Origin: a virus | Virus record (IMG/VR): IMGVR_UViG_3300032083_001599 | Coordinates: 1-64,000 of that record | DNA: 64,000 nt | Strand: one strand, 5' to 3' | Shown here: in pieces, positions 1-64,000 of the stretch | Layout: each line of letters begins with the position of its first letter | Position numbering within the stretch: the first letter of the stretch is position 1 | Notes under the pieces: model-generated | The model's input: the letters and a program-made list of their open reading frames with translations, nothing else | What the model was told of the DNA's origin: nothing | Database searches by the model: none | Program-made: the position numbers and the translations under genes

Positions 1-87
1 CGTGTTGAGGGTTATAAGTATGAAGTGACTGATCTTCACACAGAACCACAACTTTTCAACTCTGCACTGATTCAAACTCGTTGGTGA
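1..87 (+). CDS. C-terminal end of a truncated gene, unknown
   Basis: An open frame runs from the window edge for 28 codons and ends at a TGA at 85-87. The last residues are LFNSALIQTRW. The start lies outside the window, so length and function cannot be judged. It lies 5 nt before the next small gene in the same direction, in keeping with the tight early gene cluster. Confidence 0.5.
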   Translation, partial: RVEGYKYEVTDLHTEPQLFNSALIQTRW

Positions 88-92
88 TTGAT

Positions 93-257
93 ATGTTATA
101 CAACATTCGCATAGAGTATAGAGATGGTCAAGTCACTCGATTTGACCGCAAGAGTAACATCAAACCTCTAAATGCTCACAAACTGAATGATAAACTCTTC
201 CATGAATATCATGGTTGGGACACTATCAAAGAAATCACTTCCACTCCTGCTAACTAA
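93..257 (+). CDS. Small hypothetical protein, 54 aa
   Basis: ATG at 93 to TAA at 255 gives a 54-residue charged protein beginning MLYNIRIEYRDG and ending TSTPAN. It has no membrane segment or cysteine motif. It fits exactly between the truncated upstream gene and the next ATG at 262 (4-nt gap). The early part YNIRIEYRDGQVTRFDRK looks like two beta strands joined by a turn. I do not recognise the family. Confidence 0.55.
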   Translation: MLYNIRIEYRDGQVTRFDRKSNIKPLNAHKLNDKLFHEYHGWDTIKEITSTPAN

Positions 258-261
258 CATC

Positions 262-447
262 ATGCCAACTGATTTCCCAATCTACAAGAAACAACTCCCA
301 CAAGTATGGTTGGAGGATGATAAGTTTATCATTGAATCAGACTCGTTTCGTTATGTGATTGCGGATGACTTGAAACTCTTGTTTAAGTTATGCAGACGCT
401 TTAAGTCTGATGCTATCGCCCAAACTTACGCCCTCGTTGGTGATTGA
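262..447 (+). CDS. Small hypothetical protein, 61 aa
   Basis: I start this at ATG 262, not the longer in-frame ATG at 187, because 187 lies deep inside the upstream gene and 262 has the 'acatcATG' context seen at several other starts here. The product begins MPTDFPIYKKQLPQVWLEDD and ends in a mixed helix (KLLFKLCRRFKSDAIAQTYA). Its TGA at 445-447 touches the stem of a terminator hairpin, so it is the last gene of its transcript. Function unknown. Confidence 0.6.
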   Translation: MPTDFPIYKKQLPQVWLEDDKFIIESDSFRYVIADDLKLLFKLCRRFKSDAIAQTYALVGD

Positions 448-473
448 AGCGATTAACTCACTCTAATCGCTTC
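446..473 (+). terminator. Hairpin terminator with perfect 10-bp stem
   Basis: GAAGCGATTA (446-455) and TAATCGCTTC (464-473) are perfect inverted copies around an 8-nt loop. A pyrimidine-rich tail (attcttcgttcttc) follows. It begins at the stop codon of the upstream gene. The tail is not a pure U-run, so termination may be partial. Confidence 0.65.
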
Positions 474-498
474 ATTCTTCGTTCTTCTATCTAACATC

Positions 499-753
499 AT
501 GTCATCACAGTTCTACTCACTCAAAGCACTGCAATCACGGGTGCAAAGCCTCATTGAACAACAGGGAGAAGATGCACCTTGTGCAGGTTGGATTTACACT
601 AGCGAAGATGTTATAAAGTGGGATGATGAGGGTAATGAGGTATATCAACCCAAAGAAGTTTGTGAGACAGTGTTAGTCAACTTGCAAGACTATGATCACA
701 TTCACACAGCAATTGTGGATGCTATTGATAATGAACTAGGAGAGACTCTATGA
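499..753 (+). CDS. Small acidic hypothetical protein, 84 aa
   Basis: The 84-aa product begins MSSQFYSLKALQSRVQ. It is acidic, with a helix at residues 8-24, a W-x-Y/W-D-D middle (GWIYTSEDVIKWDDEGNEV) and an acidic C-terminal helix (IHTAIVDAIDNELGETL). It follows the terminator at 446-473 after a pyrimidine-rich leader with no Shine-Dalgarno sequence; ATG is in 'aacatcATG' context. It overlaps the next gene by 4 nt (ATGA), suggesting translational coupling. Function unknown. Confidence 0.65.
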   Translation: MSSQFYSLKALQSRVQSLIEQQGEDAPCAGWIYTSEDVIKWDDEGNEVYQPKEVCETVLVNLQDYDHIHTAIVDAIDNELGETL

Positions 754-887
754 GTAAATTTACACAATACGGACTTTCGGGCATTTGTGTTATGTTTGCC
801 CTTGTAGGTTTCTTAAACTTCCTAGCAGAGCGTGACACTAAGATGATGAACTACTATGATTCAACAATTCAAAAACAAATCGATTAA
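750..887 (+). CDS. Small membrane protein, 45 aa
   Basis: ATG at 750 overlaps the upstream TGA (ATGA) and the frame closes with TAA at 885-887. The 45-aa product has one hydrophobic segment at about residues 8-25 (LSGICVMFALVGFLNFLA), then a polar, charged tail. It is probably a single-pass inner-membrane peptide. Function unknown; small one-segment proteins of this kind are common in cyanophage early regions. Confidence 0.55.
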   Translation: MSKFTQYGLSGICVMFALVGFLNFLAERDTKMMNYYDSTIQKQID

Positions 888-914
888 ATAGTAAAGAACA
901 CACTTTCCAGAAAA

Positions 915-1067
915 ATGACAACCTCCACATTCAGTACAATTGAAGTTACTAAAGCGCAAGCAGATGTAATTCTATGGTGTATTGAACAAATGTATATTGA
1001 TTTGAGTGATGCTGAAGAACATGATCTTAAACCAGTCATGGATAAATTAGTGGAGATTGTTCAATGA
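915..1067 (+). CDS. Small hypothetical protein, 50 aa
   Basis: ATG 915 to TGA 1065-1067 encodes an acidic, mostly helical 50-residue product (MTTSTFSTIEVTKAQADVIL ... KLVEIVQ). It is preceded by ATTAAATA at 883-890, one base off the T4 late consensus TATAAATA, but this overlaps the upstream stop codon and may be chance. It overlaps the next gene by 4 nt (ATGA). Function unknown. Confidence 0.55.
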   Translation: MTTSTFSTIEVTKAQADVILWCIEQMYIDLSDAEEHDLKPVMDKLVEIVQ

Positions 1068-1207
1068 TAGCTTTTAGACTTATTCTCGTTTCTTCTATTT
1101 GTCTTTTCGCAGCATTTCTTTGTATTGATCTTGCTAACAATATGCAAGATATTGTTGATAGGAGAAACGACAAATTGTGTCAAATTCAACCATCTTATTG
1201 TAAATGA
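1064..1207 (+). CDS. Small membrane or exported peptide, 47 aa
   Basis: The 47-aa product starts MIAFRLILVSSICLFAAFLC, a hydrophobic N-terminal stretch like a signal anchor or a lipoprotein-type signal. A short polar tail with two further cysteines follows (RRNDKLCQIQPSYCK). It is linked by ATGA overlaps to both neighbours, so it is in a coupled string of tiny genes from 915 to 1329. Function unknown. Confidence 0.55.
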   Translation: MIAFRLILVSSICLFAAFLCIDLANNMQDIVDRRNDKLCQIQPSYCK

Positions 1208-1329
1208 ATAACATTGAAGATGTGACAAACTCACCTCACGATTGGCACGATTTCTGGTATAATGAAGACAATGAAGACACCTCTGATCATGAATCAACTG
1301 ATGGAACTACCACCGAGTTTCTATCATGA
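1204..1329 (+). CDS. Tiny acidic hypothetical protein, 41 aa
   Basis: ATG 1204 overlaps the upstream stop (ATGA); stop TGA is at 1327-1329. The 41-aa product is very acidic, with the segment HDFWYNEDNEDTSDHE. A similar W-Y-N-x-D acidic context occurs in the gene at 4301. The codons for W-Y-N spell tggTATAAT, an extended -10-like hexamer at 1258-1263. The frame overlaps the better-supported gene at 1289 by 41 nt, so one of the two starts may be misplaced. Confidence 0.45.
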   Translation: MNNIEDVTNSPHDWHDFWYNEDNEDTSDHESTDGTTTEFLS

Positions 1330-1585
1330 AGCCCCGGATGGATTTCACTATGAATGTGAGGAATACAAGCGCAATTTGCTTCGTATTTGGTTATGCCATC
1401 CAGATGTCTATACTTACACTACTGATCGCGTTCGGACTATCTGGGGATTCTATAATCCAAAGAAAGATCAATACTACTCCCCCATCAACTCAATTAGAAA
1501 GGGAGAATTGATCGACATTAATGATACCAGACAATACACATCGATGAAGATTAATTATACAGGATTAGAGGCATTCTTTGTATAA
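1289..1585 (+). CDS. Conserved-looking cyanophage hypothetical protein, about 99 aa
   Basis: The frame is open from 1262; I prefer ATG 1289 ('gatcATG' context), giving MNQLMELPPSFYHEAPDGFH. The body is rich in aromatic residues (RIWLCHPDVYTYTT, VRTIWGFYNPKKDQYYSPIN) and ends with ...YTSMKINYTGLEAFFV. From memory, the W-G-F-Y-N-P-K-K-D-Q-Y-Y-S-P-I-N core followed by a short beta region recurs in T4-like cyanophages, but I know no function. A gene-free stretch with hairpins follows, so it may end a transcript. Confidence 0.65.
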   Translation: MNQLMELPPSFYHEAPDGFHYECEEYKRNLLRIWLCHPDVYTYTTDRVRTIWGFYNPKKDQYYSPINSIRKGELIDINDTRQYTSMKINYTGLEAFFV

Positions 1586-1603
1586 ATTGATTTTTCCATA
1601 TCG

Positions 1604-1660
1604 GGGGCGGCGGGGATGACCTGTTGCCCCTTTCTAGTAGAATTATGCAAAAAACAGGTC
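1604..1660 (+). other. GC-rich hairpin region in a 228-nt intergenic gap
   Basis: In an otherwise A+T-rich region, 1603-1630 is GC-rich. GGGGC at 1604-1608 can pair with GCCCC at 1626-1630, followed by TTTCT. Alternatively, GACCTGTT (1618-1625) can pair with AACAGGTC (1653-1660). The two structures exclude each other. It may end transcription of the upstream gene. No open frame with a credible start is seen between 1586 and 1813. Confidence 0.35.
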
Positions 1661-1734
1661 TTTGGTCTAGTGGTGGCAAGGGTTCTCAAGGCATGACGGC
1701 GACAGCATGACAGCATACCAGCAACCAACCCAAA

Positions 1735-1789
1735 CCAGTTGGGGAACTGGACTCAAGCTCTTGCAAAATGCCTCAAAATCTGCAATACT
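1735..1789 (+). promoter_or_regulatory. Early promoter cassette A
   Basis: A perfect palindrome CCAGTTGGGGAACTGG (1735-1750) lies upstream of TTGCAA (-35, 1761-1766), a 17-nt spacer, and AATACT (-10, 1784-1789) preceded by TGC (extended -10). The CAGTTG box, -35 and -10 align without gaps to cassettes at 2011 and 3115. The predicted start near 1796 leaves a leader of about 18 nt before the gene at 1814. The -10 matches consensus at 4 of 6 positions, so the call rests on conservation. Confidence 0.55.
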
Positions 1790-1813
1790 ATAAGAGTCAA
1801 AGGAACACACCTC

Positions 1814-2002
1814 ATGCGATCCATCACCAAAGCACAAGCACTGGAGCAATTTCGTTACAATTGGAAATGTGATACTAAGGGCACAAAAATGGCGACTGAT
1901 TCAATCGCTAAGCGTTTGGCATGGTCATACTTTACTGATGAACTTTGCAAGGAAGGTTATATTACCATGAAAAAATATGAGTCATGGGGCAACCCTTTCT
2001 GA
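1814..2002 (+). CDS. Small basic hypothetical protein, 62 aa
   Basis: The in-frame ATG at 1739 would place the start inside promoter cassette A, so I start at ATG 1814. The 62-aa product begins MRSITKAQALEQFRYNWKCD, is basic and helical, and ends MKKYESWGNPF. The pattern of K/R with W/Y/F could bind nucleic acid or a host protein; this is inference. Cassette A immediately upstream and cassette B immediately downstream suggest its own transcription unit. Confidence 0.6.
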   Translation: MRSITKAQALEQFRYNWKCDTKGTKMATDSIAKRLAWSYFTDELCKEGYITMKKYESWGNPF

Positions 2003-2010
2003 TCCTGTGA

Positions 2011-2064
2011 CAGTTGACCTAGTGTCCACTATCGCTTGCAATTCGCCCAAATCTCTGCCATACT
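2011..2064 (+). promoter_or_regulatory. Early promoter cassette B
   Basis: CAGTTG (2011-2016), CTAGTG (2019-2024), TTGCAA (-35, 2036-2041), a 17-nt spacer and CATACT (-10, 2059-2064) preceded by TGC are in the same register as cassette A. The predicted transcription start (about 2071) coincides with the ATG of the next gene. If the promoter is real, that message is leaderless, or the gene starts at the second ATG (2086). Confidence 0.5.
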
Positions 2065-2070
2065 ACATTC

Positions 2071-2271
2071 ATGAACAAAACCACAATGCTTCTCAACGAT
2101 TCTGCTTTTATTTCTGCTCTTCAAGGTCTGCAATCTTTTGTGATTGAGACCGGTGCCGACATTGATATGGCATACGATTGGGTTTCTGATCAAAGTGGAA
2201 TCTCTTCATTTTGTCATGATCCTGCTGCATTTGATTGTTTTTATGATGTATTCATGGAGGCATCAAATTGA
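2071..2271 (+). CDS. Small acidic hypothetical protein, 66 aa
   Basis: The 66-aa product begins MNKTTMLLNDSAFISALQGL. It is acidic and aromatic, ends in a cysteine- and phenylalanine-rich stretch (FCHDPAAFDCFYDVFMEASN), and is likely a small helical protein. ATG 2086 is an alternative start if the upstream promoter fires at about 2071. The stop codon overlaps the TTG start of the next gene (TTGA). Function unknown. Confidence 0.6.
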   Translation: MNKTTMLLNDSAFISALQGLQSFVIETGADIDMAYDWVSDQSGISSFCHDPAAFDCFYDVFMEASN

Positions 2272-2465
2272 ATATCAAAGATCAACTTAATTCACTCTCT
2301 ATTTTCAAAATTATGCGTTACACAACTCCATCAGGTCGCGACTATTACTTTCCCGAGTCAATCTCTCGCGAGGAGGCATTAGAACGCATGGCACAATATG
2401 CAAAGAAAGCAGAGCAAGATGAGCGTTCTGGGCAACAGCTATTTGATGACATGTTCGGAGGTTGA
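2268..2465 (+). CDS. Small hypothetical protein with TTG start, 65 aa
   Basis: The frame starts with TTG at 2268, overlapping the upstream TGA, with GGAGG at 2256-2260 as a plausible ribosome-binding site. The product has a beta-like N-terminus (YTTPSGRDYYFPES) and then a charged helix (REEALERMAQYAKKAEQDER) ending LFDDMFGG. The frame is open and compositionally protein-like throughout. Function unknown. Confidence 0.55.
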   Translation: MNIKDQLNSLSIFKIMRYTTPSGRDYYFPESISREEALERMAQYAKKAEQDERSGQQLFDDMFGG

Positions 2466-2470
2466 TAACA

Positions 2471-2635
2471 ATGCAAGAGACTAAATTCCTTCTTCATGGT
2501 CAATTTCATCGTACTAATGGTTGGGTTATGAATGACTGTCTAAGTTACATTAAAGCAACAAAAGAAGATGCGATTGCAACATGTAATCGCCTCAATCCTA
2601 ACTTTATAATTCAATCTGTTACCATCGAAGAGTGA
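2471..2635 (+). CDS. Small hypothetical protein, 54 aa
   Basis: ATG 2471 to TGA 2633-2635 encodes 54 residues beginning MQETKFLLHGQFHRTNGW. The layout (beta strands, a KATKEDAIATCNRLNP helix, then IIQSVTIEE) resembles a compact alpha/beta fold. It ends at the start of the next gene with the sequence GTGATCATG. Function unknown. Confidence 0.55.
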   Translation: MQETKFLLHGQFHRTNGWVMNDCLSYIKATKEDAIATCNRLNPNFIIQSVTIEE

Positions 2636-2637
2636 TC

Positions 2638-2880
2638 ATGAAAGATTTCATTTGTGCTTACTTTGGTAAAGATTGGACTATCACTGCCCGTGGTTTTAGT
2701 TCTCTTAGGCAGGCAGAATCGCATGGTAAATATATGATGCCAATGGCAGGATGCTTCGGTTTCGCTGTTATCTCAGAAGACCAAGATGCTTGGATTGTGT
2801 TTGATCAATTCAGCATGTTGTCTGGTAAAGAGACAGTAACTCAAGACAAACTTAACAACACTTTCGCAGTTTCTTTCTAA
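2638..2880 (+). CDS. Small hypothetical protein, 80 aa
   Basis: The frame may start at GTG 2632 (overlapping the upstream stop) or ATG 2638; I use the ATG, in 'gatcATG' context. The product begins MKDFICAYFGKDWTITARGF and has an alternating beta/helix pattern, with a glycine- and methionine-rich middle (GKYMMPMAGCFGFAVISED). No known catalytic motif is visible. Confidence 0.55.
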   Translation: MKDFICAYFGKDWTITARGFSSLRQAESHGKYMMPMAGCFGFAVISEDQDAWIVFDQFSMLSGKETVTQDKLNNTFAVSF

Positions 2881-2886
2881 TCAATT

Positions 2887-3111
2887 ATGTCACTCATGAA
2901 GCAACATTTCCATAATATCATGACTGCCAGAGAACAACTCATGGAAGACATTGAATCTATTATAGAGAAAAAATATGGTCACACAGCAGATGGAGCTGAG
3001 GATCTAATCGTATCGCTATGTGATGCTGTCTGTGATAACTTTCCAACAACAATGTATAGTATTTCTGAACTAGAGGCAACGGCAGATGATCCCATGGGGA
3101 TCGGCAAATAA
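2887..3111 (+). CDS. Small acidic helical protein, 74 aa
   Basis: The product begins MSLMKQHFHNIMTAREQLME; ATG 2896 (MKQHF) is an equally possible start. It is helical and acidic (EDIESIIEKKYG, AEDLIVSLCDAVCDNF). Three nt after its TAA, promoter cassette C begins (CAGTTG at 3115). Function unknown. Confidence 0.55.
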   Translation: MSLMKQHFHNIMTAREQLMEDIESIIEKKYGHTADGAEDLIVSLCDAVCDNFPTTMYSISELEATADDPMGIGK

Positions 3112-3114
3112 AAC

Positions 3115-3168
3115 CAGTTGAGCTAGTGGCACAAGAGCATGGCACAGACCCCCATAACCGTGTATATT
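3115..3168 (+). promoter_or_regulatory. Early promoter cassette C
   Basis: CAGTTG (3115-3120), CTAGTGG (3123-3129), TGGCAC (-35-like, 3140-3145), a 17-nt spacer and TATATT (-10, 3163-3168) hold exactly the spacing of cassettes A and B. The -10 is the best of the three (5 of 6 to TATAAT). The predicted start near 3175 coincides with the first base of a stem-loop in the leader of the next gene. Confidence 0.55.
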
Positions 3169-3174
3169 AAAGGA

Positions 3175-3197
3175 GTGGAGGGGGCAACACCTTCCAC
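3175..3197 (+). other. 5' leader stem-loop
   Basis: GTGGAGGG (3175-3182) pairs with CCTTCCAC (3190-3197) around GGCAACA, with one G-U pair. A pyrimidine-rich stretch runs on to the ATG at 3227. It would sit at the very 5' end of the message from cassette C, a place where stem-loops can protect phage mRNA from decay. That role is inference. Confidence 0.45.
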
Positions 3198-3226
3198 ACC
3201 TTCTAAACCTCTTCTCTTCTCTCATC

Positions 3227-3574
3227 ATGCGTAAGATCGAATCCCAAATGTGTGCCGCTGTTCAAAAGAACATCGACTGGCAGTCTGCTAACACTTCTGT
3301 TCACTTTGATCCTGAAACTGGCGTCTCTGTTGTTCGCCTTCATGGCAACAAGATCGCTGAGGTTTCTGATAATGACATGACAATTTTCGACGGTGGTTGG
3401 CAGACTAACACCACAAAATCTCGCCTCAATGCACTTTGTGATGAGTTTTGTGTTGCTGGAGAAGGTGTTTTTCAGAAAAACTTTAAGTGGTTTGTTCGTA
3501 AGTTTGCAGGACAAAATGGTACTGATAAAGTATTTGTAACTGAAGAGTTCGACAACGGTTATATCTTCGCATGA
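3227..3574 (+). CDS. Conserved-looking hypothetical protein, 115 aa
   Basis: The product begins MRKIESQMCAAVQKNIDWQS. It has beta-rich segments (TSVHFDPETGVSVVRLHGNK, IAEVSDNDMTIFDGGWQTN), then a helix and a basic aromatic stretch (FQKNFKWFVRKF). As I recall it, this recurs in T4-like cyanophages without assigned function. It has a pyrimidine-rich leader, no Shine-Dalgarno, and 'catcATG' start context. A terminator begins 16 nt after its stop, so with cassette C it forms a one-gene transcription unit. Confidence 0.7.
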   Translation: MRKIESQMCAAVQKNIDWQSANTSVHFDPETGVSVVRLHGNKIAEVSDNDMTIFDGGWQTNTTKSRLNALCDEFCVAGEGVFQKNFKWFVRKFAGQNGTDKVFVTEEFDNGYIFA

Positions 3575-3589
3575 TTAAAACTAAGAAAG

Positions 3590-3617
3590 AGTGGGCATCA
3601 TGCTATGCCCGCTTTTA
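3590..3617 (+). terminator. Intrinsic terminator
   Basis: AGTGGGCAT (3590-3598) and ATGCCCGCT (3605-3613) form a 9-bp stem with one G-U pair and a 6-nt loop, followed by TTTATTC. It follows the 115-aa gene directly. Confidence 0.65.
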
Positions 3618-3630
3618 TTCAATTGTCCTC
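3613..3630 (+). repeat. Leader direct repeat, copy 1
   Basis: TTTTATTCAATTGTCCTC at 3613-3630 recurs as TTTTATTCAATCGTCCTC at 3785-3802 (17 of 18 identical). Each copy lies in the leader just upstream of a small gene (ATG 3645 and ATG 3823). The first copy also supplies the T-rich tail of the terminator. Confidence 0.6.
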
Positions 3631-3644
3631 CTATTGATCATTTT

Positions 3645-3776
3645 ATGAACTACACTATTCTTAAAGTCCAAGGTCGTTTTGTGAAAGTACCAAATAAACC
3701 CCTACCAGCAACATTGCATGCAATGCTTGATAAGTCAACTAATCGCGGTAAATGGAAGGGCAAGAACAAGATTTAA
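3645..3776 (+). CDS. Tiny basic hypothetical protein, 43 aa
   Basis: The open frame extends upstream to 3591, but that start lies inside the terminator stem, so I start at ATG 3645. The 43-aa product begins MNYTILKVQGRFVKVPNKPL and ends in a strongly basic tail (NRGKWKGKNKI). It may bind nucleic acid, but only the charge supports this. It lies between the two copies of an 18-nt leader repeat. Confidence 0.5.
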   Translation: MNYTILKVQGRFVKVPNKPLPATLHAMLDKSTNRGKWKGKNKI

Positions 3777-3784
3777 TAAGTAGA

Positions 3785-3802
3785 TTTTATTCAATCGTCC
3801 TC
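3785..3802 (+). repeat. Leader direct repeat, copy 2
   Basis: This is the second copy of the 18-nt leader sequence (one base different from 3613-3630). It is followed by a pyrimidine-rich stretch and the ATG at 3823. Here the T-rich part is not preceded by a hairpin, so it looks like a copied leader rather than a second terminator. Confidence 0.6.
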
Positions 3803-3822
3803 ATTCTCATTCTTCTCTAATC

Positions 3823-3978
3823 ATGACAGATCTCGAATTGCAAGCACTTGAAGTATTAGAATTGATGGAAGATAATGTAGAATATATTTGTGATCAAGAG
3901 CAATTGTCAGGTGAGAAAGTATGGACTATGATTGCTGCTCTCGCTGATGCAAAACTCGCTCAATTCCCTTCTAACTGA
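3823..3978 (+). CDS. Small acidic helical protein, 51 aa
   Basis: ATG 3823 ('aatcATG' context) to TGA 3976-3978 gives MTDLELQALEVLELMEDN..., an acidic, leucine-rich helical 51-mer. No cysteine pairs or catalytic motifs are seen. One nt separates it from the next ATG (TGATATG), so the two are probably translated together. Function unknown. Confidence 0.55.
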   Translation: MTDLELQALEVLELMEDNVEYICDQEQLSGEKVWTMIAALADAKLAQFPSN

Positions 3979-3979
3979 T

Positions 3980-4288
3980 ATGTCAAACTCTCACATGATT
4001 ATTATGTCACATAAGGACAAACTTTCAATCGAAAGACTTGCACAAGGTATCGAGTTTCATTCTGAAGCTATTGCTGTCGTAGGCATGAATCTCATCGATG
4101 GTTCACATCGTACAATTGCAAATTTCATCGCTAAATACGAGGAGTTCGTCAATCTACAACTTATAAGGATTGACAACAATCAGCATATCTTTAGACTCGG
4201 TGCATCATCTCAAAAGGAAATCGCCCGTATCTGTGATATAATGTTAGAGGACATCGATGTTATCGATTTAGAAATTCTTACTGAATAA
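3980..4288 (+). CDS. Hypothetical protein, 102 aa
   Basis: I start at ATG 3980 because the longer frame from 3932 would overlap the 51-aa gene. The product begins MSNSHMIIMSHKDKLSIERL, with helices at about residues 14-32 and 43-60 and an acidic C-terminus (MLEDIDVIDLEILTE). It looks like a folded alpha/beta protein without a recognisable motif. Confidence 0.6.
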   Translation: MSNSHMIIMSHKDKLSIERLAQGIEFHSEAIAVVGMNLIDGSHRTIANFIAKYEEFVNLQLIRIDNNQHIFRLGASSQKEIARICDIMLEDIDVIDLEILTE

Positions 4289-4300
4289 GGGTAACTAACC

Positions 4301-4468
4301 ATGGCAAAGCTAGATTTCATTTTCGACCACATGATTGATTCAATTATGGATGACATTCCTGATGATATGTGGTATAATAAAGATGGGCAACAATTCCCAC
4401 AAGATGATACAACAGTGGATGAATCTGTCCCCTCATATATTAAACTTGAATGTCTCTCTAAATGGTAA
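4301..4468 (+). CDS. Tiny acidic hypothetical protein, 55 aa
   Basis: ATG 4301 to TAA 4466-4468 encodes MAKLDFIFDHMIDSIMDDIP... with a central MWYNKDGQQFPQDDTT. The W-Y-N motif and acidic T-T context resemble the 41-aa protein at 1204, so the two might be diverged copies. The codons for W-Y-N again spell tggTATAAT. It overlaps the next proposed frame by 7 nt. Confidence 0.5.
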   Translation: MAKLDFIFDHMIDSIMDDIPDDMWYNKDGQQFPQDDTTVDESVPSYIKLECLSKW

Positions 4469-4638
4469 ACTATGATGATAATCTCTATCAAGAGATTGTT
4501 AAGTATTACTCTCACAATGATGCCATCGCGCCCCTAAAAATTGATGACCCAACAATCAATCAGTACAGTACAATTATCACATCAGCAACTCTCCCTGTTA
4601 GTGTCATTAATCGTACAGTACAAAATGACATGGAATGA
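4462..4638 (+). CDS. Possible small protein, 58 aa
   Basis: ATG 4462 to TGA 4636-4638 encodes MVNYDDNLYQEIVKYYSHND... The N-terminal half reads like a real amphipathic protein; the C-terminal half (TIITSATLPVSVINRTVQND) overlaps the frame at 4544 by 95 nt. Both frames being fully used is unlikely, so one of these calls is probably wrong or has a different start. Confidence 0.4.
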   Translation: MVNYDDNLYQEIVKYYSHNDAIAPLKIDDPTINQYSTIITSATLPVSVINRTVQNDME

Positions 4639-4726
4639 TAAAGGACAGTTACCAACACATATCACAGACTTATTAGACTCCACACACTATCAACTAACAA
4701 CATCATGTTCACTGAAGGAGAGTTAG
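4544..4726 (+). CDS. Small hypothetical protein, 60 aa
   Basis: ATG 4544 gives MTQQSISTVQLSHQQLSLLV followed by SLIVQYKMTWNDKGQLPTHI, a helix-turn pattern (L-x-x-L-x-x-L-I-x-x-Y ... G-x-L-P-x-x-I-x-x-L-L) that I associate with small cyanophage proteins of unknown role. It overlaps the proposed gene at 4462 by 95 nt and the next gene by 22 nt. Of the competing frames this one has the more protein-like pattern. Confidence 0.45.
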   Translation: MTQQSISTVQLSHQQLSLLVSLIVQYKMTWNDKGQLPTHITDLLDSTHYQLTTSCSLKES

Positions 4727-4893
4727 TTAAAATCGGTAATACTGAGGGCTATGTTAACTTCATAGACCCTGCATATATTACCGTTTGTTTTAACTCTTAT
4801 CCTACTCCTGGTAGTAAGTATGGAGAGACTAAATGTTGCCTCTGTGTGTACCCTCATCAGTGGGATAAGGTGATTAGACTAGAGGGCAAGTAA
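4705..4893 (+). CDS. Conserved-looking small protein, 62 aa
   Basis: The product begins MFTEGELVKIGNTEGYVNFI, an SH3-like beta-barrel pattern (start-G-x-L/V-V-x-x-G...G-Y/W-V-x-F), followed by YITVCFNSYPTP and a C-C-L-C-V-Y-P motif. From memory, similar short proteins with this C-C-x-C-V block occur in many cyanophages, function unknown. It has 'catcATG' start context. It is the last gene before a 523-nt gene-free region. Confidence 0.65.
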   Translation: MFTEGELVKIGNTEGYVNFIDPAYITVCFNSYPTPGSKYGETKCCLCVYPHQWDKVIRLEGK

Positions 4894-4908
4894 GTGATAT
4901 TTAAGTGC

Positions 4909-4939
4909 TCTCTGAGTGTCTCTGAGTGCTCTCTGAGTG
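4909..4939 (+). repeat. Triple TCTCTGAGTG repeat
   Basis: Three exact copies of TCTCTGAGTG occupy 4909-4918, 4919-4928 and 4930-4939, the third offset by a single C. The region is non-coding, so no protein repeat explains them. Confidence 0.75.
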
Positions 4940-5104
4940 AGTATGCGGAAAGTTATTAAATGTCTTTTTAAATATACTTGCGTGTTTTCTTTAAATGTTA
5001 TAAATGTCTCTTAAATGGTCTCTCACGATGTTAGCTAAGCGAGCGTACCATGAGACTCGCAGTTTGTCAAGTATCAGGATTTTTATGTTACAGACAGGAC
5101 ACAA

Positions 5105-5133
5105 TTGCATTATGGCAGTCATCATGGTATAAT
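5105..5133 (+). promoter_or_regulatory. Near-consensus sigma70 promoter
   Basis: TTGCAT (5105-5110), a 17-nt spacer and a perfect TATAAT (5128-5133), which is also preceded by TGG (extended -10 type). This is among the best promoters in the window. It points to the + strand and starts a transcript near 5140 that has no gene for about 275 nt. Confidence 0.7.
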
Positions 5134-5227
5134 ATGGAGACATCACACCAAGAACACCAATCACATGCCAGCTGACTATCAATCACTCACAGGCACTATG
5201 TAACAGCTCTGAGACATTCTGAGGTAT

Positions 5228-5279
5228 TCTGAGTATCATTGAGGGGGACCTACATCATGACACTCTGAGTATCACTTAG
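5228..5279 (+). repeat. Imperfect direct repeat tctgagtatca
   Basis: TCTGAGTATCATTGAG (5228-5243) and TCTGAGTATCACTTAG (5264-5279) match at 14 of 16 positions. They share the TCTGAG core with the triple repeat at 4909-4939, so CTGAG elements lie on both sides of the promoter. Confidence 0.6.
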
Positions 5280-5338
5280 TACGCACACAGTTCTTATTAG
5301 ACAGTGGTTTAAATTTGATGGGTCCTTGTAACCTACAA

Positions 5339-5412
5339 CGAACCGAATTCGCGATCGATATATCAATGGAATAAAAAAAAATTCTGATATATAAGAATGA
5401 CTCCCAGGTTCG
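5339..5412 (+). other. Nested hairpin upstream of AbrB-like gene
   Basis: Inner stem: ATATATCA (5358-5365) with TGATATAT (5385-5392), then an ATG bulge, then GAAT (5369-5372) with ATTC (5381-5384), around an 8-A loop. Outer stem: CGAACC (5339-5344) with GGTTCG (5407-5412). The structure ends 4 nt before the ATG at 5417 and could control its translation or act as a DNA site. Confidence 0.5.
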
Positions 5413-5416
5413 CGTA

Positions 5417-5596
5417 ATGGAAAAAAAATCTCACAGAATTCTAACCAGTGTAAGGATCGACCCTGTTTCTGATGAGTATATCGTGAGTCTGCCTGAGTCT
5501 TTCATTAATGAATTAGATTGGTATGAGGGTACTGAGGTTGCGATGAATCTTGATGTAGATGGAATCTTCCTAGAAGAGAAATATGATGAAGACTGA
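5417..5596 (+). CDS. AbrB/SpoVT-like small DNA-binding protein, 59 aa
   Basis: The product begins MEKKSHRILTSVRIDPVSDE. The core reads EYIVSLPESFINELDWYEGT followed by EVAMNLDVDGIFLEEK, matching the swapped-hairpin AbrB/SpoVT/MazE pattern: beta strand, 'I-x-L-P', helix ending in 'L-x-W-x-x-G', then two strands. Proteins of this family bind DNA as dimers and act as transcription regulators or antitoxins. No toxin partner is recognisable next door. A long structured leader precedes it. The overlapping gene at 5583 suggests coupled translation. The family call is by pattern only. Confidence 0.55.
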   Translation: MEKKSHRILTSVRIDPVSDEYIVSLPESFINELDWYEGTEVAMNLDVDGIFLEEKYDED

Positions 5597-5750
5597 GACT
5601 ATCTTTCATGTATATTCAGGGAATGAATGTATCTTTGCTAATCTCACACCAGCTCAATTAAAAGAGAAAATCAAAGGGAGTGAAATCGACCTGACAGATC
5701 ACGAAGTTGAGATGGTAAGGGGTGATGTTGACCCAGATGCGTCCTATTGA
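5583..5750 (+). CDS. Small hypothetical protein, 55 aa
   Basis: ATG 5583 (or ATG 5586) overlaps the end of the AbrB-like gene by 14 nt; stop TGA is at 5748-5750. The product begins MMKTETIFHVYSGNECIFAN and continues with an L-T-P-x-Q-L-K-E-K-I helix, then an acidic tail. The stop codon is embedded in the -35 element of the next promoter. Function unknown. Confidence 0.55.
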   Translation: MMKTETIFHVYSGNECIFANLTPAQLKEKIKGSEIDLTDHEVEMVRGDVDPDASY

Positions 5751-5775
5751 CGGATCATATATAAACTGTTAGAAT
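5747..5775 (+). promoter_or_regulatory. Near-consensus sigma70 promoter
   Basis: TTGACG (5747-5752), a 17-nt spacer and TAGAAT (5770-5775) each match the consensus at 5 of 6 positions with ideal spacing. The expected start near 5783 is 14 nt before the ATG at 5797. It drives the glycosyltransferase-like gene and the coupled small genes after it. Confidence 0.7.
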
Positions 5776-5796
5776 GATGATGCGTAATTAATCGTT

Positions 5797-6555
5797 ATGG
5801 CTAAAGGATTTACTGTTAAAGCAAAAGCGCCCCAAGCAAAGGATAAAGAACCAGAATGGGATTATGATGCTGCCCGTGAGATGCTTAAGGGCAAAGCAAT
5901 TGTATTCTGTCTTCCTGGTCGGGGTTGTTCATATCAATTCATGAAGTCGTTCCTGCAGCTAAGTTTCGACTTAGTACAGATGGGCGCGAGTATTCAGATT
6001 TCACAAGACTACAGCAGCATGGTTAACTTTGCTCGTTGTAAGTGTCTTGGAGCAAATGTATTGCGTGGACCAGATCAGATTCCATGGGACGGCAAACTGA
6101 AGTATGACTATCAGTTGTGGATCGACTCTGATATTGTATTCAATACTGAGAAGTTCTTGCAGTTGGTTCTCATGGACAAACAGATTGCAGCTGGTTGGTA
6201 CATGACTGAAGATGGTCGTACTACTTCTGTTGCACATTGGTTGGATGAAGGAGACTTCCGTAATAACGGTGGTGTCATGAATCATGAGACTGGTGAAACG
6301 ATGACTAAGCGTAAGAAGCCTTTCACGGTAGACTACACAGGTTTCGGATGGGTACTCATCAAGCATGGCGTCTTTGAGCATGCTGAAATGAAGTATCCAT
6401 GGTTTGCACCCAAGATGCAAGTCTTTGAGTCTGGGGATGTCCAGGACATGTGTGGAGAGGATGTGAGTTTCTGTCTGGATGCAATCGAAGCAGGAATCGA
6501 TATTTGGTGTGATCCTCGTATCAGAGTTGGTCACGAGAAGATGCGGGTTATCTGA
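5797..6555 (+). CDS. Glycosyltransferase-like (GT-A fold) protein, 252 aa
   Basis: After a lysine-rich N-terminus, the chain shows a GT-A-like layout: a strand and loop AIVFCLPGRGCS (about residues 34-45), a D-x-D motif in LWIDSDIVF (about 109-117) that would bind metal and sugar nucleotide, a G-F-G-W-V-L-I segment (about 182-188) and an acidic GEDVSFCLDA (about 220-229), the usual place of the catalytic acid/acceptor region in GT2-type enzymes. Similar proteins occur in T4-like cyanophages. Substrate is unknown; DNA, capsid or host envelope are possible acceptors. It is the first gene after the promoter at 5747, and its stop overlaps the next start (TGATG). Confidence 0.6.
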   Translation: MAKGFTVKAKAPQAKDKEPEWDYDAAREMLKGKAIVFCLPGRGCSYQFMKSFLQLSFDLVQMGASIQISQDYSSMVNFARCKCLGANVLRGPDQIPWDGKLKYDYQLWIDSDIVFNTEKFLQLVLMDKQIAAGWYMTEDGRTTSVAHWLDEGDFRNNGGVMNHETGETMTKRKKPFTVDYTGFGWVLIKHGVFEHAEMKYPWFAPKMQVFESGDVQDMCGEDVSFCLDAIEAGIDIWCDPRIRVGHEKMRVI

Positions 6556-6725
6556 TGGAACGGACAGTCTACACAATCTATGTTGATGGGTCTGAGAGAC
6601 ACACCGATGTAAGTGAAGACGAGTTCATGTATATCATGGAGGGGTATGCTCTCTCATTTTATGAGACAGGTGCCCCTGCCCCTCACAGAATTTCACATAT
6701 TATGAAGGAACTTAAAAATGGCTAA
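6555..6725 (+). CDS. Small hypothetical protein, 56 aa
   Basis: ATG 6555 overlaps the upstream TGA; the frame ends with TAA at 6723-6725. The product begins MERTVYTIYVDGSERHTDVS and includes a helix (EDEFMYIMEGYALSFYET) and a basic end (RISHIMKELKNG). It overlaps the next gene by 8 nt. Function unknown. Confidence 0.6.
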   Translation: MERTVYTIYVDGSERHTDVSEDEFMYIMEGYALSFYETGAPAPHRISHIMKELKNG

Positions 6726-6864
6726 GGTAAAAAAATCGCTAAGTGGTGGTTCATTCATCGAAGCGACCCCCAAAAAAACTCGTCAAGGAATGGGTAAGCA
6801 TACAAAACTTAGCGCGACGAGCGCGAACGCTCGTAAGAAGCGTTATCGTGGACAAGGTAAGTGA
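6718..6864 (+). CDS. Small very basic protein, 48 aa
   Basis: ATG 6718 to TGA 6862-6864 gives MAKVKKSLSGGSFIEATPKK followed by T-R-Q-G-M-G-K-H-T-K and a C-terminal K-K-R-Y-R-G-Q-G-K. It is strongly basic, glycine-rich and without hydrophobic core, so it is likely disordered and nucleic-acid binding or ribosome-associated. From memory, short proteins with this 'R-Q-G-x-G-K-H-T-K' pattern recur in cyanophages. It overlaps the next GTG start by 4 nt. Confidence 0.6.
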   Translation: MAKVKKSLSGGSFIEATPKKTRQGMGKHTKLSATSANARKKRYRGQGK

Positions 6865-7064
6865 GACCAGAGACTCGTGAATCCATGGAGATGTTATTCT
6901 CTGCTAAGTGGAACTTACCAAAAGCTGCTAGGAATGCTAACCTAACTAATAAAGAAATGAAGATTACATTCAATGAGTATTGTGCTTTTCATCCTCCAAG
7001 TTGGGCAATAGAAAATGAGTCAATTAATTATCAATCTTCCACCGCAAAAAGTCTGGGTTCGTAA
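6861..7064 (+). CDS. Small HTH-like protein, 67 aa (possible late-transcription accessory factor)
   Basis: GTG start at 6861 overlaps the upstream stop (GTGA); ATG 6885 is an in-frame alternative. Residues 16-38 (AKWNLPKAARNANLTNKEMK) read as a helix-turn-helix: a helix with A-A-R, a short turn, and a second polar helix. This, and its place just before late genes, makes a gp33-type co-activator of late transcription conceivable, but similarity to gp33 could not be tested. It overlaps the next gene by 50 nt. Confidence 0.5.
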   Translation: MRPETRESMEMLFSAKWNLPKAARNANLTNKEMKITFNEYCAFHPPSWAIENESINYQSSTAKSLGS

Positions 7065-7668
7065 AGAATACCTTAGAGATTTCCAAGATGGATTTGGTGA
7101 GTTTGTAGAGGGCGTTTGGGTATCGTGTAAATCGATACCTGGACGCGCTTTTTATTTTGAGACATACTTACCAAAGTATGCAGCAATGTTTGACAAGCTT
7201 CCAATTTCCGCCTTTTGCTCGCGTCCAGAGACACCTGACCCTGATTTAGATCTACCTAACCTTCAGTTCTGGAACTGTATGGACTATGGCGTCAGATGCC
7301 TTGAGAAGCAGTTCATCGGGTCAATGGACTTCCAAGTACGCACACGCAACTTTGGCACCCTTAACGGCGAATATTGCTTCACTTTAGATAACTTTCATCC
7401 AGACACAGATACTACAAATACCAATGTGAGTGAAATTCCTGACGAACATAAGTCGCATAATTGTATTGAGCTTGAGAATGGTCAATTTTGTTTGTATCCT
7501 AATAACCGAACACGAATCTTTGATTTGTCCATTACACCTGAAGAACCACTTATACCAGACTTCAAAGTAAGTACACATTACTTTCAAGTAGAGAATGGTA
7601 TTAGATGGGGTAGACTAGGAGATACTGATGAATATTTCTGGGAGACAGAATCAGAGAAGAAGGAATAA
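7015..7668 (+). CDS. Conserved-looking cyanophage hypothetical protein, 217 aa
   Basis: The product begins MSQLIINLPPQKVWVRKEYL and continues with RDFQDGFGEFVEGVWVSCKS, a beta-rich, aromatic protein with many prolines and cysteines (PISAFCSRPETPDPDLDLPN, LQFWNCMDYGVRCLEKQF). I associate the N-terminal pattern with a widespread cyanophage protein of unknown function located just before gp25. ATG 7015 lies inside the upstream gene; no good start exists later without losing the conserved N-terminus. It might be a structural or nucleic-acid-related protein; nothing decides. Confidence 0.65.
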   Translation: MSQLIINLPPQKVWVRKEYLRDFQDGFGEFVEGVWVSCKSIPGRAFYFETYLPKYAAMFDKLPISAFCSRPETPDPDLDLPNLQFWNCMDYGVRCLEKQFIGSMDFQVRTRNFGTLNGEYCFTLDNFHPDTDTTNTNVSEIPDEHKSHNCIELENGQFCLYPNNRTRIFDLSITPEEPLIPDFKVSTHYFQVENGIRWGRLGDTDEYFWETESEKKE

Positions 7669-7671
7669 ATA
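7664..7671 (+). promoter_or_regulatory. Candidate late promoter AATAAATA
   Basis: AATAAATA differs from the T4 late consensus TATAAATA at the first base. It is 26 nt before the ATG of the 49-aa gene at 7697, the spacing seen for other late promoters here. Confidence 0.4.
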
Positions 7672-7696
7672 ATCTTATAATATTATAATAAAGAAA

Positions 7697-7846
7697 ATGG
7701 ATGACGATCTCATTGTAAATATGGACGGTGGCGTTGGTGGTTCGTGGGAAGTTAAGACTGATCGCAAAAAATCAGACAAAATTCTTCGTGAAGTAGCTGG
7801 TGATTATAAAAATGATGATACTGAACCAGGTCTCCTTCAAGAGTGA
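7697..7846 (+). CDS. Small acidic hypothetical protein, 49 aa
   Basis: ATG 7697 to TGA 7844-7846 gives MDDDLIVNMDGGVGGSWEVK followed by a lysine/aspartate-rich tail ending GLLQE. It is hydrophilic and probably mostly disordered. It sits between two late-promoter-like octamers and is probably a late gene. Function unknown. Confidence 0.55.
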   Translation: MDDDLIVNMDGGVGGSWEVKTDRKKSDKILREVAGDYKNDDTEPGLLQE

Positions 7847-7847
7847 C

Positions 7848-7855
7848 TATAAATA
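7848..7855 (+). promoter_or_regulatory. Late promoter TATAAATA
   Basis: A perfect T4 late promoter octamer stands 24 nt before the GTG start of gp25. It would be recognised by the gp55 sigma factor encoded at 63170. Confidence 0.75.
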
Positions 7856-7878
7856 AGCTTGATATTTAGTGTCATTTA

Positions 7879-8277
7879 GTGGCTGAAACCAATTCACGGG
7901 CATTTCAGGATATCAGTTTATCCTTTAACGCACACCCTGTTACTGGTGATATACAAGTTCTCAGGAATGAGGACGCGATTAAGCGTGCTGTAAGGAACTT
8001 AGTCCAAACAATTCCTGGTGAGAGACCGTTTCAGTCTTCGGTTGGTACTGATATTACTAGTTCACTGTTCGATTTCGTTGATTTTGGTACAGCAAATCTA
8101 ATTTCTCAACAAATTTTTGATGTTCTATCAAATTTTGAAGGTAGAATTGCAAACATCAAGGTTGTGGTAACACCAAATCCTGATGGAAATGCATTTGATA
8201 TTATAATTAGTTACGATATTGTTGGTGAGGAGTTCCCAAGACAAGAATTTGAGTTTCTTTTAGAGCCAACTAGGTAA
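7879..8277 (+). CDS. gp25: Baseplate wedge protein gp25
   Basis: At 132 aa it has the same length as T4 gp25. The pattern A-I-K-R-A-V-R-N-L-V-Q-T-I-P-G-E-R-P-F-Q (about residues 28-50) and the C-terminal strand EEFPRQEFEFLLEPTR are typical of the gp25/lysozyme-like (GPW/gp25) family. The protein sits at the hub-proximal end of the baseplate wedge and starts sheath polymerisation. I accept GTG 7879 because no ATG is available before the conserved core and a perfect late promoter lies 24 nt upstream. gp6 follows 4 nt downstream. Confidence 0.92.
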   Translation: MAETNSRAFQDISLSFNAHPVTGDIQVLRNEDAIKRAVRNLVQTIPGERPFQSSVGTDITSSLFDFVDFGTANLISQQIFDVLSNFEGRIANIKVVVTPNPDGNAFDIIISYDIVGEEFPRQEFEFLLEPTR

Positions 8278-8281
8278 GAAA

Positions 8282-10201
8282 ATGCCATCATTTAAGTATA
8301 CCAACCTAAATTTCGATCAAATTAAAAGTTCGATCAAGGATTATCTGAGATCTAACTCAGAATTTTCTGATTTTGACTTTGATGGATCAAATATTTCGCT
8401 GTTGATTGATGTTTTAGCGTATAATACTTATATTACAGCATTCAATAGTAATATGGTTGCTAATGAATCCTTCTTGGATTCAGCAACTCTACGAGAAAAT
8501 GTAGTTTCTCTTGCAAGAAACATTGGATATGTTCCTAGATCACGAAAAGCAGCAGAAGCAATCGTTAGCTTTCCGTTTAAATTCAATGGAAACAGCACAA
8601 CTGTTACTCTGAAGAAGGGTTTAGTATTAGTTGGCGGTATTGATAATACTTCTTATGTCTTTTCTATCCCAGAAGACATCATTGCAACCAGTCCAATTGA
8701 TGTTGGTGGTGTTGTGGGAGCAAATCCTCCAAGGACAGCAACCTTTTCTAACATAAAAGTTTATCAAGGATCACTTTTAACAAAATCTTGGGGAGTAAAT
8801 GGTAGCTCAGACCAAAGATTCATCATTGAAAACTCAAATGTCGATATTGATACTCTCAGAGTCGATGTTAAGAAGTCTGGTGCGACTGCAGGACTATCTT
8901 TTTCAAAGGTTGACAATATTACTAACATCACAAAGGACTCAAACATCTACTTAATTCAAGAAGCTCCTAATGAGACTTATGAATTGCTATTTGGAGATGG
9001 TCTTTTTGGTACAAAATTAGAACAGGGTGATGAAATTAGTATTAGTTATATTATTACTGACGGAAAATTTGGTAACGAAGGAAAAAATTTCACTTTTTCT
9101 GGCGATGTAAGGAACGATGCTAATAATTCTATAACATCCACTAATGTTATTAACATCGTTACCTCTCAGACCGCCCGTAATGGTTCTGATATTGAGCCAA
9201 TTGACTCTATACGATACTTTGCACCTAGAATGTACTCCGCACAAAACAGAGCGGTTACACCTAAGGACTATGAATCTATTATTCAGAGGATTTATCCAAA
9301 TACAGAGTCGGTTTCTGTTGTTGGTGGGGAAGAATTAGACCCTCCAGAGTTTGGAACTGTCGTTTTAAGTATTAAACCTGTAAATGGTACATTTTTATCT
9401 GACTTTACCAAGCAAAATATTTTAAATGATCTAAAAAATTACTCAATCGCTGGTATTAACCAAAGAATTGAAGATTTGAGGGTTTTGTATATTGAATTAG
9501 ACACTTCTGTTTATTATAACAACAATGTTTTTGATGATGCGAACGAATTAAAGGCACAAATTACCGAATCTTTAACAACTTACGGGAAATCTACTAATTT
9601 GAACAAATTTGGGGGTAGATTTAAGTATTCCGAGTCTCAGAATATTATTGATAGGACAAATTCTGCTATTACATCTAACATTACAAAAGTTACAATTCGT
9701 AGAGACTTAAAAGTAATTAAAGATGCTACAGCTCAATACGAATTATGTTTTGGTAACCAGTTTAATATTCTGCCAGGAGGTGGTACGATCAAATCAAGTG
9801 GATTTACAATTTCAGGTGATCCAGAAATCGTATATTTGACTGATATTCCTAGAGATGATGGTAGATATGGGGATATCGCTATATTTAAACCAGCAAAACT
9901 ACAAGGTGAGTCTGCAGAAGTTGTAGTTAAGTCTGCAGGTACTGTTGATTACTTAAAAGGTGAGATTTTACTCAATGCAGTTACCATTAGCTCTACAGCG
10001 ATTGGTGATAATATTGTTGAAGTTCAAGCATATCCTGAGTCAAACGATATTATCGGATTGAAGGATATCTATTTAAGTCTAGATCTCTCAAATTCTGAGA
10101 TAAATATCGTGAGAGACACGATTTCCTCTGGCCAGCAAATCTCTGGTATTGGATATCAAATCACATCCAGTTACTCCAACGGATCGCTAATCAGACAGTA
10201 G
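8282..10201 (+). CDS. gp6: Baseplate wedge protein gp6
   Basis: The 639-aa product is close to T4 gp6 (660 aa). The N-terminus (YTNLNFDQIKSSIKDYLRSN, then F.DFDFDGSNISLLIDVLAYNTY) and the middle R-Y-F-A-P-R-M-Y-S-A-Q-N-R-A-V-T (about residues 311-326) followed by KDYESIIQRIYP are typical of the gp6/J baseplate family. gp6 forms the continuous ring of the inner baseplate. It lies between gp25 and the giant gene in the gp7 position, as in T4 order. Confidence 0.92.
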   Translation: MPSFKYTNLNFDQIKSSIKDYLRSNSEFSDFDFDGSNISLLIDVLAYNTYITAFNSNMVANESFLDSATLRENVVSLARNIGYVPRSRKAAEAIVSFPFKFNGNSTTVTLKKGLVLVGGIDNTSYVFSIPEDIIATSPIDVGGVVGANPPRTATFSNIKVYQGSLLTKSWGVNGSSDQRFIIENSNVDIDTLRVDVKKSGATAGLSFSKVDNITNITKDSNIYLIQEAPNETYELLFGDGLFGTKLEQGDEISISYIITDGKFGNEGKNFTFSGDVRNDANNSITSTNVINIVTSQTARNGSDIEPIDSIRYFAPRMYSAQNRAVTPKDYESIIQRIYPNTESVSVVGGEELDPPEFGTVVLSIKPVNGTFLSDFTKQNILNDLKNYSIAGINQRIEDLRVLYIELDTSVYYNNNVFDDANELKAQITESLTTYGKSTNLNKFGGRFKYSESQNIIDRTNSAITSNITKVTIRRDLKVIKDATAQYELCFGNQFNILPGGGTIKSSGFTISGDPEIVYLTDIPRDDGRYGDIAIFKPAKLQGESAEVVVKSAGTVDYLKGEILLNAVTISSTAIGDNIVEVQAYPESNDIIGLKDIYLSLDLSNSEINIVRDTISSGQQISGIGYQITSSYSNGSLIRQ

Positions 10202-10202
10202 G

Positions 10203-13200
10203 ATGATAGAGACAAACTCCCCGCTAAGCCCAAGAGTAAAGACTTATCAGATTGTTTCTGAATCTATACCCGAATTTGCGGTCTCAGAAAACCCAAAATT
10301 TGCTGAGTTTCTAAAACAATATTATATCTCCCAAGATTATCAAGGTGGTCCGGCAGATATTGCTGAGAATATTGACGCATATCTTAAGATTGATAATCTT
10401 ACTGTAGATGTCATCAAAGGAGGTACAAATCTTGCTAGTGATATCTCAGATAGTGATGATACTATCTCGGTAACAAGCACGGATGGATATCCCGAAAAAC
10501 ATGGTCTTATTAAGATTGATAGTGAAATTATAACTTATGCAGACAAGACTGAAAATAGTTTTACTGGATGTACGAGAGGGTTCAGCGGGATTAGTTCCTA
10601 TACTGCACCTAATAATAATGAAGATCTAGTATGGGAATCAACAGTTGCTTCCTCACATACTACAGGATCAATAGTTCAAAATGTTAGTGCTCTTTTCTTA
10701 AAAGAGTTCTATAAAAAATTGAAGGCGATGTATACTCCTGGATTAGAGGGAGTAAACCTATCACCACAGCTGGATATTAATAATTTCATCAAAGAGGCAA
10801 GAAGTCTCTATGAATCGAAGGGTACAGAAGATTCATTTAAGATTCTGTTCAAAGCTTTATTTGGAATCGATCCAAAAATCAATGATCTTGAAAAGTACCT
10901 GATCAAACCATCATATGCAAATTATGTAAGAAGAAAAACACTTTCTCTTGAGTTAATTTCCGGTAACCCAGCAAATTTGGTTGGCGAAACATTATATCAA
11001 GATAATGACCCTACAAATGATAAAGTTAATGCAGCTTCTGGTCCGATTTCAGAAGTTAGTAACATCAGAGATAATTACTACAAAATCTCTCTATTCACTG
11101 GTTTTGATGAGAGATCATTAACTGACGGCACATTTGTTGTTCCTGGTAAAACTCGTAATATTGGTGATATTGGGATTGGTGCGTCTGTAATTACTGTTGA
11201 CTCCACAATTGGATTTTCCAGCACTGGAACTTTATCGATTGGATCAACCACATATTCGTATGCAACTAAAAGCATAAGTCAATTTTTTGATGTTACTCCT
11301 GTAGTATCGACGAACATTATAAACAACACAGATATCTCTGCTCCTAACATTGTTTATGGGTTTGAGAATGGCGATTCTTCTAAAAGAGTAGAATTTAAGG
11401 TTACTGGTGTTCTTAGTAAGTTCTTATCTAATGCAGATCTTAGAAATCTAGATAAAGACTCTTCTATTAGAATTAGAAACCTGGGAAGATTAATTGAGAA
11501 CCCAGATACTAATAAATCATACGAAGAAATCTTTTTTAATTCTTGGGTTTACAATACATCTGCAAGATATGAGATTTCTACCTTTTCTGGATCGGGTTTT
11601 GTATTAGATGGAAACATTGATAAGAGTAGTATCCGAAAGAATGATCTTGTTGATATTGTCAACAGAAATTCTGAGTTAGTAGCTGCTACAGCTTTAAGAG
11701 TATCCTCCGTAAACACATCTACAAATACTGTCACTCTTAGTGGTGCTATTCCCACTTTAGATTCGTCACTTTTTTATGATTTAAGAAGAGTACAGAAAAA
11801 AGCAAATTCTAATATTGTACCGATTAGAGGTGGTCAAAATCAATTACTATCGGACATTAATAATACTTATATTGAGACAGAAAATGAGTCTAGCACTGGT
11901 AAAAGAGAAGGTTATGTAGCATCTAGCTCTTTACCTAATTATTTGATTACTGTAGATAAAGTTAGATCTACATTAGTTAACCCTAGTGCTGGTCTCGGGA
12001 ACTTTGATGGATATGATAGCACACAAGATGCATATACTGTCCTAGCGTTTACCAACGATGTTCCATTTAAAACTGGCGAAGAAGTTCTATATGTTCCATC
12101 TGAAGGAACTGTCGGAATTATTGGTCTTGAGCAAAAGGGATATTTTGTAAAAGTTTTAAGTCCTGCTAATAGGATTCAATTATATACATCTAGAGCTTTC
12201 ATCAAAGCAAATCTTCCAGAATATTTCAATCCTACTGGTGTTGGTGGAACACATGATTTCATTCTTGCTAGTCAGGGTAAGCGGGAAATTTTTCCATCCA
12301 GACCTATTCGTAGATTTACTCTAGAACAAGAACTTAAAAGTGGTAGAGAATCAACAACTACATCAGAGATTACTGCTGACGGCAACACAGGTATGCTTGT
12401 CAATGGTCTTGAAGTATTAAATTATAAAGGCGAAAATCAAGTATACTATGGACCATTAAGACAAATTAATGTTCTTAATGGTGGTGTTGGGTATGATGTC
12501 CAAAATCCTCCCAATATTACTATTTCAGACCCATTGGTCAGTGCAGCTAATACTGCCGGATCTATTGTCAGTCTTGCGGGAACTGTCACTTCTGTTTATA
12601 TTGACCCTGTAGAATTTGATATTGATCAAGTTGTTAGTGTTGAGATCTTTGGTGGTAATGGCACTGGAGCATTCGGAAGGGCACTACTTGAGGAAAGATA
12701 CCGGGAGATATCTTTCAGTGGCGTCAGTACCCTTTCTGGCGGTGCTGTAGAAGCAATAAACGATAGGTTTACTTTCCTTTCAAATCATAACTTAGTATCT
12801 GGTAGTAGAATTGTTTACAATAATAATGGAAACAATAATTTAGGTATCGCAACTACCGGAGCTTCAAATGAAGAATTGACCCTAATGAGTGGTCAAGACT
12901 ACTATGTAAGATCTTCTGGCGATAAATCCATCTACTTACATTATACAAAACAAGATGCTGTTGTTGGTATTAATACCATATCAATTTCTGAGGAAGCAGC
13001 TGGATCTAATGCTGGTCAACACATCTTCAGAACTTTTGAAAAGAAAACTACTATTGGTAGAATTATTGTAGAAAATTCTGGTAGTGGATATGCTAGCAGA
13101 AATATTTTAGTGAATCCAGCAGGTATCAATACTTTTAGAGATTATGTGAGCTTTGAAGAACACGGATTTAAAGATGGGGATATTGTAAATTATTCATATG

Positions 13201-16200
13201 ATACTACTGCTGTTACAGGACTTAGTTCTACCAAGCAGTATCAAGTATTAAAGGTTAATGACGATGCATTCAGATTAGCAGAAGTTGGCAATAAAGGGGA
13301 TGCGAAAGTATCTGGTGATAACTACAATAAAAAAATCCACACATTCCTAGATTCTCAGGGATCGGGATTCCAAAGATTTAGTTATCCTAAAATTGAATGT
13401 AATATAAAAGTACTAACAGAAGATCAGAAAGAACAAGATCTTGTAGCCACTCCAATTGTTAGAGGTCATGTAGTTGACGCACCTTTATATGCTAGAGGTA
13501 GAAATTATGGATCTACTGTCGTCGATTTCCAAAACCCACCAACAATTTCAGTTGAGAGTGGTACACTAGGTCAAGTTGGACTCATTTTTTCAAATGGTAG
13601 AATTATCTCAGCATTTGTCCAAGCTGGGGGATCTGGATATTCTGGTCCACCAGATATTATAGTTTCTAGTGCCAGTTCAGAGGCAAACGGAGCTATTCTT
13701 AGATCAGTAGTAGAAAATGGATCTATTACTGAAGTAAAGGTTATTTCTGGCGGAGTTGGATATGCTGCTAGTACAACAACCACCAGTATCATTAATCCAG
13801 GTTCAAGTCTTAAACTTGAAGCTCAATTAAGATCTTTGGTAATTAATAAGGCATTTGGTCTGAATGATACTGAATTAGATTATCTCGCTCCTTTCTCGGG
13901 AGGTGTTGCTGTAAATTATATTGGATATGGAAATTCTATTAGAGAATTCTTTGAAGATGATGGTTCTAGCCATTCTCCAATTATTGGATGGGCGTATGAT
14001 GGCAACCCAATATACGGTCCATATGGATTATCTGACCCCAATAATATCCAGTCTGATGTTAAGAGGCAAGAATCTAGTTATAATATTATCTCAACTAACA
14101 TTACAAATAGACCTCCAATATCAGTTTTCCCATATGGATCTCTAGTTAAAGATTATTCCTATGATGGATCTGGAGATTTAGATGAACATAATGGTAAGTT
14201 CACAAAAACTCCAGACTTTCCTGAAGGAGTTTATGCTTATTTTGCAACTGTAGATATTAATAATAAGCCACTATTTCCATACTTTATTGGAGACACTTTC
14301 CGCAGTTTCGCAATTCCCGAAAATACAGTTAGGGGATTGGTCATCGATCAAACCAATTTTGACTTTGAATCTTCAAAACTAGTCAGAAATACCTTCCCAT
14401 ACAATATGTTTGGTGACGGTAAATCATATGATTATGTTTTTCAACCATATAGGTCAAATAATCAAGAATCTGTTCCAGATAATCTTGGCATAGGATCAAT
14501 TACTGATATCCAGGTTAATTTTAGAGGATCTGGTTACAGTGTCAATGATAATATCATTTTTGACAATAGCAACACAACTGGGGGCGGTTTATCTGCGGAA
14601 GTCAGTAAAGTTTTTGGATCTGATATCAATCAGGTAAGTAGCAATACGGTATCTTTCTTAAATGTACCTTTTAAGATGGGGAGAGAAACCGCAGAATTTA
14701 AAGTTTCTCCATATCATGAGTTTAGTGATGGTCATGTCATTAGAGTTAGTGGTATTTCCACTTATGTTAAAGGACTTGAGACTTATCACAAAATTTCAGT
14801 ACAATCATATAAAGCAACTCTAAATCAAGACGGGTACACTGGTATCATTACAGACTTGAAGGTTAGCCTTGTTCCTCCAAATGTTTCTGCCGGAGATTCT
14901 ATTGGTATCGGAACAGAAACTGTCCGTATTTTGAATGCATTCCCATCTGAAAAAATTGTTAGAGTAGAAAGATCCGCTGGATTTGCTACAGCTTCTGTTG
15001 GAGCAGCTGTTACTTATTTTACAAGTAAATTTACTCTACCAATTTCAGAAACATCCACTATTGATTCTAAATTCCAAGATTTATATTATTTTAATCCAAA
15101 AGAATCAGTTGGAGTTGGCACTACTGTAGGATTTTCAACATCCGTTAATGTTTCATTAAATGGAGTAACTAAAACAAGATCAATTCTTTCTCAATCCATC
15201 TTTATTGAGGGGCATGATCTAAAAACCAATGATTTAGTCACCTTTGAAAGAAATGGAAATGCTGTTATCAATGCAACTGCTTCGATTGATCCATACATTG
15301 CTCCCAGTGCCCTTCCAGCAAGTCTTTATGTAGTTCGCAAGACTAGCAACACAATTGGTCTTAAAACTTCTCCTGATGGTTCTGAGTTGTTCTTTACGAC
15401 GACTGGAGACGATAGCTCAAACTATTATTTCCAAACGAATTATACGCAGCAGATATCTAATATTGAAAGAAGCGAGTTAACCGTAGAGACATCTAATTCT
15501 CATAACTTAAGCATTAATGACCAGGTATCTCTTGTAGTAAAACCAGGAATTACAACTGGTATCGGACAGGCAGAAGATGTTACAGTAAAACTACTAGATG
15601 GAAACTTAATTTTAAATCCGGTAGAAATTGCTACAACGGGAATCAATACGGTTACTAACATCTTTACCGCTAATAACCATGGTCTTGAAACTGGATTTAA
15701 AGTTTTAGCTTATGGTCCTTTTGGTGATGAAAGTAGCCTTCCTGACAGTTTGTTCCAAAGAACATATTTTGTCTTGAAAATTGATAATGATACATTCCAA
15801 TTATCAGATTCTAGATCTCAACTATTTCTTGATCCTCCTGAAATTGTCAGTGTAACTGGTGTTGGGTCTACTGGACAAACTATAAATCCAATCAACCCAC
15901 CAATTAAAGTAACTAAAAATAACAATATAGTATTCAATTTAAACGACTCATCTTTACTTGGCGGTGTATTAAAGATTTTTTATGACAGCAACTACTTCAA
16001 TGAATTTGTTGGGACCGGAAATACTTCTAGTTTAGAAGTTGTTGGAGTCAATACTGTTGGTCTAGGAACAACAGTTGCAGAAGATATGTCCAAATTGACA
16101 ATTAATTATAATGAGAATATTAAAACTGAGCTATATTATGGATTTGAAAAGGGTGGATATATGTCAACCTCTGATACTGAGGTTGTTGGATTTACTAGAA

Positions 16201-19200
16201 TTAGTTTTATTGATAGTACATATACCGGATCATATAGTGTTACCGGTGTAGGATCAACTACCTTTACTGCAATCCTTGCAACTGAATCAGAGCAATCAAA
16301 ATATTCAGCACAAGACTGTGAAGAGATTTACTACACCACGACATCTATTGGAGCAACTGGCGGAATTGCAAAAGTTCGCATCATTAATAATGGATTTGGA
16401 TACGATAGAATTCCTGCAGTTACATCTATTGGGAATAGTGGAATTAGTGGAAATCTTCTTCTGACCGGTCCCTCGATCAATCAATTGAAAGGCGTAACAG
16501 TCCCCACTGATGTTTTTGGATATCCCTCAGACAATACTTTAAAACCAGATGCATTCTTACCTAGATCTGTACAGGCTAAAAATGCAAATAGAGTAATCGA
16601 TGTAGATGTTACCTTTGGTGGCAAATCTTACTTGAATGCACCTTCTCTTGTCCTTTACGATAAATCTACCGGAATTATTGTCAATAATGGTTTGATTACT
16701 TGTGAACTTAGTGATTCCGCTGTAAACAGTGCTAAGGTTGTCGTTCAACCTAGAGGTTTGAGTGCAAATGCTTATGGCGTTGCTCCACTAAGAAACAGTA
16801 ATGGTATTTCCATTATTGAAGCTTTCTCTGATGTTGGTGTTGTTACCTGCAAAATTACTACCCCAATTCTTGGATATGTTGACGAACCTTTTGTTGCAGG
16901 GGAAGAAGTATATCTTGAAGGAATTGAATTTAATAATGACGGAGATGGATTTAACTCTGGCGACTACTTATTCACTAATTTTAAAATTGATACCTACAAC
17001 TCAGCAGTAAATCCACGAGAAGTATCATTTAAGTATACTGGATTAACTACAAATGTTGGTACTGGAGCAACTGTAGTTCCTGGCTTTGGTCAAATTGTTA
17101 AAGCAGGTGACCTTGCACAGTTCTCATCTACAATATCTTTCTCACCATTTGCTAAGAACGAACCGTTAAGAAGAAACAATGATAATGAAACTGATCTAAT
17201 TTTGAGATCTATTGATACAAATACTGGGATTATGGTCATCGAAGGTTCTAGACCTTTGGAACCTGATGATAATCTTGTCGGCACTAATAGTGGTGATCGT
17301 GCAGAAGTAGAATCAGTTACAGTATTTGATGGATATTATGATATCGATTCTACTATTGATACTAATGTTGGATGGTCTGATAATATTGGACTAATTGGTG
17401 ATAGTAATCAATTCTTACCCGATAATGACTACTATCAGAATATGTCTTATGCTATCGAAAGTGATAAGACATTTGATGAAATTATTACTTATGTAAATGA
17501 TATTGTTCATCCAGCTGGGATGAAGAACTTTGCAAATACTCAAATTTTATCGATCGGTGATGCTGGAGAATCAGTACAACCTGCCGATGATGCTGGTGGA
17601 TTTGTTCTTGACTTTATTAGTGATCCATTGAGAGTTGATGGGATTTATAATTTCGATCTTTCTAGAGATGTTAATGCTAACAACAATACATCTAAATTCC
17701 TAGAGCTTAAATCTACAAGACTTGCGGATTTTATTCTCAATAAGACTAATAGAGTCCTTATTCATGATGATATTAGTCCGAATTTCATTAGTAACGAATC
17801 TAACGATTTAAGTGATGATAGAACTATTGCTGGGATTGTTGCTGGAAGAAATTTCTCAAGATATCTTATTCAAACAACTCATTCGGCAGAAAATCCTCTG
17901 AATAATCAGTATCAATTAAATGAGGTTATTCTAGTAACAGTTGATAAGAGTACTTATCTTTTACAGAAGTCACATATCAACAATACCAACAATGTTGGTC
18001 TTTCAACTGGATATGCAGAGTTCTTCTCATTTTACAATGCTGACGATGATCTTACTGAAATAAGAATTAAACCTTATGAAACTTTTGATACTAATTACGA
18101 TATTAAGACATTCCAGCAAGGTTTTTCTGCTGATGTAGGAATCGGATCTACCAATACCGGCAATGCTGTAAACTCATCTGCCAATGTTCTTGTAGGATCT
18201 GGGTCTACCACGCAAGTTATCGGATTTAGTACTACTACATTTGTTGGTGGTGTTGGTCATTTTCTTATAGTAGATTCTGCAGCGAAGAGTATTGATTATG
18301 TTGAGTTAGCTCTCCAACATGATGGTACAGATACTTACCTAACAGAACTCGCATCGTTTAATACTCGCCAAAGTCTTGGTGGTATTTCAAGTCCCAACTT
18401 CATGGGTACATTTACTTCTTCTATTGAAAGTGGAGTTGTTAAAATTGACTATATTCACAATGAGAGTTCTACTCTCGCAATTAGAAGTAAATTTGTATCA
18501 TTCGAGAATGTTGGACTTGGTACAACTTCAATAAGACACCTCAACCTTAAATTTACTCCAGAAGGTACTGAGAGAACAGCTAGAGTTATTGTTGGTGCAT
18601 CTGCTACTACTGGAATTTCTACAGTTGTTGGTGTCAGTAGCTTTACTAACTTATCATTCAAGTCAACCGTACATGTTTCTTATGGATCAACTCAGACACT
18701 ACATCAAATCTATGTATTGTCAGATCCAGAAAAAGCTGATACTTACATATCACAGCAACCAATCGCAGCTATTGGCACTACTACTGGTATCGGCACATTT
18801 GGAGCAGAATTTAGTGGAAGCAATGTAAATCTGGAATTCTATCCAGATTCTGGAGTAACAGGAATTGTAAGCATCTATTCTTACAACGAAGTCTTGTATA
18901 AAGACCCAGATCCAAACGGAACACTTGCAGGTATCGGTTCATTTGACTATGGCAATGTATTTGAAAATGTTACCCAAAATACTTACTTAGGAATCAATAA
19001 TAGAAACATTAGAACATTCGATCTCAAATATGAAGGAACACCAATTTATGAAAGAGATCTAAACCCACAAGACCCAGGTCAAATTGACTTTGGAACAGGT
19101 CTTATTAGTTTCAAGCATTTCTTCTCGAATGCAGAACCAGTTACATATGAACCAGATTCTAATATTGTTGGTGTTGCTGCTAGTGCTCTTCAATATGTTA

Positions 19201-22200
19201 CTGGATATGGGCACACATCTCTCCCATCCACAGTCTTTATCATTAAAAATAACAATGATCAATTCTTCATCTCCACCAATCTTACTGATGCAAGATCTGG
19301 AATAGCTGTTACTTTCCAACCAGGAACCTCTGCTGGAAACAAGCATAGATTTACTATGGATAAGAGAGATGAAAAAACGATCATCGCTCTCAATGGAATT
19401 GTTCAAAAACCAATTTCATACACTCAAATCACTTACGATCTTGATGTTGCAGTAAATGGTATTGTTACTTCTTTTGCACTTAGTGGATTAAGTACAGTTA
19501 CTTCTGGTGATCTGTTAAAACTTGCTGATGAGTACTCAATTGTAAGAACTGTTGGTTTTGCTACTCAACCAACTGGACCTATTACAGGGATCGGCACTTG
19601 GAGTATCGTTGAGGTTGAAAGGGGTGCTGTTGGATCTGCAGCTACTGATCATGCTGCTGGTTCTATTGCAAGAATTCATAGGGGATCTTTCCAAATTCTT
19701 AATAGTCAAGTTCACTTTACAGAAGCTCCTCTTGGTGGTGACCTAGGAGTTATTGACCCACAGAACTTACCATACCCTAGAGCATCTTTTGGTGGCAGAA
19801 CTTATTTAAGAAATGATTATAGAACTAATGAACTATTTGATGATTTTTCGGACAAGTTTGATGGACTTGAAAATACCTTCCCACTAACTGCTACTGGCGC
19901 TGCTGTAACTGGTATTGGTTCTACTGGTGGTAATGGCGTTCTGTTCATTAACGGTATTTTCCAAGCACCATTTGGAGAAAATAACGAAGGAGTTTCTAAC
20001 TTTAAAATTATTGAAGATCCCGTTTCTACAGCTGCTAGTGTTCAATTTAGTGGTATCACATCAGTTGGATTCACCGATTTAATTATCGATATAGATGATA
20101 TCAACCAGAACCAACTCCCTAGAGGCGGTGTTATCGTTTCTATTGCGTCTACTCCAGGAGTAGGTTATGCACCGTTTAAAGGAGCTGATGTCCGTCTTAA
20201 TGTTGGTGCTGGCGGTACTATCACTGGTATTGTCGGGATCTCCACCACAGGTCCTTCTGTATCTCTTAGTAACGCTGTTTATGATAAGAGAACGGGCATC
20301 ATGACCGTTACTACTTCAGCGAACCATGGTCTTCTCGTCGAAGATCAAGTAAAACTGACTGGCATTGCATTTACTTGTGGTGCAGCTCATGCTGGCGTTA
20401 CGACTACTATTTTCCCAGAGCATAATGATCCATTCTCTGTTGCTGGTATTATTTCTGCTACTCAATTCAAAGTTCAAGTTGGTCCGTCTACAATCCCACA
20501 CACTTATGTGAGTGGTGGTACTGCTGCACCTTTCTTCCCACTTACTTTTGGGTCTGGATATAATACCAACCTTGGTACTATTGGCATTGCTGTTACTACA
20601 TCCACAGGTACAGGAGCTACTGTTACTGCTGTTGTAGGTGCTGGTGGATCTTTGGTGTTCAGTGTTACTGGACCAGGTACAAACTATACGGAAAATGATA
20701 TTGTCATTACTCCAGAACCCAATGGAGAAAATCTCCCGATTGTTGGTGTTTCTAGAATTGGACTTGGAAATACAACTTTAACCGGTGTTGGTTGTTCCGT
20801 CACTATTCAAATCGCAGGAGTGAGTACAGCAACTGGAATTGGATCAACATTATTTGAAGTATCTGAATTCCAATTTAGTAAGAAGGGGTACGGATTCAAA
20901 CGCGGTGATAAGTTCACCGTAACTGGTCTTTCTACTGATCCTTATGCTGGAGACAAGTTCAGTCCATTTGAGTTAGAAGTTGTTGATGTATTTACTGACC
21001 AAGTTTCTTCTTGGCAGTTTGGTAACATCGATTACCTTGATAACATTCGACCATTCCAAAATGGTAATCAGAAGAGATTCCTTCTTTATTATCAGCAATC
21101 ACTAGTTAGTTTTGAAATTGATAGAGGGGATCGAGATTCTAAAGAAATCGACCTTTCTGCAGTTCTTCTCATCTTTATTAATGGTGTTATTCAAGAACCC
21201 GGCATTAACTACACATTTGATGGTGGTTCCGTTATTGAATTTACGAGTGCTCCTACTTCTGAAGATAATGTCGTTATTTTCTTCTATAGAGGAACAATCG
21301 GGCAAGATAGCTTCTTATTTGATGTAAATGAGGTTATTAAAGTCGGTGATAATCTCAGACTGAGAAAGAGTGCCCAGATTGAGTTAAATCAAGTCACTCA
21401 AAGTACTGAAAATCTTGCCCAAAGTGCTAATAGAATTGTTAAGAGAATTGATAGTGCAGCTACAGTAGAAACTGCGTTCTATCAGGGTGTAGGTATCAGC
21501 AATGATAACTATAAACCGATGGATTGGATTAAGCAGAAAAAAGATATTATCATTGACGGATCCCTAGTATCAAAAGCTAGAGATTCTATTGAAGCACAGA
21601 TTACTCCGATTGCAAATGTAATTGGAGTCTTAACTACAACCGATTCCTTCGTATATGTTGATTCTACTGCTATGTTCAGAGATACTGATAATGGTTTAAC
21701 CGGGTCATTCAGTCTTGCGTATATTGCAGAAGTTGGATTCGGTACAACCGCAGTTTATGGAATAAACTATGAGAACATCACAGGAATTGAACCATTAGTT
21801 GCGAATGTTCAAGGATTTATTGGAGTTGTTACTGGTATCAGTACATGTCCTGGTATTGGAACTGATCTTGCTCTTCTCATTCAGTTTGACGCTCAAGAGT
21901 ATGTGAATGATGGTAATAGCACTGCTGGATTAACTACTGGACAACCATTCAAGCTTTATGGAACTGGTATTAACACGGTTAGTGCTGCTGTTACTAGCAT
22001 CGATACGCACGATACTGACATCGTAGGTATCAGTACATTCAATGGTGACAACATTTACTATGTCCATGCAGTAACCACACGAAATGGTGGTCGTGTGGGA
22101 GTTATCACTGCTAATATTGCATCTTATACTAATGTAAGTGATTTTGTTGGAGTTGGTTCTACCTCAATTCCTTATGCTCATTTCACTTGGGGTAAGTTCA

Positions 22201-22343
22201 GTAATGTTACTAGAGATCAAACACAACCAGTTAATGCAAATATTAAAGGTATTGACTTTGATCCAGAGTTAACAAACTATCCTATCGTTCAAAGGCGTGG
22301 TGTTGGATTGAGAGGAACTGGAGGATTGCCGAAGATATTATAA
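10203..22343 (+). CDS. Giant virion protein in gp7 position, 4046 aa
   Basis: This is by far the largest gene of the window. The N-terminal 250 residues (PEFAVSENPKFAEFLKQYYI; FKILFKALFGIDPKINDLEK at about 212-231) match a pattern seen in baseplate-associated proteins of marine myophages. Inside are 'E-I-I-T-Y ... T-R-G-F-S-G' units (about 105-130; relative near 3136-3160), a YHYH-domain-like signature HSPIIGWAYDGNPIYGPYG (1257-1275), and many G-x-G-Y repeats (near 754, 956, 1138, 1179, 1437, 2060, 3312, 3486). The rest is T/S/G/N-rich beta structure. Position between gp6 and gp8 suggests the gp7 role (wedge backbone), but T4 gp7 has only 1032 aa. No stop or frameshift breaks the frame. Confidence 0.85.
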   Translation: MIETNSPLSPRVKTYQIVSESIPEFAVSENPKFAEFLKQYYISQDYQGGPADIAENIDAYLKIDNLTVDVIKGGTNLASDISDSDDTISVTSTDGYPEKHGLIKIDSEIITYADKTENSFTGCTRGFSGISSYTAPNNNEDLVWESTVASSHTTGSIVQNVSALFLKEFYKKLKAMYTPGLEGVNLSPQLDINNFIKEARSLYESKGTEDSFKILFKALFGIDPKINDLEKYLIKPSYANYVRRKTLSLELISGNPANLVGETLYQDNDPTNDKVNAASGPISEVSNIRDNYYKISLFTGFDERSLTDGTFVVPGKTRNIGDIGIGASVITVDSTIGFSSTGTLSIGSTTYSYATKSISQFFDVTPVVSTNIINNTDISAPNIVYGFENGDSSKRVEFKVTGVLSKFLSNADLRNLDKDSSIRIRNLGRLIENPDTNKSYEEIFFNSWVYNTSARYEISTFSGSGFVLDGNIDKSSIRKNDLVDIVNRNSELVAATALRVSSVNTSTNTVTLSGAIPTLDSSLFYDLRRVQKKANSNIVPIRGGQNQLLSDINNTYIETENESSTGKREGYVASSSLPNYLITVDKVRSTLVNPSAGLGNFDGYDSTQDAYTVLAFTNDVPFKTGEEVLYVPSEGTVGIIGLEQKGYFVKVLSPANRIQLYTSRAFIKANLPEYFNPTGVGGTHDFILASQGKREIFPSRPIRRFTLEQELKSGRESTTTSEITADGNTGMLVNGLEVLNYKGENQVYYGPLRQINVLNGGVGYDVQNPPNITISDPLVSAANTAGSIVSLAGTVTSVYIDPVEFDIDQVVSVEIFGGNGTGAFGRALLEERYREISFSGVSTLSGGAVEAINDRFTFLSNHNLVSGSRIVYNNNGNNNLGIATTGASNEELTLMSGQDYYVRSSGDKSIYLHYTKQDAVVGINTISISEEAAGSNAGQHIFRTFEKKTTIGRIIVENSGSGYASRNILVNPAGINTFRDYVSFEEHGFKDGDIVNYSYDTTAVTGLSSTKQYQVLKVNDDAFRLAEVGNKGDAKVSGDNYNKKIHTFLDSQGSGFQRFSYPKIECNIKVLTEDQKEQDLVATPIVRGHVVDAPLYARGRNYGSTVVDFQNPPTISVESGTLGQVGLIFSNGRIISAFVQAGGSGYSGPPDIIVSSASSEANGAILRSVVENGSITEVKVISGGVGYAASTTTTSIINPGSSLKLEAQLRSLVINKAFGLNDTELDYLAPFSGGVAVNYIGYGNSIREFFEDDGSSHSPIIGWAYDGNPIYGPYGLSDPNNIQSDVKRQESSYNIISTNITNRPPISVFPYGSLVKDYSYDGSGDLDEHNGKFTKTPDFPEGVYAYFATVDINNKPLFPYFIGDTFRSFAIPENTVRGLVIDQTNFDFESSKLVRNTFPYNMFGDGKSYDYVFQPYRSNNQESVPDNLGIGSITDIQVNFRGSGYSVNDNIIFDNSNTTGGGLSAEVSKVFGSDINQVSSNTVSFLNVPFKMGRETAEFKVSPYHEFSDGHVIRVSGISTYVKGLETYHKISVQSYKATLNQDGYTGIITDLKVSLVPPNVSAGDSIGIGTETVRILNAFPSEKIVRVERSAGFATASVGAAVTYFTSKFTLPISETSTIDSKFQDLYYFNPKESVGVGTTVGFSTSVNVSLNGVTKTRSILSQSIFIEGHDLKTNDLVTFERNGNAVINATASIDPYIAPSALPASLYVVRKTSNTIGLKTSPDGSELFFTTTGDDSSNYYFQTNYTQQISNIERSELTVETSNSHNLSINDQVSLVVKPGITTGIGQAEDVTVKLLDGNLILNPVEIATTGINTVTNIFTANNHGLETGFKVLAYGPFGDESSLPDSLFQRTYFVLKIDNDTFQLSDSRSQLFLDPPEIVSVTGVGSTGQTINPINPPIKVTKNNNIVFNLNDSSLLGGVLKIFYDSNYFNEFVGTGNTSSLEVVGVNTVGLGTTVAEDMSKLTINYNENIKTELYYGFEKGGYMSTSDTEVVGFTRISFIDSTYTGSYSVTGVGSTTFTAILATESEQSKYSAQDCEEIYYTTTSIGATGGIAKVRIINNGFGYDRIPAVTSIGNSGISGNLLLTGPSINQLKGVTVPTDVFGYPSDNTLKPDAFLPRSVQAKNANRVIDVDVTFGGKSYLNAPSLVLYDKSTGIIVNNGLITCELSDSAVNSAKVVVQPRGLSANAYGVAPLRNSNGISIIEAFSDVGVVTCKITTPILGYVDEPFVAGEEVYLEGIEFNNDGDGFNSGDYLFTNFKIDTYNSAVNPREVSFKYTGLTTNVGTGATVVPGFGQIVKAGDLAQFSSTISFSPFAKNEPLRRNNDNETDLILRSIDTNTGIMVIEGSRPLEPDDNLVGTNSGDRAEVESVTVFDGYYDIDSTIDTNVGWSDNIGLIGDSNQFLPDNDYYQNMSYAIESDKTFDEIITYVNDIVHPAGMKNFANTQILSIGDAGESVQPADDAGGFVLDFISDPLRVDGIYNFDLSRDVNANNNTSKFLELKSTRLADFILNKTNRVLIHDDISPNFISNESNDLSDDRTIAGIVAGRNFSRYLIQTTHSAENPLNNQYQLNEVILVTVDKSTYLLQKSHINNTNNVGLSTGYAEFFSFYNADDDLTEIRIKPYETFDTNYDIKTFQQGFSADVGIGSTNTGNAVNSSANVLVGSGSTTQVIGFSTTTFVGGVGHFLIVDSAAKSIDYVELALQHDGTDTYLTELASFNTRQSLGGISSPNFMGTFTSSIESGVVKIDYIHNESSTLAIRSKFVSFENVGLGTTSIRHLNLKFTPEGTERTARVIVGASATTGISTVVGVSSFTNLSFKSTVHVSYGSTQTLHQIYVLSDPEKADTYISQQPIAAIGTTTGIGTFGAEFSGSNVNLEFYPDSGVTGIVSIYSYNEVLYKDPDPNGTLAGIGSFDYGNVFENVTQNTYLGINNRNIRTFDLKYEGTPIYERDLNPQDPGQIDFGTGLISFKHFFSNAEPVTYEPDSNIVGVAASALQYVTGYGHTSLPSTVFIIKNNNDQFFISTNLTDARSGIAVTFQPGTSAGNKHRFTMDKRDEKTIIALNGIVQKPISYTQITYDLDVAVNGIVTSFALSGLSTVTSGDLLKLADEYSIVRTVGFATQPTGPITGIGTWSIVEVERGAVGSAATDHAAGSIARIHRGSFQILNSQVHFTEAPLGGDLGVIDPQNLPYPRASFGGRTYLRNDYRTNELFDDFSDKFDGLENTFPLTATGAAVTGIGSTGGNGVLFINGIFQAPFGENNEGVSNFKIIEDPVSTAASVQFSGITSVGFTDLIIDIDDINQNQLPRGGVIVSIASTPGVGYAPFKGADVRLNVGAGGTITGIVGISTTGPSVSLSNAVYDKRTGIMTVTTSANHGLLVEDQVKLTGIAFTCGAAHAGVTTTIFPEHNDPFSVAGIISATQFKVQVGPSTIPHTYVSGGTAAPFFPLTFGSGYNTNLGTIGIAVTTSTGTGATVTAVVGAGGSLVFSVTGPGTNYTENDIVITPEPNGENLPIVGVSRIGLGNTTLTGVGCSVTIQIAGVSTATGIGSTLFEVSEFQFSKKGYGFKRGDKFTVTGLSTDPYAGDKFSPFELEVVDVFTDQVSSWQFGNIDYLDNIRPFQNGNQKRFLLYYQQSLVSFEIDRGDRDSKEIDLSAVLLIFINGVIQEPGINYTFDGGSVIEFTSAPTSEDNVVIFFYRGTIGQDSFLFDVNEVIKVGDNLRLRKSAQIELNQVTQSTENLAQSANRIVKRIDSAATVETAFYQGVGISNDNYKPMDWIKQKKDIIIDGSLVSKARDSIEAQITPIANVIGVLTTTDSFVYVDSTAMFRDTDNGLTGSFSLAYIAEVGFGTTAVYGINYENITGIEPLVANVQGFIGVVTGISTCPGIGTDLALLIQFDAQEYVNDGNSTAGLTTGQPFKLYGTGINTVSAAVTSIDTHDTDIVGISTFNGDNIYYVHAVTTRNGGRVGVITANIASYTNVSDFVGVGSTSIPYAHFTWGKFSNVTRDQTQPVNANIKGIDFDPELTNYPIVQRRGVGLRGTGGLPKIL

Positions 22344-22346
22344 ATA
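22339..22346 (+). promoter_or_regulatory. Late promoter TATAAATA
   Basis: A perfect late octamer contains the TAA stop of the giant gene and lies 34 nt before the ATG of gp8. Confidence 0.65.
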
Positions 22347-22379
22347 CAGAAAAGTTAGACCTTCCGCCCGTTCATCATA

Positions 22380-23954
22380 ATGGCAGCCATTATCACCGAC
22401 CAGTTCAGGGTCATTAATGCGAATAACTTTGTAGACTCCATACTTAGCGGTACTAATTCATATTTTACCTTTTTGAGTCTTGCAAACCCGACTATCGCGG
22501 GTTATGGAAGAACTAGTACCTGGAATAGCACTACGGTTCAACCACCAGCACCTATTGATAATATTAGCTATGTTAATCATGTTTATGATACCATGCTTTT
22601 CGGAAGAAAAGTGTTGCCTGGTGATGTGCGAAGATTGATTCGTAAAGTTCAGTGGACAAAAGGTACATCTTATGATATGTACCGACACGATTATGATACT
22701 AATAATAGATCATTAGTATCTAACTCCAGTAGACTTTACTCTGCAAACTATTACATTATGAATAAAGACTTTAGGGTCTATATTTGTATTAATAATGGTT
22801 CTGCCGGAATTACATCTTCAGCAAACGCCTCGTTAGATGAACCGACATTTACTGATTTGGAACCATCCGCAGCTGGGACGAGTGGCGACGGTTATCTATG
22901 GAAGTACCTCTTTACTGTTCCTCCCGCTGATATTGTCAAGTTCGACTCAACCGAATATGTAGCTGTTCCTAACGAATGGAACACTTCTACTGAAAATGAA
23001 GTTAAAGTTGTAAGAGATAATGGAGATTCTCAGTTAAATAATAATCAAATTAAAGTTGTATCGATTGACGAACAGGGTGAAGGATACTCATTCTTATCGT
23101 CCCCAGTAGAATTGGATATTCTAGGAGATGGAACTGGGGGCAAAGTCAGAGTTCAAACAAATACAAACGGTCAAATTATTTCTGCAATTGTAACTACTGG
23201 TGGACAAGGGTATAGTTTTGGAAGAGTCAATCTTTCGTCTATTAATAATGGAGCTACAAAATTTGCTAAACTGACCCCGATTATCCCTCCATCAAGAGGA
23301 CATGGATTTGATTTATATAAAGAATTAGGAACAGATAAAGTTCTTATCTATTCTAGATTTGATAGTTCTTCTTATGACTTTATTTCTGATACTACATTTT
23401 CGCAACTTGGGGTAATTAAGAACCCAATCGCTGCTGGTGCTGGATCTACAGCGATTATCAATACATCTGAGTTTTCATCTACTAAATCACTCAAATTTAG
23501 TGGTAGTACTGTACAAACTCTTGCAATTGGTTCTGAAATTACACAGAATATTTCTGGCGTTGGCACTGCAAAAGCTTATGTTGCTTCTTACGATACAAGT
23601 ACAAAAGTAATTAAGTATTTCCAAGATAGAAACCTTTATCTCAACCCTAGTCTATATGATGCAACCGATAGTTTGGGTGTTGGTGGAGATGCTGATGTAA
23701 TTCCATTTTCTGCCACAGGAAATGCTGTTACGGGTCCAAGTGGTTTCAGTGTAAACATCGACTCTGGATTTACCGGCATTTCAACAACTACCCCATCAGG
23801 TAAAGTTGTTGACCTAGGAGTACAGTTTACAAACGGTCTTGCTCCAGAAGAAATAAATAAAAGGACTGGTGAGATACTTTATCTTGACAATAGGCCATCT
23901 ATTGCTAGGAACGAGCGTCAAAAAGAAGACATTAAAATCGTTTTAGAATTCTAA
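22380..23954 (+). CDS. gp8: Baseplate wedge protein gp8
   Basis: The start MAAIITDQFRVINANNFVDS, then W-K-Y-L-F-T-V-P-P-A-D-I-V-K-F (about 178-192), is the pattern of gp8-like wedge proteins in cyanophages; T4 gp8 is 334 aa, this one 524. gp8 dimers bind the wedge near gp7 and gp10. Residues near 228 and 271 hold two G-x-G-Y units (EGYSF, QGYSF) also seen in the giant gene and gp14, which partly explain the extra length. gp8 has its own late promoter 34 nt upstream. Confidence 0.78.
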   Translation: MAAIITDQFRVINANNFVDSILSGTNSYFTFLSLANPTIAGYGRTSTWNSTTVQPPAPIDNISYVNHVYDTMLFGRKVLPGDVRRLIRKVQWTKGTSYDMYRHDYDTNNRSLVSNSSRLYSANYYIMNKDFRVYICINNGSAGITSSANASLDEPTFTDLEPSAAGTSGDGYLWKYLFTVPPADIVKFDSTEYVAVPNEWNTSTENEVKVVRDNGDSQLNNNQIKVVSIDEQGEGYSFLSSPVELDILGDGTGGKVRVQTNTNGQIISAIVTTGGQGYSFGRVNLSSINNGATKFAKLTPIIPPSRGHGFDLYKELGTDKVLIYSRFDSSSYDFISDTTFSQLGVIKNPIAAGAGSTAIINTSEFSSTKSLKFSGSTVQTLAIGSEITQNISGVGTAKAYVASYDTSTKVIKYFQDRNLYLNPSLYDATDSLGVGGDADVIPFSATGNAVTGPSGFSVNIDSGFTGISTTTPSGKVVDLGVQFTNGLAPEEINKRTGEILYLDNRPSIARNERQKEDIKIVLEF

Positions 23955-23958
23955 GAAG

Positions 23959-26900
23959 ATGCCAACACAGACTAATCTCAATGTAAGTCCATACTATGAT
24001 GATTTTGATCCTGAAAAGGGTTATCATCGTGTCCTTTTTAAGCCGGGATTCCCTGTACAAGCTAGAGAGCTTACTACCTTACAATCTATTCTACAAAATC
24101 AAGTAGAAAAATTTGGTAGTCATATCTTCAAGGAAGGATCGATTGTCGTTCCTGGGTCTGTGACATTTGATGGACAGTATTATGCTGTCCAAGTAAATCC
24201 AACTCACCTCGGTGTTGATATTGGAGTATATGCTAGTAAGGTTATTGGTAAGACTATTAGGGGTCAAACCACTGGTGTTACTGCAAAAGTAATTAATTTT
24301 ATTAGTGCTTCCGAGTCTGATAATGATTATGATACATTCTTTGTAAAATATATTAACTCTTCACTTACTGGAGATTTTAATTTCTTTAATGACTCTGAAA
24401 TTTTAGTCACAGAAGATTCTTTTACATATGGTAACACTACAATTAATGTTGGTGGTACTTTTGCATCTACGATTGATCTAAATTCATGCACCATTGGATC
24501 TTCTGTTTCTATTGATGAAGGAATTATCTTTGTTAGAGGTAATTTTGTAAAAGTAAAAAAACAGACTATTATTTTAGACCAGTACAGCTCTCAACCCACT
24601 TTCAGAGTTGGTCTTAGTGTAATTGAAACAACGGTATCTGCAAAAGGAGACGAGTCTCTTTATGATAATGCCAAGGGATTTTCTAACTTTGCTGCACCTG
24701 GTGCCGATAGACTAAGAATTAATCTAGTTCTTAGTAAGAAACCTATTACAGATTTTAATGACACTGATTTTGTAGAGGTTGTTCGTGTCAATAATGGCGA
24801 AGTTTTAGTCATTAAAAAAGAGACAGAATATTCAAAAATTAGAGATTATCTCGCAGGAAGAACTTTTGATGAGTCTGGTAACTATACTGTCAATAAGTTC
24901 CTATTAGATGTTACCGAATGTCTTAACGATAGACAAGGTAATGACGGCGTTTATTTCTCAGATCAAACAACTTTTGATGGAAATACCCCAGATGAAGATC
25001 TTGCCTGCTTAAAAATTAGTGCTGGTAAGGCATATGTTAACGGATATGATGTATCAACTGATGGTCCTACGGTACTTGATTTCTTCAAACCTAGAGAAAC
25101 TCAAGAAGTAAAAGGCAAATCATTCCCATTTGAGATGGGAAATAAATTTATTGTAAATAATATAACTGGTATTACAACTTTTACCAACAGAATTGATCTG
25201 TTTAGTGGTCCATTTGAGAGTTCCACAAGACTTGTGGCAGGAACTTCTAATAAAATTGGTGATGCTAAGGTATACAATTTTGGATTAAGAGATCAGAAGT
25301 ATGAAGACGCATCTACAGAATTTAATCTGTATTTGTACGATGTTCAAACATATACGAACTTAAAACTCAGTGATAATGTAAGCGCCACAGAACTAATTAA
25401 ATCGGCATTTATTGTTGGTAAAGAAAGTGGGGCTAATGCATTTGCAGTTGCTGCAGGTGCTGGTTCTAGTTCAATCCAAGTTACCCAAACATCTGGTTCT
25501 TTTAGAGTAGGCGAACCAATCTTAATTAATGGTTCTGAAGAATCTCCTAGAACTATTGAGTCAATCACTAGTTATGGTATTAACGATGTTTTCTCGTTTG
25601 CTCAGAGTGGTAGTAGTTTTGCAGCTAACAAGAAGCTCAACGATAGAATTCCTCCTAGATTGGGAACTGGTCAGGTAACCATTGCAGTATCTGGTGCTGG
25701 GGCAACAGTAACTGCTCCTAGAATCGATAGTTTCCAAAGATTCAAAGCCGGTGATATTATTAGGTATACCGACACTAAGAACGGCACACAGACTCAGTTT
25801 CAAAATGTTGTAACTTCGATTGCTTCAGATCTTCAGTCAATGACTGTTGGAGCTATGACAACAGTTGCAAATTTGTTTGATGGTGGTGTTAATGGGTATG
25901 TTGGTGAAATTTCACTTGGAGCTCAAGATAGTAGCAACGAAAATGCATCTTTGATTACTGTTCTACCAGATCTCAATATTTCTAATGTTGATTTTACTGG
26001 ATCTTCATTATTGCTTTCTGCACAGGTTCAGAATGAATCTACAAATTCGCTTGGTCAATTAATTCTTCCTATTGCTTCTGTAGATCTTAATGATGCGTCA
26101 TTTGCAGCTTTTGATGAAGAGAGATATCAAGCACAATATTCTAACGGAACTATTGCTGTAATTGAAGAAGATCAAGTAACAGTAAGTCCAACACAACTTA
26201 CAATTACTGGACTCAATCCTTCACAAACTGGAATGACAGTTAATGTCACTGTTATTAAATCAAATATTAAAAATAAAGTAAAAGAATTCAAACGATGTCA
26301 GCAAGTATCAGTAACTAGATCAACCAATAGAAGATCTGGAAGTGACCCATCTACGAGTGTTAATGATGGACTTAATCATAGTGATCTTTATGGATTAAGA
26401 GTTCAAGATAGAGATATTTCTCTCAATGAACCAGATGCTACTGATATCATAGCTATCTATGAATCACTGGATGCATCTGCTCCTATTTTAGACAAATTAA
26501 ATTTCACATCTACTGATGATGTATTTACTAGTGCTATTATTGGGGAAAATATTTTTGGCACTTCAACTAATGCAATTGCAAAGGTAATTTCTATTGATGC
26601 TGGTAATAATCAAATCAGTGTTGTATATCTGACTAGAGATAGATTTGCAACATTAGAACCTTTAAATTTTGAGGAGTCAAATACTACAGCTGTTCTGCAA
26701 GGAACTGCTCCTGGAAAATATAGAGATGTCACTTCTAGCTACTTGCTAGACAAGGGACAAAGAAATCAATATTACGATTACTCTAGAGTCGTAAGAAATA
26801 GAGGAGCATATATTCCTCATAGACAACTTACTATTATTTACAACAGATATGATGTTCCTAGTGGAGACACTGGAGATGTATTCACAGTTAATAGTTATGA

Positions 26901-29900
26901 TGAAGAAAGATATAAAAAAGATATTCCCCAAATTGGACCTTCTCGCATTGAAGCCCATGATGTTCTAGATTTTAGACCTAGAGTTGCATCATATAATCCA
27001 GCTTCAGCATCAGAGTCTCCTTTCTTCTATACATCTAGAGATTTTGTAGGGAAACCAGATAGAATCTTGACTCCTAACGAGTCAATGACTTTTGACTATG
27101 ACTTCTATCTTCCTAGAATTGACAAACTAGTATTACTTCAAGATGGCAATTTTGATCTTATTAAAGGTAAACCGGCTAGACAACCAATTCCTCCAGTAGT
27201 ATCTGGTAAAGGGATGGAAGTTGGGACAGTCCTTCTTCCAGCATACCTTAGAGATACTCAGGAAGCAAGAGTTTATCTCAAAGATAATCGTCGTTATACG
27301 ATGAGAGATATTGGAGATCTTGCCGACCGAGTGGAAAATCTAGAAGTTGTTACCAGTCTCAATCTTTTAGAGAAGAGTGCTGAGTCTCTACAAATTAGAG
27401 ATTCCCAAGGTCTTACAAGATTCAAATCTGGATTCTTTGTTGACAACTTTAAGACTTTTGATTTCATGCATCCAAGCTCACCATGTGAGATTGATAGAGA
27501 TCTTGGCGAACTAAGACCACTGAGAGAATTTGATTCTTCGGCACTTCAGGTTGCACCTAAAGATGATATTCCAGTATCCCAGATTGACTTTAGCTCTAAT
27601 TTCTTATTGTTAGATGATGCAAATACCCAAAAGACGGGTAATTTGTTATCACTCAAGTATCAAGAAAAAGAATACATCAAGCAAGAATTTGCAACCAAAG
27701 TCAATAACATCAATCCATTCCATGTTGTTGCATTTACAGGTGAACTAAAGCTTAATCCTTCATTAGATAACTGGATTAATACCAGAGAGACTCAGAATGT
27801 TATTCGTAATACTATTGGTATTACAGTATTCAATAATCAAGTTGCTGCGAACTTTAGTTTGACTAGAGGTGGAGCTCTTGGTGGTTCTGCTTCTGTAAGT
27901 ACCAGAGAAGTTGGTAGAACGGTACAGAGAGATGACATTAGGTCTGAAAACACCTTTATTGCAGAAGAAACTTTCGATCCTTTCTGTCGTTCTAGAAATA
28001 TCGAATTCGCTGCTATTGGTTTAAAACCATTTACTAATTTTTATCCTTTCTTTGATAATCAGGGTGGAGTTGATATCATTCCTAAGTTATTGGAAGTCAG
28101 TAGTGTTTCTGGTTCCTTCCAAATTGGAGAAACAATTCGCGGAACAATTGGCGCTACTGTTTTTGAATTTAGATTAGCTGCTCCAAACCATAAGAAAGGA
28201 CCATTCAATGCTCCTACAGAAACATTCACGGTTAACCCATATAGTCCTGCAGCCACTCTTCCAAATGGATACTCTCAAGCATCAACTGTTTTAAACATCG
28301 ACACCACTTCATTAGCTGCTCAGGCACAAGGTGCCTTCTTTGGATTTGCTCCTACCGGAATGGTAATGAGAGGTCTTACAAGCGGCGCTCAAGCGACTGT
28401 AGCAGGTGTAAGACTAGTATCTGATGACTTTGGTGATCTTATTGGTTCTATCTTCTTAAGAGACCCTAATCAGACACCTACACCACAGGTTAGGATTAGA
28501 TCAGGCAATAGAGACTTTAGATTAACTTCTAGTCAAACTAATGCAAATCCATTACCAGGATCTACTTTAATCTCTCATGCAACAGGTCGCTATACTGCGA
28601 CTGGTACAACGAGAGTAGTTCAAACTGATATTAGAATTACTACTCTTGAAACTACAACTATTACCAATCTTTCTACGATTGATATTAGAGGAACAATTCC
28701 AAGTCCTCCTCCACCACCACCGCCAGTAATCATCAATAATACTAGAGTTATTGATAGAACTAGAACGATTATTAGAAACCGTACTAGAGTTATTAATAGA
28801 ACTCGTGTTGTCCGTGTAAGAAGAAGAGACCCTCTGGCACAAACGATTGTGACTGGACCAGAAGGAGCTTGGATTACATCGCTTGATCTATTCTTTGCAT
28901 CTAAGAATCAAGGAACAACTCCAGTAAGGGTTGAAGTTAGAACAGTTGAACTGGGTACTCCAACTCTATTCGTTATTGATAGAGCTGCTCAAGCAACTAT
29001 TCGCCCTTCGGATATTACAACATCTGCCGATGGATCGGTTGCAACTAACATTAAATTTGACACTCCTTTCTACTTAGATCCAGACGAATCTTATGCCATC
29101 GTTATCTTGTCAGATAGTGATGAGTATGAGGTATATTGTGGTGAAATGGGTCAAAAAGCTTTGAACGCTCAATCTCTTCCAGCTGCTAAGGGTAAGATTT
29201 ACTCCCAGCAATTTGCAATGGGTTCTCTGTTCAAGTCACAAAACGGTGCCACTTGGACACCCACACAGTTTGAAGACCTTACATTTACTTTGTATAGAGC
29301 GGATTATACTGCCGAACAAGGTCTGTTGACATTCTTCAACCCACCGATCGAACCAAATAATGGTCTTCTTCCTCCACTAGGATTTGATCCAATTGTAGGT
29401 GTCCCTAAAAAAGGAAAGCTTGGTATTGTCACCACATCCAATTCTGGATTAATTGGTACGGTATTTACTCCTGGTAGAAAAATTAGCGAGCAAACATCTA
29501 CATTCCGTTATGGGCACATTGAAACTAAAGGTGGTCCAGTCTTAGGAACTGTTGGAATTCTTAATGGTGGTAGTAACTATGGTACACCATCTGCTGTTGT
29601 ACCAACATATAACATCAATGGTGATGGTGATGGACTCACATTAACCGCAACTGTCGGTGCTGGCATCTCAGCTATTACTGCAGTTTCTATTGCATCTTCT
29701 GGTAGAGGATACAAAGTTGGTGATGTAGTTGGTCTTCAAACTGCATCTATGGGAGGATCTGGTTCTGGTGTTCGTATTGGTATCAACTCTCTTGGAGGTA
29801 TCGATACTCTGTATTTGACAGATGTTCAAGCACAAACTTTTGATGTTGCACCAGGCAATGAAGTTACATACAATCATGCATCTGGTAGCATAATTGCAAC

Positions 29901-31281
29901 TGGTTTGGATATTGTAAGTTTTGATGCGACCGGAAGTGTTTACACTGGAGAGTACTTCAGACTATCTCACCGTAATCATGGTATGCATAGTTCTTTGAAT
30001 AGGGTTATTCTTTCTGATGTGGAATCTGATGTTGTACCTACTGAACTAACCGTAGATGTATTATCGAATGAAACCGCTATTTCTGTAGCATCAACATCAC
30101 AATTCAATACCTTTGAGGGTGCGGTAGTTAGTGCAGCAAATACTGGATATGCATTTATCAACAGTGAGATCCTTTCGTATACAAGTGTTGGCATTTCTAG
30201 TTTGGGTGGCGTTGTAAGAGGTGTAGATGCAACTAATGCATTGAATCATCTTAAAGATGACATTATTCAAAAGTATGAGTACAACGGCGTTTCTTTGAGA
30301 AGGATTAATGCTGAGCATGATGTCTCTAGTATTCTTAGAGGTATTGATGATTACTACTTGAAAATTGATAGAGGATCAAGTAGATCAGTTGATGATACCT
30401 CAAATAACATTCCTCAGGTTTCTTTCAAAGAAGAAGCTGCTGGTGGTGGTCAAAATGTACATGCTTCTAAAAATATCCAATTTGACGCTGTAAGACCTCT
30501 TCTCGATGCCTCTACATTTGGACCCACAGACTTCATCTCATTGCAGATGAGAAGCGTTACAGGTACATCTCCTGATGGATCAGAGACTTCATTCATCGAT
30601 AATGGATTTGAAGATCTTAACCTCAATAGAATCAACACTCTTGAGACCACAAGACTTGTCGCTTCTAGAACCAATGAGTCTGTTAGACTCGGTTCTTTAC
30701 CTAGAAACAAATCTTTCTCGTTTACTGTTGAACTCGCAAATAGTGGAGATAGCTTTAATTCACCTACTGTAAATCTTGAAGGGGCAAATGCACTCTTCTA
30801 TGAAAACAGATTGAATAATCCTATTTCTGATTATAGAACGGATCCTAGAGTTAAGTCTAGATTTAATGATCCACATGCTTCTTATTATATGTCCCAACCG
30901 ATCTATACTAAGAATCCCGCAACTTCAATTAAAGTTATATTTGAAGCTCGCAGACCAATTGAATGTGAGTTTAGAGTTCTCTACAGTATTCTGAAAACAG
31001 ACTCTAGTGAAGTAACACCTGATTTTGAACTATTCCCTGGATTTAGAAATCTTCTTGATACTGATGGAGATGGTATTGGTGATCAAGTTATTGATCCCAA
31101 ACAAAATGATGGTATGTCAGACTCCTTTGTAAGTGCTGATGATACTCAATACAGAGAATATACATACTCTGTAGATGATTTGCCAAGTTTCAATGGATTA
31201 CAAATCAAAATTGTATTCACTGGAACTAATCAAGCAAAACATCCTGTAATTAAGAATTTGAGAGCAATTGCGGTAGCATGA
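23959..31281 (+). CDS. Large baseplate/tail protein with DUF4815-like N-terminus, 2440 aa
   Basis: The N-terminus (NVSPYYDDFDPEKGYHRVLF, then KPGFPVQARELTTLQSILQN) is the DUF4815 signature of large cyanophage and myophage tail proteins. Later features: a poly-proline run followed by T-R-T-I-I-R-N-R-T-R repeats (about 1580-1620), then D-P-L-A-Q-T and a domain of the 'adhesin carrier' type (about 1624-1780), G-x-Y units near 1866 and 1910, an 'E-I-L-S-Y ... V-R-G' unit near 2071-2095, and a Ca2+-loop-like DTDGDGIGD at 2367-2375. By place (after gp8) it could fill the gp9/gp10 role at the baseplate rim that carries fibres; this is inference. Confidence 0.8.
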   Translation: MPTQTNLNVSPYYDDFDPEKGYHRVLFKPGFPVQARELTTLQSILQNQVEKFGSHIFKEGSIVVPGSVTFDGQYYAVQVNPTHLGVDIGVYASKVIGKTIRGQTTGVTAKVINFISASESDNDYDTFFVKYINSSLTGDFNFFNDSEILVTEDSFTYGNTTINVGGTFASTIDLNSCTIGSSVSIDEGIIFVRGNFVKVKKQTIILDQYSSQPTFRVGLSVIETTVSAKGDESLYDNAKGFSNFAAPGADRLRINLVLSKKPITDFNDTDFVEVVRVNNGEVLVIKKETEYSKIRDYLAGRTFDESGNYTVNKFLLDVTECLNDRQGNDGVYFSDQTTFDGNTPDEDLACLKISAGKAYVNGYDVSTDGPTVLDFFKPRETQEVKGKSFPFEMGNKFIVNNITGITTFTNRIDLFSGPFESSTRLVAGTSNKIGDAKVYNFGLRDQKYEDASTEFNLYLYDVQTYTNLKLSDNVSATELIKSAFIVGKESGANAFAVAAGAGSSSIQVTQTSGSFRVGEPILINGSEESPRTIESITSYGINDVFSFAQSGSSFAANKKLNDRIPPRLGTGQVTIAVSGAGATVTAPRIDSFQRFKAGDIIRYTDTKNGTQTQFQNVVTSIASDLQSMTVGAMTTVANLFDGGVNGYVGEISLGAQDSSNENASLITVLPDLNISNVDFTGSSLLLSAQVQNESTNSLGQLILPIASVDLNDASFAAFDEERYQAQYSNGTIAVIEEDQVTVSPTQLTITGLNPSQTGMTVNVTVIKSNIKNKVKEFKRCQQVSVTRSTNRRSGSDPSTSVNDGLNHSDLYGLRVQDRDISLNEPDATDIIAIYESLDASAPILDKLNFTSTDDVFTSAIIGENIFGTSTNAIAKVISIDAGNNQISVVYLTRDRFATLEPLNFEESNTTAVLQGTAPGKYRDVTSSYLLDKGQRNQYYDYSRVVRNRGAYIPHRQLTIIYNRYDVPSGDTGDVFTVNSYDEERYKKDIPQIGPSRIEAHDVLDFRPRVASYNPASASESPFFYTSRDFVGKPDRILTPNESMTFDYDFYLPRIDKLVLLQDGNFDLIKGKPARQPIPPVVSGKGMEVGTVLLPAYLRDTQEARVYLKDNRRYTMRDIGDLADRVENLEVVTSLNLLEKSAESLQIRDSQGLTRFKSGFFVDNFKTFDFMHPSSPCEIDRDLGELRPLREFDSSALQVAPKDDIPVSQIDFSSNFLLLDDANTQKTGNLLSLKYQEKEYIKQEFATKVNNINPFHVVAFTGELKLNPSLDNWINTRETQNVIRNTIGITVFNNQVAANFSLTRGGALGGSASVSTREVGRTVQRDDIRSENTFIAEETFDPFCRSRNIEFAAIGLKPFTNFYPFFDNQGGVDIIPKLLEVSSVSGSFQIGETIRGTIGATVFEFRLAAPNHKKGPFNAPTETFTVNPYSPAATLPNGYSQASTVLNIDTTSLAAQAQGAFFGFAPTGMVMRGLTSGAQATVAGVRLVSDDFGDLIGSIFLRDPNQTPTPQVRIRSGNRDFRLTSSQTNANPLPGSTLISHATGRYTATGTTRVVQTDIRITTLETTTITNLSTIDIRGTIPSPPPPPPPVIINNTRVIDRTRTIIRNRTRVINRTRVVRVRRRDPLAQTIVTGPEGAWITSLDLFFASKNQGTTPVRVEVRTVELGTPTLFVIDRAAQATIRPSDITTSADGSVATNIKFDTPFYLDPDESYAIVILSDSDEYEVYCGEMGQKALNAQSLPAAKGKIYSQQFAMGSLFKSQNGATWTPTQFEDLTFTLYRADYTAEQGLLTFFNPPIEPNNGLLPPLGFDPIVGVPKKGKLGIVTTSNSGLIGTVFTPGRKISEQTSTFRYGHIETKGGPVLGTVGILNGGSNYGTPSAVVPTYNINGDGDGLTLTATVGAGISAITAVSIASSGRGYKVGDVVGLQTASMGGSGSGVRIGINSLGGIDTLYLTDVQAQTFDVAPGNEVTYNHASGSIIATGLDIVSFDATGSVYTGEYFRLSHRNHGMHSSLNRVILSDVESDVVPTELTVDVLSNETAISVASTSQFNTFEGAVVSAANTGYAFINSEILSYTSVGISSLGGVVRGVDATNALNHLKDDIIQKYEYNGVSLRRINAEHDVSSILRGIDDYYLKIDRGSSRSVDDTSNNIPQVSFKEEAAGGGQNVHASKNIQFDAVRPLLDASTFGPTDFISLQMRSVTGTSPDGSETSFIDNGFEDLNLNRINTLETTRLVASRTNESVRLGSLPRNKSFSFTVELANSGDSFNSPTVNLEGANALFYENRLNNPISDYRTDPRVKSRFNDPHASYYMSQPIYTKNPATSIKVIFEARRPIECEFRVLYSILKTDSSEVTPDFELFPGFRNLLDTDGDGIGDQVIDPKQNDGMSDSFVSADDTQYREYTYSVDDLPSFNGLQIKIVFTGTNQAKHPVIKNLRAIAVA

Positions 31282-31481
31282 GTTTGATTCCCGTTGAAGG
31301 GCATTCTAATCTTTGGAGAGATTCTGATACCGGAGCCATCGTCAATGGCGATGACTCTGGGTATCATTCATACTTAAGAGAAAAGCATGCAAAGAAAAAT
31401 GAAAGAAAAGAGCTTGATTCAATGAAAAAAGATATTGATGATATTAAAAGTATGTTATCCAAAATTGTTGATAAGTTATGA
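31278..31481 (+). CDS. Small coiled-coil virion-cluster protein, 67 aa
   Basis: ATG 31278 overlaps the upstream stop (ATGA). The N-terminus (SLIPVEGHSNLWRDSDTGAI, V-N-G-D-D-S-G-Y-H-S-Y) is followed by a charged helix with heptads (MKKDIDDIKSMLSKIVDKL), likely a small coiled coil. A similar arrangement (short head plus D-I-x-x-L/I-K helix) appears in the next gene. From memory, such small proteins recur in the fibre clusters of T4-like cyanophages. Role unknown. Confidence 0.65.
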   Translation: MSLIPVEGHSNLWRDSDTGAIVNGDDSGYHSYLREKHAKKNERKELDSMKKDIDDIKSMLSKIVDKL

Positions 31482-31642
31482 GTAGAAATCCACACTCTGA
31501 ATTTTTAAAGTATCATGGATTTGAGACTCATGATACTCAAGATATGCATCACTCAGACATTGATATGCTAAAAGCTGATGTTGCAGAAATTAAATTCACG
31601 CTCAATCAGGTATTACAGGAATTAAGGAAACTAAATACCTAA
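31478..31642 (+). CDS. Small coiled-coil protein, 54 aa
   Basis: ATG 31478 overlaps the upstream stop (ATGA) and the frame ends at TAA 31640-31642. The product begins MSRNPHSEFLKYHGFETHDT and ends in an amphipathic helix (DIDMLKADVAEIKFTLNQVL then QELRKLN). It looks like a partner or diverged copy of the preceding 67-aa protein. A late-promoter-like octamer overlaps its 3' end. Confidence 0.6.
   Translation: MSRNPHSEFLKYHGFETHDTQDMHHSDIDMLKADVAEIKFTLNQVLQELRKLNT
31630..31637 (+). promoter_or_regulatory. Late promoter variant ACTAAATA
   Basis: ACTAAATA shares the core TAAATA with TATAAATA and lies 29 nt before the ATG at 31666. The same octamer recurs at 59878. Confidence 0.5.
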
Positions 31643-31665
31643 TAGGATAATCCGTGATGTAAAGA

Positions 31666-32004
31666 ATGGCAGTTTACATTGCTAACCTTCAAGTTGATTC
31701 TGGAGTTGATTTTCAACACGGTTTCAGTCTAGGAGATAACGACACAGGCACTTATTTGAACCTAACGAACTATACAGCGACTTCTCAAATGAGGAAGTGG
31801 GCTGGTAGTTCTACTGCTGTATCTTTTGCGTCTACTGTTACTGACCCCGAAGTTGGTCAAATCCAAATTTCACTGGGTTCAACACTAACAGCTGACATTA
31901 AACCAGGGCGATATGTTTATGATGTGACACTTGAAGACTCTGGCGGATTTAAATATAAGGTCGTCGAAGGAATGGTCCTAGTCAGAGCAGGAGTAACAAG
32001 GTAA
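31666..32004 (+). CDS. Ig/BppU-like small virion protein, 112 aa
   Basis: The product begins MAVYIANLQVDSGVDFQHGF and shows the pattern of small phage beta-sandwich proteins: T-A-T-S-Q-M-R-K-W (about 38-46), V-G-Q-I-Q-I-S-L (about 63-70), PGRYVYDVTLEDSGG (about 81-95) and V-V-E-G-M-V-L-V (about 99-106). Such domains are found next to tail fibre genes and in the N-terminal part of some baseplate upper proteins. It abuts the next gene (TAATG overlap), so it probably belongs to the fibre assembly. Confidence 0.65.
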   Translation: MAVYIANLQVDSGVDFQHGFSLGDNDTGTYLNLTNYTATSQMRKWAGSSTAVSFASTVTDPEVGQIQISLGSTLTADIKPGRYVYDVTLEDSGGFKYKVVEGMVLVRAGVTR

Positions 32005-32216
32005 TGCCATCATTACGAATCGGCACATCGAATCAAGTAAAAGTTATTGCCAGCGGTGCCCTCGGCGGCGGCTCTGGCGGAAGATTGACTTTGCTTGCCG
32101 ATGTTGATGCATCAAATCTACAGGACGGAAGCATTCTAGTTTACGAAGCTTCTTCTAACGCTTTTATAACAACAAAAAATTTCCCTGCTGCCATCATTGA
32201 CGGAGGTGTCTTCTAA
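32004..32216 (+). CDS. Small fibre-cluster protein, 70 aa
   Basis: ATG 32004 overlaps the upstream stop by 1 nt, and its own stop overlaps the 2260-aa fibre by 1 nt. The product begins MPSLRIGTSNQVKVIASGAL, then a G-G-G-S-G-G linker, then LTLLADVDASNLQDGSILVY. The 'L-x-D-V-D-x-S-x-L-x-D-G-x-x-L-x-Y' pattern is common in tail fibre proteins of marine phages. Probably a fibre attachment or linking piece. Confidence 0.65.
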   Translation: MPSLRIGTSNQVKVIASGALGGGSGGRLTLLADVDASNLQDGSILVYEASSNAFITTKNFPAAIIDGGVF

Positions 32217-35200
32217 TGTCCGCAACGATTCTCTTAAAAAGGACACTTGGGACTTCCCCTCCAAACATTGCTCCCGTTGGTACTGGCGTATCGTTCGGTG
32301 AACTAGTATACGCATACGATACCAGTGATGTAGGCGCTGGTAAGTCTTACAAAAAATTATATATTGGTAACCCGTCTGGTCCGTCTGCAGCTCCGATTGC
32401 AATTGGCGGCGAATATTACACCAGTCTATTCCCAGAAAATCCTGCTAGTTTCGGTACTCCAGAAGCTTCTAAGGTTGTTGTCTTAGATAATCAAGGTAGA
32501 GTTGCTTCTTGGACAGTTGTAGATGATTTCTACACCTCTGGCGTTGGTACAGTTGCTGGCAACTTTAGTGTTGGTGGAAACCTCAATGTAACAGGAGACC
32601 TCGTTTATGACGAGGCTAATGCTAGAAACTGGAATGTATCTGGTATTGCAACTGCAGCAACATTAGATGTTGGTGCTGCTGGATTCTCTACTCTTGGTGT
32701 AACTGATTTCCGTGCAGTCGTTGGCGTTGTAACAACGCTAAGCGGTACTAGTGCTGATTACTACGAAGTAAATGTAGGTCATGCTCTTACTGCAAATAAT
32801 GTAGAAATTACTGGGGTATCATCCTTCAGTAATATTACATTCTCCAATGATGTTATTAGAGTTGGTCGTGATGCTGCTGTAGGTCTTAGCAGTGCTGACT
32901 CTTCAATCTTTATTGGTGACTTTGCTGGTGCTGGTATTGGACAAACTGTCCTTAACCGTCGCAATATTGCGATTGGTGCCAGTGCAATGCAATATGCTGG
33001 TATTCTTTCCAGCAGTGACGAGTTAGAATCTAACATCGTCTTAGGTAACTTTGCAGGTTATAGACTGCAAGGTACTAAGAACCTGATGATTGGTGATAAG
33101 GTAGGTTTTGCCTTATCTTCTAGCGGCAACGATGAGAACATCGCTCTGGGTAACCAGTCGATGTATGGTGAGACTTTCCCTGTTGTTGATGGGGTAGCTC
33201 TCAGCGTTAATGTTGGCGATCAAACTGCTGTTGCAGATTATGATCAGACCGAAGATGTAACAGAAACCAGTGGATCTGGTCAAGGTCTGTTAGTTAGGTT
33301 GCAGACTGGTGCTACTGGTCTGATTACTAACATCCAAATCATGGCTCCTGGCGATGGTTACGAAGTTGGTGATACATTCACCATGCCGTTTGGTTTCCAG
33401 ACTCTTACAGGTAGCGTAACCAGCAAGAATGGTCGCTTCCTGAGTGGTGGTACAGGAACCAGACAGCAGCAAAGAAATATTGCTATTGGTCCTTACACTC
33501 TCTTCAGTGTAGACGGTAGCAAGAACATTGCCATTGGTTACTCTGCTGGTAACGATACTCTTGGCAGTGGTAATGTTATCATCGGTTATGAGCGAAATGT
33601 TGCTATCGGAGATAGTGATAATCAGCTCGTAATTGGCAATCAAAATATTAACTGGATCGACGGTAACCAACTTGGTTATGTCGGTATCGGCACCACACGA
33701 CCCTTCGGGTTGCTCGATGTTGGTGGCGTATTCATCATTGATAAGGGCACTGGTAATACAGTAATCTCTGGCGTAACATCTGTTCCGCAAATCGATGCTA
33801 ACGATATCGGTGTTGAAGATATCAAGGTCACTGCTGGTTTAGCAACTGACTTTGCAATTACCAACGCTAAGATTCAGTCAGGTATTATTACTGACACTGT
33901 TGGTACTGCTGCAACTATTACGAATGTAGACTTCGTAAATGCAGATATTGAGGCAGCTAAGATCACTGCTGGTATTATCACCAGTCAGGTTGGTACATAT
34001 GCCACAATTACAACCTTTGATACTGAGGTTGCTGATCTCAAGGATATTAAGGTAACTACAGGTTTAGTTACCTCTCTGGTTGGCACCTATGCCACGATTA
34101 CAACCTTCGACTCTAATGAAGGTGATATCAACACCCTCAAAACTGTTGCTGGTGTTGTAACATCTATTATTGGTTATGGTTTAACATATACTGTTGGCGA
34201 TTTTGCTAATCTTGATGCACTTGATGCCAAGATTACTACAGGCATCATCACCTCACTGACAGGTACATATGTAACCTTCCAAGACGCTGACTTCCAGAAA
34301 GATGTCAGAGTTGGTGGAGCTCTTACTGTTGTTGGTGATCTGACGGTTAATGGAACTACGAGTTTTGTTCAGAGTTCGGTTGTACAAATAACCGATAAGA
34401 ACATTGAACTTGGATTCAGTTCTACTGGTGGACATGCTGATGCTACAGCCGATAACGGCGGTATCATCCTTAAGGGAACAACAGATAAAGAATTTTTATA
34501 CGACCAATCTAGAGAGGCATGGGAGTCTAATCTTAAGTTCACTCCTAGTGTAGACGGCACTCTGGATATTGGTACTACTGATAGAGAGTGGAGAGACATT
34601 TATATTGATGGCACAGCACATCTTGATGCTGCTGACATTCTAGATGCCAAGATTACTGCTGGTATTATTACTAGTCAGGTTGGTACTTATGCAACCATCA
34701 CAACGGTTGACATTGAGACTCTTGATGCCAAAGATGTAAACATCACTGGTCTTGCCGTTACTGATATTGTCGGAACCGCTGCAACAATCACAACGATTGA
34801 TGCAACAGAAGGTGATATTGTTAATGCTAAGATTACTGCTGGTATCATCACAAGCTTGGTTGGCACTGCTGCCACCATTGGTGATGTTGAGATTACTGGT
34901 GATCTCAGAGTTGGTGGAGCTACAACCTTTACTGGTAATGTAACCTTTAACGGTGGCACAATCGGTCTTGGCGACTCTACTACAGACAACATCATCTTTA
35001 CTGGTGAAGTTGACTCTGACATCGTTCCTGACGATGATGACACCTTTGATCTCGGTAGTGCTACTAAAGAGTGGCGAGATATCTACATCGACGGCGTTGC
35101 TCGTGTTGATGATCTGATTGTTGATTCAACAGTTGGTACATACGCGACAATTACAACTGTTGATATCGATGTACTCGATGCAAGACAGACAAATATTACT

Positions 35201-38200
35201 GGTTTAGCTGTTACCGATATTGTCGGTACTGCTGCTACTATTACAACGATTGACGCCACAGAAGGCGATATTGTCAACGCTAAGATCACTGCCGGTATCG
35301 TAACCTCTCTGGTTGGCACCTACGCTACGATCACCACGGTCGATATCGAGACCCTGGATGCAAGACAGACAAATATTACTGGATTAGCAGTCACTGATAT
35401 TGTTGGTACTGCCGCAACTATCACTACAGTTGACTTTGAAGTCGCAGACATTCTGAATGCTACCATTTCGGTTGGCATTGCAACTTCTGCATTCGTTCAA
35501 GCTGGTTTCATCACATCACTGTATGATTCCACTGGTGTTGTTGGTCTGAACACTCAGCATATGCTGAGTACCAATCCAGATGGCACGATCACCTGGCGCG
35601 AACCTGCACAGATTGGTATTGCCACAATCAATGCCAAGCTTGACACATGGTATGTTTCTACTAATGGTGTTGACGACGGTGACGCATCTCGTGGGCGCAC
35701 TGCAGAAAGGCCATACAGAACGATTGCATACGCTCTGTCTCAAATCTCTAATATTGGTGTAAACGATGTATTAAACATCGCCGCTGGTGTTTATGAAGAA
35801 GTCTTCCCACTGACTGTTCCAGCTGGATTAACTGTTAAGGGTGCTGGACTCCGTGCTACCAAGATTTGTCCTACTGTTGCTACCAAGCAGAAGGACTGCT
35901 TCTTGATGAACGACAGATCTGTTGTTGAGGATGTCACTATCGGTGACATGTACTTCGATACTGCTGGCAATCAGGGTTATGCGTTTAAGTTTGCTCCTGG
36001 TATCGCGATCACAAGCAGATCTCCTTATATTCAGCGCGTAACTGTATTCAACAAAGGTAGTAATACTTCTGCTAGTGATCCATATGGTTATGGTTCAGCT
36101 GATGCAAATCCTTCCTCCTACATCGCTGGTGGTGGTGCTTACCTTGATGGTTCTGAGGTAGCATCAGGATCTCTTGAGGCAGCGTTCTTGTTCAATGAAG
36201 TTACTTTCATTGTACCGAACAGCAAAGGTCTGATTATGACCAACGGTGCTCGCAGTGAGTACCTGAATTGCTTCTCCTACTTCGCTGCTGAAGCTATCAA
36301 GGGCACATCTGGTTCTCTTGGTATCAGTTCCGCTGGTGAGACCAGACTGAGACTGACTGGTATTACAACCGTTGGTGTTGGTAACACAATTACTGTCTTT
36401 GATACTGACGGAACTACTGGTATTGCAACTGCTATTGTTTCTGGTTATGACGGAACATACCTGGATGTAACTGGAAAGCAAACTGGTTTTGAAGTTCTCA
36501 ATGCCAGAACTGCTAAAGCTATTACTTTCAACGATGGTGCTCAACTAGACACTACAGTTAAGAAATTTGGCAGTGCATCGTTAGCACTTGACGGAACAAA
36601 TGATTCTATCAGTGCTCCTTCTAGCGGTGATCTTGGTTTCGGCACCAATACAGACTTCACGATTGAATTCTGGGCATACGCAAATACAACTGGTCTGACC
36701 AGCGCAACTCTCTTCGACTTAAGAGACACTGGCACTGATGCTGAGGGTATCAGCGTTGCCTTCCGTGCTGCTGGCGAAGTTGACATGCGGGTTGGTACTA
36801 CAACCGCTATCACTGGCTCTGGCGCAGGCATCGCTACAGGCGTCTGGAAGCACTATGCACTCGCTAGAGAGGGTACAAACACTAGACTGTTTGTTGACGG
36901 TACTCAGAGAGGCATTAAGACCTCTGATACAACTAACTACGGTGCATCTAAAGGTCTGGTCATCGGTGCTGACTTTGATGGCGCAAGTCAAAATGTCACT
37001 GGTTGGATTGACGACTTTAGAATCGAGAGAGGAGTTGCCAAGTACAATACAAACTTCACTGCTCCGACTGCTGCACACACAGGTGATAAGGACACAGTTC
37101 TCTTACTCTCCTTTGATGGTGCGAGTGGCGTAACAACAACCACCGACGATGTAATCCGCAACCAGGATATCCGCATCACTCAAGCTGGTGGCGGTATCGG
37201 AACTGCAACTAAGGTTATCCTTGCTGACTACAGTCAGTTCGGTGCGGACATGCGTTCCGTTGGTTGTGCTGTTGAGTATGGTCAAAAGGGTGTTATTGCT
37301 GATGGTGATGGCGTATCTCTGAGACTGTTTGCTCTCAACTTCAATCATGTTGGTGCTGGTGGAGATTTCTCTAATGATCCTAACCTGGCAATTCAAGCTA
37401 ATGAAGTTACCGAAATTAATAACGGTGATATATCATTCGTTAGTATCGACCAAAGAGGAGACTTCAGAGTTGGAGATGCATTCTTTGTTGATCAAGAAAA
37501 CGGTACGGTATCGTTCTCACAACAAGTAACCAGCCTCCAAGCACTTTCATCTCTTCAGATTACTGACGGATCTAATAGCAGCACTATTACTCCTACAAGC
37601 GGTACATTTGGTAACATCCAGATTGCTGGTAACAATATTGAATCTACCTCAGGTGATATTAATATTGATCCAGCTGGTGCTGGTTCAATTAACATCACTG
37701 GTGATGTCAATGTCCTGGGTATCCTGACTGCGACAACCATCCAGCTCGATGCATTCCAGAAGAATGATACTTCCATCGCTCTGGATGACTCAGGTGCTAA
37801 CGGTACTATTCGATTCAACACTGATAATGTTGAGGGCATGCGCCTTGACGCTAATCAGAAGTTGGGTATCGGTACTGCCGCACCTAGACAGAGACTTGAT
37901 GTCCTCGACACTGCTAAGTTTGAGAGACTCGATGTAACTGGCGTATCTACATTTGCTGAGAGAGTTGACTTTAACCTTAGCATCGACGCAGTTGACGCTA
38001 AGATCACTGCTGGTGTTGTAACCTCGTTGGTCGGTACATATGCCACCATCACTACGGTTGATATTGAAACATTAGATGCTAAAGATGTCAACATCACTGG
38101 TCTTGCGGTAACAGATACTGTTGGTACTGCTGCAACGATCACCACAATTGATGCAGAAGCTCTTGATGCATTTGATGCAAAACTTACTGGTATTGCTGTC

Positions 38201-38998
38201 ACAAACGCAGTATTCACTGGAATTGTTTCCTTCAAGGATAATGTAAAGGCACACTTTGGTGATGATGATGATCTGTCCATCTATCATGATGGCAACAACT
38301 CATACATTGATGATTCGGGAACTGGTACACTTGCTATCCGTTCTAATCAGGTAGAACTTCAGAAGTACACTGGCGAAACTCTTGCCAACTTTACTGCTGA
38401 TGGTGCCGTTACTCTGTTCTATAACAACGGCATTAAGATCGAGACACTAGCTATTGGTGCTAGTGTTCGTGGTCAGACTCAAACGGGAACAATTGATGTT
38501 GCTACTAACGCAAACATCCACTCCACACTGACTGTTGATCAAGGAACAATCCTTACCGGAATTGTAACCAGTTCTGCTGGTATTGAAGCAATCAACATTA
38601 ATGTCTCTGGCATTCTCACTACTAACAACTTTAGAGTTACTGGTGTAACAACGATCTCCGATGTCACAATTGGTGCTGGTTCTTCCTCAACCAAAATAAA
38701 TACCAATACTGGAGAACTTGTTCTTGATTCTGCTGCTGGTCAGGTAACTGTCCAAGATAATCTAAGCGTAATCGGTTACGGTACATTCCGCGACGGTCTC
38801 TATTACAGATCAGATCAAGGTGGATTAACTGGTATTGGGTATAGCGGACCTAACGGTGTTGCATTCTTTGAGGCAGATGGAAGACTGGTTAGTGGTCTTA
38901 GTACAGTAGGGTTCTTAACAACCTCTAATTACATGCTAACCACAGATGAAAACAACATTCCAATTTGGTCCAATAGTGTTGATGGAGGTACATTCTGA
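32216..38998 (+). CDS. Large mosaic tail fibre protein, 2260 aa
   Basis: Domains in order: N-terminal G-T-S-P-P-N...-G-E-L-V-Y-A-Y attachment-like segment (about 13-35); 'N-I-A-I-G-x-S-A' YadA-head-like repeats (about 245-330 and 415-480); a long stretch of near-identical units 'V-G-T-Y-A-T-I-T-T-x-D...I-T-A-G-I' (about 520-1085, again about 1925-2000); a right-handed beta-helix-like part beginning WYVSTNGVDDGDASRGRTAE (about 1143-1360); a LamG/concanavalin-like domain (KFGSASLALDGTNDSISAPS to WIDDFRIERG, about 1439-1615); and a D-L-S-I-Y-H-D-G-N-N-S-Y fibre motif near 2019. It is likely a trimeric receptor-binding fibre. No intramolecular chaperone is seen at the C-terminus. Confidence 0.85.
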   Translation: MSATILLKRTLGTSPPNIAPVGTGVSFGELVYAYDTSDVGAGKSYKKLYIGNPSGPSAAPIAIGGEYYTSLFPENPASFGTPEASKVVVLDNQGRVASWTVVDDFYTSGVGTVAGNFSVGGNLNVTGDLVYDEANARNWNVSGIATAATLDVGAAGFSTLGVTDFRAVVGVVTTLSGTSADYYEVNVGHALTANNVEITGVSSFSNITFSNDVIRVGRDAAVGLSSADSSIFIGDFAGAGIGQTVLNRRNIAIGASAMQYAGILSSSDELESNIVLGNFAGYRLQGTKNLMIGDKVGFALSSSGNDENIALGNQSMYGETFPVVDGVALSVNVGDQTAVADYDQTEDVTETSGSGQGLLVRLQTGATGLITNIQIMAPGDGYEVGDTFTMPFGFQTLTGSVTSKNGRFLSGGTGTRQQQRNIAIGPYTLFSVDGSKNIAIGYSAGNDTLGSGNVIIGYERNVAIGDSDNQLVIGNQNINWIDGNQLGYVGIGTTRPFGLLDVGGVFIIDKGTGNTVISGVTSVPQIDANDIGVEDIKVTAGLATDFAITNAKIQSGIITDTVGTAATITNVDFVNADIEAAKITAGIITSQVGTYATITTFDTEVADLKDIKVTTGLVTSLVGTYATITTFDSNEGDINTLKTVAGVVTSIIGYGLTYTVGDFANLDALDAKITTGIITSLTGTYVTFQDADFQKDVRVGGALTVVGDLTVNGTTSFVQSSVVQITDKNIELGFSSTGGHADATADNGGIILKGTTDKEFLYDQSREAWESNLKFTPSVDGTLDIGTTDREWRDIYIDGTAHLDAADILDAKITAGIITSQVGTYATITTVDIETLDAKDVNITGLAVTDIVGTAATITTIDATEGDIVNAKITAGIITSLVGTAATIGDVEITGDLRVGGATTFTGNVTFNGGTIGLGDSTTDNIIFTGEVDSDIVPDDDDTFDLGSATKEWRDIYIDGVARVDDLIVDSTVGTYATITTVDIDVLDARQTNITGLAVTDIVGTAATITTIDATEGDIVNAKITAGIVTSLVGTYATITTVDIETLDARQTNITGLAVTDIVGTAATITTVDFEVADILNATISVGIATSAFVQAGFITSLYDSTGVVGLNTQHMLSTNPDGTITWREPAQIGIATINAKLDTWYVSTNGVDDGDASRGRTAERPYRTIAYALSQISNIGVNDVLNIAAGVYEEVFPLTVPAGLTVKGAGLRATKICPTVATKQKDCFLMNDRSVVEDVTIGDMYFDTAGNQGYAFKFAPGIAITSRSPYIQRVTVFNKGSNTSASDPYGYGSADANPSSYIAGGGAYLDGSEVASGSLEAAFLFNEVTFIVPNSKGLIMTNGARSEYLNCFSYFAAEAIKGTSGSLGISSAGETRLRLTGITTVGVGNTITVFDTDGTTGIATAIVSGYDGTYLDVTGKQTGFEVLNARTAKAITFNDGAQLDTTVKKFGSASLALDGTNDSISAPSSGDLGFGTNTDFTIEFWAYANTTGLTSATLFDLRDTGTDAEGISVAFRAAGEVDMRVGTTTAITGSGAGIATGVWKHYALAREGTNTRLFVDGTQRGIKTSDTTNYGASKGLVIGADFDGASQNVTGWIDDFRIERGVAKYNTNFTAPTAAHTGDKDTVLLLSFDGASGVTTTTDDVIRNQDIRITQAGGGIGTATKVILADYSQFGADMRSVGCAVEYGQKGVIADGDGVSLRLFALNFNHVGAGGDFSNDPNLAIQANEVTEINNGDISFVSIDQRGDFRVGDAFFVDQENGTVSFSQQVTSLQALSSLQITDGSNSSTITPTSGTFGNIQIAGNNIESTSGDINIDPAGAGSINITGDVNVLGILTATTIQLDAFQKNDTSIALDDSGANGTIRFNTDNVEGMRLDANQKLGIGTAAPRQRLDVLDTAKFERLDVTGVSTFAERVDFNLSIDAVDAKITAGVVTSLVGTYATITTVDIETLDAKDVNITGLAVTDTVGTAATITTIDAEALDAFDAKLTGIAVTNAVFTGIVSFKDNVKAHFGDDDDLSIYHDGNNSYIDDSGTGTLAIRSNQVELQKYTGETLANFTADGAVTLFYNNGIKIETLAIGASVRGQTQTGTIDVATNANIHSTLTVDQGTILTGIVTSSAGIEAININVSGILTTNNFRVTGVTTISDVTIGAGSSSTKINTNTGELVLDSAAGQVTVQDNLSVIGYGTFRDGLYYRSDQGGLTGIGYSGPNGVAFFEADGRLVSGLSTVGFLTTSNYMLTTDENNIPIWSNSVDGGTF

Positions 38999-39819
38999 TG
39001 ACAAAACCAACTACTAGAGACGGATTAAAAGATTATGCTTTAAGGCAACTTGGATATCCTGTCTTAGAAATAAATGTAGCTGATGAGCAAGTAGATGATG
39101 CATTAGATGATGCTCTGCAACTTTTTTATGAGCGTCATTTTGATGGCGTTGAAAGAGTTTATCTCAAGTATAAGGTCTCAGCAGATGACATCAAAAGAGG
39201 CAGAGCAAGAGGTGCTGGCGAATCTCTTGGTATTACTACTTCTACTACAACATCTGGAGACTTTGAGGAAAACACAAATTATTTGAGTGTACCTGATTCG
39301 GTCCTCGGAGTTGAGAAAGTATTTTTGTTTGATTCTAGCTTTATTTCAAACAACATGTTTAGCTTTAAATATCAGTTGTTTTTAAATGATGTAGCTTTCA
39401 ATTTGGGATACAGTGGTCTTCTCAGTTATGCGATGACTAAAACATATATTGAAGACATTGATTTCTTACTTTCAACAAACAAGCAGATTAGATATAACAA
39501 AAGAAATAATCGTTTGTATCTCGATGTTGATTGGGGATCAGTATCAGAAGGAACATACATAATCATTGACTGCCAAAGAATCATGGACCCAGCAAATTAT
39601 GCTGGTGTATACAATGATTCTTTTTTAAAGAAGTATTTTACTCAACTAGTCAAGAAACAGTGGGGTACAAACTTAACTAAATTCCAAGGAGTTAAACTCC
39701 CTGGAGGTATTGAATTAAATGGCAGACAAATTTATGAAGATGCTGTAATGGAATTGCAGCGTATTGAAGATAGAATGTTGTCTACCTACGAACTTCCACC
39801 CCTTGATTTGATTGGGTAA
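38998..39819 (+). CDS. gp13: Neck protein gp13
   Basis: The product is 273 aa (T4 gp13 309 aa). The N-terminus (TTRDGLKDYALRQLGYPVLE, then I-N-V-A-D-E-Q-V-D-D-A-L-D-D-A-L-Q-L-F-Y-E-R-H-F-D-G) is the usual gp13 pattern of cyanophages, and it starts the conserved run gp13-gp14-gp15. gp13 and gp14 seal the filled head and form the neck to which whiskers bind. Its ATG follows the fibre stop directly (TGATGA) and its stop overlaps gp14 (TAATG). Confidence 0.85.
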   Translation: MTKPTTRDGLKDYALRQLGYPVLEINVADEQVDDALDDALQLFYERHFDGVERVYLKYKVSADDIKRGRARGAGESLGITTSTTTSGDFEENTNYLSVPDSVLGVEKVFLFDSSFISNNMFSFKYQLFLNDVAFNLGYSGLLSYAMTKTYIEDIDFLLSTNKQIRYNKRNNRLYLDVDWGSVSEGTYIIIDCQRIMDPANYAGVYNDSFLKKYFTQLVKKQWGTNLTKFQGVKLPGGIELNGRQIYEDAVMELQRIEDRMLSTYELPPLDLIG

Positions 39820-41249
39820 TGGCATTAAATCCGTTTTTTCTTCAAGGATCTCCAAACGAACAGAGCCTTGTTCAACAACTTATTGACGAACACTTAAAAA
39901 TGTTCGGATTGGATTGTTATTACATTCCAAGAAAAATGATTATCACTGATGATGTGCTCGGAGAAGTTCAGTCATCTAAATTTAATGACGCATATATTTT
40001 AGAAGCTTATCTCAATAACTATGAGGGATATGCAAAAGGTAGTGATATCATGTCCAAGTTTGGCATTAATCTTCAAAACGAAATTACTCTCACAGTTTCC
40101 AGGGAAAGATATGAAGATTTTATTGCCCCATTTGTTGTAACCCATAATGCCAAAAATGCTGGCACAGATATTATTTTTGGTGAGAGACCTAAAGAGGGAG
40201 ATTTAATTTATTTCCCGTTAGGAGAAAGAATATTTGAAATTAAACATGTAGAATTTGAAAACCCATTTTATCAACTAGGTAAGAACTATATCTACGAACT
40301 TCAATGCGAACTGTTTCGCTATGAAGATGAGTATATTGATACCGGAGTATATGGTATTGATGAGAGAGGAATGGAAGAAGGTGAGACCAGTACTGTCATT
40401 TTGGCAGGCATTGGTTCAACAGCCATTGCTGTTGTTGATTCCTTCGCTAGTCAAGGAGCATTAGGACAAATTTTCCTGAACGATGATGGATACGGTTATA
40501 CTAGCGCACCCAGTGTCACTATCGGACCCTCTCCTGCTGGTGTTACTTCATCTAGAGCAGGTGCCTTTGCATTCACAACCGAAAGGTCCGGGTTATATTC
40601 TATTGATCAAGTAGTCCTACAAAACCCTGGATTTGCATACACAGAGGCACCGGCATTTACATTTGGTGGTCCTGGTGTAGGTGCAGCTGCAACAGCATCT
40701 CTTACAAACAGTGGTATTACCTCAATTCGTATTACAGATCTGGGAACAAATTATGTAAGCCCACCGTTAATTACTATTCAACATCCCGCAAATGTTGCTA
40801 TCGGAACTACTGGTGCAACCGTTGGTAGTAAACCCGGTCAGGTACAAGCTACTGCTATCTCAATTTTAGATGGAGATAGTCTAAGTAGAATCTTCTTAAC
40901 AAATGCTGGATCTGGGTACGAAGAAGCTCCATTAATTACGATTGGAGATCCTCTTTCTCTTGGAATTGGAACATATTTCTTCAATGAAAGAGTAGTCGGA
41001 TCCGAATCTGGAACTGAAGGATATGTGAGATCCTTTAATGCAACTGACCGAAAGTTAGAAATCTCAATAAATAATGGTGTGTTCTACCCTGGTGAGTTTA
41101 TTACAGGAACTGCATCGTCTGCTAGATATCAAATCTTAAATCATACTGGAATTGATACTACAAGCACATTTACTTTCAATGACGAAATTGAAACTGAAGC
41201 AGATGGCATCCTTGACTTCACTGAGCGTAATCCCTTTGGCAACTTCTGA
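39819..41249 (+). CDS. gp14: Neck protein gp14, enlarged by a repeat insertion
   Basis: Residues 1-190 (MALNPFFLQGSPNEQSLVQQ; I-L-E-A-Y-L-N-N-Y-E-G-Y; F-G-E-R-P-K-E-G-D-L-I-Y-F-P) match gp14 neck proteins. At 476 aa it is nearly twice T4 gp14 (256 aa). The excess is explained by four G-x-x-Y-x-x-x-P repeats at about 217-236, 265-283, 303-321 and 357-376, followed by a G-S-E-S-G-T-E-G-Y-V-R unit and a gp14-like C-terminus (EADGILDFTERNPFGNF). The repeats resemble those in the giant baseplate proteins, so they may decorate the neck. Confidence 0.85.
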   Translation: MALNPFFLQGSPNEQSLVQQLIDEHLKMFGLDCYYIPRKMIITDDVLGEVQSSKFNDAYILEAYLNNYEGYAKGSDIMSKFGINLQNEITLTVSRERYEDFIAPFVVTHNAKNAGTDIIFGERPKEGDLIYFPLGERIFEIKHVEFENPFYQLGKNYIYELQCELFRYEDEYIDTGVYGIDERGMEEGETSTVILAGIGSTAIAVVDSFASQGALGQIFLNDDGYGYTSAPSVTIGPSPAGVTSSRAGAFAFTTERSGLYSIDQVVLQNPGFAYTEAPAFTFGGPGVGAAATASLTNSGITSIRITDLGTNYVSPPLITIQHPANVAIGTTGATVGSKPGQVQATAISILDGDSLSRIFLTNAGSGYEEAPLITIGDPLSLGIGTYFFNERVVGSESGTEGYVRSFNATDRKLEISINNGVFYPGEFITGTASSARYQILNHTGIDTTSTFTFNDEIETEADGILDFTERNPFGNF

Positions 41250-42049
41250 TGTTAGGCACTTATTTTTATCACGAAATTCTCCGCAAGACAGTTGTGTCTT
41301 TCGGAACATTATTTAACGACATTCACATTCAAAAAGAAGACAAAGGCGGAAATACTATTAGTGACATTAAAGTTCCCTTAGGGTATGGTCCTAGATCCAA
41401 ATTTCTTGCTAAGCTACAGCAACAACAAGAGTTAGCAAAAGCAACTGCTATTACTCTACCCAGAATGTCTTTTGAGATGTCAAGTCTTTCTTATGACTCA
41501 AGTAGAAAAACTTCCGTAACGAAGACATTCAAAGCTATTGATAATCAAGATCGAGTAAAGAAAGTATTTTTACCAGTTCCATATAATGTTGGGTTTGAAC
41601 TCAATATTATGACAAAGTTGAATGACGATGCTTTGCAAATTGTAGAGCAGATTCTTCCATTTTTTCAACCATCATTTAATATTACTGTAGACTTGATCAA
41701 TTCAATTGGAGAAAAAAGAGATATTCCTATTATATTAGAAAATATTTCATTTACCGATGAGTATGAGGGGGATTTTTCTACAAGAAGAGTACTAATCTAT
41801 ACACTAAACTTTAGTGCTAAGACATACCTATTCGGTCCTATTGCAGAAAGTACAGACGGACTTATCAAGAAAGTACAATTGGATTACTACTCTGATACTG
41901 ATACACAAACTGCTAAGCGTGAGGTAAGATATACGGTCACTCCTGATCCAATTGATGCAGATGCAGATGATGATTTTGGATTCAATGAGACTACTACTTT
42001 CTTTGATGATGGTAAAGTATACAGTCCTACTAGGCAAGAGGATGTATGA
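41249..42049 (+). CDS. gp15: Tail sheath terminator/stabiliser gp15
   Basis: The product is 266 aa (T4 gp15 272 aa). MLGTYFYHEILRKTVVSFGT, L-F-N-D-I-H-I, V-P-L-G-Y-G-P-R-S-K-F-L, and 'I-V-E-Q-I-L-P-F-F-Q-P-S-F-N' with the following I-I-L-E-N-I-S-F-T-D-E-Y-E-G are hallmark gp15 patterns. gp15 caps the tail and connects it to the neck. The C-terminus is acidic (PIDADADDDFGFNETT). It overlaps gp14 by 1 nt and gp16 by 4 nt. Confidence 0.92.
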   Translation: MLGTYFYHEILRKTVVSFGTLFNDIHIQKEDKGGNTISDIKVPLGYGPRSKFLAKLQQQQELAKATAITLPRMSFEMSSLSYDSSRKTSVTKTFKAIDNQDRVKKVFLPVPYNVGFELNIMTKLNDDALQIVEQILPFFQPSFNITVDLINSIGEKRDIPIILENISFTDEYEGDFSTRRVLIYTLNFSAKTYLFGPIAESTDGLIKKVQLDYYSDTDTQTAKREVRYTVTPDPIDADADDDFGFNETTTFFDDGKVYSPTRQEDV

Positions 42050-42453
42050 ATAATTTTAGCGAGATAGATGCATCATTAAATACAACTAGTGAAACTATTG
42101 ATGTAACTCCCAGTAAAAAGGAGAAACCAGATCGTTTAACAAAAAGCGATACTGATAAAGACTATGATTATACTAGAGCAAACTTATATTCTTTAATAGA
42201 AAAGGGTCAAGAAGCCTTAAATGGTATTATGGAGCTTGCTGAAGAAACTCAGTCTCCTAGGGCATATGAGGTTGCAGGGCAATTACTCAAAAATGTGGCA
42301 GATAATACCGACAAATTAATGAAGCTTCAGAAAGATATTAAGGAGGTAAAAGAAGAAGTAAAGAATACAACTAATGTCACAAATAATGCTATGTTTGTAG
42401 GTAGTACTGCGGAATTACAAAAAATGTTAAAGGAAATGAATAAAAACAAGTGA
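42046..42453 (+). CDS. gp16: Small terminase subunit gp16
   Basis: The product is 135 aa (T4 gp16 164 aa). The pattern D-Y-D-Y-T-R-A-N-L-Y-S-L-I-E-K-G-Q-E-A-L-N (about 39-59), ...SPRAYEVAGQLLKNVADNTD, then a lysine-rich coiled coil, is that of gp16 small terminases. It binds the packaging start and stimulates the large subunit gp17. Unlike in T4, gp17 does not follow directly; it lies about 7 kb downstream. It overlaps gp15 (ATGA) and the next gene. Confidence 0.88.
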   Translation: MNNFSEIDASLNTTSETIDVTPSKKEKPDRLTKSDTDKDYDYTRANLYSLIEKGQEALNGIMELAEETQSPRAYEVAGQLLKNVADNTDKLMKLQKDIKEVKEEVKNTTNVTNNAMFVGSTAELQKMLKEMNKNK

Positions 42454-42653
42454 TGGGGTTAGATCCTGACGAGTGGTACTGCAGTGTCAATATTGGGATT
42501 GATGAAGTTCGTATGATGTATAATCATTTAGATTACTCCCTAAAGATGTGGCCAGGAGCTCCTGCCAGACCGATAGAGGAGCAAGAATTTCTTATGGACA
42601 TGAAAGATAAGTATTTTGCTATGTTAATGGAATATAATTTTTCTGAAAAATAA
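42453..42653 (+). CDS. Conserved-looking small protein, 66 aa
   Basis: The frame can start at GTG 42450 or ATG 42453; I use the ATG, which overlaps the gp16 stop (TGATG). The product begins MGLDPDEWYCSVNIGIDEVR, then MMYNHLDYSLKMWPGAPARP and E-E-Q-E-F-L. From memory, this short aromatic, acidic protein after gp16 occurs in several cyanophages. No motif assigns a function. Confidence 0.65.
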   Translation: MGLDPDEWYCSVNIGIDEVRMMYNHLDYSLKMWPGAPARPIEEQEFLMDMKDKYFAMLMEYNFSEK

Positions 42654-42656
42654 ATA
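42649..42656 (+). promoter_or_regulatory. Candidate late promoter AATAAATA
   Basis: AATAAATA overlaps the upstream stop and lies 21 nt before the ATG at 42678. A 6-bp hairpin (AAAGAG 42657-42662, CTCTTT 42668-42673) sits between the octamer and the ATG. Confidence 0.4.
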
Positions 42657-42677
42657 AAAGAGCCTGACTCTTTACTC

Positions 42678-42968
42678 ATGGAATCAAATCCAAAGAAGAA
42701 AGAGGAAGCCAAAAAGGAAAATAAATTTGAGTGGGCGGATGAGGGTGTATCAACTCTCGTCCGAGTTATTATTCTTGGATGGTCAGCAGCAATTCTGACT
42801 CTTAATTATGTAACTGTTCCTGGCATTCCTCAAAAAAACATCGATCCGACTTTTATAGCCAGCGTGTTCACGGGAACTTTAGCGACTTTTGGTGTCGTTG
42901 CCTCGAAAAAGAAGGATGAATCAAAGCAAGCACCTACTTTAGATAAGACAGAAGATAAACCTAAATAA
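42678..42968 (+). CDS. Two-segment membrane protein, holin candidate, 96 aa
   Basis: A lysine/glutamate-rich N-terminus (about 1-23) is followed by two hydrophobic segments (TLVRVIILGWSAAILTLNYV at about 27-46 and FIASVFTGTLATFGVVA at about 59-75) and a charged C-terminus with many lysines. Size, two segments and charged ends are those of class II holins, which open the membrane at the end of infection. No endolysin gene is nearby, so the call rests on topology only. A similar small membrane protein is common after gp16 in cyanophages. Confidence 0.55.
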   Translation: MESNPKKKEEAKKENKFEWADEGVSTLVRVIILGWSAAILTLNYVTVPGIPQKNIDPTFIASVFTGTLATFGVVASKKKDESKQAPTLDKTEDKPK

Positions 42969-42992
42969 TAGAATCATGGTTCTATAGTTTTT
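42968..42992 (+). terminator. Weak hairpin terminator
   Basis: ATAGAA (42968-42973) pairs with TTCTAT (42980-42985) around TCATGG, followed by AGTTTTT. The stem is short and A+T-rich, so at best it ends a fraction of transcripts after the holin-like gene. A CCTAAATA octamer (42960-42967) directly precedes it. Confidence 0.4.
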
Positions 42993-42996
42993 AGGC

Positions 42997-43878
42997 ATGG
43001 CACTGTCATATTCCGATATTTCTAGTTTCCTATCAGAATCAAAGAAGAAGAAACCGTCAACTACAGGAGATTTTGAATCTCCTAAAGTTGATGACTCTTC
43101 TGTAAAAATTACAGAGGGAAGTTTTACTATTGGTCCTGGACATCGTGGAGCGATGAAAGGTACTAAGATTTATAATAAAGGAAAGAGCACAACTAATCCT
43201 AATGAGAAGGATGCGTTCTTAAAGAAATCTGGAGCACAACTTCCTCCTTTAGCTCAAAAGAAACCATCAACACAAATGGCTGGTTATCAACCAGAAGGTG
43301 ATATGATTGGTGAAGTTGTTGGCGGCAAACCTGGAGACGGATATATTGGTCACCCCAATCTAGATATTAAAAACCCACTTGCTAAGAAACAAGTTAAGGG
43401 TCCCACTGGTAATAGAGGACTTGCTGGCAAACTTGGTGATAGAAAGATGAGGATTGATAAGATGACCAATCAAATGCTCAATCAATCTGTCGAGCCAGAA
43501 GGTAAGTTAATTGAAGAGACAGATATGAGATTCTGTCCTAAGTGTGAGAAGATGGAAGCTAGAGAAGAGTGTGCTTATGGTCCCGACTATTGGGACACAT
43601 TTGCTATTAAAAATATCTCTAAGAAAGTAGAGGAAGGTGCTGCATGGACTCGCAAAGAAGGACAGAATCCTGAGGGTGGACTCAATGAGAAGGGACGAAA
43701 GTCTGCCAAAGCAGATGGACATAACTTAAAACGACCATCTAAAGTGAAGGGTAATAAGAGAAGAGCATCATTCTGTGCAAGGATGAAAGGCATGAAGAAA
43801 AAACTCACTTCTGCTGAGACAGCAAGAGATCCTGATAGCAGAATCAACAAATCACTTAGAGCTTGGGACTGTAACTAA
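42997..43878 (+). CDS. Probable internal virion protein with capsid-targeting-like N-terminus, 293 aa
   Basis: The N-terminus MALSYSDISSFLSESKKKKP contains F-L-S-E, the same element as in the next gene and like the F-I-A-E that ends T4 capsid-targeting sequences cut by protease gp21. The middle is basic and low in hydrophobic residues. The C-terminus has a zinc-ribbon-like C-P-K-C-E (with further C at 'EECAYG') and then GAAWTRKEGQNPEGGLNEKG ... RRASFCARMKGMKKKLT ... DSRINKSLRAWDC, a domain (DUF6321-type) I know from cyanophages. The high K/R content suits DNA contact inside the head. Function unknown; the encapsidation idea is inference. Confidence 0.6.
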   Translation: MALSYSDISSFLSESKKKKPSTTGDFESPKVDDSSVKITEGSFTIGPGHRGAMKGTKIYNKGKSTTNPNEKDAFLKKSGAQLPPLAQKKPSTQMAGYQPEGDMIGEVVGGKPGDGYIGHPNLDIKNPLAKKQVKGPTGNRGLAGKLGDRKMRIDKMTNQMLNQSVEPEGKLIEETDMRFCPKCEKMEAREECAYGPDYWDTFAIKNISKKVEEGAAWTRKEGQNPEGGLNEKGRKSAKADGHNLKRPSKVKGNKRRASFCARMKGMKKKLTSAETARDPDSRINKSLRAWDCN

Positions 43879-44186
43879 TGAAAAACTTTAAAGAATTTTT
43901 GTCGGAAAGCAAAATTACAATTACTATTGATACTGATGATATTGAGACTCCCAAAAATGAAGAGTTCGGTGCTGATGTAGTTTGGGAAGGTAAGCTCTAT
44001 CGTATGGATTTATCTACTGTTAGAGATTCTCTTCCAACAGAAAAAGAATTATCCGAACAGTTACAAAAGGAATATCCTGGAGCTATGGTCCAGAAAATAT
44101 ATCCAGTTTCTGAAGAAAAATCTGACATTACTGTCGTTAATAAAAAAAGATTTAACCCAGCTATGCAATCATGGGTTGAAGATTAA
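43878..44186 (+). CDS. Small protein with capsid-targeting-like N-terminus, 102 aa
   Basis: MKNFKEFLSESKITITIDTD closely parallels the T4 internal-protein leader MKTYQEFIAEA: M-K-x-[FY]-x-E-F-[LI]-x-E. Protease gp21 cuts after such (L/I)-x-E sites. The remaining 90 residues are acidic and end RFNPAMQSWVED. The gene overlaps the preceding candidate internal-protein gene by 1 nt (TAATG), so the two likely act together. Role after packaging or injection is unknown. Confidence 0.6.
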   Translation: MKNFKEFLSESKITITIDTDDIETPKNEEFGADVVWEGKLYRMDLSTVRDSLPTEKELSEQLQKEYPGAMVQKIYPVSEEKSDITVVNKKRFNPAMQSWVED

Positions 44187-44188
44187 TC

Positions 44189-45466
44189 ATGGCACAGTGG
44201 AATAAGAATACACAGGACTTTCTCAATCAAGAAAGAACCCTTTTTGAAGTATATAATATTGCTGATCACTGGGGAAACCAGACAGATTGGAGACCTCAGT
44301 TTTCTAATAACAATAGATTAAAGGTTTCTCCATATCAAACAGTCTTCTTCAATACCTTCCAGTACGGCAAAGAAACTGATGTATGGGATGAAAGATTAGT
44401 CGGAGTCGGTGCAACTGCTACCTTTAATGCATCATCCAGTAATGTAGTAATGGAAGTTGGTTCTGCTGCTGGTAGTAGTGTAGTTCGTCAGACTAAGAAT
44501 GTAATGAGATACATTCCTGGTAGAAGTGCTACTCTTGCCTTTTCAATTCGTCTTGATACTCCACAAGTCGGTATTCGTAGAAGGTTTGGATTGTTTGATG
44601 ATAATAATGGTGCTTATTTTGAGGATAATGGTGGAACTTATGCTTATGTAATTCGTAGTAATACGACAGGTATTGTTACTGAAAGAAGAGTATACAGAGA
44701 CGATTGGAACGGTGAGAAGTTTGATGGTAATGGATATAGTGGTGTAACTGCTGATCCAACAAAACAGCAGATGATTTCCATCAACTATGAGTGGTATGGT
44801 GCTGGTCTTGTAGAGTTTGCATGGTTAATGAAAAATGAGACAATTCCGTCTCATACATTTGAGAACTCAAATACTTTGGATACTGTTTGGTGTTCCACTC
44901 CGTTCCTTCCCATTCGTGTTGAGATTGAAAATATAACTGGTGTTGCTGGAACTCATTACCTGTATCAAGGATCTAACTCTCTAATTCAAGAAGGTGAACC
45001 AGAGAAACTTGGTATTCTTGAAAGTATTGCTAATCCTATTACTGGCACTACACTGGCAGCTGCAAATACATTTTATCCAGTCGTAAGTCTCAGATTAAAA
45101 GAGGATCAATTGGGTGCTGTTGCTCTGATTAGATCTCTACAAGCAGTAACGAATGATAATACTAATGTCTATTGGAGATTGATTGAGAACCCAACATTAA
45201 CTGGTGCAAATTGGACAGATGGTTCAAATCCAAACTCCTTTATGCAATACGACACAAGTGCTACTGCTACAGCTGGTGGAAATATTGTCCTGAGTGGATT
45301 TACGATTTCTGGTGGTTCTTCTCTTGTAGAAGTTGATGATAAGGCAGCACTACAAATCGGTAGAACTGGTATTGGAACGATAAGTGATATATACACTTTA
45401 GCATGTGCTTCACCTAATACTAACAAGAAAGCACTCGCAGTATTAAACTGGATTGAACAAAGGTAA
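44189..45466 (+). CDS. Virion structural protein of unknown place, 425 aa
   Basis: The N-terminus MAQWNKNTQDFLNQERTLFE, then V-Y-N-I-A-D-H-W-G-N, followed by NNRLKVSPYQTVFFNTFQYG, is a recurring cyanophage structural-protein pattern. The chain is beta-rich with lectin-like features (RSATLAFSIRLDTPQVGIRR; YFEDNGGTYAYVIRSNTTGI; WNGEKFDGNGYSG), reminiscent of a concanavalin-type sandwich that could bind sugars. It stands in 'aatcATG' context 2 nt after the upstream stop. It may be a head or tail decoration/adhesion protein; no evidence decides. Confidence 0.65.
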   Translation: MAQWNKNTQDFLNQERTLFEVYNIADHWGNQTDWRPQFSNNNRLKVSPYQTVFFNTFQYGKETDVWDERLVGVGATATFNASSSNVVMEVGSAAGSSVVRQTKNVMRYIPGRSATLAFSIRLDTPQVGIRRRFGLFDDNNGAYFEDNGGTYAYVIRSNTTGIVTERRVYRDDWNGEKFDGNGYSGVTADPTKQQMISINYEWYGAGLVEFAWLMKNETIPSHTFENSNTLDTVWCSTPFLPIRVEIENITGVAGTHYLYQGSNSLIQEGEPEKLGILESIANPITGTTLAAANTFYPVVSLRLKEDQLGAVALIRSLQAVTNDNTNVYWRLIENPTLTGANWTDGSNPNSFMQYDTSATATAGGNIVLSGFTISGGSSLVEVDDKAALQIGRTGIGTISDIYTLACASPNTNKKALAVLNWIEQR

Positions 45467-45513
45467 TTGATTGGAATCCATGACTTTTATGTGTAAAAAT
45501 AACAGACAGATCA

Positions 45514-45521
45514 AATAAATA
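45514..45521 (+). promoter_or_regulatory. Candidate late promoter AATAAATA
   Basis: AATAAATA lies 33 nt before the ATG at 45555; a TATAAT (45526-45531) follows shortly after, so both early and late transcription into the petE cluster are conceivable. Confidence 0.4.
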
Positions 45522-45554
45522 TCTCTATAATGGTATAGAGTTGATACTTTTCTT

Positions 45555-45749
45555 ATGACAGGATTTTATCTACTAGTAGCATGTTTCGTTTTACTCATTG
45601 CCTATGGGGGCATAGAGGAAACGATGAAGCTAATTCATTATATTGATCTTACTATCAGATATGCAATTATAAAAGTAAAGCTTTATTTTATGAAAAAAAA
45701 ATTAGAAAAAGAATTAGGAATTTTCTCCCGGAGTGATAACAATGGCTGA
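45555..45749 (+). CDS. Small membrane protein, 64 aa
   Basis: The product begins MTGFYLLVACFVLLIAYGGI, one strongly hydrophobic N-terminal segment. An amphipathic basic stretch (YIDLTIRYAIIKVKLYFMKK) and a charged tail follow. Probably single-pass, C-terminus in the cytoplasm by the positive-inside rule. It overlaps the next gene by 8 nt. Function unknown. Confidence 0.6.
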   Translation: MTGFYLLVACFVLLIAYGGIEETMKLIHYIDLTIRYAIIKVKLYFMKKKLEKELGIFSRSDNNG

Positions 45750-46038
45750 CGATAAATTTTCGGACCTCAAGCTGCAGCGTGAAGAATGCGAAAAATGTGG
45801 GGCAACTTGGATTAATGGAAAGCATGTATGGAGAGGTACTGCTAACGAAGGTAGTGAATTAGACCTTGCTGGTTTAGTCTGTAACAAGTTAGGTAATGAA
45901 CAATGCATCAATCCATCAAAAGGTATTGAAGGCGGTGTAACATGGGCATATAGAGCGGGATTTATTGACGGTGCAATTAAGGAGAAAAAAGAGTCTATGG
46001 AGAAGATGAGAGACTTCGGAGAGGAGATGGGTTTTTAG
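45742..46038 (+). CDS. Conserved-looking hypothetical protein, 98 aa
   Basis: I start at ATG 45742 (MADDKFSDLKLQREECEKCG), preceded by CGGAG at 45729-45733, rather than the frame's earlier codon at 45733. A C-x-x-C pair (C-E-K-C) and two later cysteines (L-V-C-N-K, E-Q-C-I-N) could bind a metal. A tryptophan-containing middle (T-W-I-N-G-K-H-V-W-R-G-T-A) and G-V-T-W-A-Y-R-A-G-F-I-D-G-A follow. I associate this pattern with cyanophages but know no function. Confidence 0.6.
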   Translation: MADDKFSDLKLQREECEKCGATWINGKHVWRGTANEGSELDLAGLVCNKLGNEQCINPSKGIEGGVTWAYRAGFIDGAIKEKKESMEKMRDFGEEMGF

Positions 46039-46109
46039 TTCTGAAACCCTAATAATTTTAGGAATAAACTACTAAGAATGTGCTAGATAGTACAGTTGCA
46101 TAATACTCA

Positions 46110-46433
46110 ATGAGAGCTATTTGTTTCTTTCTAGTTACATTCTTTTTTGCTATTCCTGCATGGGCAGTTGATGTCTCAATGGGTGCTGGTGGTAATCTAG
46201 TATTTGAACCGAATGAGATCACAATCTCTGCAGGTGACACAGTTCATTTTGTTAATGAGGCTCTACCTCCTCATAACATTATTGTTGAAGGTCGTGCAGA
46301 TCTTTCAAGAGAAGCACTACTGTTTGCTCCTGGCGAATCACAAGATGTTGTATTTGCTGATAAAGGTGACTATAATTATTTCTGTGGTCCTCACCAAGGT
46401 GCAGGCATGACAGGCGTAATTCATGTGGAGTAA
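46110..46433 (+). CDS. petE: Plastocyanin
   Basis: A 107-aa cupredoxin with a clear signal peptide (residues 1-19, F-F-L-V-T-F-F-F-A-I-P-A-W-A, cut after AWA), so the protein goes to the thylakoid lumen. The full set of copper ligands is present: H55 (LPPHN), C92, H95 and M100 (FCGPHQGAGM). The mature size of about 88 residues is slightly shorter than host plastocyanin (about 97-99). It carries electrons from cytochrome b6f to photosystem I and is a known auxiliary metabolic gene of cyanophages. Its stop (46431-46433) directly abuts the next ATG (46434), suggesting co-translation with a small membrane protein. Confidence 0.93.
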   Translation: MRAICFFLVTFFFAIPAWAVDVSMGAGGNLVFEPNEITISAGDTVHFVNEALPPHNIIVEGRADLSREALLFAPGESQDVVFADKGDYNYFCGPHQGAGMTGVIHVE

Positions 46434-46625
46434 ATGTCCAAAAGTTACATAACAAAAGAACAATGTCAAGGGATGATCGATGACGCAATTCGTAGACACA
46501 ACCGTAATGCTGGAATTATTTCTATGTGTGTCGGTTGGGTTGTTCTCGCTTTATTTGCTGAGGGTCTCCTTAGACTTATAGGCATAATACCACCACTGTT
46601 ACCTTGGTTAGAATTAAAGCTATGA
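46434..46625 (+). CDS. Small membrane protein after petE, 63 aa
   Basis: ATG 46434 follows the petE stop with no gap. A polar N-terminus (MSKSYITKEQCQGMIDDAIR RHNRN in two parts) precedes one or two hydrophobic stretches (GIISMCVGWVVLALFAEGLL, then LIGIIPPLLPWLELKL). Topology suggests a single-pass membrane protein with a second re-entrant or membrane-lying part. It overlaps the next gene by 4 nt (ATGA). Function unknown; neighbourhood suggests a membrane role together with plastocyanin, but this is inference. Confidence 0.6.
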   Translation: MSKSYITKEQCQGMIDDAIRRHNRNAGIISMCVGWVVLALFAEGLLRLIGIIPPLLPWLELKL

Positions 46626-46759
46626 GTGGATTATTCGGAAACATATTACTGTGGATTTCAATTCCATTTGTATTATCGACAGTATTCTTCGCATTTTATC
46701 GGGGAGAAAATTTTTATTATGAAAGCGATGATTATGATGGAAATGGAACAGCACATTAA
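46622..46759 (+). CDS. Tiny membrane protein, 45 aa
   Basis: ATG 46622 overlaps the upstream stop; TAA is at 46757-46759. The product begins MSGLFGNILLWISIPFVLST, continues V-F-F-A-F-Y-R-G, and ends in a short acidic tail. A single hydrophobic segment with a small soluble tail resembles the size class of small photosystem or cytochrome b6f subunits (PsbX, PetG type), but no specific similarity is recognised. It overlaps the next gene by 41 nt. Confidence 0.55.
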   Translation: MSGLFGNILLWISIPFVLSTVFFAFYRGENFYYESDDYDGNGTAH

Positions 46760-46952
46760 ACTGCGTTATGATTTTGCTATGAGTGCATTCGCTAGAATGT
46801 TTGGCGTAAATCATGTAATGGCTTCAAATGATATTTCTAGATTCTGTAAAAAGTGGTCTGAGACTGAGAATGAAGAAGCACCTAATGGAACTATAAGTGA
46901 GATTAACTTTTACTTTTTAGACTTCTGGAAAACCTGGGGAGGATATGTATGA
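46719..46952 (+). CDS. Small helical protein, 77 aa
   Basis: The open frame reaches back to 46626, but ATG 46719 has GGGGAG at 46701-46706 as ribosome-binding site, so I start there: MKAMIMMEMEQHIKLRYDFA. It continues with MSAFARMFGVNHVMASNDIS and an aromatic C-terminus (NFYFLDFWKTWGGYV). It is probably soluble and helical, with methionine-rich N-terminus. Start at ATG 46737 (MEMEQH) is also possible. It overlaps the next gene by 4 nt. Confidence 0.5.
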   Translation: MKAMIMMEMEQHIKLRYDFAMSAFARMFGVNHVMASNDISRFCKKWSETENEEAPNGTISEINFYFLDFWKTWGGYV

Positions 46953-47128
46953 CCAATATAGCCCTCAAGGCAGCACACTTTGCTGCTGCTACACTCAATA
47001 ACCCTTTTGGAGTTGGTGCATTAAGTCTTGCACTAATTGTTGTACCTATTGTAGGGATGGATTTAGTACATAGGTATGGATGGCAGCACTGGGAACCATT
47101 CAATAAAACTAGAAGGGTATCTAAATAA
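46949..47128 (+). CDS. Small membrane protein, 59 aa
   Basis: ATG 46949 overlaps the upstream stop (ATGA) and the frame ends at TAA 47126-47128. The product begins MTNIALKAAHFAAATLNNPF, has a hydrophobic segment GVGALSLALIVVPIVGMDLV (about 21-40) and ends in HRYGWQHWEPFNKTRRVSK. The N-terminal A-x-H-F-A-A-A helix may lie on the membrane. It is the last of the overlapping string that begins with petE. Confidence 0.55.
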   Translation: MTNIALKAAHFAAATLNNPFGVGALSLALIVVPIVGMDLVHRYGWQHWEPFNKTRRVSK

Positions 47129-47145
47129 TTATAAAGTCACTTGTT

Positions 47146-48093
47146 GTGATGAATAGGTATCAAAAAGCAATACAATACACAAAACCACTTGTTAAAATTG
47201 ATGAGAAGATTGCTTTTCTTAAAGAGAAGATGGTAACAGCCGGTATGTATTCTGTAGTGGATACATCCCCCGAAGTGCTTGAGGTTGGACCAACATTTGA
47301 GCCAGCACCTCTTGGTGATTTTTCTGACCTAAGTTCTTTTGTATGGGATAGTGCAGCTCAAGGAGATGGTACTCCGGGTGTTCTTCCAAATCTTAGTCAA
47401 TTGCAGACTACAGATATTAATGGGGTTACCCAACCTAGATTAGAAATGCCTCAAATTGAAACCAGTGACGGCAGTAAGTATATTGGAACACCATATGCTA
47501 TGGCATTTTCTGGTAGTATGGCATTGACTGGAACTTCTCTTGGGTATATTAATGAGAATGGGTATAACCATGTATATCAATTGAGTAATGTTTTTGGTGT
47601 AAGTTATAATGAGTTTGCTAGAAAATTTGCTCAAGCTTACACAGAAGGAAATTTTACACAAAAAACAATTTACATGTGGTCGGGTATAGATTGTTTGCTT
47701 GGTCAGTGCAGAGGGGGTGCCGCATATTACCCACCTGGTACAAGTAATGTTGCACCCCATGCATCAAGAGTTTTATATCCGTATACATTATTGATTCCAG
47801 TTGATGGGAGTGGGATTCCCAAAGGAAATCCAGTAATGACTGATGTAGGTGTAAGATCACAATCAAAAAGAGTCGCTTCGGTTATAAGTCGGGATGGTAT
47901 TGGCGATCCAAATTATTATCCAGGACCAATCGCTATGGGTCCTGATACTCTTTGGGAAATGATTAATGAATATAAAAGTCCAGCAACTCCTGCTTACATG
48001 AAGCAAAACATTATAAAGGGATTAAGTGACTGGGCTAAACCTGGATCTAATAATCGTCGCAAACTTCAAGGTTTAGGACTTCCGCTAGTTTAA
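47146..48093 (+). CDS. Hypothetical protein, 315 aa
   Basis: The product begins MMNRYQKAIQYTKPLVKIDE. Residues about 45-100 are proline- and acid-rich; the centre (KYIGTPYAMAFSGSMALTGT; NVFGVSYNEFARKFAQAYTE; MWSGIDCLLGQCRGGAAYYP) looks like a folded domain with a C-x4-C pair; the C-terminus is basic (NNRRKLQGLGLPLV). The text resembles virion proteins more than enzymes. I do not recognise a family. It lies in the variable island, next to another unrecognised gene. Confidence 0.6.
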   Translation: MMNRYQKAIQYTKPLVKIDEKIAFLKEKMVTAGMYSVVDTSPEVLEVGPTFEPAPLGDFSDLSSFVWDSAAQGDGTPGVLPNLSQLQTTDINGVTQPRLEMPQIETSDGSKYIGTPYAMAFSGSMALTGTSLGYINENGYNHVYQLSNVFGVSYNEFARKFAQAYTEGNFTQKTIYMWSGIDCLLGQCRGGAAYYPPGTSNVAPHASRVLYPYTLLIPVDGSGIPKGNPVMTDVGVRSQSKRVASVISRDGIGDPNYYPGPIAMGPDTLWEMINEYKSPATPAYMKQNIIKGLSDWAKPGSNNRRKLQGLGLPLV

Positions 48094-48094
48094 A

Positions 48095-48478
48095 ATGATA
48101 GAATATAACGGTAAAAAAATAACAGCAGAAAATATTACTATTGAGGATATAGAAGTTCTCTTTGATTTTGATAAAGATGTAATGCTTCAACATAGATTGA
48201 ATTTAGGAAAGGATTATGTTAATAAACAATTCCCAGAAAATGTAGAGCAGACTTCAAGAGTTAAAAAACTTTTGAAGAGAAATCTTGAACTGTCTGACCC
48301 CAAAACATTTAAAGATCCTAAACCAGTGATGACCTATGGTAAATTATTTGGTGGTGATCATAAGAATAAGCGTGTTAAAATTAAGGAGCATGGTGGGAAG
48401 TCTTTACTCTCTGTTAATAGATTTCTAATGAAAGAAAAACGGAAAGATACTTCTAGACTTAGGTGGTTAAAATCATGA
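48095..48478 (+). CDS. Hypothetical basic protein, 127 aa
   Basis: ATG 48095 follows the upstream stop after 1 nt. The product begins MIEYNGKKITAENITIEDIE and has a lysine/arginine-rich C-terminal half (RVKKLLKRNLELS, HKNKRVKIKEHGG, MKEKRKDTSRLRWLKS). Phage proteins with such a tail often bind nucleic acid, but nothing more specific is visible. It overlaps the next gene by 4 nt (ATGA). Confidence 0.55.
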   Translation: MIEYNGKKITAENITIEDIEVLFDFDKDVMLQHRLNLGKDYVNKQFPENVEQTSRVKKLLKRNLELSDPKTFKDPKPVMTYGKLFGGDHKNKRVKIKEHGGKSLLSVNRFLMKEKRKDTSRLRWLKS

Positions 48479-48678
48479 ATTTACTATTACAACCACATAC
48501 TAATGTAAACGATCCTGTATGGTCGGTGATCTTTATGGTATTTCTTTCTGTTTGTATGGCTCTTTATGTCATTTACTATATACTAGGAATCGACGAAAAA
48601 GAAAATGGGAGCCATGACACCACCGAGCAGGAAGAGTTGCTACAACTTCCGAGTGACGGAGATCAATCGTGTCCTTGA
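48475..48678 (+). CDS. Small membrane protein, 67 aa
   Basis: I start at ATG 48475 (overlap ATGA, 'aatcATG' context) rather than GTG 48463. The product begins MNLLLQPHTNVNDPVWSVIF and has one hydrophobic segment (VIFMVFLSVCMALYVIYYIL, about 18-37) and an acidic tail (IDEKENGSHDTTEQEELL). Its last 65 nt overlap the thermonuclease-like gene, an unusually long overlap for this genome. Function unknown. Confidence 0.55.
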   Translation: MNLLLQPHTNVNDPVWSVIFMVFLSVCMALYVIYYILGIDEKENGSHDTTEQEELLQLPSDGDQSCP

Positions 48679-49063
48679 TGGTGATACTATTGATGTTACT
48701 ATCGACCTCGGGTTTGATCTATACAAGAAAGAAAGAGTTAGAGTTGCAGGAGTTGATACGCCAGAGAAGAGGACCAGAAACTTAGAGGAGAAGGCACTTG
48801 GAATCGACGCAACCAACTGGCTCAAAGAAAAACTCGAAGGCACTTTGGCTGGTGATGATGAGTTGTCTGTTAGGACTGAACTTGTTGGTGGCACTGGCAA
48901 ATACGGGCGTCTTCTGGGTTGGCTTTACATTGGGGACGACAGTGTGTCCCTTAACGAGCAAATGATTGAGGAGGGTTATGCTCATGCTTATGACGGAGGA
49001 ACAAAAAACATGGACCTTGAAGCACTCAGAGAAATCAGAAGGGCACACGGCACGATGGTGTAG
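48614..49063 (+). CDS. Thermonuclease-like (SNase-fold) enzyme, about 149 aa
   Basis: The chain shows the staphylococcal nuclease fold with catalytic residues in order (numbering from ATG 48605): D-G-D-T (25-28), R46 and D51-T52-P53-E54 in VRVAGVDTPE (same 5-residue spacing as R35/D40/E43 of the family), and R102 in GKYGR. It lacks a signal peptide, so it probably acts in the host cytoplasm on DNA or RNA. I prefer ATG 48614 over 48605 because it shortens the overlap with the upstream gene; GGGA (48607-48610) could aid its translation. It could degrade host nucleic acid or trim DNA near packaging. Confidence 0.75.
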   Translation: MTPPSRKSCYNFRVTEINRVLDGDTIDVTIDLGFDLYKKERVRVAGVDTPEKRTRNLEEKALGIDATNWLKEKLEGTLAGDDELSVRTELVGGTGKYGRLLGWLYIGDDSVSLNEQMIEEGYAHAYDGGTKNMDLEALREIRRAHGTMV

Positions 49064-49120
49064 AAGTGTTGTCTGTGGATCTAGTGTCTTTATCCCAGAC
49101 TCTGAGTTTGGAGGAGAAAA

Positions 49121-49138
49121 ATGCGAACTAACATGTGA
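49121..49138 (+). CDS. Possible five-codon minigene MRTNM
   Basis: GGAGGAG at 49110-49116, the strongest ribosome-binding site in this part of the island, is followed 4 nt later by ATG CGA ACT AAC ATG TGA. The only ATG it can serve encodes five residues. It may be a leader for the next gene, whose GTG (49135) or ATG (49147) overlaps or follows its stop. Confidence 0.3.
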   Translation: MRTNM

Positions 49139-49146
49139 TATCAACT

Positions 49147-49323
49147 ATGAATTTTGAATTAGATATGGATGACTATGCTATCATCCTTAATGCATTACAT
49201 TACTACAAGAAAGTTGAGAAGCGAGGAAACTTCAAGCAGTACAACGAAGAGCGTGTAAATAAATTAAGAGACAAAATGGCATATCAATTAATCCCCAGTC
49301 CCGATTCTAAGCCAAGATCATGA
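49147..49323 (+). CDS. Small hypothetical protein, 58 aa
   Basis: The frame may start at GTG 49135, overlapping the minigene, or ATG 49147; I use the ATG (MNFELDMDDYAIILNALHYY). Then comes K-K-V-E-K-R-G-N-F-K-Q-Y-N-E-E-R and ...LIPSPDSKPRS. The sequence is mainly helical with alternating charge. It overlaps the next tiny gene by 4 nt. Function unknown. Confidence 0.55.
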   Translation: MNFELDMDDYAIILNALHYYKKVEKRGNFKQYNEERVNKLRDKMAYQLIPSPDSKPRS

Positions 49324-49403
49324 GCGCAGTATTTGTATTTTCTTTTGTCTCATTGCTATGTTTTGCAATGCACATTACTTGGCCACTACCTTATAGAAAA
49401 TAA
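49320..49403 (+). CDS. Tiny membrane peptide, 27 aa
   Basis: ATG 49320 overlaps the upstream TGA, and its TAA (49401-49403) overlaps the ATG of gp17 (TAATG). The product MSAVFVFSFVSLLCFAMHIT ends W-P-L-P-Y-R-K: one hydrophobic segment and a short basic tail. Exact fit between two genes with overlaps on both sides supports it as a real gene or at least as a translated coupler for gp17. Confidence 0.5.
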   Translation: MSAVFVFSFVSLLCFAMHITWPLPYRK

Positions 49404-51067
49404 TGTCTTCAAATGAAATTTACTTAGGTAATCCTAACCTAAAAAAAGCAAATACTTCTGTAGAATTTTCCAAAGAAGATGTCAAAGAATATTTAAAATG
49501 TAAAGATGATCCAGTATATTTTGCAAAGAACTATGTAAAAATTGTTTCTCTGGATGAAGGTCTTGTACCTTTTAAGATGTGGGGATTTCAAGAGAAATTA
49601 ATTCGCAATTTCCATGAGAAACGATTTAATATCTGTAAGATGCCAAGACAGACTGGTAAGTCTACAACTTGCGTATCTTATCTTTTACATTTTATTGTTT
49701 TTAATGATAGTGTCAATGTTGGTATACTTGCCAACAAAGCAGCAACAGCAAGAGAGCTTTTAAGTAGGTTACAAACTGCATATGAGAACTTGCCAAAGTG
49801 GATGCAACAGGGTATTCTATCCTGGAACAAAGGTAGTATGGAGCTAGAAAATGGCAGTAAGATATTGGCAGCATCTACATCTGCAAGTGCTGTCAGAGGT
49901 ATGTCGTTTAACATCATCTTCCTCGATGAGTTTGCGTTCGTTCCAAATCATATTGCAGAGTCGTTCTTTGCCTCTGTTTATCCTACTATTACTTCTGGTA
50001 AAAGCACAAAGGTAATCATGGTTTCAACGCCTCACGGCATGAACCATTTTTACAGATACTGGCATGATGCACAAAGAGGAAAAAACGAATATACTGCAAC
50101 AGAAGTTCACTGGTCTGAAGTCCCTGGTAGGGATGCAGCGTGGAAGGCACAAACCATTGCCAACACCTCAGACCAACAGTTTAAAGTTGAGTTTGAATGC
50201 GAATTCCTTGGATCCGTTGATACTCTTATTAGTGTTGCTAAATTAAGAAATCTTGTTTTTGACGACCCAATACAAAACAATGGAAAGGGACTCGTGGTAT
50301 ATGAAGAACCAAAGAAGGATCGTGATTATATCGTAACTGTTGACACTGCGCGTGGCATTGATCATGACTATTCGGCATTTGTAATTTTTGATATTTCAGA
50401 GTTCCCATATAAAACTGTAGCAAGATATAAGAATAATGAAATTAAGCCCATGCTATTCCCAAATATTATTTTGGATATGGCGAAAGCTTATAACAATGCT
50501 TATGTATTGGTTGAGGTTAATGATATTGGAGAACAGGTTTCATCAATTTTACAATACGATCTAGAATATGAGAATATGCTGATGTGCTCTATGAGAGGTA
50601 GAGCAGGTCAACAAGTAGGTACAGGTTTCAGTGGTAAGAAAACCCAACTGGGTGTCCGAATGACCGCTGCTGTAAAGAAGACTGGTTGCTCAAATCTAAA
50701 GGCATTAATAGAAGAAGATAAACTCGTAACCAGTGATTATGATATCATTGCAGAATTGACGACATTCATCCAGAAGAAACAGTCGTGGGAAGCGGAAGAT
50801 GGATGCCACGATGACCTTGCAATGTGTTTAGTTATTTTTGCATGGTTAGTAGCTCAAGATTACTTCAGAGAGATGACGGACAATGATGTCCGCAAGAGAA
50901 TCTATGAAGATCAGAAAGATCAGATCGAACAAGATATGGCACCTTTTGGATTTATCAGTGATGGATTAGATGATGAGACATTTGTTGAAGGTGGAGATAG
51001 GTGGACTGTAGATAAGGAGATGTCATCAACATATGGTGATATGTCTTACATGTGGGATTACAACTGA
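49403..51067 (+). CDS. gp17: Large terminase subunit gp17
   Basis: The 554-aa product (T4 gp17 610 aa) has the packaging ATPase motifs: Walker A P-R-Q-T-G-K-S-T (81-88), Walker B I-I-F-L-D-E-F-A-F (171-179, D175/E176), and the coupling motif V-S-T-P-H-G-M-N-H-F. The C-terminal RNase-H-like nuclease shows T-V-D-T-A-R-G-I-D-H-D-Y-S-A-F (about 311-325) and D-D-L-A-M-C-L (about 469-475). It cuts concatemers and pumps DNA into the prohead through portal gp20. Its start overlaps the 27-codon membrane peptide by 1 nt. Confidence 0.95.
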   Translation: MSSNEIYLGNPNLKKANTSVEFSKEDVKEYLKCKDDPVYFAKNYVKIVSLDEGLVPFKMWGFQEKLIRNFHEKRFNICKMPRQTGKSTTCVSYLLHFIVFNDSVNVGILANKAATARELLSRLQTAYENLPKWMQQGILSWNKGSMELENGSKILAASTSASAVRGMSFNIIFLDEFAFVPNHIAESFFASVYPTITSGKSTKVIMVSTPHGMNHFYRYWHDAQRGKNEYTATEVHWSEVPGRDAAWKAQTIANTSDQQFKVEFECEFLGSVDTLISVAKLRNLVFDDPIQNNGKGLVVYEEPKKDRDYIVTVDTARGIDHDYSAFVIFDISEFPYKTVARYKNNEIKPMLFPNIILDMAKAYNNAYVLVEVNDIGEQVSSILQYDLEYENMLMCSMRGRAGQQVGTGFSGKKTQLGVRMTAAVKKTGCSNLKALIEEDKLVTSDYDIIAELTTFIQKKQSWEAEDGCHDDLAMCLVIFAWLVAQDYFREMTDNDVRKRIYEDQKDQIEQDMAPFGFISDGLDDETFVEGGDRWTVDKEMSSTYGDMSYMWDYN

Positions 51068-51297
51068 TGGAAATAGATGATGAATTTGAATTAGGTCATC
51101 TATACCTTTCTGAGAGGAAATGTAGGACTTGCAATAAGATGAAAGATTTGATGAATGATTTTTATAGAACTCATAAAGATAGAGGAGATTCTCCATCAGC
51201 ATATTCATATGAATGCAAGTCATGCACTAAAGAAAGAGTAGTTATGACAAGGAAACAAAAAGATAAATTATTGTATTGGTGCTATCCAGATTGGTAG
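51067..51297 (+). CDS. Small zinc-finger-like protein, 76 aa
   Basis: ATG 51067 overlaps the gp17 stop by 1 nt. The motif C-R-T-C-N-K-M-K (about 19-26) and C-K-S-C-T-K (about 50-55), about 31 residues apart, form a likely four-cysteine zinc site; between them lies DFYRTHKDRGDSPSAYSYE. Similar short zinc ribbons occur in cyanophages, sometimes at the N-terminus of HNH or endonuclease VII-like proteins. No H-N-H motif is present here, so a binding rather than cutting role is likelier. Confidence 0.6.
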   Translation: MEIDDEFELGHLYLSERKCRTCNKMKDLMNDFYRTHKDRGDSPSAYSYECKSCTKERVVMTRKQKDKLLYWCYPDW

Positions 51298-51335
51298 TGT
51301 TCATGTATGGTTTCCCCACTCAAAAAGGTCTAAAC

Positions 51336-51343
51336 TCTAAATA
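51336..51343 (+). promoter_or_regulatory. Late promoter variant TCTAAATA
   Basis: TCTAAATA lies 36 nt before gp18 and recurs upstream of the gene at 60203. With GGGAG at 51369-51373 for ribosome binding, it fits a strongly expressed late gene. Confidence 0.55.
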
Positions 51344-51379
51344 TTAGTAGACAAAATTGGATTCTATTGGGAGTTAAAG

Positions 51380-53746
51380 ATGCCGCTCAACCTAGCATCT
51401 CCTGGAATTGTCGTAAAGGAAGTTGACCTAACCCAAGGTAGAGTAGACCCCACTTCTACTCTAGCTGCAGGTATCGTAGCTCCCTTTGCAAAAGGACCAG
51501 TCGAGAAACCCACACTTATCGAAACCGAGGCGGATCTTCTAGAGACCTTCGGTTCACCATACAAAGACAGCAACCACTACGAATATTGGTTGACAGCTTC
51601 ATCGTACCTAGCATATGGCGGCGTACTTCGCGTTGTTAGATCTAACGATACAGAGCTCAAGAACTCCTTTGTTGGTACTGCTAGCAGCGTCACGATTAAA
51701 AGCGTAGACGATTATATCAACAAAGGATATTCTGAAAACAACATTACTAATGTTGTTGTTGCTGCTAGAAACCCTGGTTCCTGGGCAAATGGAATTAAGG
51801 TTGCCATCCTAGACAGTCTTGCAGATCAAATCATCACTGGTGTTGACACTAGTGCTATTCTTGGATTTTCTTCTACTGCTAATGGCGGTCTTGCTGCTGT
51901 TGCCGGATACGAAAACGGTATTTCAGATATTGATCTGACTGTAGGTCTGGGTGTCACTCAGGCAGTACCTGCTGGAACAGTTGTTGCTGGTGTTGGCGCT
52001 ACCTCACTGCTTGATGGATACCTTAAGGGTGTAATCACAGAAGTTGGTTCTGGTCAAGTTTCAGTTAAGCTTGTATCACATGTCAGTTCTGCTGGAACAG
52101 AAACTTCTGTTGAATATACTCCTGGTGGAGTTTATGAATTCCAGAATACTGGTTCATTCTCACTACATGTTCAATCCACTGTAGGTTCTTCCAAACTTGG
52201 TTGGGTATCAGGAACAGTTTCTTACGGTTCTAGTTTTGCATCTAGTGATTTCTTCACAGCTCTGACTGGTGCAGGTATTACTAGTGGAGATGCTCGCTGG
52301 GTTGCAGCTGCAGCATATGATGGAGACATCGATTACACTGGTGCTACCGATTGGTTCGACAATCAAACCATTACTCTTACCAATGGATCTACAATTGCTT
52401 GGAATTCCCTTGCAGATAGACCCGGTACTTCTGCATTCGCTGCAGCCAGAAACGCCAAGAACGATGAAGTTCATGTTGCTCTGATTGACGACGCTGGTAA
52501 AATCACCGGCAACGCTGGTACACTTCTTGAGAAGTATATCTCAGCATCTAAAGCAAAAGATTCAGTATACTCTGCTGGTTCTTCTTCTTACTGGAGAAAA
52601 CTTTTTGAAGTTTCTAGTCAGTATGCATTTGGCGGTGGAGCTCCCGCAGGTGTTGTAACAACAGACCTGGATGCAAACTTTGATCCTAAGACTGATGTTG
52701 CATGGGATCAAGATACTGAGAATGTTTCTTTCGCTTCCATCGGAAACTATCAAGCATCATTTGCCATGGGTCTTAACTATGGCGGCAAAGCTGGAATCAA
52801 CAGTACAGGTGCTCTTAGCGTAAGCGTAGGAGACCTTTCTAGTGGTTACGATCTTCTTGCAAATAAAGATGCATACGAGTTAGATTTCCTGATGATGGGA
52901 TCTGCTGCTCACGGTAGAGAGGCATCACAAGCTCTTGCAAATAAACTAATTGCAGTCGCAGAAATTAGAAAAGATTGTGTTGCATGCATCTCTCCCCATA
53001 GACAAGCATTCCTTGCTACATCTGGAGATGGAGAAGACCTAACGCTAAGTTCCGATACTGTTACTTCTGCTATAACTGCCTTCTACTCTTCAGTAACCTC
53101 ATCTTCTTACGCTATTCTTGATAGTGGTTACAAGTACATGTATGATCGCTTCAGTAAAGCGTTCCGTTATGTACCCCTTAATGGTGATATTGCTGGCCTT
53201 TGCGCTAGAAATGATATCAATAACTTCCCCTGGTTCTCACCGGGTGGAACTACACGAGGTGCAATCCTCAACGCTGTAAAATTAGCGTACACTCCCTCAC
53301 AAGCTGAGAGGGATAAGTTATACTCTGCAAGAGTTAACCCAGTAATTTTCTCGCCTGGTGCTGGTATTATCCTCTTTGGTGATAAGACAGCTCTTGGTAA
53401 ATCCTCGGCATTCGACAGAATCAATGTCCGTCGTCTGTTTATTTACTTAGAGAAAGCAATCTCAGCCGCCGCAAGAGATCAACTCTTTGAGTTCAACGAT
53501 GAGATTACGAGACTCAACTTCCTGAACATTGTTGAACCTTTCCTTCGCGATGTACAATCTAAGAGAGGTGTTACCGATTTCGTCGTAATTTGCGATGAAA
53601 CAAATAACACTGCTGCGGTAATTGACAACAACGAATTTGTTGCTGACATCTTTATCAAACCTGCTAGGTCGATTAACTTCATCGGTCTGACCTTCGTCGC
53701 TACCCGCACGGGAGTCAGTTTTGAAGAAGTTATTGGTCGAGTTTGA
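51380..53746 (+). CDS. gp18: Tail sheath protein gp18
   Basis: The 788-aa product begins MPLNLASPGIVVKEVDLTQG, continues R-V-D-P-T-S-T-L-A-A-G-I-V-A-P-F-A-K-G-P-V, and ends FIKPARSINFIGLTFVATRT + G-V-S-F-E-E-V-I-G-R-V, the gp18 signature at both ends. T4 gp18 has 659 aa; the extra residues lie in the surface-exposed middle (about 130-330), which is S/T/G-rich. gp18 forms the contractile sheath around gp19. Codon choice leans towards C-ending codons, as in gp23, consistent with high expression. Confidence 0.95.
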   Translation: MPLNLASPGIVVKEVDLTQGRVDPTSTLAAGIVAPFAKGPVEKPTLIETEADLLETFGSPYKDSNHYEYWLTASSYLAYGGVLRVVRSNDTELKNSFVGTASSVTIKSVDDYINKGYSENNITNVVVAARNPGSWANGIKVAILDSLADQIITGVDTSAILGFSSTANGGLAAVAGYENGISDIDLTVGLGVTQAVPAGTVVAGVGATSLLDGYLKGVITEVGSGQVSVKLVSHVSSAGTETSVEYTPGGVYEFQNTGSFSLHVQSTVGSSKLGWVSGTVSYGSSFASSDFFTALTGAGITSGDARWVAAAAYDGDIDYTGATDWFDNQTITLTNGSTIAWNSLADRPGTSAFAAARNAKNDEVHVALIDDAGKITGNAGTLLEKYISASKAKDSVYSAGSSSYWRKLFEVSSQYAFGGGAPAGVVTTDLDANFDPKTDVAWDQDTENVSFASIGNYQASFAMGLNYGGKAGINSTGALSVSVGDLSSGYDLLANKDAYELDFLMMGSAAHGREASQALANKLIAVAEIRKDCVACISPHRQAFLATSGDGEDLTLSSDTVTSAITAFYSSVTSSSYAILDSGYKYMYDRFSKAFRYVPLNGDIAGLCARNDINNFPWFSPGGTTRGAILNAVKLAYTPSQAERDKLYSARVNPVIFSPGAGIILFGDKTALGKSSAFDRINVRRLFIYLEKAISAAARDQLFEFNDEITRLNFLNIVEPFLRDVQSKRGVTDFVVICDETNNTAAVIDNNEFVADIFIKPARSINFIGLTFVATRTGVSFEEVIGRV

Positions 53747-53781
53747 TCGCCTTATAATAAACTCATAGGAGAACCCAAACA

Positions 53782-54402
53782 ATGGCTATCAACCAACAAA
53801 ATCCCCCAAAGACTTCAGACAGGACAATTGACAAGTTTAAGTCAAGACTGTCTGGTGGTATTGCAAGACCTAACCTCTTTGAGGTGGTCTTGGCATTTCC
53901 AGACGGAGTAGTAGATTCCTCAGTAAATGATCTTGATGCAAAAGCAAGATTTCTTGTGAAGGCAGCTGCTCTTCCTGCGTCAAACATTGCACCAATTAGT
54001 GTTCCTTTTAGAGGTCGTACTCTTAAGATCGCTGGCGACAGAACCTTTGACGAATGGACTATTACTGTTATTAACGATACGGACTTTGCAATCCGCTCTT
54101 CTTTTGAGAGATGGATGAATTCCATGTCGAAAGTATCTGATAATTCGGGTACTACTAATCCTGAAAGCTATACCAAAGATGCTTATGTTTATCAATTAGG
54201 CAGATCTGCGGTTGCACCTAATTCTCAGGAATCTGACGCAAATCTTCCTGTTCTTAGAACTTATAAGTTCTATAGCGTATTCCCAACAAACATCTCACAG
54301 TTAGACCTATCTTACGATTCTGCAGACGCTGTTGAAGAGTTCACAGTTACTCTTCAAGTACAGTGGTGGGAATCTGCCGGAAATGGTGGAGATGTCGCTT
54401 GA
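53782..54402 (+). CDS. gp19: Tail tube protein gp19
   Basis: The 206-aa product (T4 gp19 163 aa) has L-S-G-G-I-A-R-P-N-L-F-E-V-V-L (about 25-39), KAAALPASNIAPISVPFRGR (about 70-89), then R-T-F-D-E-W-T-I-T-V-I-N-D-T-D-F-A-I-R-S-S-F-E-R-W-M-N, all hallmark tube-protein patterns. It polymerises into the inner tail tube. AGGAG at 53767-53771 serves as ribosome-binding site. The stop overlaps the late octamer of gp20. Confidence 0.93.
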   Translation: MAINQQNPPKTSDRTIDKFKSRLSGGIARPNLFEVVLAFPDGVVDSSVNDLDAKARFLVKAAALPASNIAPISVPFRGRTLKIAGDRTFDEWTITVINDTDFAIRSSFERWMNSMSKVSDNSGTTNPESYTKDAYVYQLGRSAVAPNSQESDANLPVLRTYKFYSVFPTNISQLDLSYDSADAVEEFTVTLQVQWWESAGNGGDVA

Positions 54403-54408
54403 TAAATA
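54401..54408 (+). promoter_or_regulatory. Late promoter variant GATAAATA
   Basis: GATAAATA overlaps the gp19 stop codon and precedes gp20 by 30 nt; the same octamer stands upstream of gp67 at 56096. Confidence 0.6.
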
Positions 54409-54438
54409 GTCTTTGATATCAAAGACAAAATATTTAAA

Positions 54439-56097
54439 ATGTCGAAACTCTTCGGATTTTCTATTGAAGATAATGAAAAGACCCCCAAGGGTGTAGTCAG
54501 TCCCATTCCCACTACAGGTGAGGGTGGGGCTGATTACTATATCCAAGGGGGTTTTTCTAGTCAAGTTGTAGATATTGAAGGAATCTACAAATCAGAACAT
54601 GAACTGATTAGAAGATATAGAGAGATGTCTCTCCACCCAGAGGTGGATAATGCAATCGAAGATGTTGTAAATGAAGCTATTGTTTCAGATCAAAATGATT
54701 CTCCGGTAGAGATTGATCTAGAAAATCTTAATGCGAGTGATGGTATTAAAAATATTATCCGCAAAGAATTTAAGCACATTAAAGATCTTTTAGACTTTGA
54801 TCTCAAGTCTCATGAGATTTTTAGAAATTGGTATGTTGATGGTAGACTATACTATAATAAAGTAATTGACATTCAAAATCCACAAGAAGGTATTCAAGAG
54901 CTTAGATATATTGATCCTCTCAAAATGCGCTATGTTCGTAAAGAGAAGAAAGGACCAAATGATAGAAATGATATTTTTACAAGTAGAGGCGAAAGAGAAG
55001 AGCAAAGAGTAGCCTTCCCTGAGATTGAAGAGTATTTCATGTATACTCCCAAACCTCAGTACCCAACAAATATTGCAACTCCTGGCGGAAGCACCGCAAT
55101 GAAGGGAGTAAAGATCACAAAAGATGCAATTACATATTGCACTTCTGGTCTTGTAGATAGAAACAAAGGATCAGGACTTTCTTATCTTCATAAGGCAATC
55201 AAGTCTCTCAATCAACTTAGAATGATTGAAGATTCTCTTGTCATCTATAGATTGTCACGCGCACCAGAGCGCCGTATTTTCTACATTGATGTTGGCAATC
55301 TTCCTAAGGTAAAAGCAGAGCAATACCTCCGTGAAGTAATGATGCGCTACCGTAATAAGTTGGTGTATGATTCCAACAGCGGTGAGATTCGTGACGACAA
55401 AAAAATGATGAGTATGCTGGAAGACTTCTGGCTTCCTCGCCGTGAGGGTGGTCGTGGCACAGAAATTACCACACTTCCTGGTGGTCAAAATCTTGGCGAA
55501 CTTGCTGATATTGAATACTTCCAATCCAAACTCTATAGATCTTTAGGTGTGCCTGAATCTAGAATCGCTGGTTCTGGTGACGGTTTCAATCTAGGTCGTT
55601 CTTCTGAAATTTTAAGAGATGAACTGAAGTTCTCTAAGTTTGTTGGTCGTCTCCGTAAGCGTTTTAGTGCAATGTTTATGGATATGCTCAAGACACAATT
55701 GCTTCTTAAGAATATTGTTACTCCCTCAGATTGGGAAGTGATGTCTGAGCACATTCAGTTTGACTTCTTATATGATAATCACTTTGCAGAGCTTAAGGAC
55801 AAAGAATTACTTGAAGGCCGTCTTGGACTTCTTGCAATGATTGAACCTTATGCTGGTCGCTATTACTCCACGGAGTACATCCGTCGTCAAGTTCTGCGTC
55901 AAAGAGATCAAGAAATTGTTGAGATTGATCAACAAATTGAAGAGGAAATTGCGTCTGGGGTTCTCCCAGATCCAAATCAACAAATGCTTGAGATGGAAGC
56001 AGGAGACCCAATGCTGCAAGGGCAAGAAGATCCCAATGCATTGCCAGGTCAAGCTCCACAACCCCAATTACCAAAAGCATCAGAAGGGGAAATCTGA
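54439..56097 (+). CDS. gp20: Portal vertex protein gp20
   Basis: The 552-aa product (T4 gp20 524 aa) carries the widely used cyanophage g20 patterns: Y-R-E-M-S-L-H-P-E-V-D-N-A-I-E-D-V-V-N-E-A-I (about 55-76), Y-I-D-P-L-K-M-R-Y-V-R (about 157-167), RRIFYIDVGNLPKVKAEQYL (about 275-294), D-F-W-L-P-R-R-E-G-G-R-G-T-E-I (about 332-346). It forms the dodecameric portal through which gp17 packages DNA and to which the neck binds. The C-terminal tail is Q/P/E-rich. Confidence 0.96.
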   Translation: MSKLFGFSIEDNEKTPKGVVSPIPTTGEGGADYYIQGGFSSQVVDIEGIYKSEHELIRRYREMSLHPEVDNAIEDVVNEAIVSDQNDSPVEIDLENLNASDGIKNIIRKEFKHIKDLLDFDLKSHEIFRNWYVDGRLYYNKVIDIQNPQEGIQELRYIDPLKMRYVRKEKKGPNDRNDIFTSRGEREEQRVAFPEIEEYFMYTPKPQYPTNIATPGGSTAMKGVKITKDAITYCTSGLVDRNKGSGLSYLHKAIKSLNQLRMIEDSLVIYRLSRAPERRIFYIDVGNLPKVKAEQYLREVMMRYRNKLVYDSNSGEIRDDKKMMSMLEDFWLPRREGGRGTEITTLPGGQNLGELADIEYFQSKLYRSLGVPESRIAGSGDGFNLGRSSEILRDELKFSKFVGRLRKRFSAMFMDMLKTQLLLKNIVTPSDWEVMSEHIQFDFLYDNHFAELKDKELLEGRLGLLAMIEPYAGRYYSTEYIRRQVLRQRDQEIVEIDQQIEEEIASGVLPDPNQQMLEMEAGDPMLQGQEDPNALPGQAPQPQLPKASEGEI

Positions 56098-56103
56098 TAA
56101 ATA
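56096..56103 (+). promoter_or_regulatory. Late promoter variant GATAAATA
   Basis: GATAAATA overlaps the gp20 stop codon and precedes the gp67 ATG by 23 nt. Confidence 0.6.
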
Positions 56104-56126
56104 AGTTATATATCTGACTTATATCC

Positions 56127-56294
56127 ATGGAAGAGCTAGTAAATATGATTGCGACGGATTCGTCTGCTGTGAATATTAGCGACCAAATTAAAGATCTCCT
56201 TTACCAAAAAGCTGCTTCTAAAGTAGATGCTTTGCGTCAACCAACTGCAGCTAGTTTGTTTGGTGAACCATCACAAGAAACTGAGGAAGAATAA
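56127..56294 (+). CDS. gp67: Prohead core protein gp67
   Basis: ATG 56127 to TAA 56292-56294 gives a 55-aa helical acidic protein (MEELVNMIATDSSAVNISDQ; ends FGEPSQETEEE). T4 gp67 (80 aa) likewise starts with an M-E-x-L-I/V helix and ends acidic, and lies between gp20 and gp21. It is part of the scaffold core and is degraded by gp21 during maturation. The assignment rests on position, size and charge. Confidence 0.7.
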   Translation: MEELVNMIATDSSAVNISDQIKDLLYQKAASKVDALRQPTAASLFGEPSQETEEE

Positions 56295-56560
56295 TGGCAA
56301 GAACTTTAATCCTTGCTGCGGAAACTCCGCTGGCAGCTGGTATTGGTAATAGTACTTCCGTAGGTAACGCTACTGTTGTCAGAGTATTAAATGACTCTGG
56401 TAGTACCGTTGTTCTTCATGTTCAGGATTCTTCTTTTTCTGGCATTGGTTCTATTACCATGCTTAACAATACATCTGAATTGATCGAAAAGAAAGCCTCT
56501 GATATTATCTATGGCATTGGAGGAGCACTTAAAGTAGCTAAAGTAGGATTCACAGGGTAA
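56294..56560 (+). CDS. Small beta-rich protein in gp68 position, 88 aa
   Basis: ATG 56294 overlaps the gp67 stop by 1 nt. The product begins MARTLILAAETPLAAGIGNS and consists of short strands (VVRVLNDSGSTVVLHVQDSS; GSITMLNNTSELIEKKASDI). It occupies the gp68 position but lacks the helical core look expected for gp68 (141 aa in T4). It reads like a small capsid decoration or head protein; the position alone does not prove a role. Confidence 0.6.
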   Translation: MARTLILAAETPLAAGIGNSTSVGNATVVRVLNDSGSTVVLHVQDSSFSGIGSITMLNNTSELIEKKASDIIYGIGGALKVAKVGFTG

Positions 56561-56564
56561 TCAA

Positions 56565-57215
56565 ATGAAACTGATCACGGAAGAAATCGAACAGGTCGAA
56601 CTTATCGTTGAAGAACGCAACGGTAAGAAATCTATGTTCATCGAAGGAGTATTCCTTCAGGGAGACATTCAGAACCGAAATGGTCGGATGTATCCTATGG
56701 ATACTCTTCGCAGAGAAGTATGTCGTTACAACGAAAGTTTTGTCAGCAAAGGCAGAGCTCTTGGTGAACTCGGTCATCCCGAAGGACCTACTCTCAACCT
56801 GGATCGAGTATCTCATAAAATTACATCTCTCAGAGAAGAGGGAACTAATTTTATAGGTAAAGCTAAAATTCTCAATACCCCCATGGGTAAGATCGCACAA
56901 AATCTTATCGATGAAGGTGTAAAGTTGGGTGTTTCTTCCCGTGGACTTGGAACTTTAGCGGTAAATGAGAATGGTATTAAAGTCGTCTCAAACGATTTTA
57001 TGCTTGCAACTGCTGCAGATATTGTAGCAGATCCATCCGCACCTGATGCATTTGTATCAGGAATTATGGAAGGAAAAGACTGGGTAATGGATGGTGGAAT
57101 CGTCAGAGAAAGGCTTGTAGAGAAGACCTACAAGCAAATTAATACCTTGGTCGATCAAAAAGCACTTGAAGAAAACAAGTTGGCACTGTTCAATAATTTC
57201 CTGTCAAGTCTCTAA
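56565..57215 (+). CDS. gp21: Prohead maturation protease gp21
   Basis: The 216-aa product is close to T4 gp21 (212 aa). Catalytic candidates are H71 in GELGHPEGPT, S124/S125 in LGVSSRGLG, and D156 in IVADPSAPDAFV, the pattern of assemblin-type serine proteases. It cuts scaffold gp22/gp67, capsid protein gp23 and internal proteins after (L/I)-x-E. It lies between the core genes and gp22, as in T4. Confidence 0.94.
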   Translation: MKLITEEIEQVELIVEERNGKKSMFIEGVFLQGDIQNRNGRMYPMDTLRREVCRYNESFVSKGRALGELGHPEGPTLNLDRVSHKITSLREEGTNFIGKAKILNTPMGKIAQNLIDEGVKLGVSSRGLGTLAVNENGIKVVSNDFMLATAADIVADPSAPDAFVSGIMEGKDWVMDGGIVRERLVEKTYKQINTLVDQKALEENKLALFNNFLSSL

Positions 57216-57217
57216 TT

Positions 57218-57225
57218 TATAAATA
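57218..57225 (+). promoter_or_regulatory. Late promoter TATAAATA
   Basis: A perfect late octamer follows the gp21 stop and precedes gp22 by 41 nt; a possible ribosome-binding site GGAGAG is at 57254-57259. Confidence 0.7.
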
Positions 57226-57266
57226 AATATAGATTATATCAACGATTATAATCGGAGAGTTCACCA

Positions 57267-58313
57267 ATGTCCGCTAAGGAATTACAAGAAATGGAAAATC
57301 CCGTAACAAGGGGTGCGAAAGGAGCTGAGGCTATGCCTAAGCTTTCTGATCCTGGAACTGGTTTGGCTGCTGTTCAAGATCTTGGTGGGCCTACCCCCGA
57401 GAACTACAAAGCCGACGATGATTCCGCGAAACTCGCAGAACCCAAAGTTAAAACTGTCAAAGATGTCGTAAATCGTGGCGCTAAAGCTGCTGAACCGATG
57501 CAAAGTCTTTCTGCTGGCGATACCGTCGAAGCAGAAGGCGAGCAAGAAGTTGTAGCTGAAGATGAGACCACGCAAGAGGAGGTAACTCCTTCTGTTGATA
57601 TCGAAGAAGATCTTTCTGCCCTTTTTGGTGGCGAAGAACTTTCCGAAGAATTTCAATTAAAAGCTCGCACAATCTTTGAGGCTGTAGTTACTGCTAAAGT
57701 AACTGAAGTCCAAGAAGAGATGGCTGCACAATACGAAGAGCAACTTACTGAACATCTTGAGACTGTAAAGTCTGAACTTGTAGAGCGCGTTGATGCATAC
57801 CTTGAGTATGTTTCAGAAGAGTGGATCTCCGAGAACAAGATCGAAGTAGAGCACGGTCTTAAGACCGAAATGACTGAATCATTCCTTTCTGGAATGAAGG
57901 GTCTATTTGAAGATCATTATGTAACAATTGCTGACGACAAATACGATGTCCTGGAGAGTATGGTCTCCAAACTTGATGAAATGGAAGGCAGACTTAACGA
58001 ACAGATCGAAGCTAACATTTCTCTTAACAAGCGCCTTGGCGAATCTACAGCTGATGGAATTTTCCGTGAAGTAACCGAGGGTCTTGCTGTAACACAAAGA
58101 GAGAAATTAGTCGCATTGTCTGAAGGTGTTGAGTTTGAGGGTGAAGAATCTTATCGTGAGAAGCTGGTTACACTGAAGGAATCTTATTTCCCCAGTGAGC
58201 AAAAACTTTCTTCTAACAAAGTGGAAACACTTTCTGAGGGCGTAACCTCAGAGACTGGTGTTGAGGCATCTGCTTCAATGACCCAGTACTTGAAAGCCCT
58301 TGGGATGAAGTAA
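57267..58313 (+). CDS. gp22: Prohead scaffold protein gp22
   Basis: The 348-aa product (T4 gp22 269 aa) is almost wholly helical and acidic: LSEEFQLKARTIFEAVVTAK (about 125-144), a long E/Q/V-rich coiled coil (about 145-260), and a C-terminus ending VEASASMTQYLKALGMK. F-Q-L-K-A-R-T-I-F-E-A-A/V is a strong gp22 signature. The N-terminal third repeats R-G-A-K-x-A-E-x-M-x-x-L-S twice (about 13-26 and 70-83). It builds the inner core on which gp23 assembles and is cut to peptides by gp21. Confidence 0.93.
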   Translation: MSAKELQEMENPVTRGAKGAEAMPKLSDPGTGLAAVQDLGGPTPENYKADDDSAKLAEPKVKTVKDVVNRGAKAAEPMQSLSAGDTVEAEGEQEVVAEDETTQEEVTPSVDIEEDLSALFGGEELSEEFQLKARTIFEAVVTAKVTEVQEEMAAQYEEQLTEHLETVKSELVERVDAYLEYVSEEWISENKIEVEHGLKTEMTESFLSGMKGLFEDHYVTIADDKYDVLESMVSKLDEMEGRLNEQIEANISLNKRLGESTADGIFREVTEGLAVTQREKLVALSEGVEFEGEESYREKLVTLKESYFPSEQKLSSNKVETLSEGVTSETGVEASASMTQYLKALGMK

Positions 58314-58343
58314 AAAACTCCGCAAATTTAAACACTAAAACTA

Positions 58344-59789
58344 ATGTACAATCAAGAATCATTAATGGAGAAGTGGGGTCCACTTCTCGACGCCGATGGA
58401 GTTGATCCTATTAAGGACTCACATCGCCGTGCTACAACTGCTGTTCTCCTTGAGAACCAAGAGCGTTTCCTCAAAGAGCAATCTGCTTTTGAAAGCGGCA
58501 ACGGTATGCTCTCAGAAGCTGCTCCTACTAACAGCGGCAACGCTGTAGGTGCTTCTGGTGCTTTCAGTGGCGGTTCTGCTGCTGCTGGTCCTACCGCCGG
58601 TTTCGATCCCGTTCTGATCAGCCTGATTCGCCGCTCGATGCCGAATCTGGTTGCTTATGAACTCGCTGGCGTTCAGCCGATGAACGGTCCTACCGGACTG
58701 ATCTTCGCAATGCGTTCACGCTACACCAATCAAGCTGGTACTGAGTCGTTCTTCGACGAGCCCGATTCCGCATTCTCTGCGAACAAGGCAGGCACCAACA
58801 TCGGTCAAGCAACCCAAGGTGATTACACCGCTGCTACCGATGACGACGGCACCGTTGGTTTCGGTTCTACTGGTACTCAGCGTGGTACTAACCCCGCTAT
58901 CCTGGAAGGCACTGCTTCCGACGCTGTACAAGCTCAGTATTCACTGGGTCAAGGTATGGCAACTGGCGACTCTGAGGCACTCGGAGACGGCAGCAATGGC
59001 GATTTCAACGAGATGGCATTCTCGATCGAGAAAGTCACGGTCACCGCTAAGTCCCGTGCTCTGAAAGCAGAGTACAGCATGGAATTGGCACAAGACCTTC
59101 GTGCTATCCACGGTCTTAACGCTGAAGCAGAACTCGCTAACATCCTGTCTAGCGAAATCCTTGCTGAAATCAACCGCGAAGTTATTCGTACCATCTATAA
59201 GACTGCTGAAGCTGGTTCACAGGCAAATGTTGCCAACGCTGGTTTCTTTGACCTCGATGTTGACTCCAACGGTCGTTGGTCAGTTGAGAAGTTCAAAGGT
59301 CTTCTGTTTAACATCGAAAGAGATGCTAACAGAATCGCCCAAAGAACTCGTAGAGGGAAGGGTAACATCATCATGACATCTGCTGATGTTGCTTCCGCTC
59401 TGACGATGGCTGGTGTACTTGATTACACCCCTGCTCTTAACGCTAACCTTCAGGTTGACGACACCGGCAACACCTTCGCTGGTACTATCAACGGTAAGTA
59501 CAGAGTCTACATCGACCCCTTCGCTGCTAACTCTGCCGCTAACCAGTACTATGTTGTTGGTTATAAGGGTACTAGCCCTTATGATGCTGGTCTCTTCTAC
59601 TGTCCTTATGTTCCCCTCCAGATGGTTCGCGCCGTTGGTGAGAACAGCTTCCAGCCCAAAATTGGCTTCAAGACCCGTTATGGTCTTGTCTCCAACCCTT
59701 ACGCTGAAGGCACCACTCAAGGTTTGGGTCGTATCACCTCTAACAGCAACCGCTACTACCAGCGTACTGTTGTTAAGAACCTCATGTGA
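58344..59789 (+). CDS. gp23: Major capsid protein gp23
   Basis: The 481-aa product (T4 gp23 521 aa) shows P-V-L-I-S-L-I-R-R-S-M-P-N-L-V-A-Y-E (about 89-106), G-V-Q-P-M-N-G-P-T-G-L-I-F-A-M-R-S-R-Y (about 109-127) and ...SRALKAEYSMELAQDLRAIH. A protease site L-S-E (56-58) precedes AAPTNSG, so the mature protein likely starts at residue 59. Third codon positions are C-rich compared with neighbours, as expected for the most abundant protein. The leader lacks a clear Shine-Dalgarno and a late octamer; it may be co-transcribed with gp22. Terminator 1 follows 24 nt after the stop. Confidence 0.97.
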   Translation: MYNQESLMEKWGPLLDADGVDPIKDSHRRATTAVLLENQERFLKEQSAFESGNGMLSEAAPTNSGNAVGASGAFSGGSAAAGPTAGFDPVLISLIRRSMPNLVAYELAGVQPMNGPTGLIFAMRSRYTNQAGTESFFDEPDSAFSANKAGTNIGQATQGDYTAATDDDGTVGFGSTGTQRGTNPAILEGTASDAVQAQYSLGQGMATGDSEALGDGSNGDFNEMAFSIEKVTVTAKSRALKAEYSMELAQDLRAIHGLNAEAELANILSSEILAEINREVIRTIYKTAEAGSQANVANAGFFDLDVDSNGRWSVEKFKGLLFNIERDANRIAQRTRRGKGNIIMTSADVASALTMAGVLDYTPALNANLQVDDTGNTFAGTINGKYRVYIDPFAANSAANQYYVVGYKGTSPYDAGLFYCPYVPLQMVRAVGENSFQPKIGFKTRYGLVSNPYAEGTTQGLGRITSNSNRYYQRTVVKNLM

Positions 59790-59813
59790 TTTATATCTCA
59801 CATACTTAACACT

Positions 59814-59838
59814 GAGACCCGAAAGGGTCTCTTTTTTT
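59814..59838 (+). terminator. Intrinsic terminator 1, after gp23
   Basis: GAGACCC (59814-59820), loop GAAA, GGGTCTC (59825-59831), then seven T. A textbook rho-independent terminator with a stable GNRA-type loop. An identical stem-loop recurs at 60160. Confidence 0.95.
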
Positions 59839-59877
59839 GTGCATATTTAATTTACTTCATTAAGTTAGCATACGCTG

Positions 59878-59885
59878 ACTAAATA
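59878..59885 (+). promoter_or_regulatory. Late promoter variant ACTAAATA
   Basis: ACTAAATA between terminator 1 and the small gene at 59953, 68 nt before its ATG. The same octamer is at 31630. Without it or another promoter, the small gene between two terminators would be transcribed only by read-through. Confidence 0.45.
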
Positions 59886-59952
59886 GTAACAGAATTGACT
59901 ACTACCATGATCTGAGATCTCTATATTATATTCAATAACTAAGGTGATTCAA

Positions 59953-60129
59953 ATGCACAATCTATTATCAATGGCTCAACTTAATGAGTGGAAAATTGCA
60001 GAAACCCCAGTTGACGATTTCGCAGTAGAGGAACAAGAAAGATTGAATGATTATTATGAGTGTTTAATTGAATGCAGCTCACTAAGGGCTCCAGAATGCA
60101 AAAGAATTTGCAAGGAAGTTCTTATGTGA
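59953..60129 (+). CDS. Small cysteine-containing protein between two terminators, 58 aa
   Basis: I start at ATG 59953 (MHNLLSMAQLNEWKIAETPV); the frame is also open from 59944. Two acidic helices follow, with four cysteines in the C-terminal half (ECLIECSSLRAPECKRICKE), spaced C-x4-C and C-x3-C like a helical hairpin held by disulfides or metal. L-N-E-W-K-I-A-E contains an I-x-E-like site (KIAE), the type cut by gp21, so targeting to the prohead is possible. Function unknown. Confidence 0.55.
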   Translation: MHNLLSMAQLNEWKIAETPVDDFAVEEQERLNDYYECLIECSSLRAPECKRICKEVLM

Positions 60130-60135
60130 TATAAT
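60108..60135 (+). promoter_or_regulatory. Sigma70-like promoter directly ahead of terminator 2
   Basis: TTGCAA (60108-60113), 16-nt spacer, TATAAT (60130-60135); a second TATAAT overlaps at 60135-60140. The predicted start near 60142 is only about 18 nt before the stem of terminator 2. Unless transcripts read through, it would make an RNA of roughly 40 nt. Confidence 0.45.
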
Positions 60136-60159
60136 ATAATGTCCGTGTGAAGGAAGTGA

Positions 60160-60184
60160 GAGACCCGAAAGGGTCTCTTTTTTT
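60160..60184 (+). terminator. Intrinsic terminator 2
   Basis: GAGACCC (60160-60166), loop GAAA, GGGTCTC (60171-60177), then seven T: the same 25 bases as terminator 1. It closes the one-gene unit after gp23. Confidence 0.95.
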
Positions 60185-60185
60185 G

Positions 60186-60193
60186 TCTAAATA
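60186..60193 (+). promoter_or_regulatory. Late promoter variant TCTAAATA
   Basis: TCTAAATA lies right after terminator 2 and 17 nt before the ATG at 60203, the same octamer as upstream of gp18. It restarts late transcription beyond the terminator. Confidence 0.6.
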
Positions 60194-60202
60194 AAAATAA
60201 AA

Positions 60203-60733
60203 ATGTCCTTCCTCGGCAAGCAGATAACAAACAAGAATTACTTGTCACCTACGGGATTTAAATTTAACATTGTCAAGACACCAAAGGTAGATTTTTTCTC
60301 CAACAGTGCAAGAATTCCTGGTATCCAATTGGGAAATGTAAAAGTTGGTAATTATCTGAAAGCTATTGATCTTCCTGGAGACAACATTCAGTTTGAAGAT
60401 CTAACACTTCAATTTATTGTAGACGAGAATCTAGAAAATTATTTAGAGATTCATAACTGGATCTATGGTCTTGGATATCCTGAGAGTGTAGATGAGTTTA
60501 AAACTTTAATTACATCTGCAGATGGATCTAAAGATGTTAAAGAACAATTTAGTGACGGAACTCTGGCTATTTTGAATAGTAATTTCAATGTAAGTGCTAG
60601 GGTTAAGTTTAGAGATTTGTTTCCAGTATCACTGAGTTCTCTCGAATTTACTGCCACCGAAACCGATTATACATACTTTACAGCAACAGTGACATTTAAG
60701 TATCTGTTCTACACTATTGAGGCTGCAACTTAA
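60203..60733 (+). CDS. Tail-tube-fold protein, probably tail completion (gp3 position), 176 aa
   Basis: The product begins MSFLGKQITNKNYLSPTGFK, continues IPGIQLGNVKVGNYLKAIDL and L-P-G-D-N-I-Q-F-E-D-L-T-L-Q-F-I-V-D-E-N-L-E-N-Y (about 52-75), and ends SSLEFTATETDYTYFTATVT + F-K-Y-L-F-Y. These are features of the tube/initiator family (gp19, gp54). Its place after gp23 and before uvsY is where cyanophages carry the gene usually annotated gp3 (tail completion and sheath stabilisation), and the length equals T4 gp3 (176 aa). I cannot separate a gp3 from a tube paralogue by eye. Confidence 0.65.
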   Translation: MSFLGKQITNKNYLSPTGFKFNIVKTPKVDFFSNSARIPGIQLGNVKVGNYLKAIDLPGDNIQFEDLTLQFIVDENLENYLEIHNWIYGLGYPESVDEFKTLITSADGSKDVKEQFSDGTLAILNSNFNVSARVKFRDLFPVSLSSLEFTATETDYTYFTATVTFKYLFYTIEAAT

Positions 60734-60736
60734 CTT

Positions 60737-61162
60737 ATGGATCTTGAGACTATACAAAGTATGTGGGAGAAAGACTCACAGATTGATCAAGACAATTTAC
60801 ATGATGAAGCAGCGAAGATTCCGTCTCTTCATGCAAAATATTTTGACATCTACAACAATATAAAGTTGTTAAGAGAAAGAGCAACAACTTTGGAGAACAA
60901 GATTAAGTTAGAACGACACCTGTATTATACGGGCAAATCAGATCCCAAGGTTTATGAGACCGATCCTTTTCCTTACAAAGTTAGGGAGAAAGATGCAGTG
61001 CAAAGATATATGCTAGCTGATGAAAAAGTTCAGGCAGCATCTTTAAAAATTAAATACTACGATGTCATGTTGACATACCTAGAAGATATTATCAAACAGG
61101 TAAGTAATAGAGGATATCTAATTAAAAATATTATTGATTGGCACAATTTTCGTGCGGGGTAA
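60737..61162 (+). CDS. uvsY: Recombination mediator UvsY
   Basis: The 141-aa product matches T4 UvsY in size (137 aa) and layout: MDLETIQSMWEKDSQIDQDN, L-H-D-E-A-A-K-I-P-S-L-H-A-K-Y, then long charged helices and R-G-Y-L-I-K-N-I-I-D-W-H-N-F. UvsY loads the UvsX recombinase onto single-stranded DNA covered by gp32. It precedes uvsW by 2 nt, as in other T4-like phages (uvsW and uvsY are adjacent in T4 too). Confidence 0.9.
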   Translation: MDLETIQSMWEKDSQIDQDNLHDEAAKIPSLHAKYFDIYNNIKLLRERATTLENKIKLERHLYYTGKSDPKVYETDPFPYKVREKDAVQRYMLADEKVQAASLKIKYYDVMLTYLEDIIKQVSNRGYLIKNIIDWHNFRAG

Positions 61163-61164
61163 CG

Positions 61165-62640
61165 ATGACTAAGTTAGTCATGTCCAAAAAGAATGAAGTC
61201 TTTTTAAAGATTGAATCCGAGCCTCATGTATACCAAGAATTATCTGACCACTTTTCATTTGATATTGAGGGTGCTAAGTACATGAATCAGTATCGCAAAA
61301 GATACTGGGATGGGAAAATTAGATTATTCTCAACACATACTAGAGAGTTGTATGTTGGGTTATTAGATAAGTTGATATCCTTTTGTAAAAGACAAGGATA
61401 TGAATATGAATTTTGCGATAATAAATTCTATGGCACACCTTATGAAGAGAATGAATTTATCTCTAAAGAAGGAACCAAAGATTATATGCTGACTATTTGT
61501 AATCGTCAGCCTCGTGATTATCAAGTAGAGGGAGTATTCGATGCTCTAAGACACAATAGAAGGTTAGTGATAAGCCCCACAGCCTCCGGCAAATCTTTGA
61601 TGATTTACTCAATCGTGAGGTACTATACAGAGCGCAAACAAAATATCCTCCTAGTTGTTCCAACGACATCTCTGGTAGAGCAGATGCATAAGGACTTTGA
61701 GGAGTATGGATGGGATGCTTCTTCATATTGTCAAAAAATTTATGCAGGTAAGGAACGAGAGGCAAAATCACCTGTCGTAATAACAACCTGGCAATCTATC
61801 TATAAGTTGGAGAAAAGTTATTTTGAACGATTTAATGTCGTGATTGGCGATGAGGCTCATTTGTTTAAGGCAAAGTCTCTTACTAGTATTATGACTAAGT
61901 TACATCAAGCAAAATATCGTTTTGGTTTTACTGGCACACTAGATGGAACACAAACTCACAAATGGGTATTAGAAGGATTGTTTGGACCATCATATAAATT
62001 GGTTCGTACAGAAGAGTTAATGAATAAAGGGTATCTTGCAAAACTAAATGCAAAAATTCTTTTATTAAAACATGATGAGAGAGTATTTGATTCATACTTG
62101 GAAGAAATTGATTATTTAATTTCTCACGACAAAAGAAATAAATTTATTAAAAATTTAAGCTTAGACTTAAAAGGAAATACTCTAGTGCTCTTTGCAAGAG
62201 TTGAAGATCATGGGAGGGTTCTTTTTGATATGATAAATAAAAACATAGAAGAAAATCGAAAAGTCTTCTTTATTCATGGTGGAGTAGATGTTGAGGATAG
62301 AGAGCTAGCCCGTTCCATTATTGAAACTGAAACCAACTCAATTATTGTTGCTTCTTACGGAACTTTTTCCACTGGAATTAATATTAAAAATCTACACAAT
62401 GTAATATTTGCATCTCCATCTAAATCAAGAATTAGAAATTTACAATCAATTGGTAGAGTGCTTAGAAAAGGTACTAACAAATTTAGCGCAACACTTTATG
62501 ATATTGCTGATGATTGTACTTTTCGTTCAAAAAGAAATTACACATTAAACCATCTCATCGAAAGAATTAAAATTTACAAAGAAGAAAAATTTAATTATGA
62601 TATGGTAACTATCAACCTGAGGGAAAAGCATGAACGATGA
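61165..62640 (+). CDS. uvsW: Recombination helicase UvsW
   Basis: I start at ATG 61165 (GGGG at 61155-61158) rather than the frame opening at 61138, which overlaps uvsY; this gives 491 aa (T4 503 aa). Superfamily 2 motifs: S-P-T-A-S-G-K-S (Walker A, about 136-143), G-D-E-A-H (about 229-233), F-T-G-T-L (motif III, about 255-259), and Q-S-I-G-R-V-L-R-K-G (motif VI). The N-terminal part (SEPHVYQELSDHFSFDIEGA, Y-W-D-G-K-I-R-L-F) is the UvsW substrate-recognition domain. It unwinds branched DNA and R-loops, shifting replication to the recombination-dependent mode. Confidence 0.94.
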   Translation: MTKLVMSKKNEVFLKIESEPHVYQELSDHFSFDIEGAKYMNQYRKRYWDGKIRLFSTHTRELYVGLLDKLISFCKRQGYEYEFCDNKFYGTPYEENEFISKEGTKDYMLTICNRQPRDYQVEGVFDALRHNRRLVISPTASGKSLMIYSIVRYYTERKQNILLVVPTTSLVEQMHKDFEEYGWDASSYCQKIYAGKEREAKSPVVITTWQSIYKLEKSYFERFNVVIGDEAHLFKAKSLTSIMTKLHQAKYRFGFTGTLDGTQTHKWVLEGLFGPSYKLVRTEELMNKGYLAKLNAKILLLKHDERVFDSYLEEIDYLISHDKRNKFIKNLSLDLKGNTLVLFARVEDHGRVLFDMINKNIEENRKVFFIHGGVDVEDRELARSIIETETNSIIVASYGTFSTGINIKNLHNVIFASPSKSRIRNLQSIGRVLRKGTNKFSATLYDIADDCTFRSKRNYTLNHLIERIKIYKEEKFNYDMVTINLREKHER

Positions 62641-63061
62641 CTTTTACGCAAGTATCAAATTAGTATCTGGTGAAGAAATCTTTGCCATTACTTCTTCGGA
62701 AGAAGACACTTTAATTTTACAAGACCCTGTTTGTATTGAAACAATACATGGACCAAGAGGCTCCTTTATAAGAGTTGAACCATGGATGCATGTTCCTAAG
62801 GATCAGTTTTATTTTATTGATAAGAGACAAGTTATTACAATGACTGAAGTTGAAAGTGATAACGAAATGATTGATTATTATACAAATTATATAATTGACG
62901 CCGCTGAAGATAGAATGGGAATCAACACTAGATCTAGTGGTAAGGTAAAGCCATCTGAAAAGATGGGATACAGAGGCAGCGTTAAATCTGCTAAAGAAAA
63001 ACTTGAACAGATTCTGGAATTAGAGTGTGATCCTAAAGCAGGCATTGCAACTCATGCTTAA
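62630..63061 (+). CDS. Conserved-looking hypothetical protein, 143 aa
   Basis: The start overlaps uvsW by 11 nt. Residues 1-75 (YASIKLVSGEEIFAITSSEE; L-I-L-Q-D-P-V-C-I; F-I-R-V-E-P-W-M-H-V-P) form a small beta-barrel pattern like LSm/Sm-type domains (K-L-x-x-G-E-E-I start and D-P-x-x-I). The C-terminal half is basic and helical (SSGKVKPSEKMGYRGSVKSA), ending with a short cysteine-containing tail. A gene of this type between uvsW and gp55 is common in cyanophages. RNA or nucleic-acid binding is possible but unproven. Confidence 0.65.
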   Translation: MNDDFYASIKLVSGEEIFAITSSEEDTLILQDPVCIETIHGPRGSFIRVEPWMHVPKDQFYFIDKRQVITMTEVESDNEMIDYYTNYIIDAAEDRMGINTRSSGKVKPSEKMGYRGSVKSAKEKLEQILELECDPKAGIATHA

Positions 63062-63137
63062 GCTTCAAAGCTTAGATACAGTGCTTCTGAACTTCGACAA
63101 AGTTATTCTACAGAGAAAAGCATAGTTTGTCAAGTTA

Positions 63138-63146
63138 TGCTATAAT
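63138..63146 (+). promoter_or_regulatory. Extended -10 promoter of gp55
   Basis: TGCTATAAT combines the TGn extension with a perfect -10 (63141-63146), 24 nt before the gp55 ATG; no good -35 is found at 17 nt. The flanking CTTCGACAAA (63093-63102) and TTTGTCAAG (63126-63134) are near-perfect inverted copies and could form an operator or hairpin over the promoter. Confidence 0.6.
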
Positions 63147-63169
63147 GTAAACATAAACTTACAGCAGAT

Positions 63170-63643
63170 ATGCCTAAAAAAAGATCTGAACATTATGTGA
63201 ATAATAAAGAATTGTTAGATGCGATGGTTGAATATCGTATCAAAGCAAAAATTGCTAAAGAGAATGGAGATGCTCCTCCACCTATTAGCAATTATTTGGG
63301 TGACTGTTTTCTTAAGATTGCTACACACCTTTCATATAAACCTAACTTTGTGAATTATATGTTCAGAGAGGATATGATTGGTGATGGGATTGAGAATTGT
63401 GTTCAATATATTCATAACTTTAATCCAGAGAAATCAACAAATCCTTTTGCGTATTTTACTCAAATTATTTACTACGCATTTCTTCGTAGAATTCAGAAAG
63501 AAAAAAAGCAATTAGAAATTAAAACAAAAATTATTGAAAGAACTGGATATGATCAAGTAATGGTTATTGAAGATGGAGCTAATGGATCTACAAGCGACTA
63601 TAACACCATCAAAGATAATATTCAGTATAGGACATCAAGATGA
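63170..63643 (+). CDS. gp55: Late sigma factor gp55
   Basis: The 157-aa product (T4 gp55 185 aa) contains PPISNYLGDCFLKIATHLSY, D-M-I-G-D-G-I-E-N-C-V-Q-Y-I-H-N-F-N (about 69-86) and P-F-A-Y-F-T-Q-I-I-Y-Y-A-F-L-R-R-I-Q-K-E-K-K-Q (about 93-115), the sigma region-2 core that binds RNA polymerase and the late -10. It recognises TATAAATA promoters such as those listed in this window. It has its own extended -10 promoter and overlaps the next gene by 4 nt. Confidence 0.95.
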   Translation: MPKKRSEHYVNNKELLDAMVEYRIKAKIAKENGDAPPPISNYLGDCFLKIATHLSYKPNFVNYMFREDMIGDGIENCVQYIHNFNPEKSTNPFAYFTQIIYYAFLRRIQKEKKQLEIKTKIIERTGYDQVMVIEDGANGSTSDYNTIKDNIQYRTSR

Positions 63644-63780
63644 ACGACAAAGAGCGTCTTACTAAGCAAGTAAAAGAATCAGACCCATGTCGAGATAATT
63701 CTGATAGGGGGTATTGGCGTAAAAGACTTCGTGATTTAGAACAAGGTAAAGTAAATGAAACTGACTCAAGATCTAATTAA
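63640..63780 (+). CDS. Small basic hypothetical protein, 46 aa
   Basis: ATG 63640 overlaps the gp55 stop (ATGA); TAA is at 63778-63780. The product begins MNDKERLTKQVKESDPCRDN and continues with G-Y-W-R-K-R-L-R-D-L-E-Q. It is charged and probably helical. It overlaps the next gene by 26 nt, so the C-terminal residues may be unimportant. Function unknown. Confidence 0.5.
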   Translation: MNDKERLTKQVKESDPCRDNSDRGYWRKRLRDLEQGKVNETDSRSN

Positions 63781-63973
63781 TGAAATAGCATGTGCTATGG
63801 ACATGCGTAAAAAGAATGGTGATCCAGTATGGGAAGATGGTGACGAAATTGCAATTGAAATAGCTGGCACATTTGCTGCAGATAAATTTATTGTTATTAA
63901 AAACAAAAGTAAATCTCCAGTAATTTCATCCTTACCTCTGGATAGAGAACACAAACCACATCATTTGAAATGA
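63755..63973 (+). CDS. Conserved-looking small protein, 72 aa
   Basis: The product begins MKLTQDLINEIACAMDMRKK and continues N-G-D-P-V-W-E-D-G-D-E-I-A-I-E-I-A-G-T-F-A-A-D-K-F-I-V-I-K, a helix followed by a beta pair; ends in a histidine-containing tail. From memory, similar short proteins occur near gp55/gp47 in cyanophages. It overlaps gp47 by 4 nt (ATGA), so it is part of the gp55-gp47 transcript. Confidence 0.6.
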   Translation: MKLTQDLINEIACAMDMRKKNGDPVWEDGDEIAIEIAGTFAADKFIVIKNKSKSPVISSLPLDREHKPHHLK

Positions 63974-64000
63974 AAATTGGAATCATAACTGATCAACACT
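63970..64000 (+). CDS. gp47: Start of recombination endonuclease subunit gp47 (cut by window end)
   Basis: Ten codons are visible: MKIGIITDQH. The D-x-H in I-I-T-D-Q-H is the first metal motif of calcineurin-type phosphoesterases such as Mre11/SbcD, and position after gp55 is where cyanophages carry gp47. gp47 with gp46 resects DNA ends for recombination. Only the N-terminus is available. Confidence 0.65.
   Translation, partial: MKIGIITDQH

Follow-up and report, generated by a model that had tools for sequence, protein, structure and literature searches.

The T4 capsid-targeting sequence (CTS) is known from a few coliphage proteins, and the locus described here raises the question of whether two adjacent genes of a T4-like cyanophage carry leaders of this type and encode proteins that would enter the head. 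The window, i.e., the whole stretch of DNA analyzed, is a 64,000-nt part of the 92,192-base record of this phage. A sequence-only reading had pointed to two adjacent FLSE-type genes, and both are indeed present and abutting. Gene A (42997–43878, plus strand) encodes a basic mosaic protein of 293 aa (computed pI 9.7) that harbors a C-terminal DUF6321 domain; its N-terminus is MALSYSDISSFLSES. Gene B (43878–44186, plus strand) encodes an acidic protein of 102 aa (pI 4.7) with the N-terminus MKNFKEFLSES and belongs to the phrog_1742 family (E 1.4e-21 over residues 1–93, with the profile matching from residue 1). The product of gene B, and probably that of gene A, is likely to be the precursor of an internal head protein that would be docked through its leader, cut by gp21, packaged, and delivered.

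In T4, gp21 cuts after L/I-x-E (PMC9026906). Amber-suppressor work on the IPIII leader assigns residues 4 and 7 of the CTS (Mullaney and Black 1996, as cited in PMC9026906) to targeting and residues 8 and 10 to processing (PMC9026906). The parts of this route are present in the cyanophage, all on the plus strand: a gp21-type prohead protease (Peptidase_S77; 56565–57215; PF03420, E 1.2e-31), the predicted cutter; a gp22-type scaffold (57267–58313; PF25623, E 1.2e-76), the predicted core for leader binding, with five [LI]-x-E-[ASG] sites; and the gp23 major capsid protein (58344–59789; E 3.9e-146). The N-terminal part of gp23 has its own LSE/A site at residue 58 (NGM[LSE]AAP), in agreement with the L-S-E read there earlier. 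By analogy with T4, we infer docking, cutting, packaging, and ejection for A and B themselves. The leader M-K-x-F-x-x-F-[LI]-x-E would attach its protein to the gp22 core of the prohead; the prohead shell would close around it, and gp21 would cut after the leader glutamate (E10 in B, E14 in A), thereby releasing the protein. Mature B (92 aa) and mature A (279 aa) would then remain alongside the DNA inside the head and enter the cell with it at the next infection.

The two genes form a cassette between the small (42046) and large (49403) terminase genes. The downstream neighbor of gene B is a virion structural protein gene (phrog_1645 by PHROGs match; 44189–45466, plus strand), and such a gene comes after gene B in 60 of the 70 loci that allow the comparison; a DUF6321 gene is its upstream abutting neighbor in 51 of 74. 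CTAAATA, a late-promoter motif, lies just upstream of gene A (42961–42967). With 9 copies in the window versus 14 expected, the motif is no evidence for a late promoter, and its candidacy as that of gene A was dropped.

The gene B leader and body

MKNFKEFLSE (43878–43907, plus strand) is the predicted capsid-targeting leader of gene B, with a predicted gp21 cut between E10 and S11. It agrees with the T4 CTS at all four key positions (4, 7, 8, and 10), and the protein, with LSE at residues 8–10, contains no other [LI]-x-E-[ASG] site. Chance is far from accounting for this leader. The DNA pattern ATGAARNNNTWYNNNNNNTTYHTNNNNGAR, which stands for M-K-x-[FY]-x-x-F-[LIMF]-x-E, has one match in the window, at the gene B start, versus a mean of 0.00 over 100 shuffles, and gene B is the sole window ORF of at least 60 aa with the core [FYL]xxF[LIMF]xE close after the start codon. 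In the whole 92,192-base record, the pattern occurs twice and its backwards form not at all; the second match (90214, beyond the window) opens a gene for a 398-aa cytidylyltransferase/NMNAT with MKNFFQFLNEA.

Relatives of gene B were taken from IMG/VR (the best 80 of 103 loci), yielding 56 distinct proteins, of which 55 have an intact start and one is truncated by a contig end. M-K-x-[FY]-x-x-F-[LIM]-x-E is found in all 55, the window's own protein included, a count that is favored because six peptide patterns served for retrieval, the leader itself among them. A tblastn search of named phages without the leader peptide found gene B in 137 of 50,697 phage records (cyanophage), with at least 80% of B covered in 135 of the 137. 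The leader is the most conserved stretch of the protein, since the mean column entropy over 30 aligned B proteins is lowest at residues 1–11 (0.59 bits, versus 1.47 at residues 12–30 and 0.88–1.17 in the core). The cut-site triplet is LSE in 26 of the 55 relatives, ISE in 21, MSE in six, and LKE and MEE in one each. A further count, with the leader pattern in 27 of 39 contigs and its backwards form in none, is biased because the contigs were selected via gene B or gene A.

From sequence alone, gene B can be likened to T4 IPII and IPIII. The ten-residue leader M-K-x-[FY]-x-x-F-[LI]-x-E is common to these proteins, ipII and ipIII are recovered with the gene B DNA pattern, and gp21, gp22, and gp23 occur in both phages. 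There are, however, salient differences. The gene B body falls into a separate cluster (phmmer, E 1e-4, first 12 residues removed), and the protein is acidic, whereas the related T4 internal proteins are described as basic (PMC9026906). In addition, the residue after the cut site is Ser rather than Ala in 50 of the 55 B relatives (Ala in two, Gly in two, Asn in one). Phage P1 DarB, an internal protein as well, is directed into the head by a signal at its N-terminus; in contrast to the leader described here, the passages of that report drawn on give no Dar consensus, and the first nine residues are insufficient (PMC9024508). The earlier claim of T4-type propeptides cut by gp21 has good support in the case of gene B and is plausible in that of gene A. 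An internal head protein precursor is the most likely identity of the gene B product, which would be a CTS-bearing head protein of the T4 type, gene A possibly another, and virion presence is predicted.

Behind the leader, the gene B core (aa 28–77; 43959–44108, plus strand) is predicted by AlphaFold to form a strand-strand-helix-strand unit. A B-like module also lies inside gene A relatives (profile matches to S-CAM9 gp160, E 4e-11, and SSCSM1_29, E 7e-6). Two AlphaFold models of gene B have mean pLDDT values of 66.5 and 69.9. No function is assigned to gene B by fold, because no PDB entry matched at E ≤ 0.001 in Foldseek and no VIA-align row exceeded Z 5.6. The best Foldseek match of the core is YkzG (RNA polymerase epsilon; 4njc_E) at E 0.18, far below significance, with 4njc_A matching weakly at E 0.40 and probability 0.87. 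T7 Gp2 aligns at VIA Z 4.5 and rmsd 2.5 (50 aligned of 51 residues; model pLDDT 69.9). It is very improbable that this faint RNA-polymerase-binding likeness of the modeled fold (YkzG, T7 Gp2) marks an injected regulator of host transcription. An Lsr2 dimerization domain was dropped for gene B at 13.9 bits versus the Pfam gathering score of 29.6; an Lsr2-like PHROG matches gene B at E 0.01. Pfam and PHROGs searches of the A and B proteins found no known effector domain; the proposal that both block host defenses is unsupported.

Gene A and its DUF6321 domain

The possible leader of gene A, MALSYSDISSFLSE (42997–43038, plus strand), is a variant form with a possible cut after E14 and is weaker than the gene B leader. 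Its ISSFLSE lies outside the core [FYL]xxF[LIMF]xE, and the strict leader pattern has no match in gene A. On its own, the gene A leader is unremarkable. Gene A relatives (the best 80 of at least 599 loci, plus those in gene B loci) are mosaics with changing N-terminal parts, some of which include the B-like module. [LIM]-x-E-[ASG] occurs near the N-terminus in 15 of 129 distinct gene A ORFs, or in 13 ORFs once the window protein and its one-residue twin are removed; the background, from 19-residue segments of the same family, is 5.3% (123 of 2333).

These counts bear on an explanation that is quite possible, if on balance doubtful, namely that gene A encodes an ordinary structural or accessory virion protein in which FLSES arose by chance and that the real leader is in gene B only. 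The S-SCSM1 homologue of gene A, SSCSM1_29, agrees with it, being labeled a virion protein in the S-SCSM1 record while lacking an FLSE-type leader. However, the form [ST]YS[DE]I..[FL][LV][SA]E[SAG] of the gene A leader is kept in five other relatives despite their differing length and middle part, and a canonical leader precedes DUF6321 in nine distinct ORFs elsewhere, one of which adjoins a gene B homologue.

The DUF6321 domain of gene A (43663–43866, plus strand) makes it a member of PF19846 (E 1.3e-17; 64.6 bits versus a gathering score of 28.5). One copy is found in six of seven named T4-like cyanophages, the exception being S-PM2; among the named genomes searched, the domain is absent from T4, P-SSP7, and S-PM2, and it was not found in the S-CREM2 stretches compared. 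The family has no assigned function, and no mention of DUF6321 was found in the open-licence PMC literature. In other phages, a canonical leader precedes the domain: M-[KR]-x-[FYI]-x-x-[FY]-[LIMV]-x-E lies ahead of it in nine of 128 distinct DUF6321 ORFs of the loci collected, which is not a rate because eight of the nine lie in loci that came via a leader scan, and in four of the nine this leader was the scan's own match. Seven of the nine are 87–105 aa long, i.e., a leader plus the domain, and one is SSZBM1_192 (MKTFKQYITEA), the ORF adjoining the gene B homologue. A protein from the first leader scan has the same arrangement (PF19846, E 3e-27). DUF6321 behind canonical leaders elsewhere suggests, indirectly, that the gene A leader may be functional and is its best support; the virion label of SSCSM1_29 also speaks for gene A as a head protein. 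It is plausible that gene A encodes a CTS-bearing head protein with a leader weaker than that of gene B.

Leader carriers among T4-like phages

The sequence-only reading had advised a search for the leader in other cyanophage proteins, and the matches obtained include cytidylyltransferase/NMNAT, SAM hydrolase, kinase, and DUF6321 proteins. The pattern was applied to nine named genomes with its backwards form as control, which gave a single match across the nine together. In T4, the pattern finds ipII, ipIII, and 61.1 and misses IPI and Alt; it thus recovers two of the four T4 internal proteins named in the passages of PMC9026906 drawn on. It finds the cytidylyltransferase in Syn9 and S-SM1, the cytidylyltransferase and a basic 86-aa protein (pI 9.9) in P-SSM2, gene B in S-CAM9, and gene B and NMNAT in S-SCSM1. 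S-PM2, P-HM1, and the T7-like P-SSP7 have no match to the strict pattern, and a longer-spaced form has none in 11 records. A relaxed pattern adds one match in P-SSM2 and one in P-HM1.

The E-A form M-K-x-F-x-x-F-[LIMF]-x-E-A was used to scan IMG/VR blindly, which gave at least 124 matches in at least 120 stretches. A match was counted as start-like if the protein had at least 50 aa and the frame was open for no more than 40 codons upstream of the ATG. By this measure, 112 of the 113 complete frames are start-like, none is internal, and one is short. The backwards pattern occurs in 26 stretches of the whole IMG/VR collection versus at least 120 for the forward one, and a T4-core-like neighbor (by comparison with S-SCSM1 proteins) is present in 93 of 120 stretches of the scan. 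Single-linkage clustering (phmmer, E 1e-4) of the 117 distinct E-A proteins of at least 50 aa, with the first 12 residues removed, yields 35 clusters without detectable kinship.

Two controls probed the register of the pattern. With the glutamate shifted by one residue, at least 120 matches were obtained, and 96 of 105 complete frames are start-like; among the 83 distinct start-like proteins, 57 have E10, 18 have [LIM] at position 9, and eight have neither. The shifted-glutamate control is no clean negative and suggests that L-x-E is kept, rather than that the register is free. Moving F from position 4 to 5 also gave at least 120 matches, of which 110 of 120 fit the original pattern as well. 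The other ten complete frames comprise six start-like, two internal, and two short matches, and two of the six start-like ones are cytidylyltransferases with L at position 4.

Twenty leader proteins were scanned for domains; besides representatives of the clusters, they included gene B and this record's cytidylyltransferase. Pfam identifies DUF6267, DUF192, GNAT, a DPBB lytic-transglycosylase domain, a weak cytidylyltransferase-like domain, and DUF6321 among them, and PHROGs adds cytidyltransferase, deoxyribonucleotidase-like, and RNA 2'-phosphotransferase-like annotations; most other carriers among the 20 have no domain match. It is somewhat more probable than the reverse that M-K-x-F-x-x-F-[LI]-x-E/[AS] serves generally as a portable head-entry leader in marine and freshwater T4-like phages and has been swapped onto dozens of unrelated bodies. 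The bodies named for it are NMNAT, SAM lyase, kinase, GNAT, deoxyribonucleotidase-like, the lytic DPBB enzyme, DUF6267, DUF6321, and gene B. The wide spread of the tag is of greater interest than gene B itself, which would be among the most widespread of its carriers. If the portable leader holds, a plain pattern search would list a phage's injected proteins, so that part of the list of early-delivered phage proteins would become a sequence search. Specific proteins, gene B among them, would then become directly testable, and the leader would offer a candidate tag with which reporters could be loaded into the heads of cyanophages.

Literature on this point was sought in the open-licence PMC collection. 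A search for capsid targeting together with cyanophages found only the T4 review PMC9026906, and none of the papers on capsid targeting sequences concerns cyanophages, as far as their titles tell. The passages found on cyanophages and internal head proteins concern T4 and PhiKZ proteins. A word search of the available text of the T4-like cyanophage review PMC2984593 for internal protein, IPIII, gp21, and internal head gave no hit.

Virion proteomes

Four published virion proteomes were used, each in part: those of S-CREM2, S-SCSM1, S-SM1, and S-SZBM1. Several leader carriers are among the virion-detected proteins, including the S-SCSM1 NMNAT (MKSFLQFLKEA; PMC9602691) and the S-SM1 cytidylyltransferase T4-GC 190 (MKKFSAFLNEA; PMC3037559). 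The S-SZBM1 cytidylyltransferase (PMC9146016, Table 1) is also detected and has a leader one residue shorter, MRFRQFIIEA. The gene B leader is thus shared not only with T4 ipII and ipIII but also with virion-detected proteins of S-CREM2, S-SCSM1, and S-SM1.

The claim that A and B are injected fared less well. The gene B homologue of S-SCSM1, SSCSM1_30 (MKTFKQFMSES), is labeled hypothetical and without a virion label in the S-SCSM1 record, and that of S-SZBM1, SSZBM1_191 (MKSFKSFLSES), is missing from the S-SZBM1 virion table of 30 proteins. The same table lacks the gene A homologue SSZBM1_192 and the neighbor 194 and includes the downstream neighbor homologue SSZBM1_190. After the predicted cut, SSCSM1_30 would yield two tryptic peptides of 7–30 aa and SSZBM1_191 six, so that the former miss is easily explained and the latter less so. 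Proteins of 61–93 aa carry the virion label in S-SCSM1. A few of these labels may not rest on MS, because 48 were counted in the record versus 45 in the passages of PMC9602691 drawn on. The S-SZBM1 and S-SCSM1 virion lists are shallow, and the gene B protein is small.

The two misses are consistent with two other explanations. In the first, which is considered somewhat unlikely, the leaders do serve for core docking and cutting, but A and B are head assembly or packaging parts, such as core proteins or organizers of the DNA, that are left behind or lost rather than injected effectors. The position of the cassette between the terminase genes and beside a virion structural protein accords with such parts, as does the basic gene A protein, since a DNA-contacting core protein could be basic. 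T4 core proteins are likewise cut by gp21, and their fragments mostly exit the head (PMC9026906). In T4, however, short N-terminal leaders mark the proteins of the mature head, whereas core proteins are cut into several pieces (PMC9026906); gene B has its single site, and the other leader carriers considered here are enzymes detected in virions. In the second, which is improbable, the gene B product stays outside the virion, and its N-terminus is conserved for some other purpose, for instance translation initiation or membrane contact of a cytoplasmic protein. A start-codon effect cannot account for the invariant F7 and E10 in 55 proteins, and the same leader occurs on virion-detected enzymes and T4 internal proteins. 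A precursor of an internal head protein thus remains the preferred reading of gene B.

The S-CREM2 virion MS proteome (Table 3 of PMC10665884) permits a comparison of detected and undetected proteins. In its original ATG form, the pattern has two matches, a SAM hydrolase (MKDFDSFLEE) and a cytidylyltransferase (MKNFSSFLTEA), and admitting GTG starts adds a kinase (VKRFDAFLTE); the backwards pattern has none. All three matches are MS-detected and non-structural. Of the 52 detected proteins, 42 were translated, the other ten lying outside the stretches compared. Within these stretches, the original form marks two of 42 detected versus none of 139 undetected proteins (p 0.053), and the GTG form three of 42 versus none of 139 (Fisher p 0.012). 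The latter count, three of three, and its p value are partly post hoc because GTG starts and R at position 2 were admitted only after ORF14 had been seen. A wider core motif, set after the sequences had been seen, marks six of 42 versus one of 139 (p 0.0007).

The cyanophage virion enzymes, namely cytidylyltransferase/NMNAT, SAM hydrolase, and an APH/ChoK-like kinase, carry the leader or a close form of it, and they differ from A and B in having enzyme bodies of known kind. They have been reported in purified virions by MS (PMC10665884, PMC9602691, PMC9146016, PMC3037559). The idea that injected effectors of cyanophages are hardly described must be qualified accordingly: virion-associated enzymes have been published (PMC10665884, PMC9602691). 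In the passages drawn on, the authors of these papers make no connection to a leader and do not exclude contamination (PMC10665884, PMC9602691), and among the matches listed for the open-licence PMC literature, no paper was found that links cyanophage virion enzymes to a capsid-targeting leader. For S-CREM2, the choice between packaging and purification carry-over is left open by its authors (PMC10665884). If the leader works in cyanophages and other aquatic T4-like phages, it would explain how enzymes reach their virions and would bear on the contamination question left open in the S-CREM2 and S-SCSM1 proteomes.

The S-CREM2 SAM hydrolase has been proposed by its authors to act in anti-restriction (PMC10665884) and is the clearest anti-restriction candidate among the leader carriers. 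Sequences resembling the leader also occur elsewhere in S-CREM2. A Cas9-like protein has LRFASFMAEA at residues 17–26, and two hypothetical MS-detected proteins begin with the near forms MKDLHSFLTE and MQTFSMFFSE.

Leader carriers and the DGHG module

Besides gene B, the other leader carrier found in the same viral record is a cytidylyltransferase/NMNAT gene at record positions 90214-91410, beyond the window, whose product begins MKNFFQFLNEA. In many NMNAT proteins from loci of the blind scan, the leader is followed by a module of about 45 residues, LGLxxDGHGxWYDxxGxFVAxT, and a similar stretch is also present in the kinase ORF14 of S-CREM2 (positions 10579-12846 of the fetched stretch, L612). 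DGHG-type sequence was found in 38 of the 117 distinct leader proteins among the blind-scan matches listed. The module may constitute a second packaging element.

A Cas9-like protein detected in the S-CREM2 virion (OR473000, 7704-10313) harbors the leader-like LRFASFMAEA at residues 17-26, preceded by an N-terminal extension; its annotated start may be wrong.

T4 gene 61.1 and Alt-reminiscent proteins

Gene 61.1 of T4 (NC_000866, 19130-18966) encodes a 54-residue protein, annotated as hypothetical, with the CTS-like N-terminus MKTFKEFIKED; this protein is possibly an internal head protein that has escaped notice. Two further leader-bearing proteins are reminiscent of T4 Alt. The first (locus L262, 3736-4149) matches the PHROG RNA 2′-phosphotransferase (E = 7e-4) and looks like an ADP-ribosyltransferase or phosphotransferase fold. 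The second (locus L295, 1211-1858), for which the PHROG search returned no match, looks like such a fold as well.

Neighborhood of gene A

The sequence CTAAATA lies immediately 5′ of gene A (window 42961-42967), with further copies a short way ahead of the ORFs at 47146, 51380, and 60203; over the window as a whole, though, CTAAATA shows no enrichment. A small DUF6450 protein is encoded upstream of gene A, at 42678-42968. Farther along, the 107-residue ORF at 46110-46433 has, by its sequence, the appearance of a secreted plastocyanin-type copper protein.
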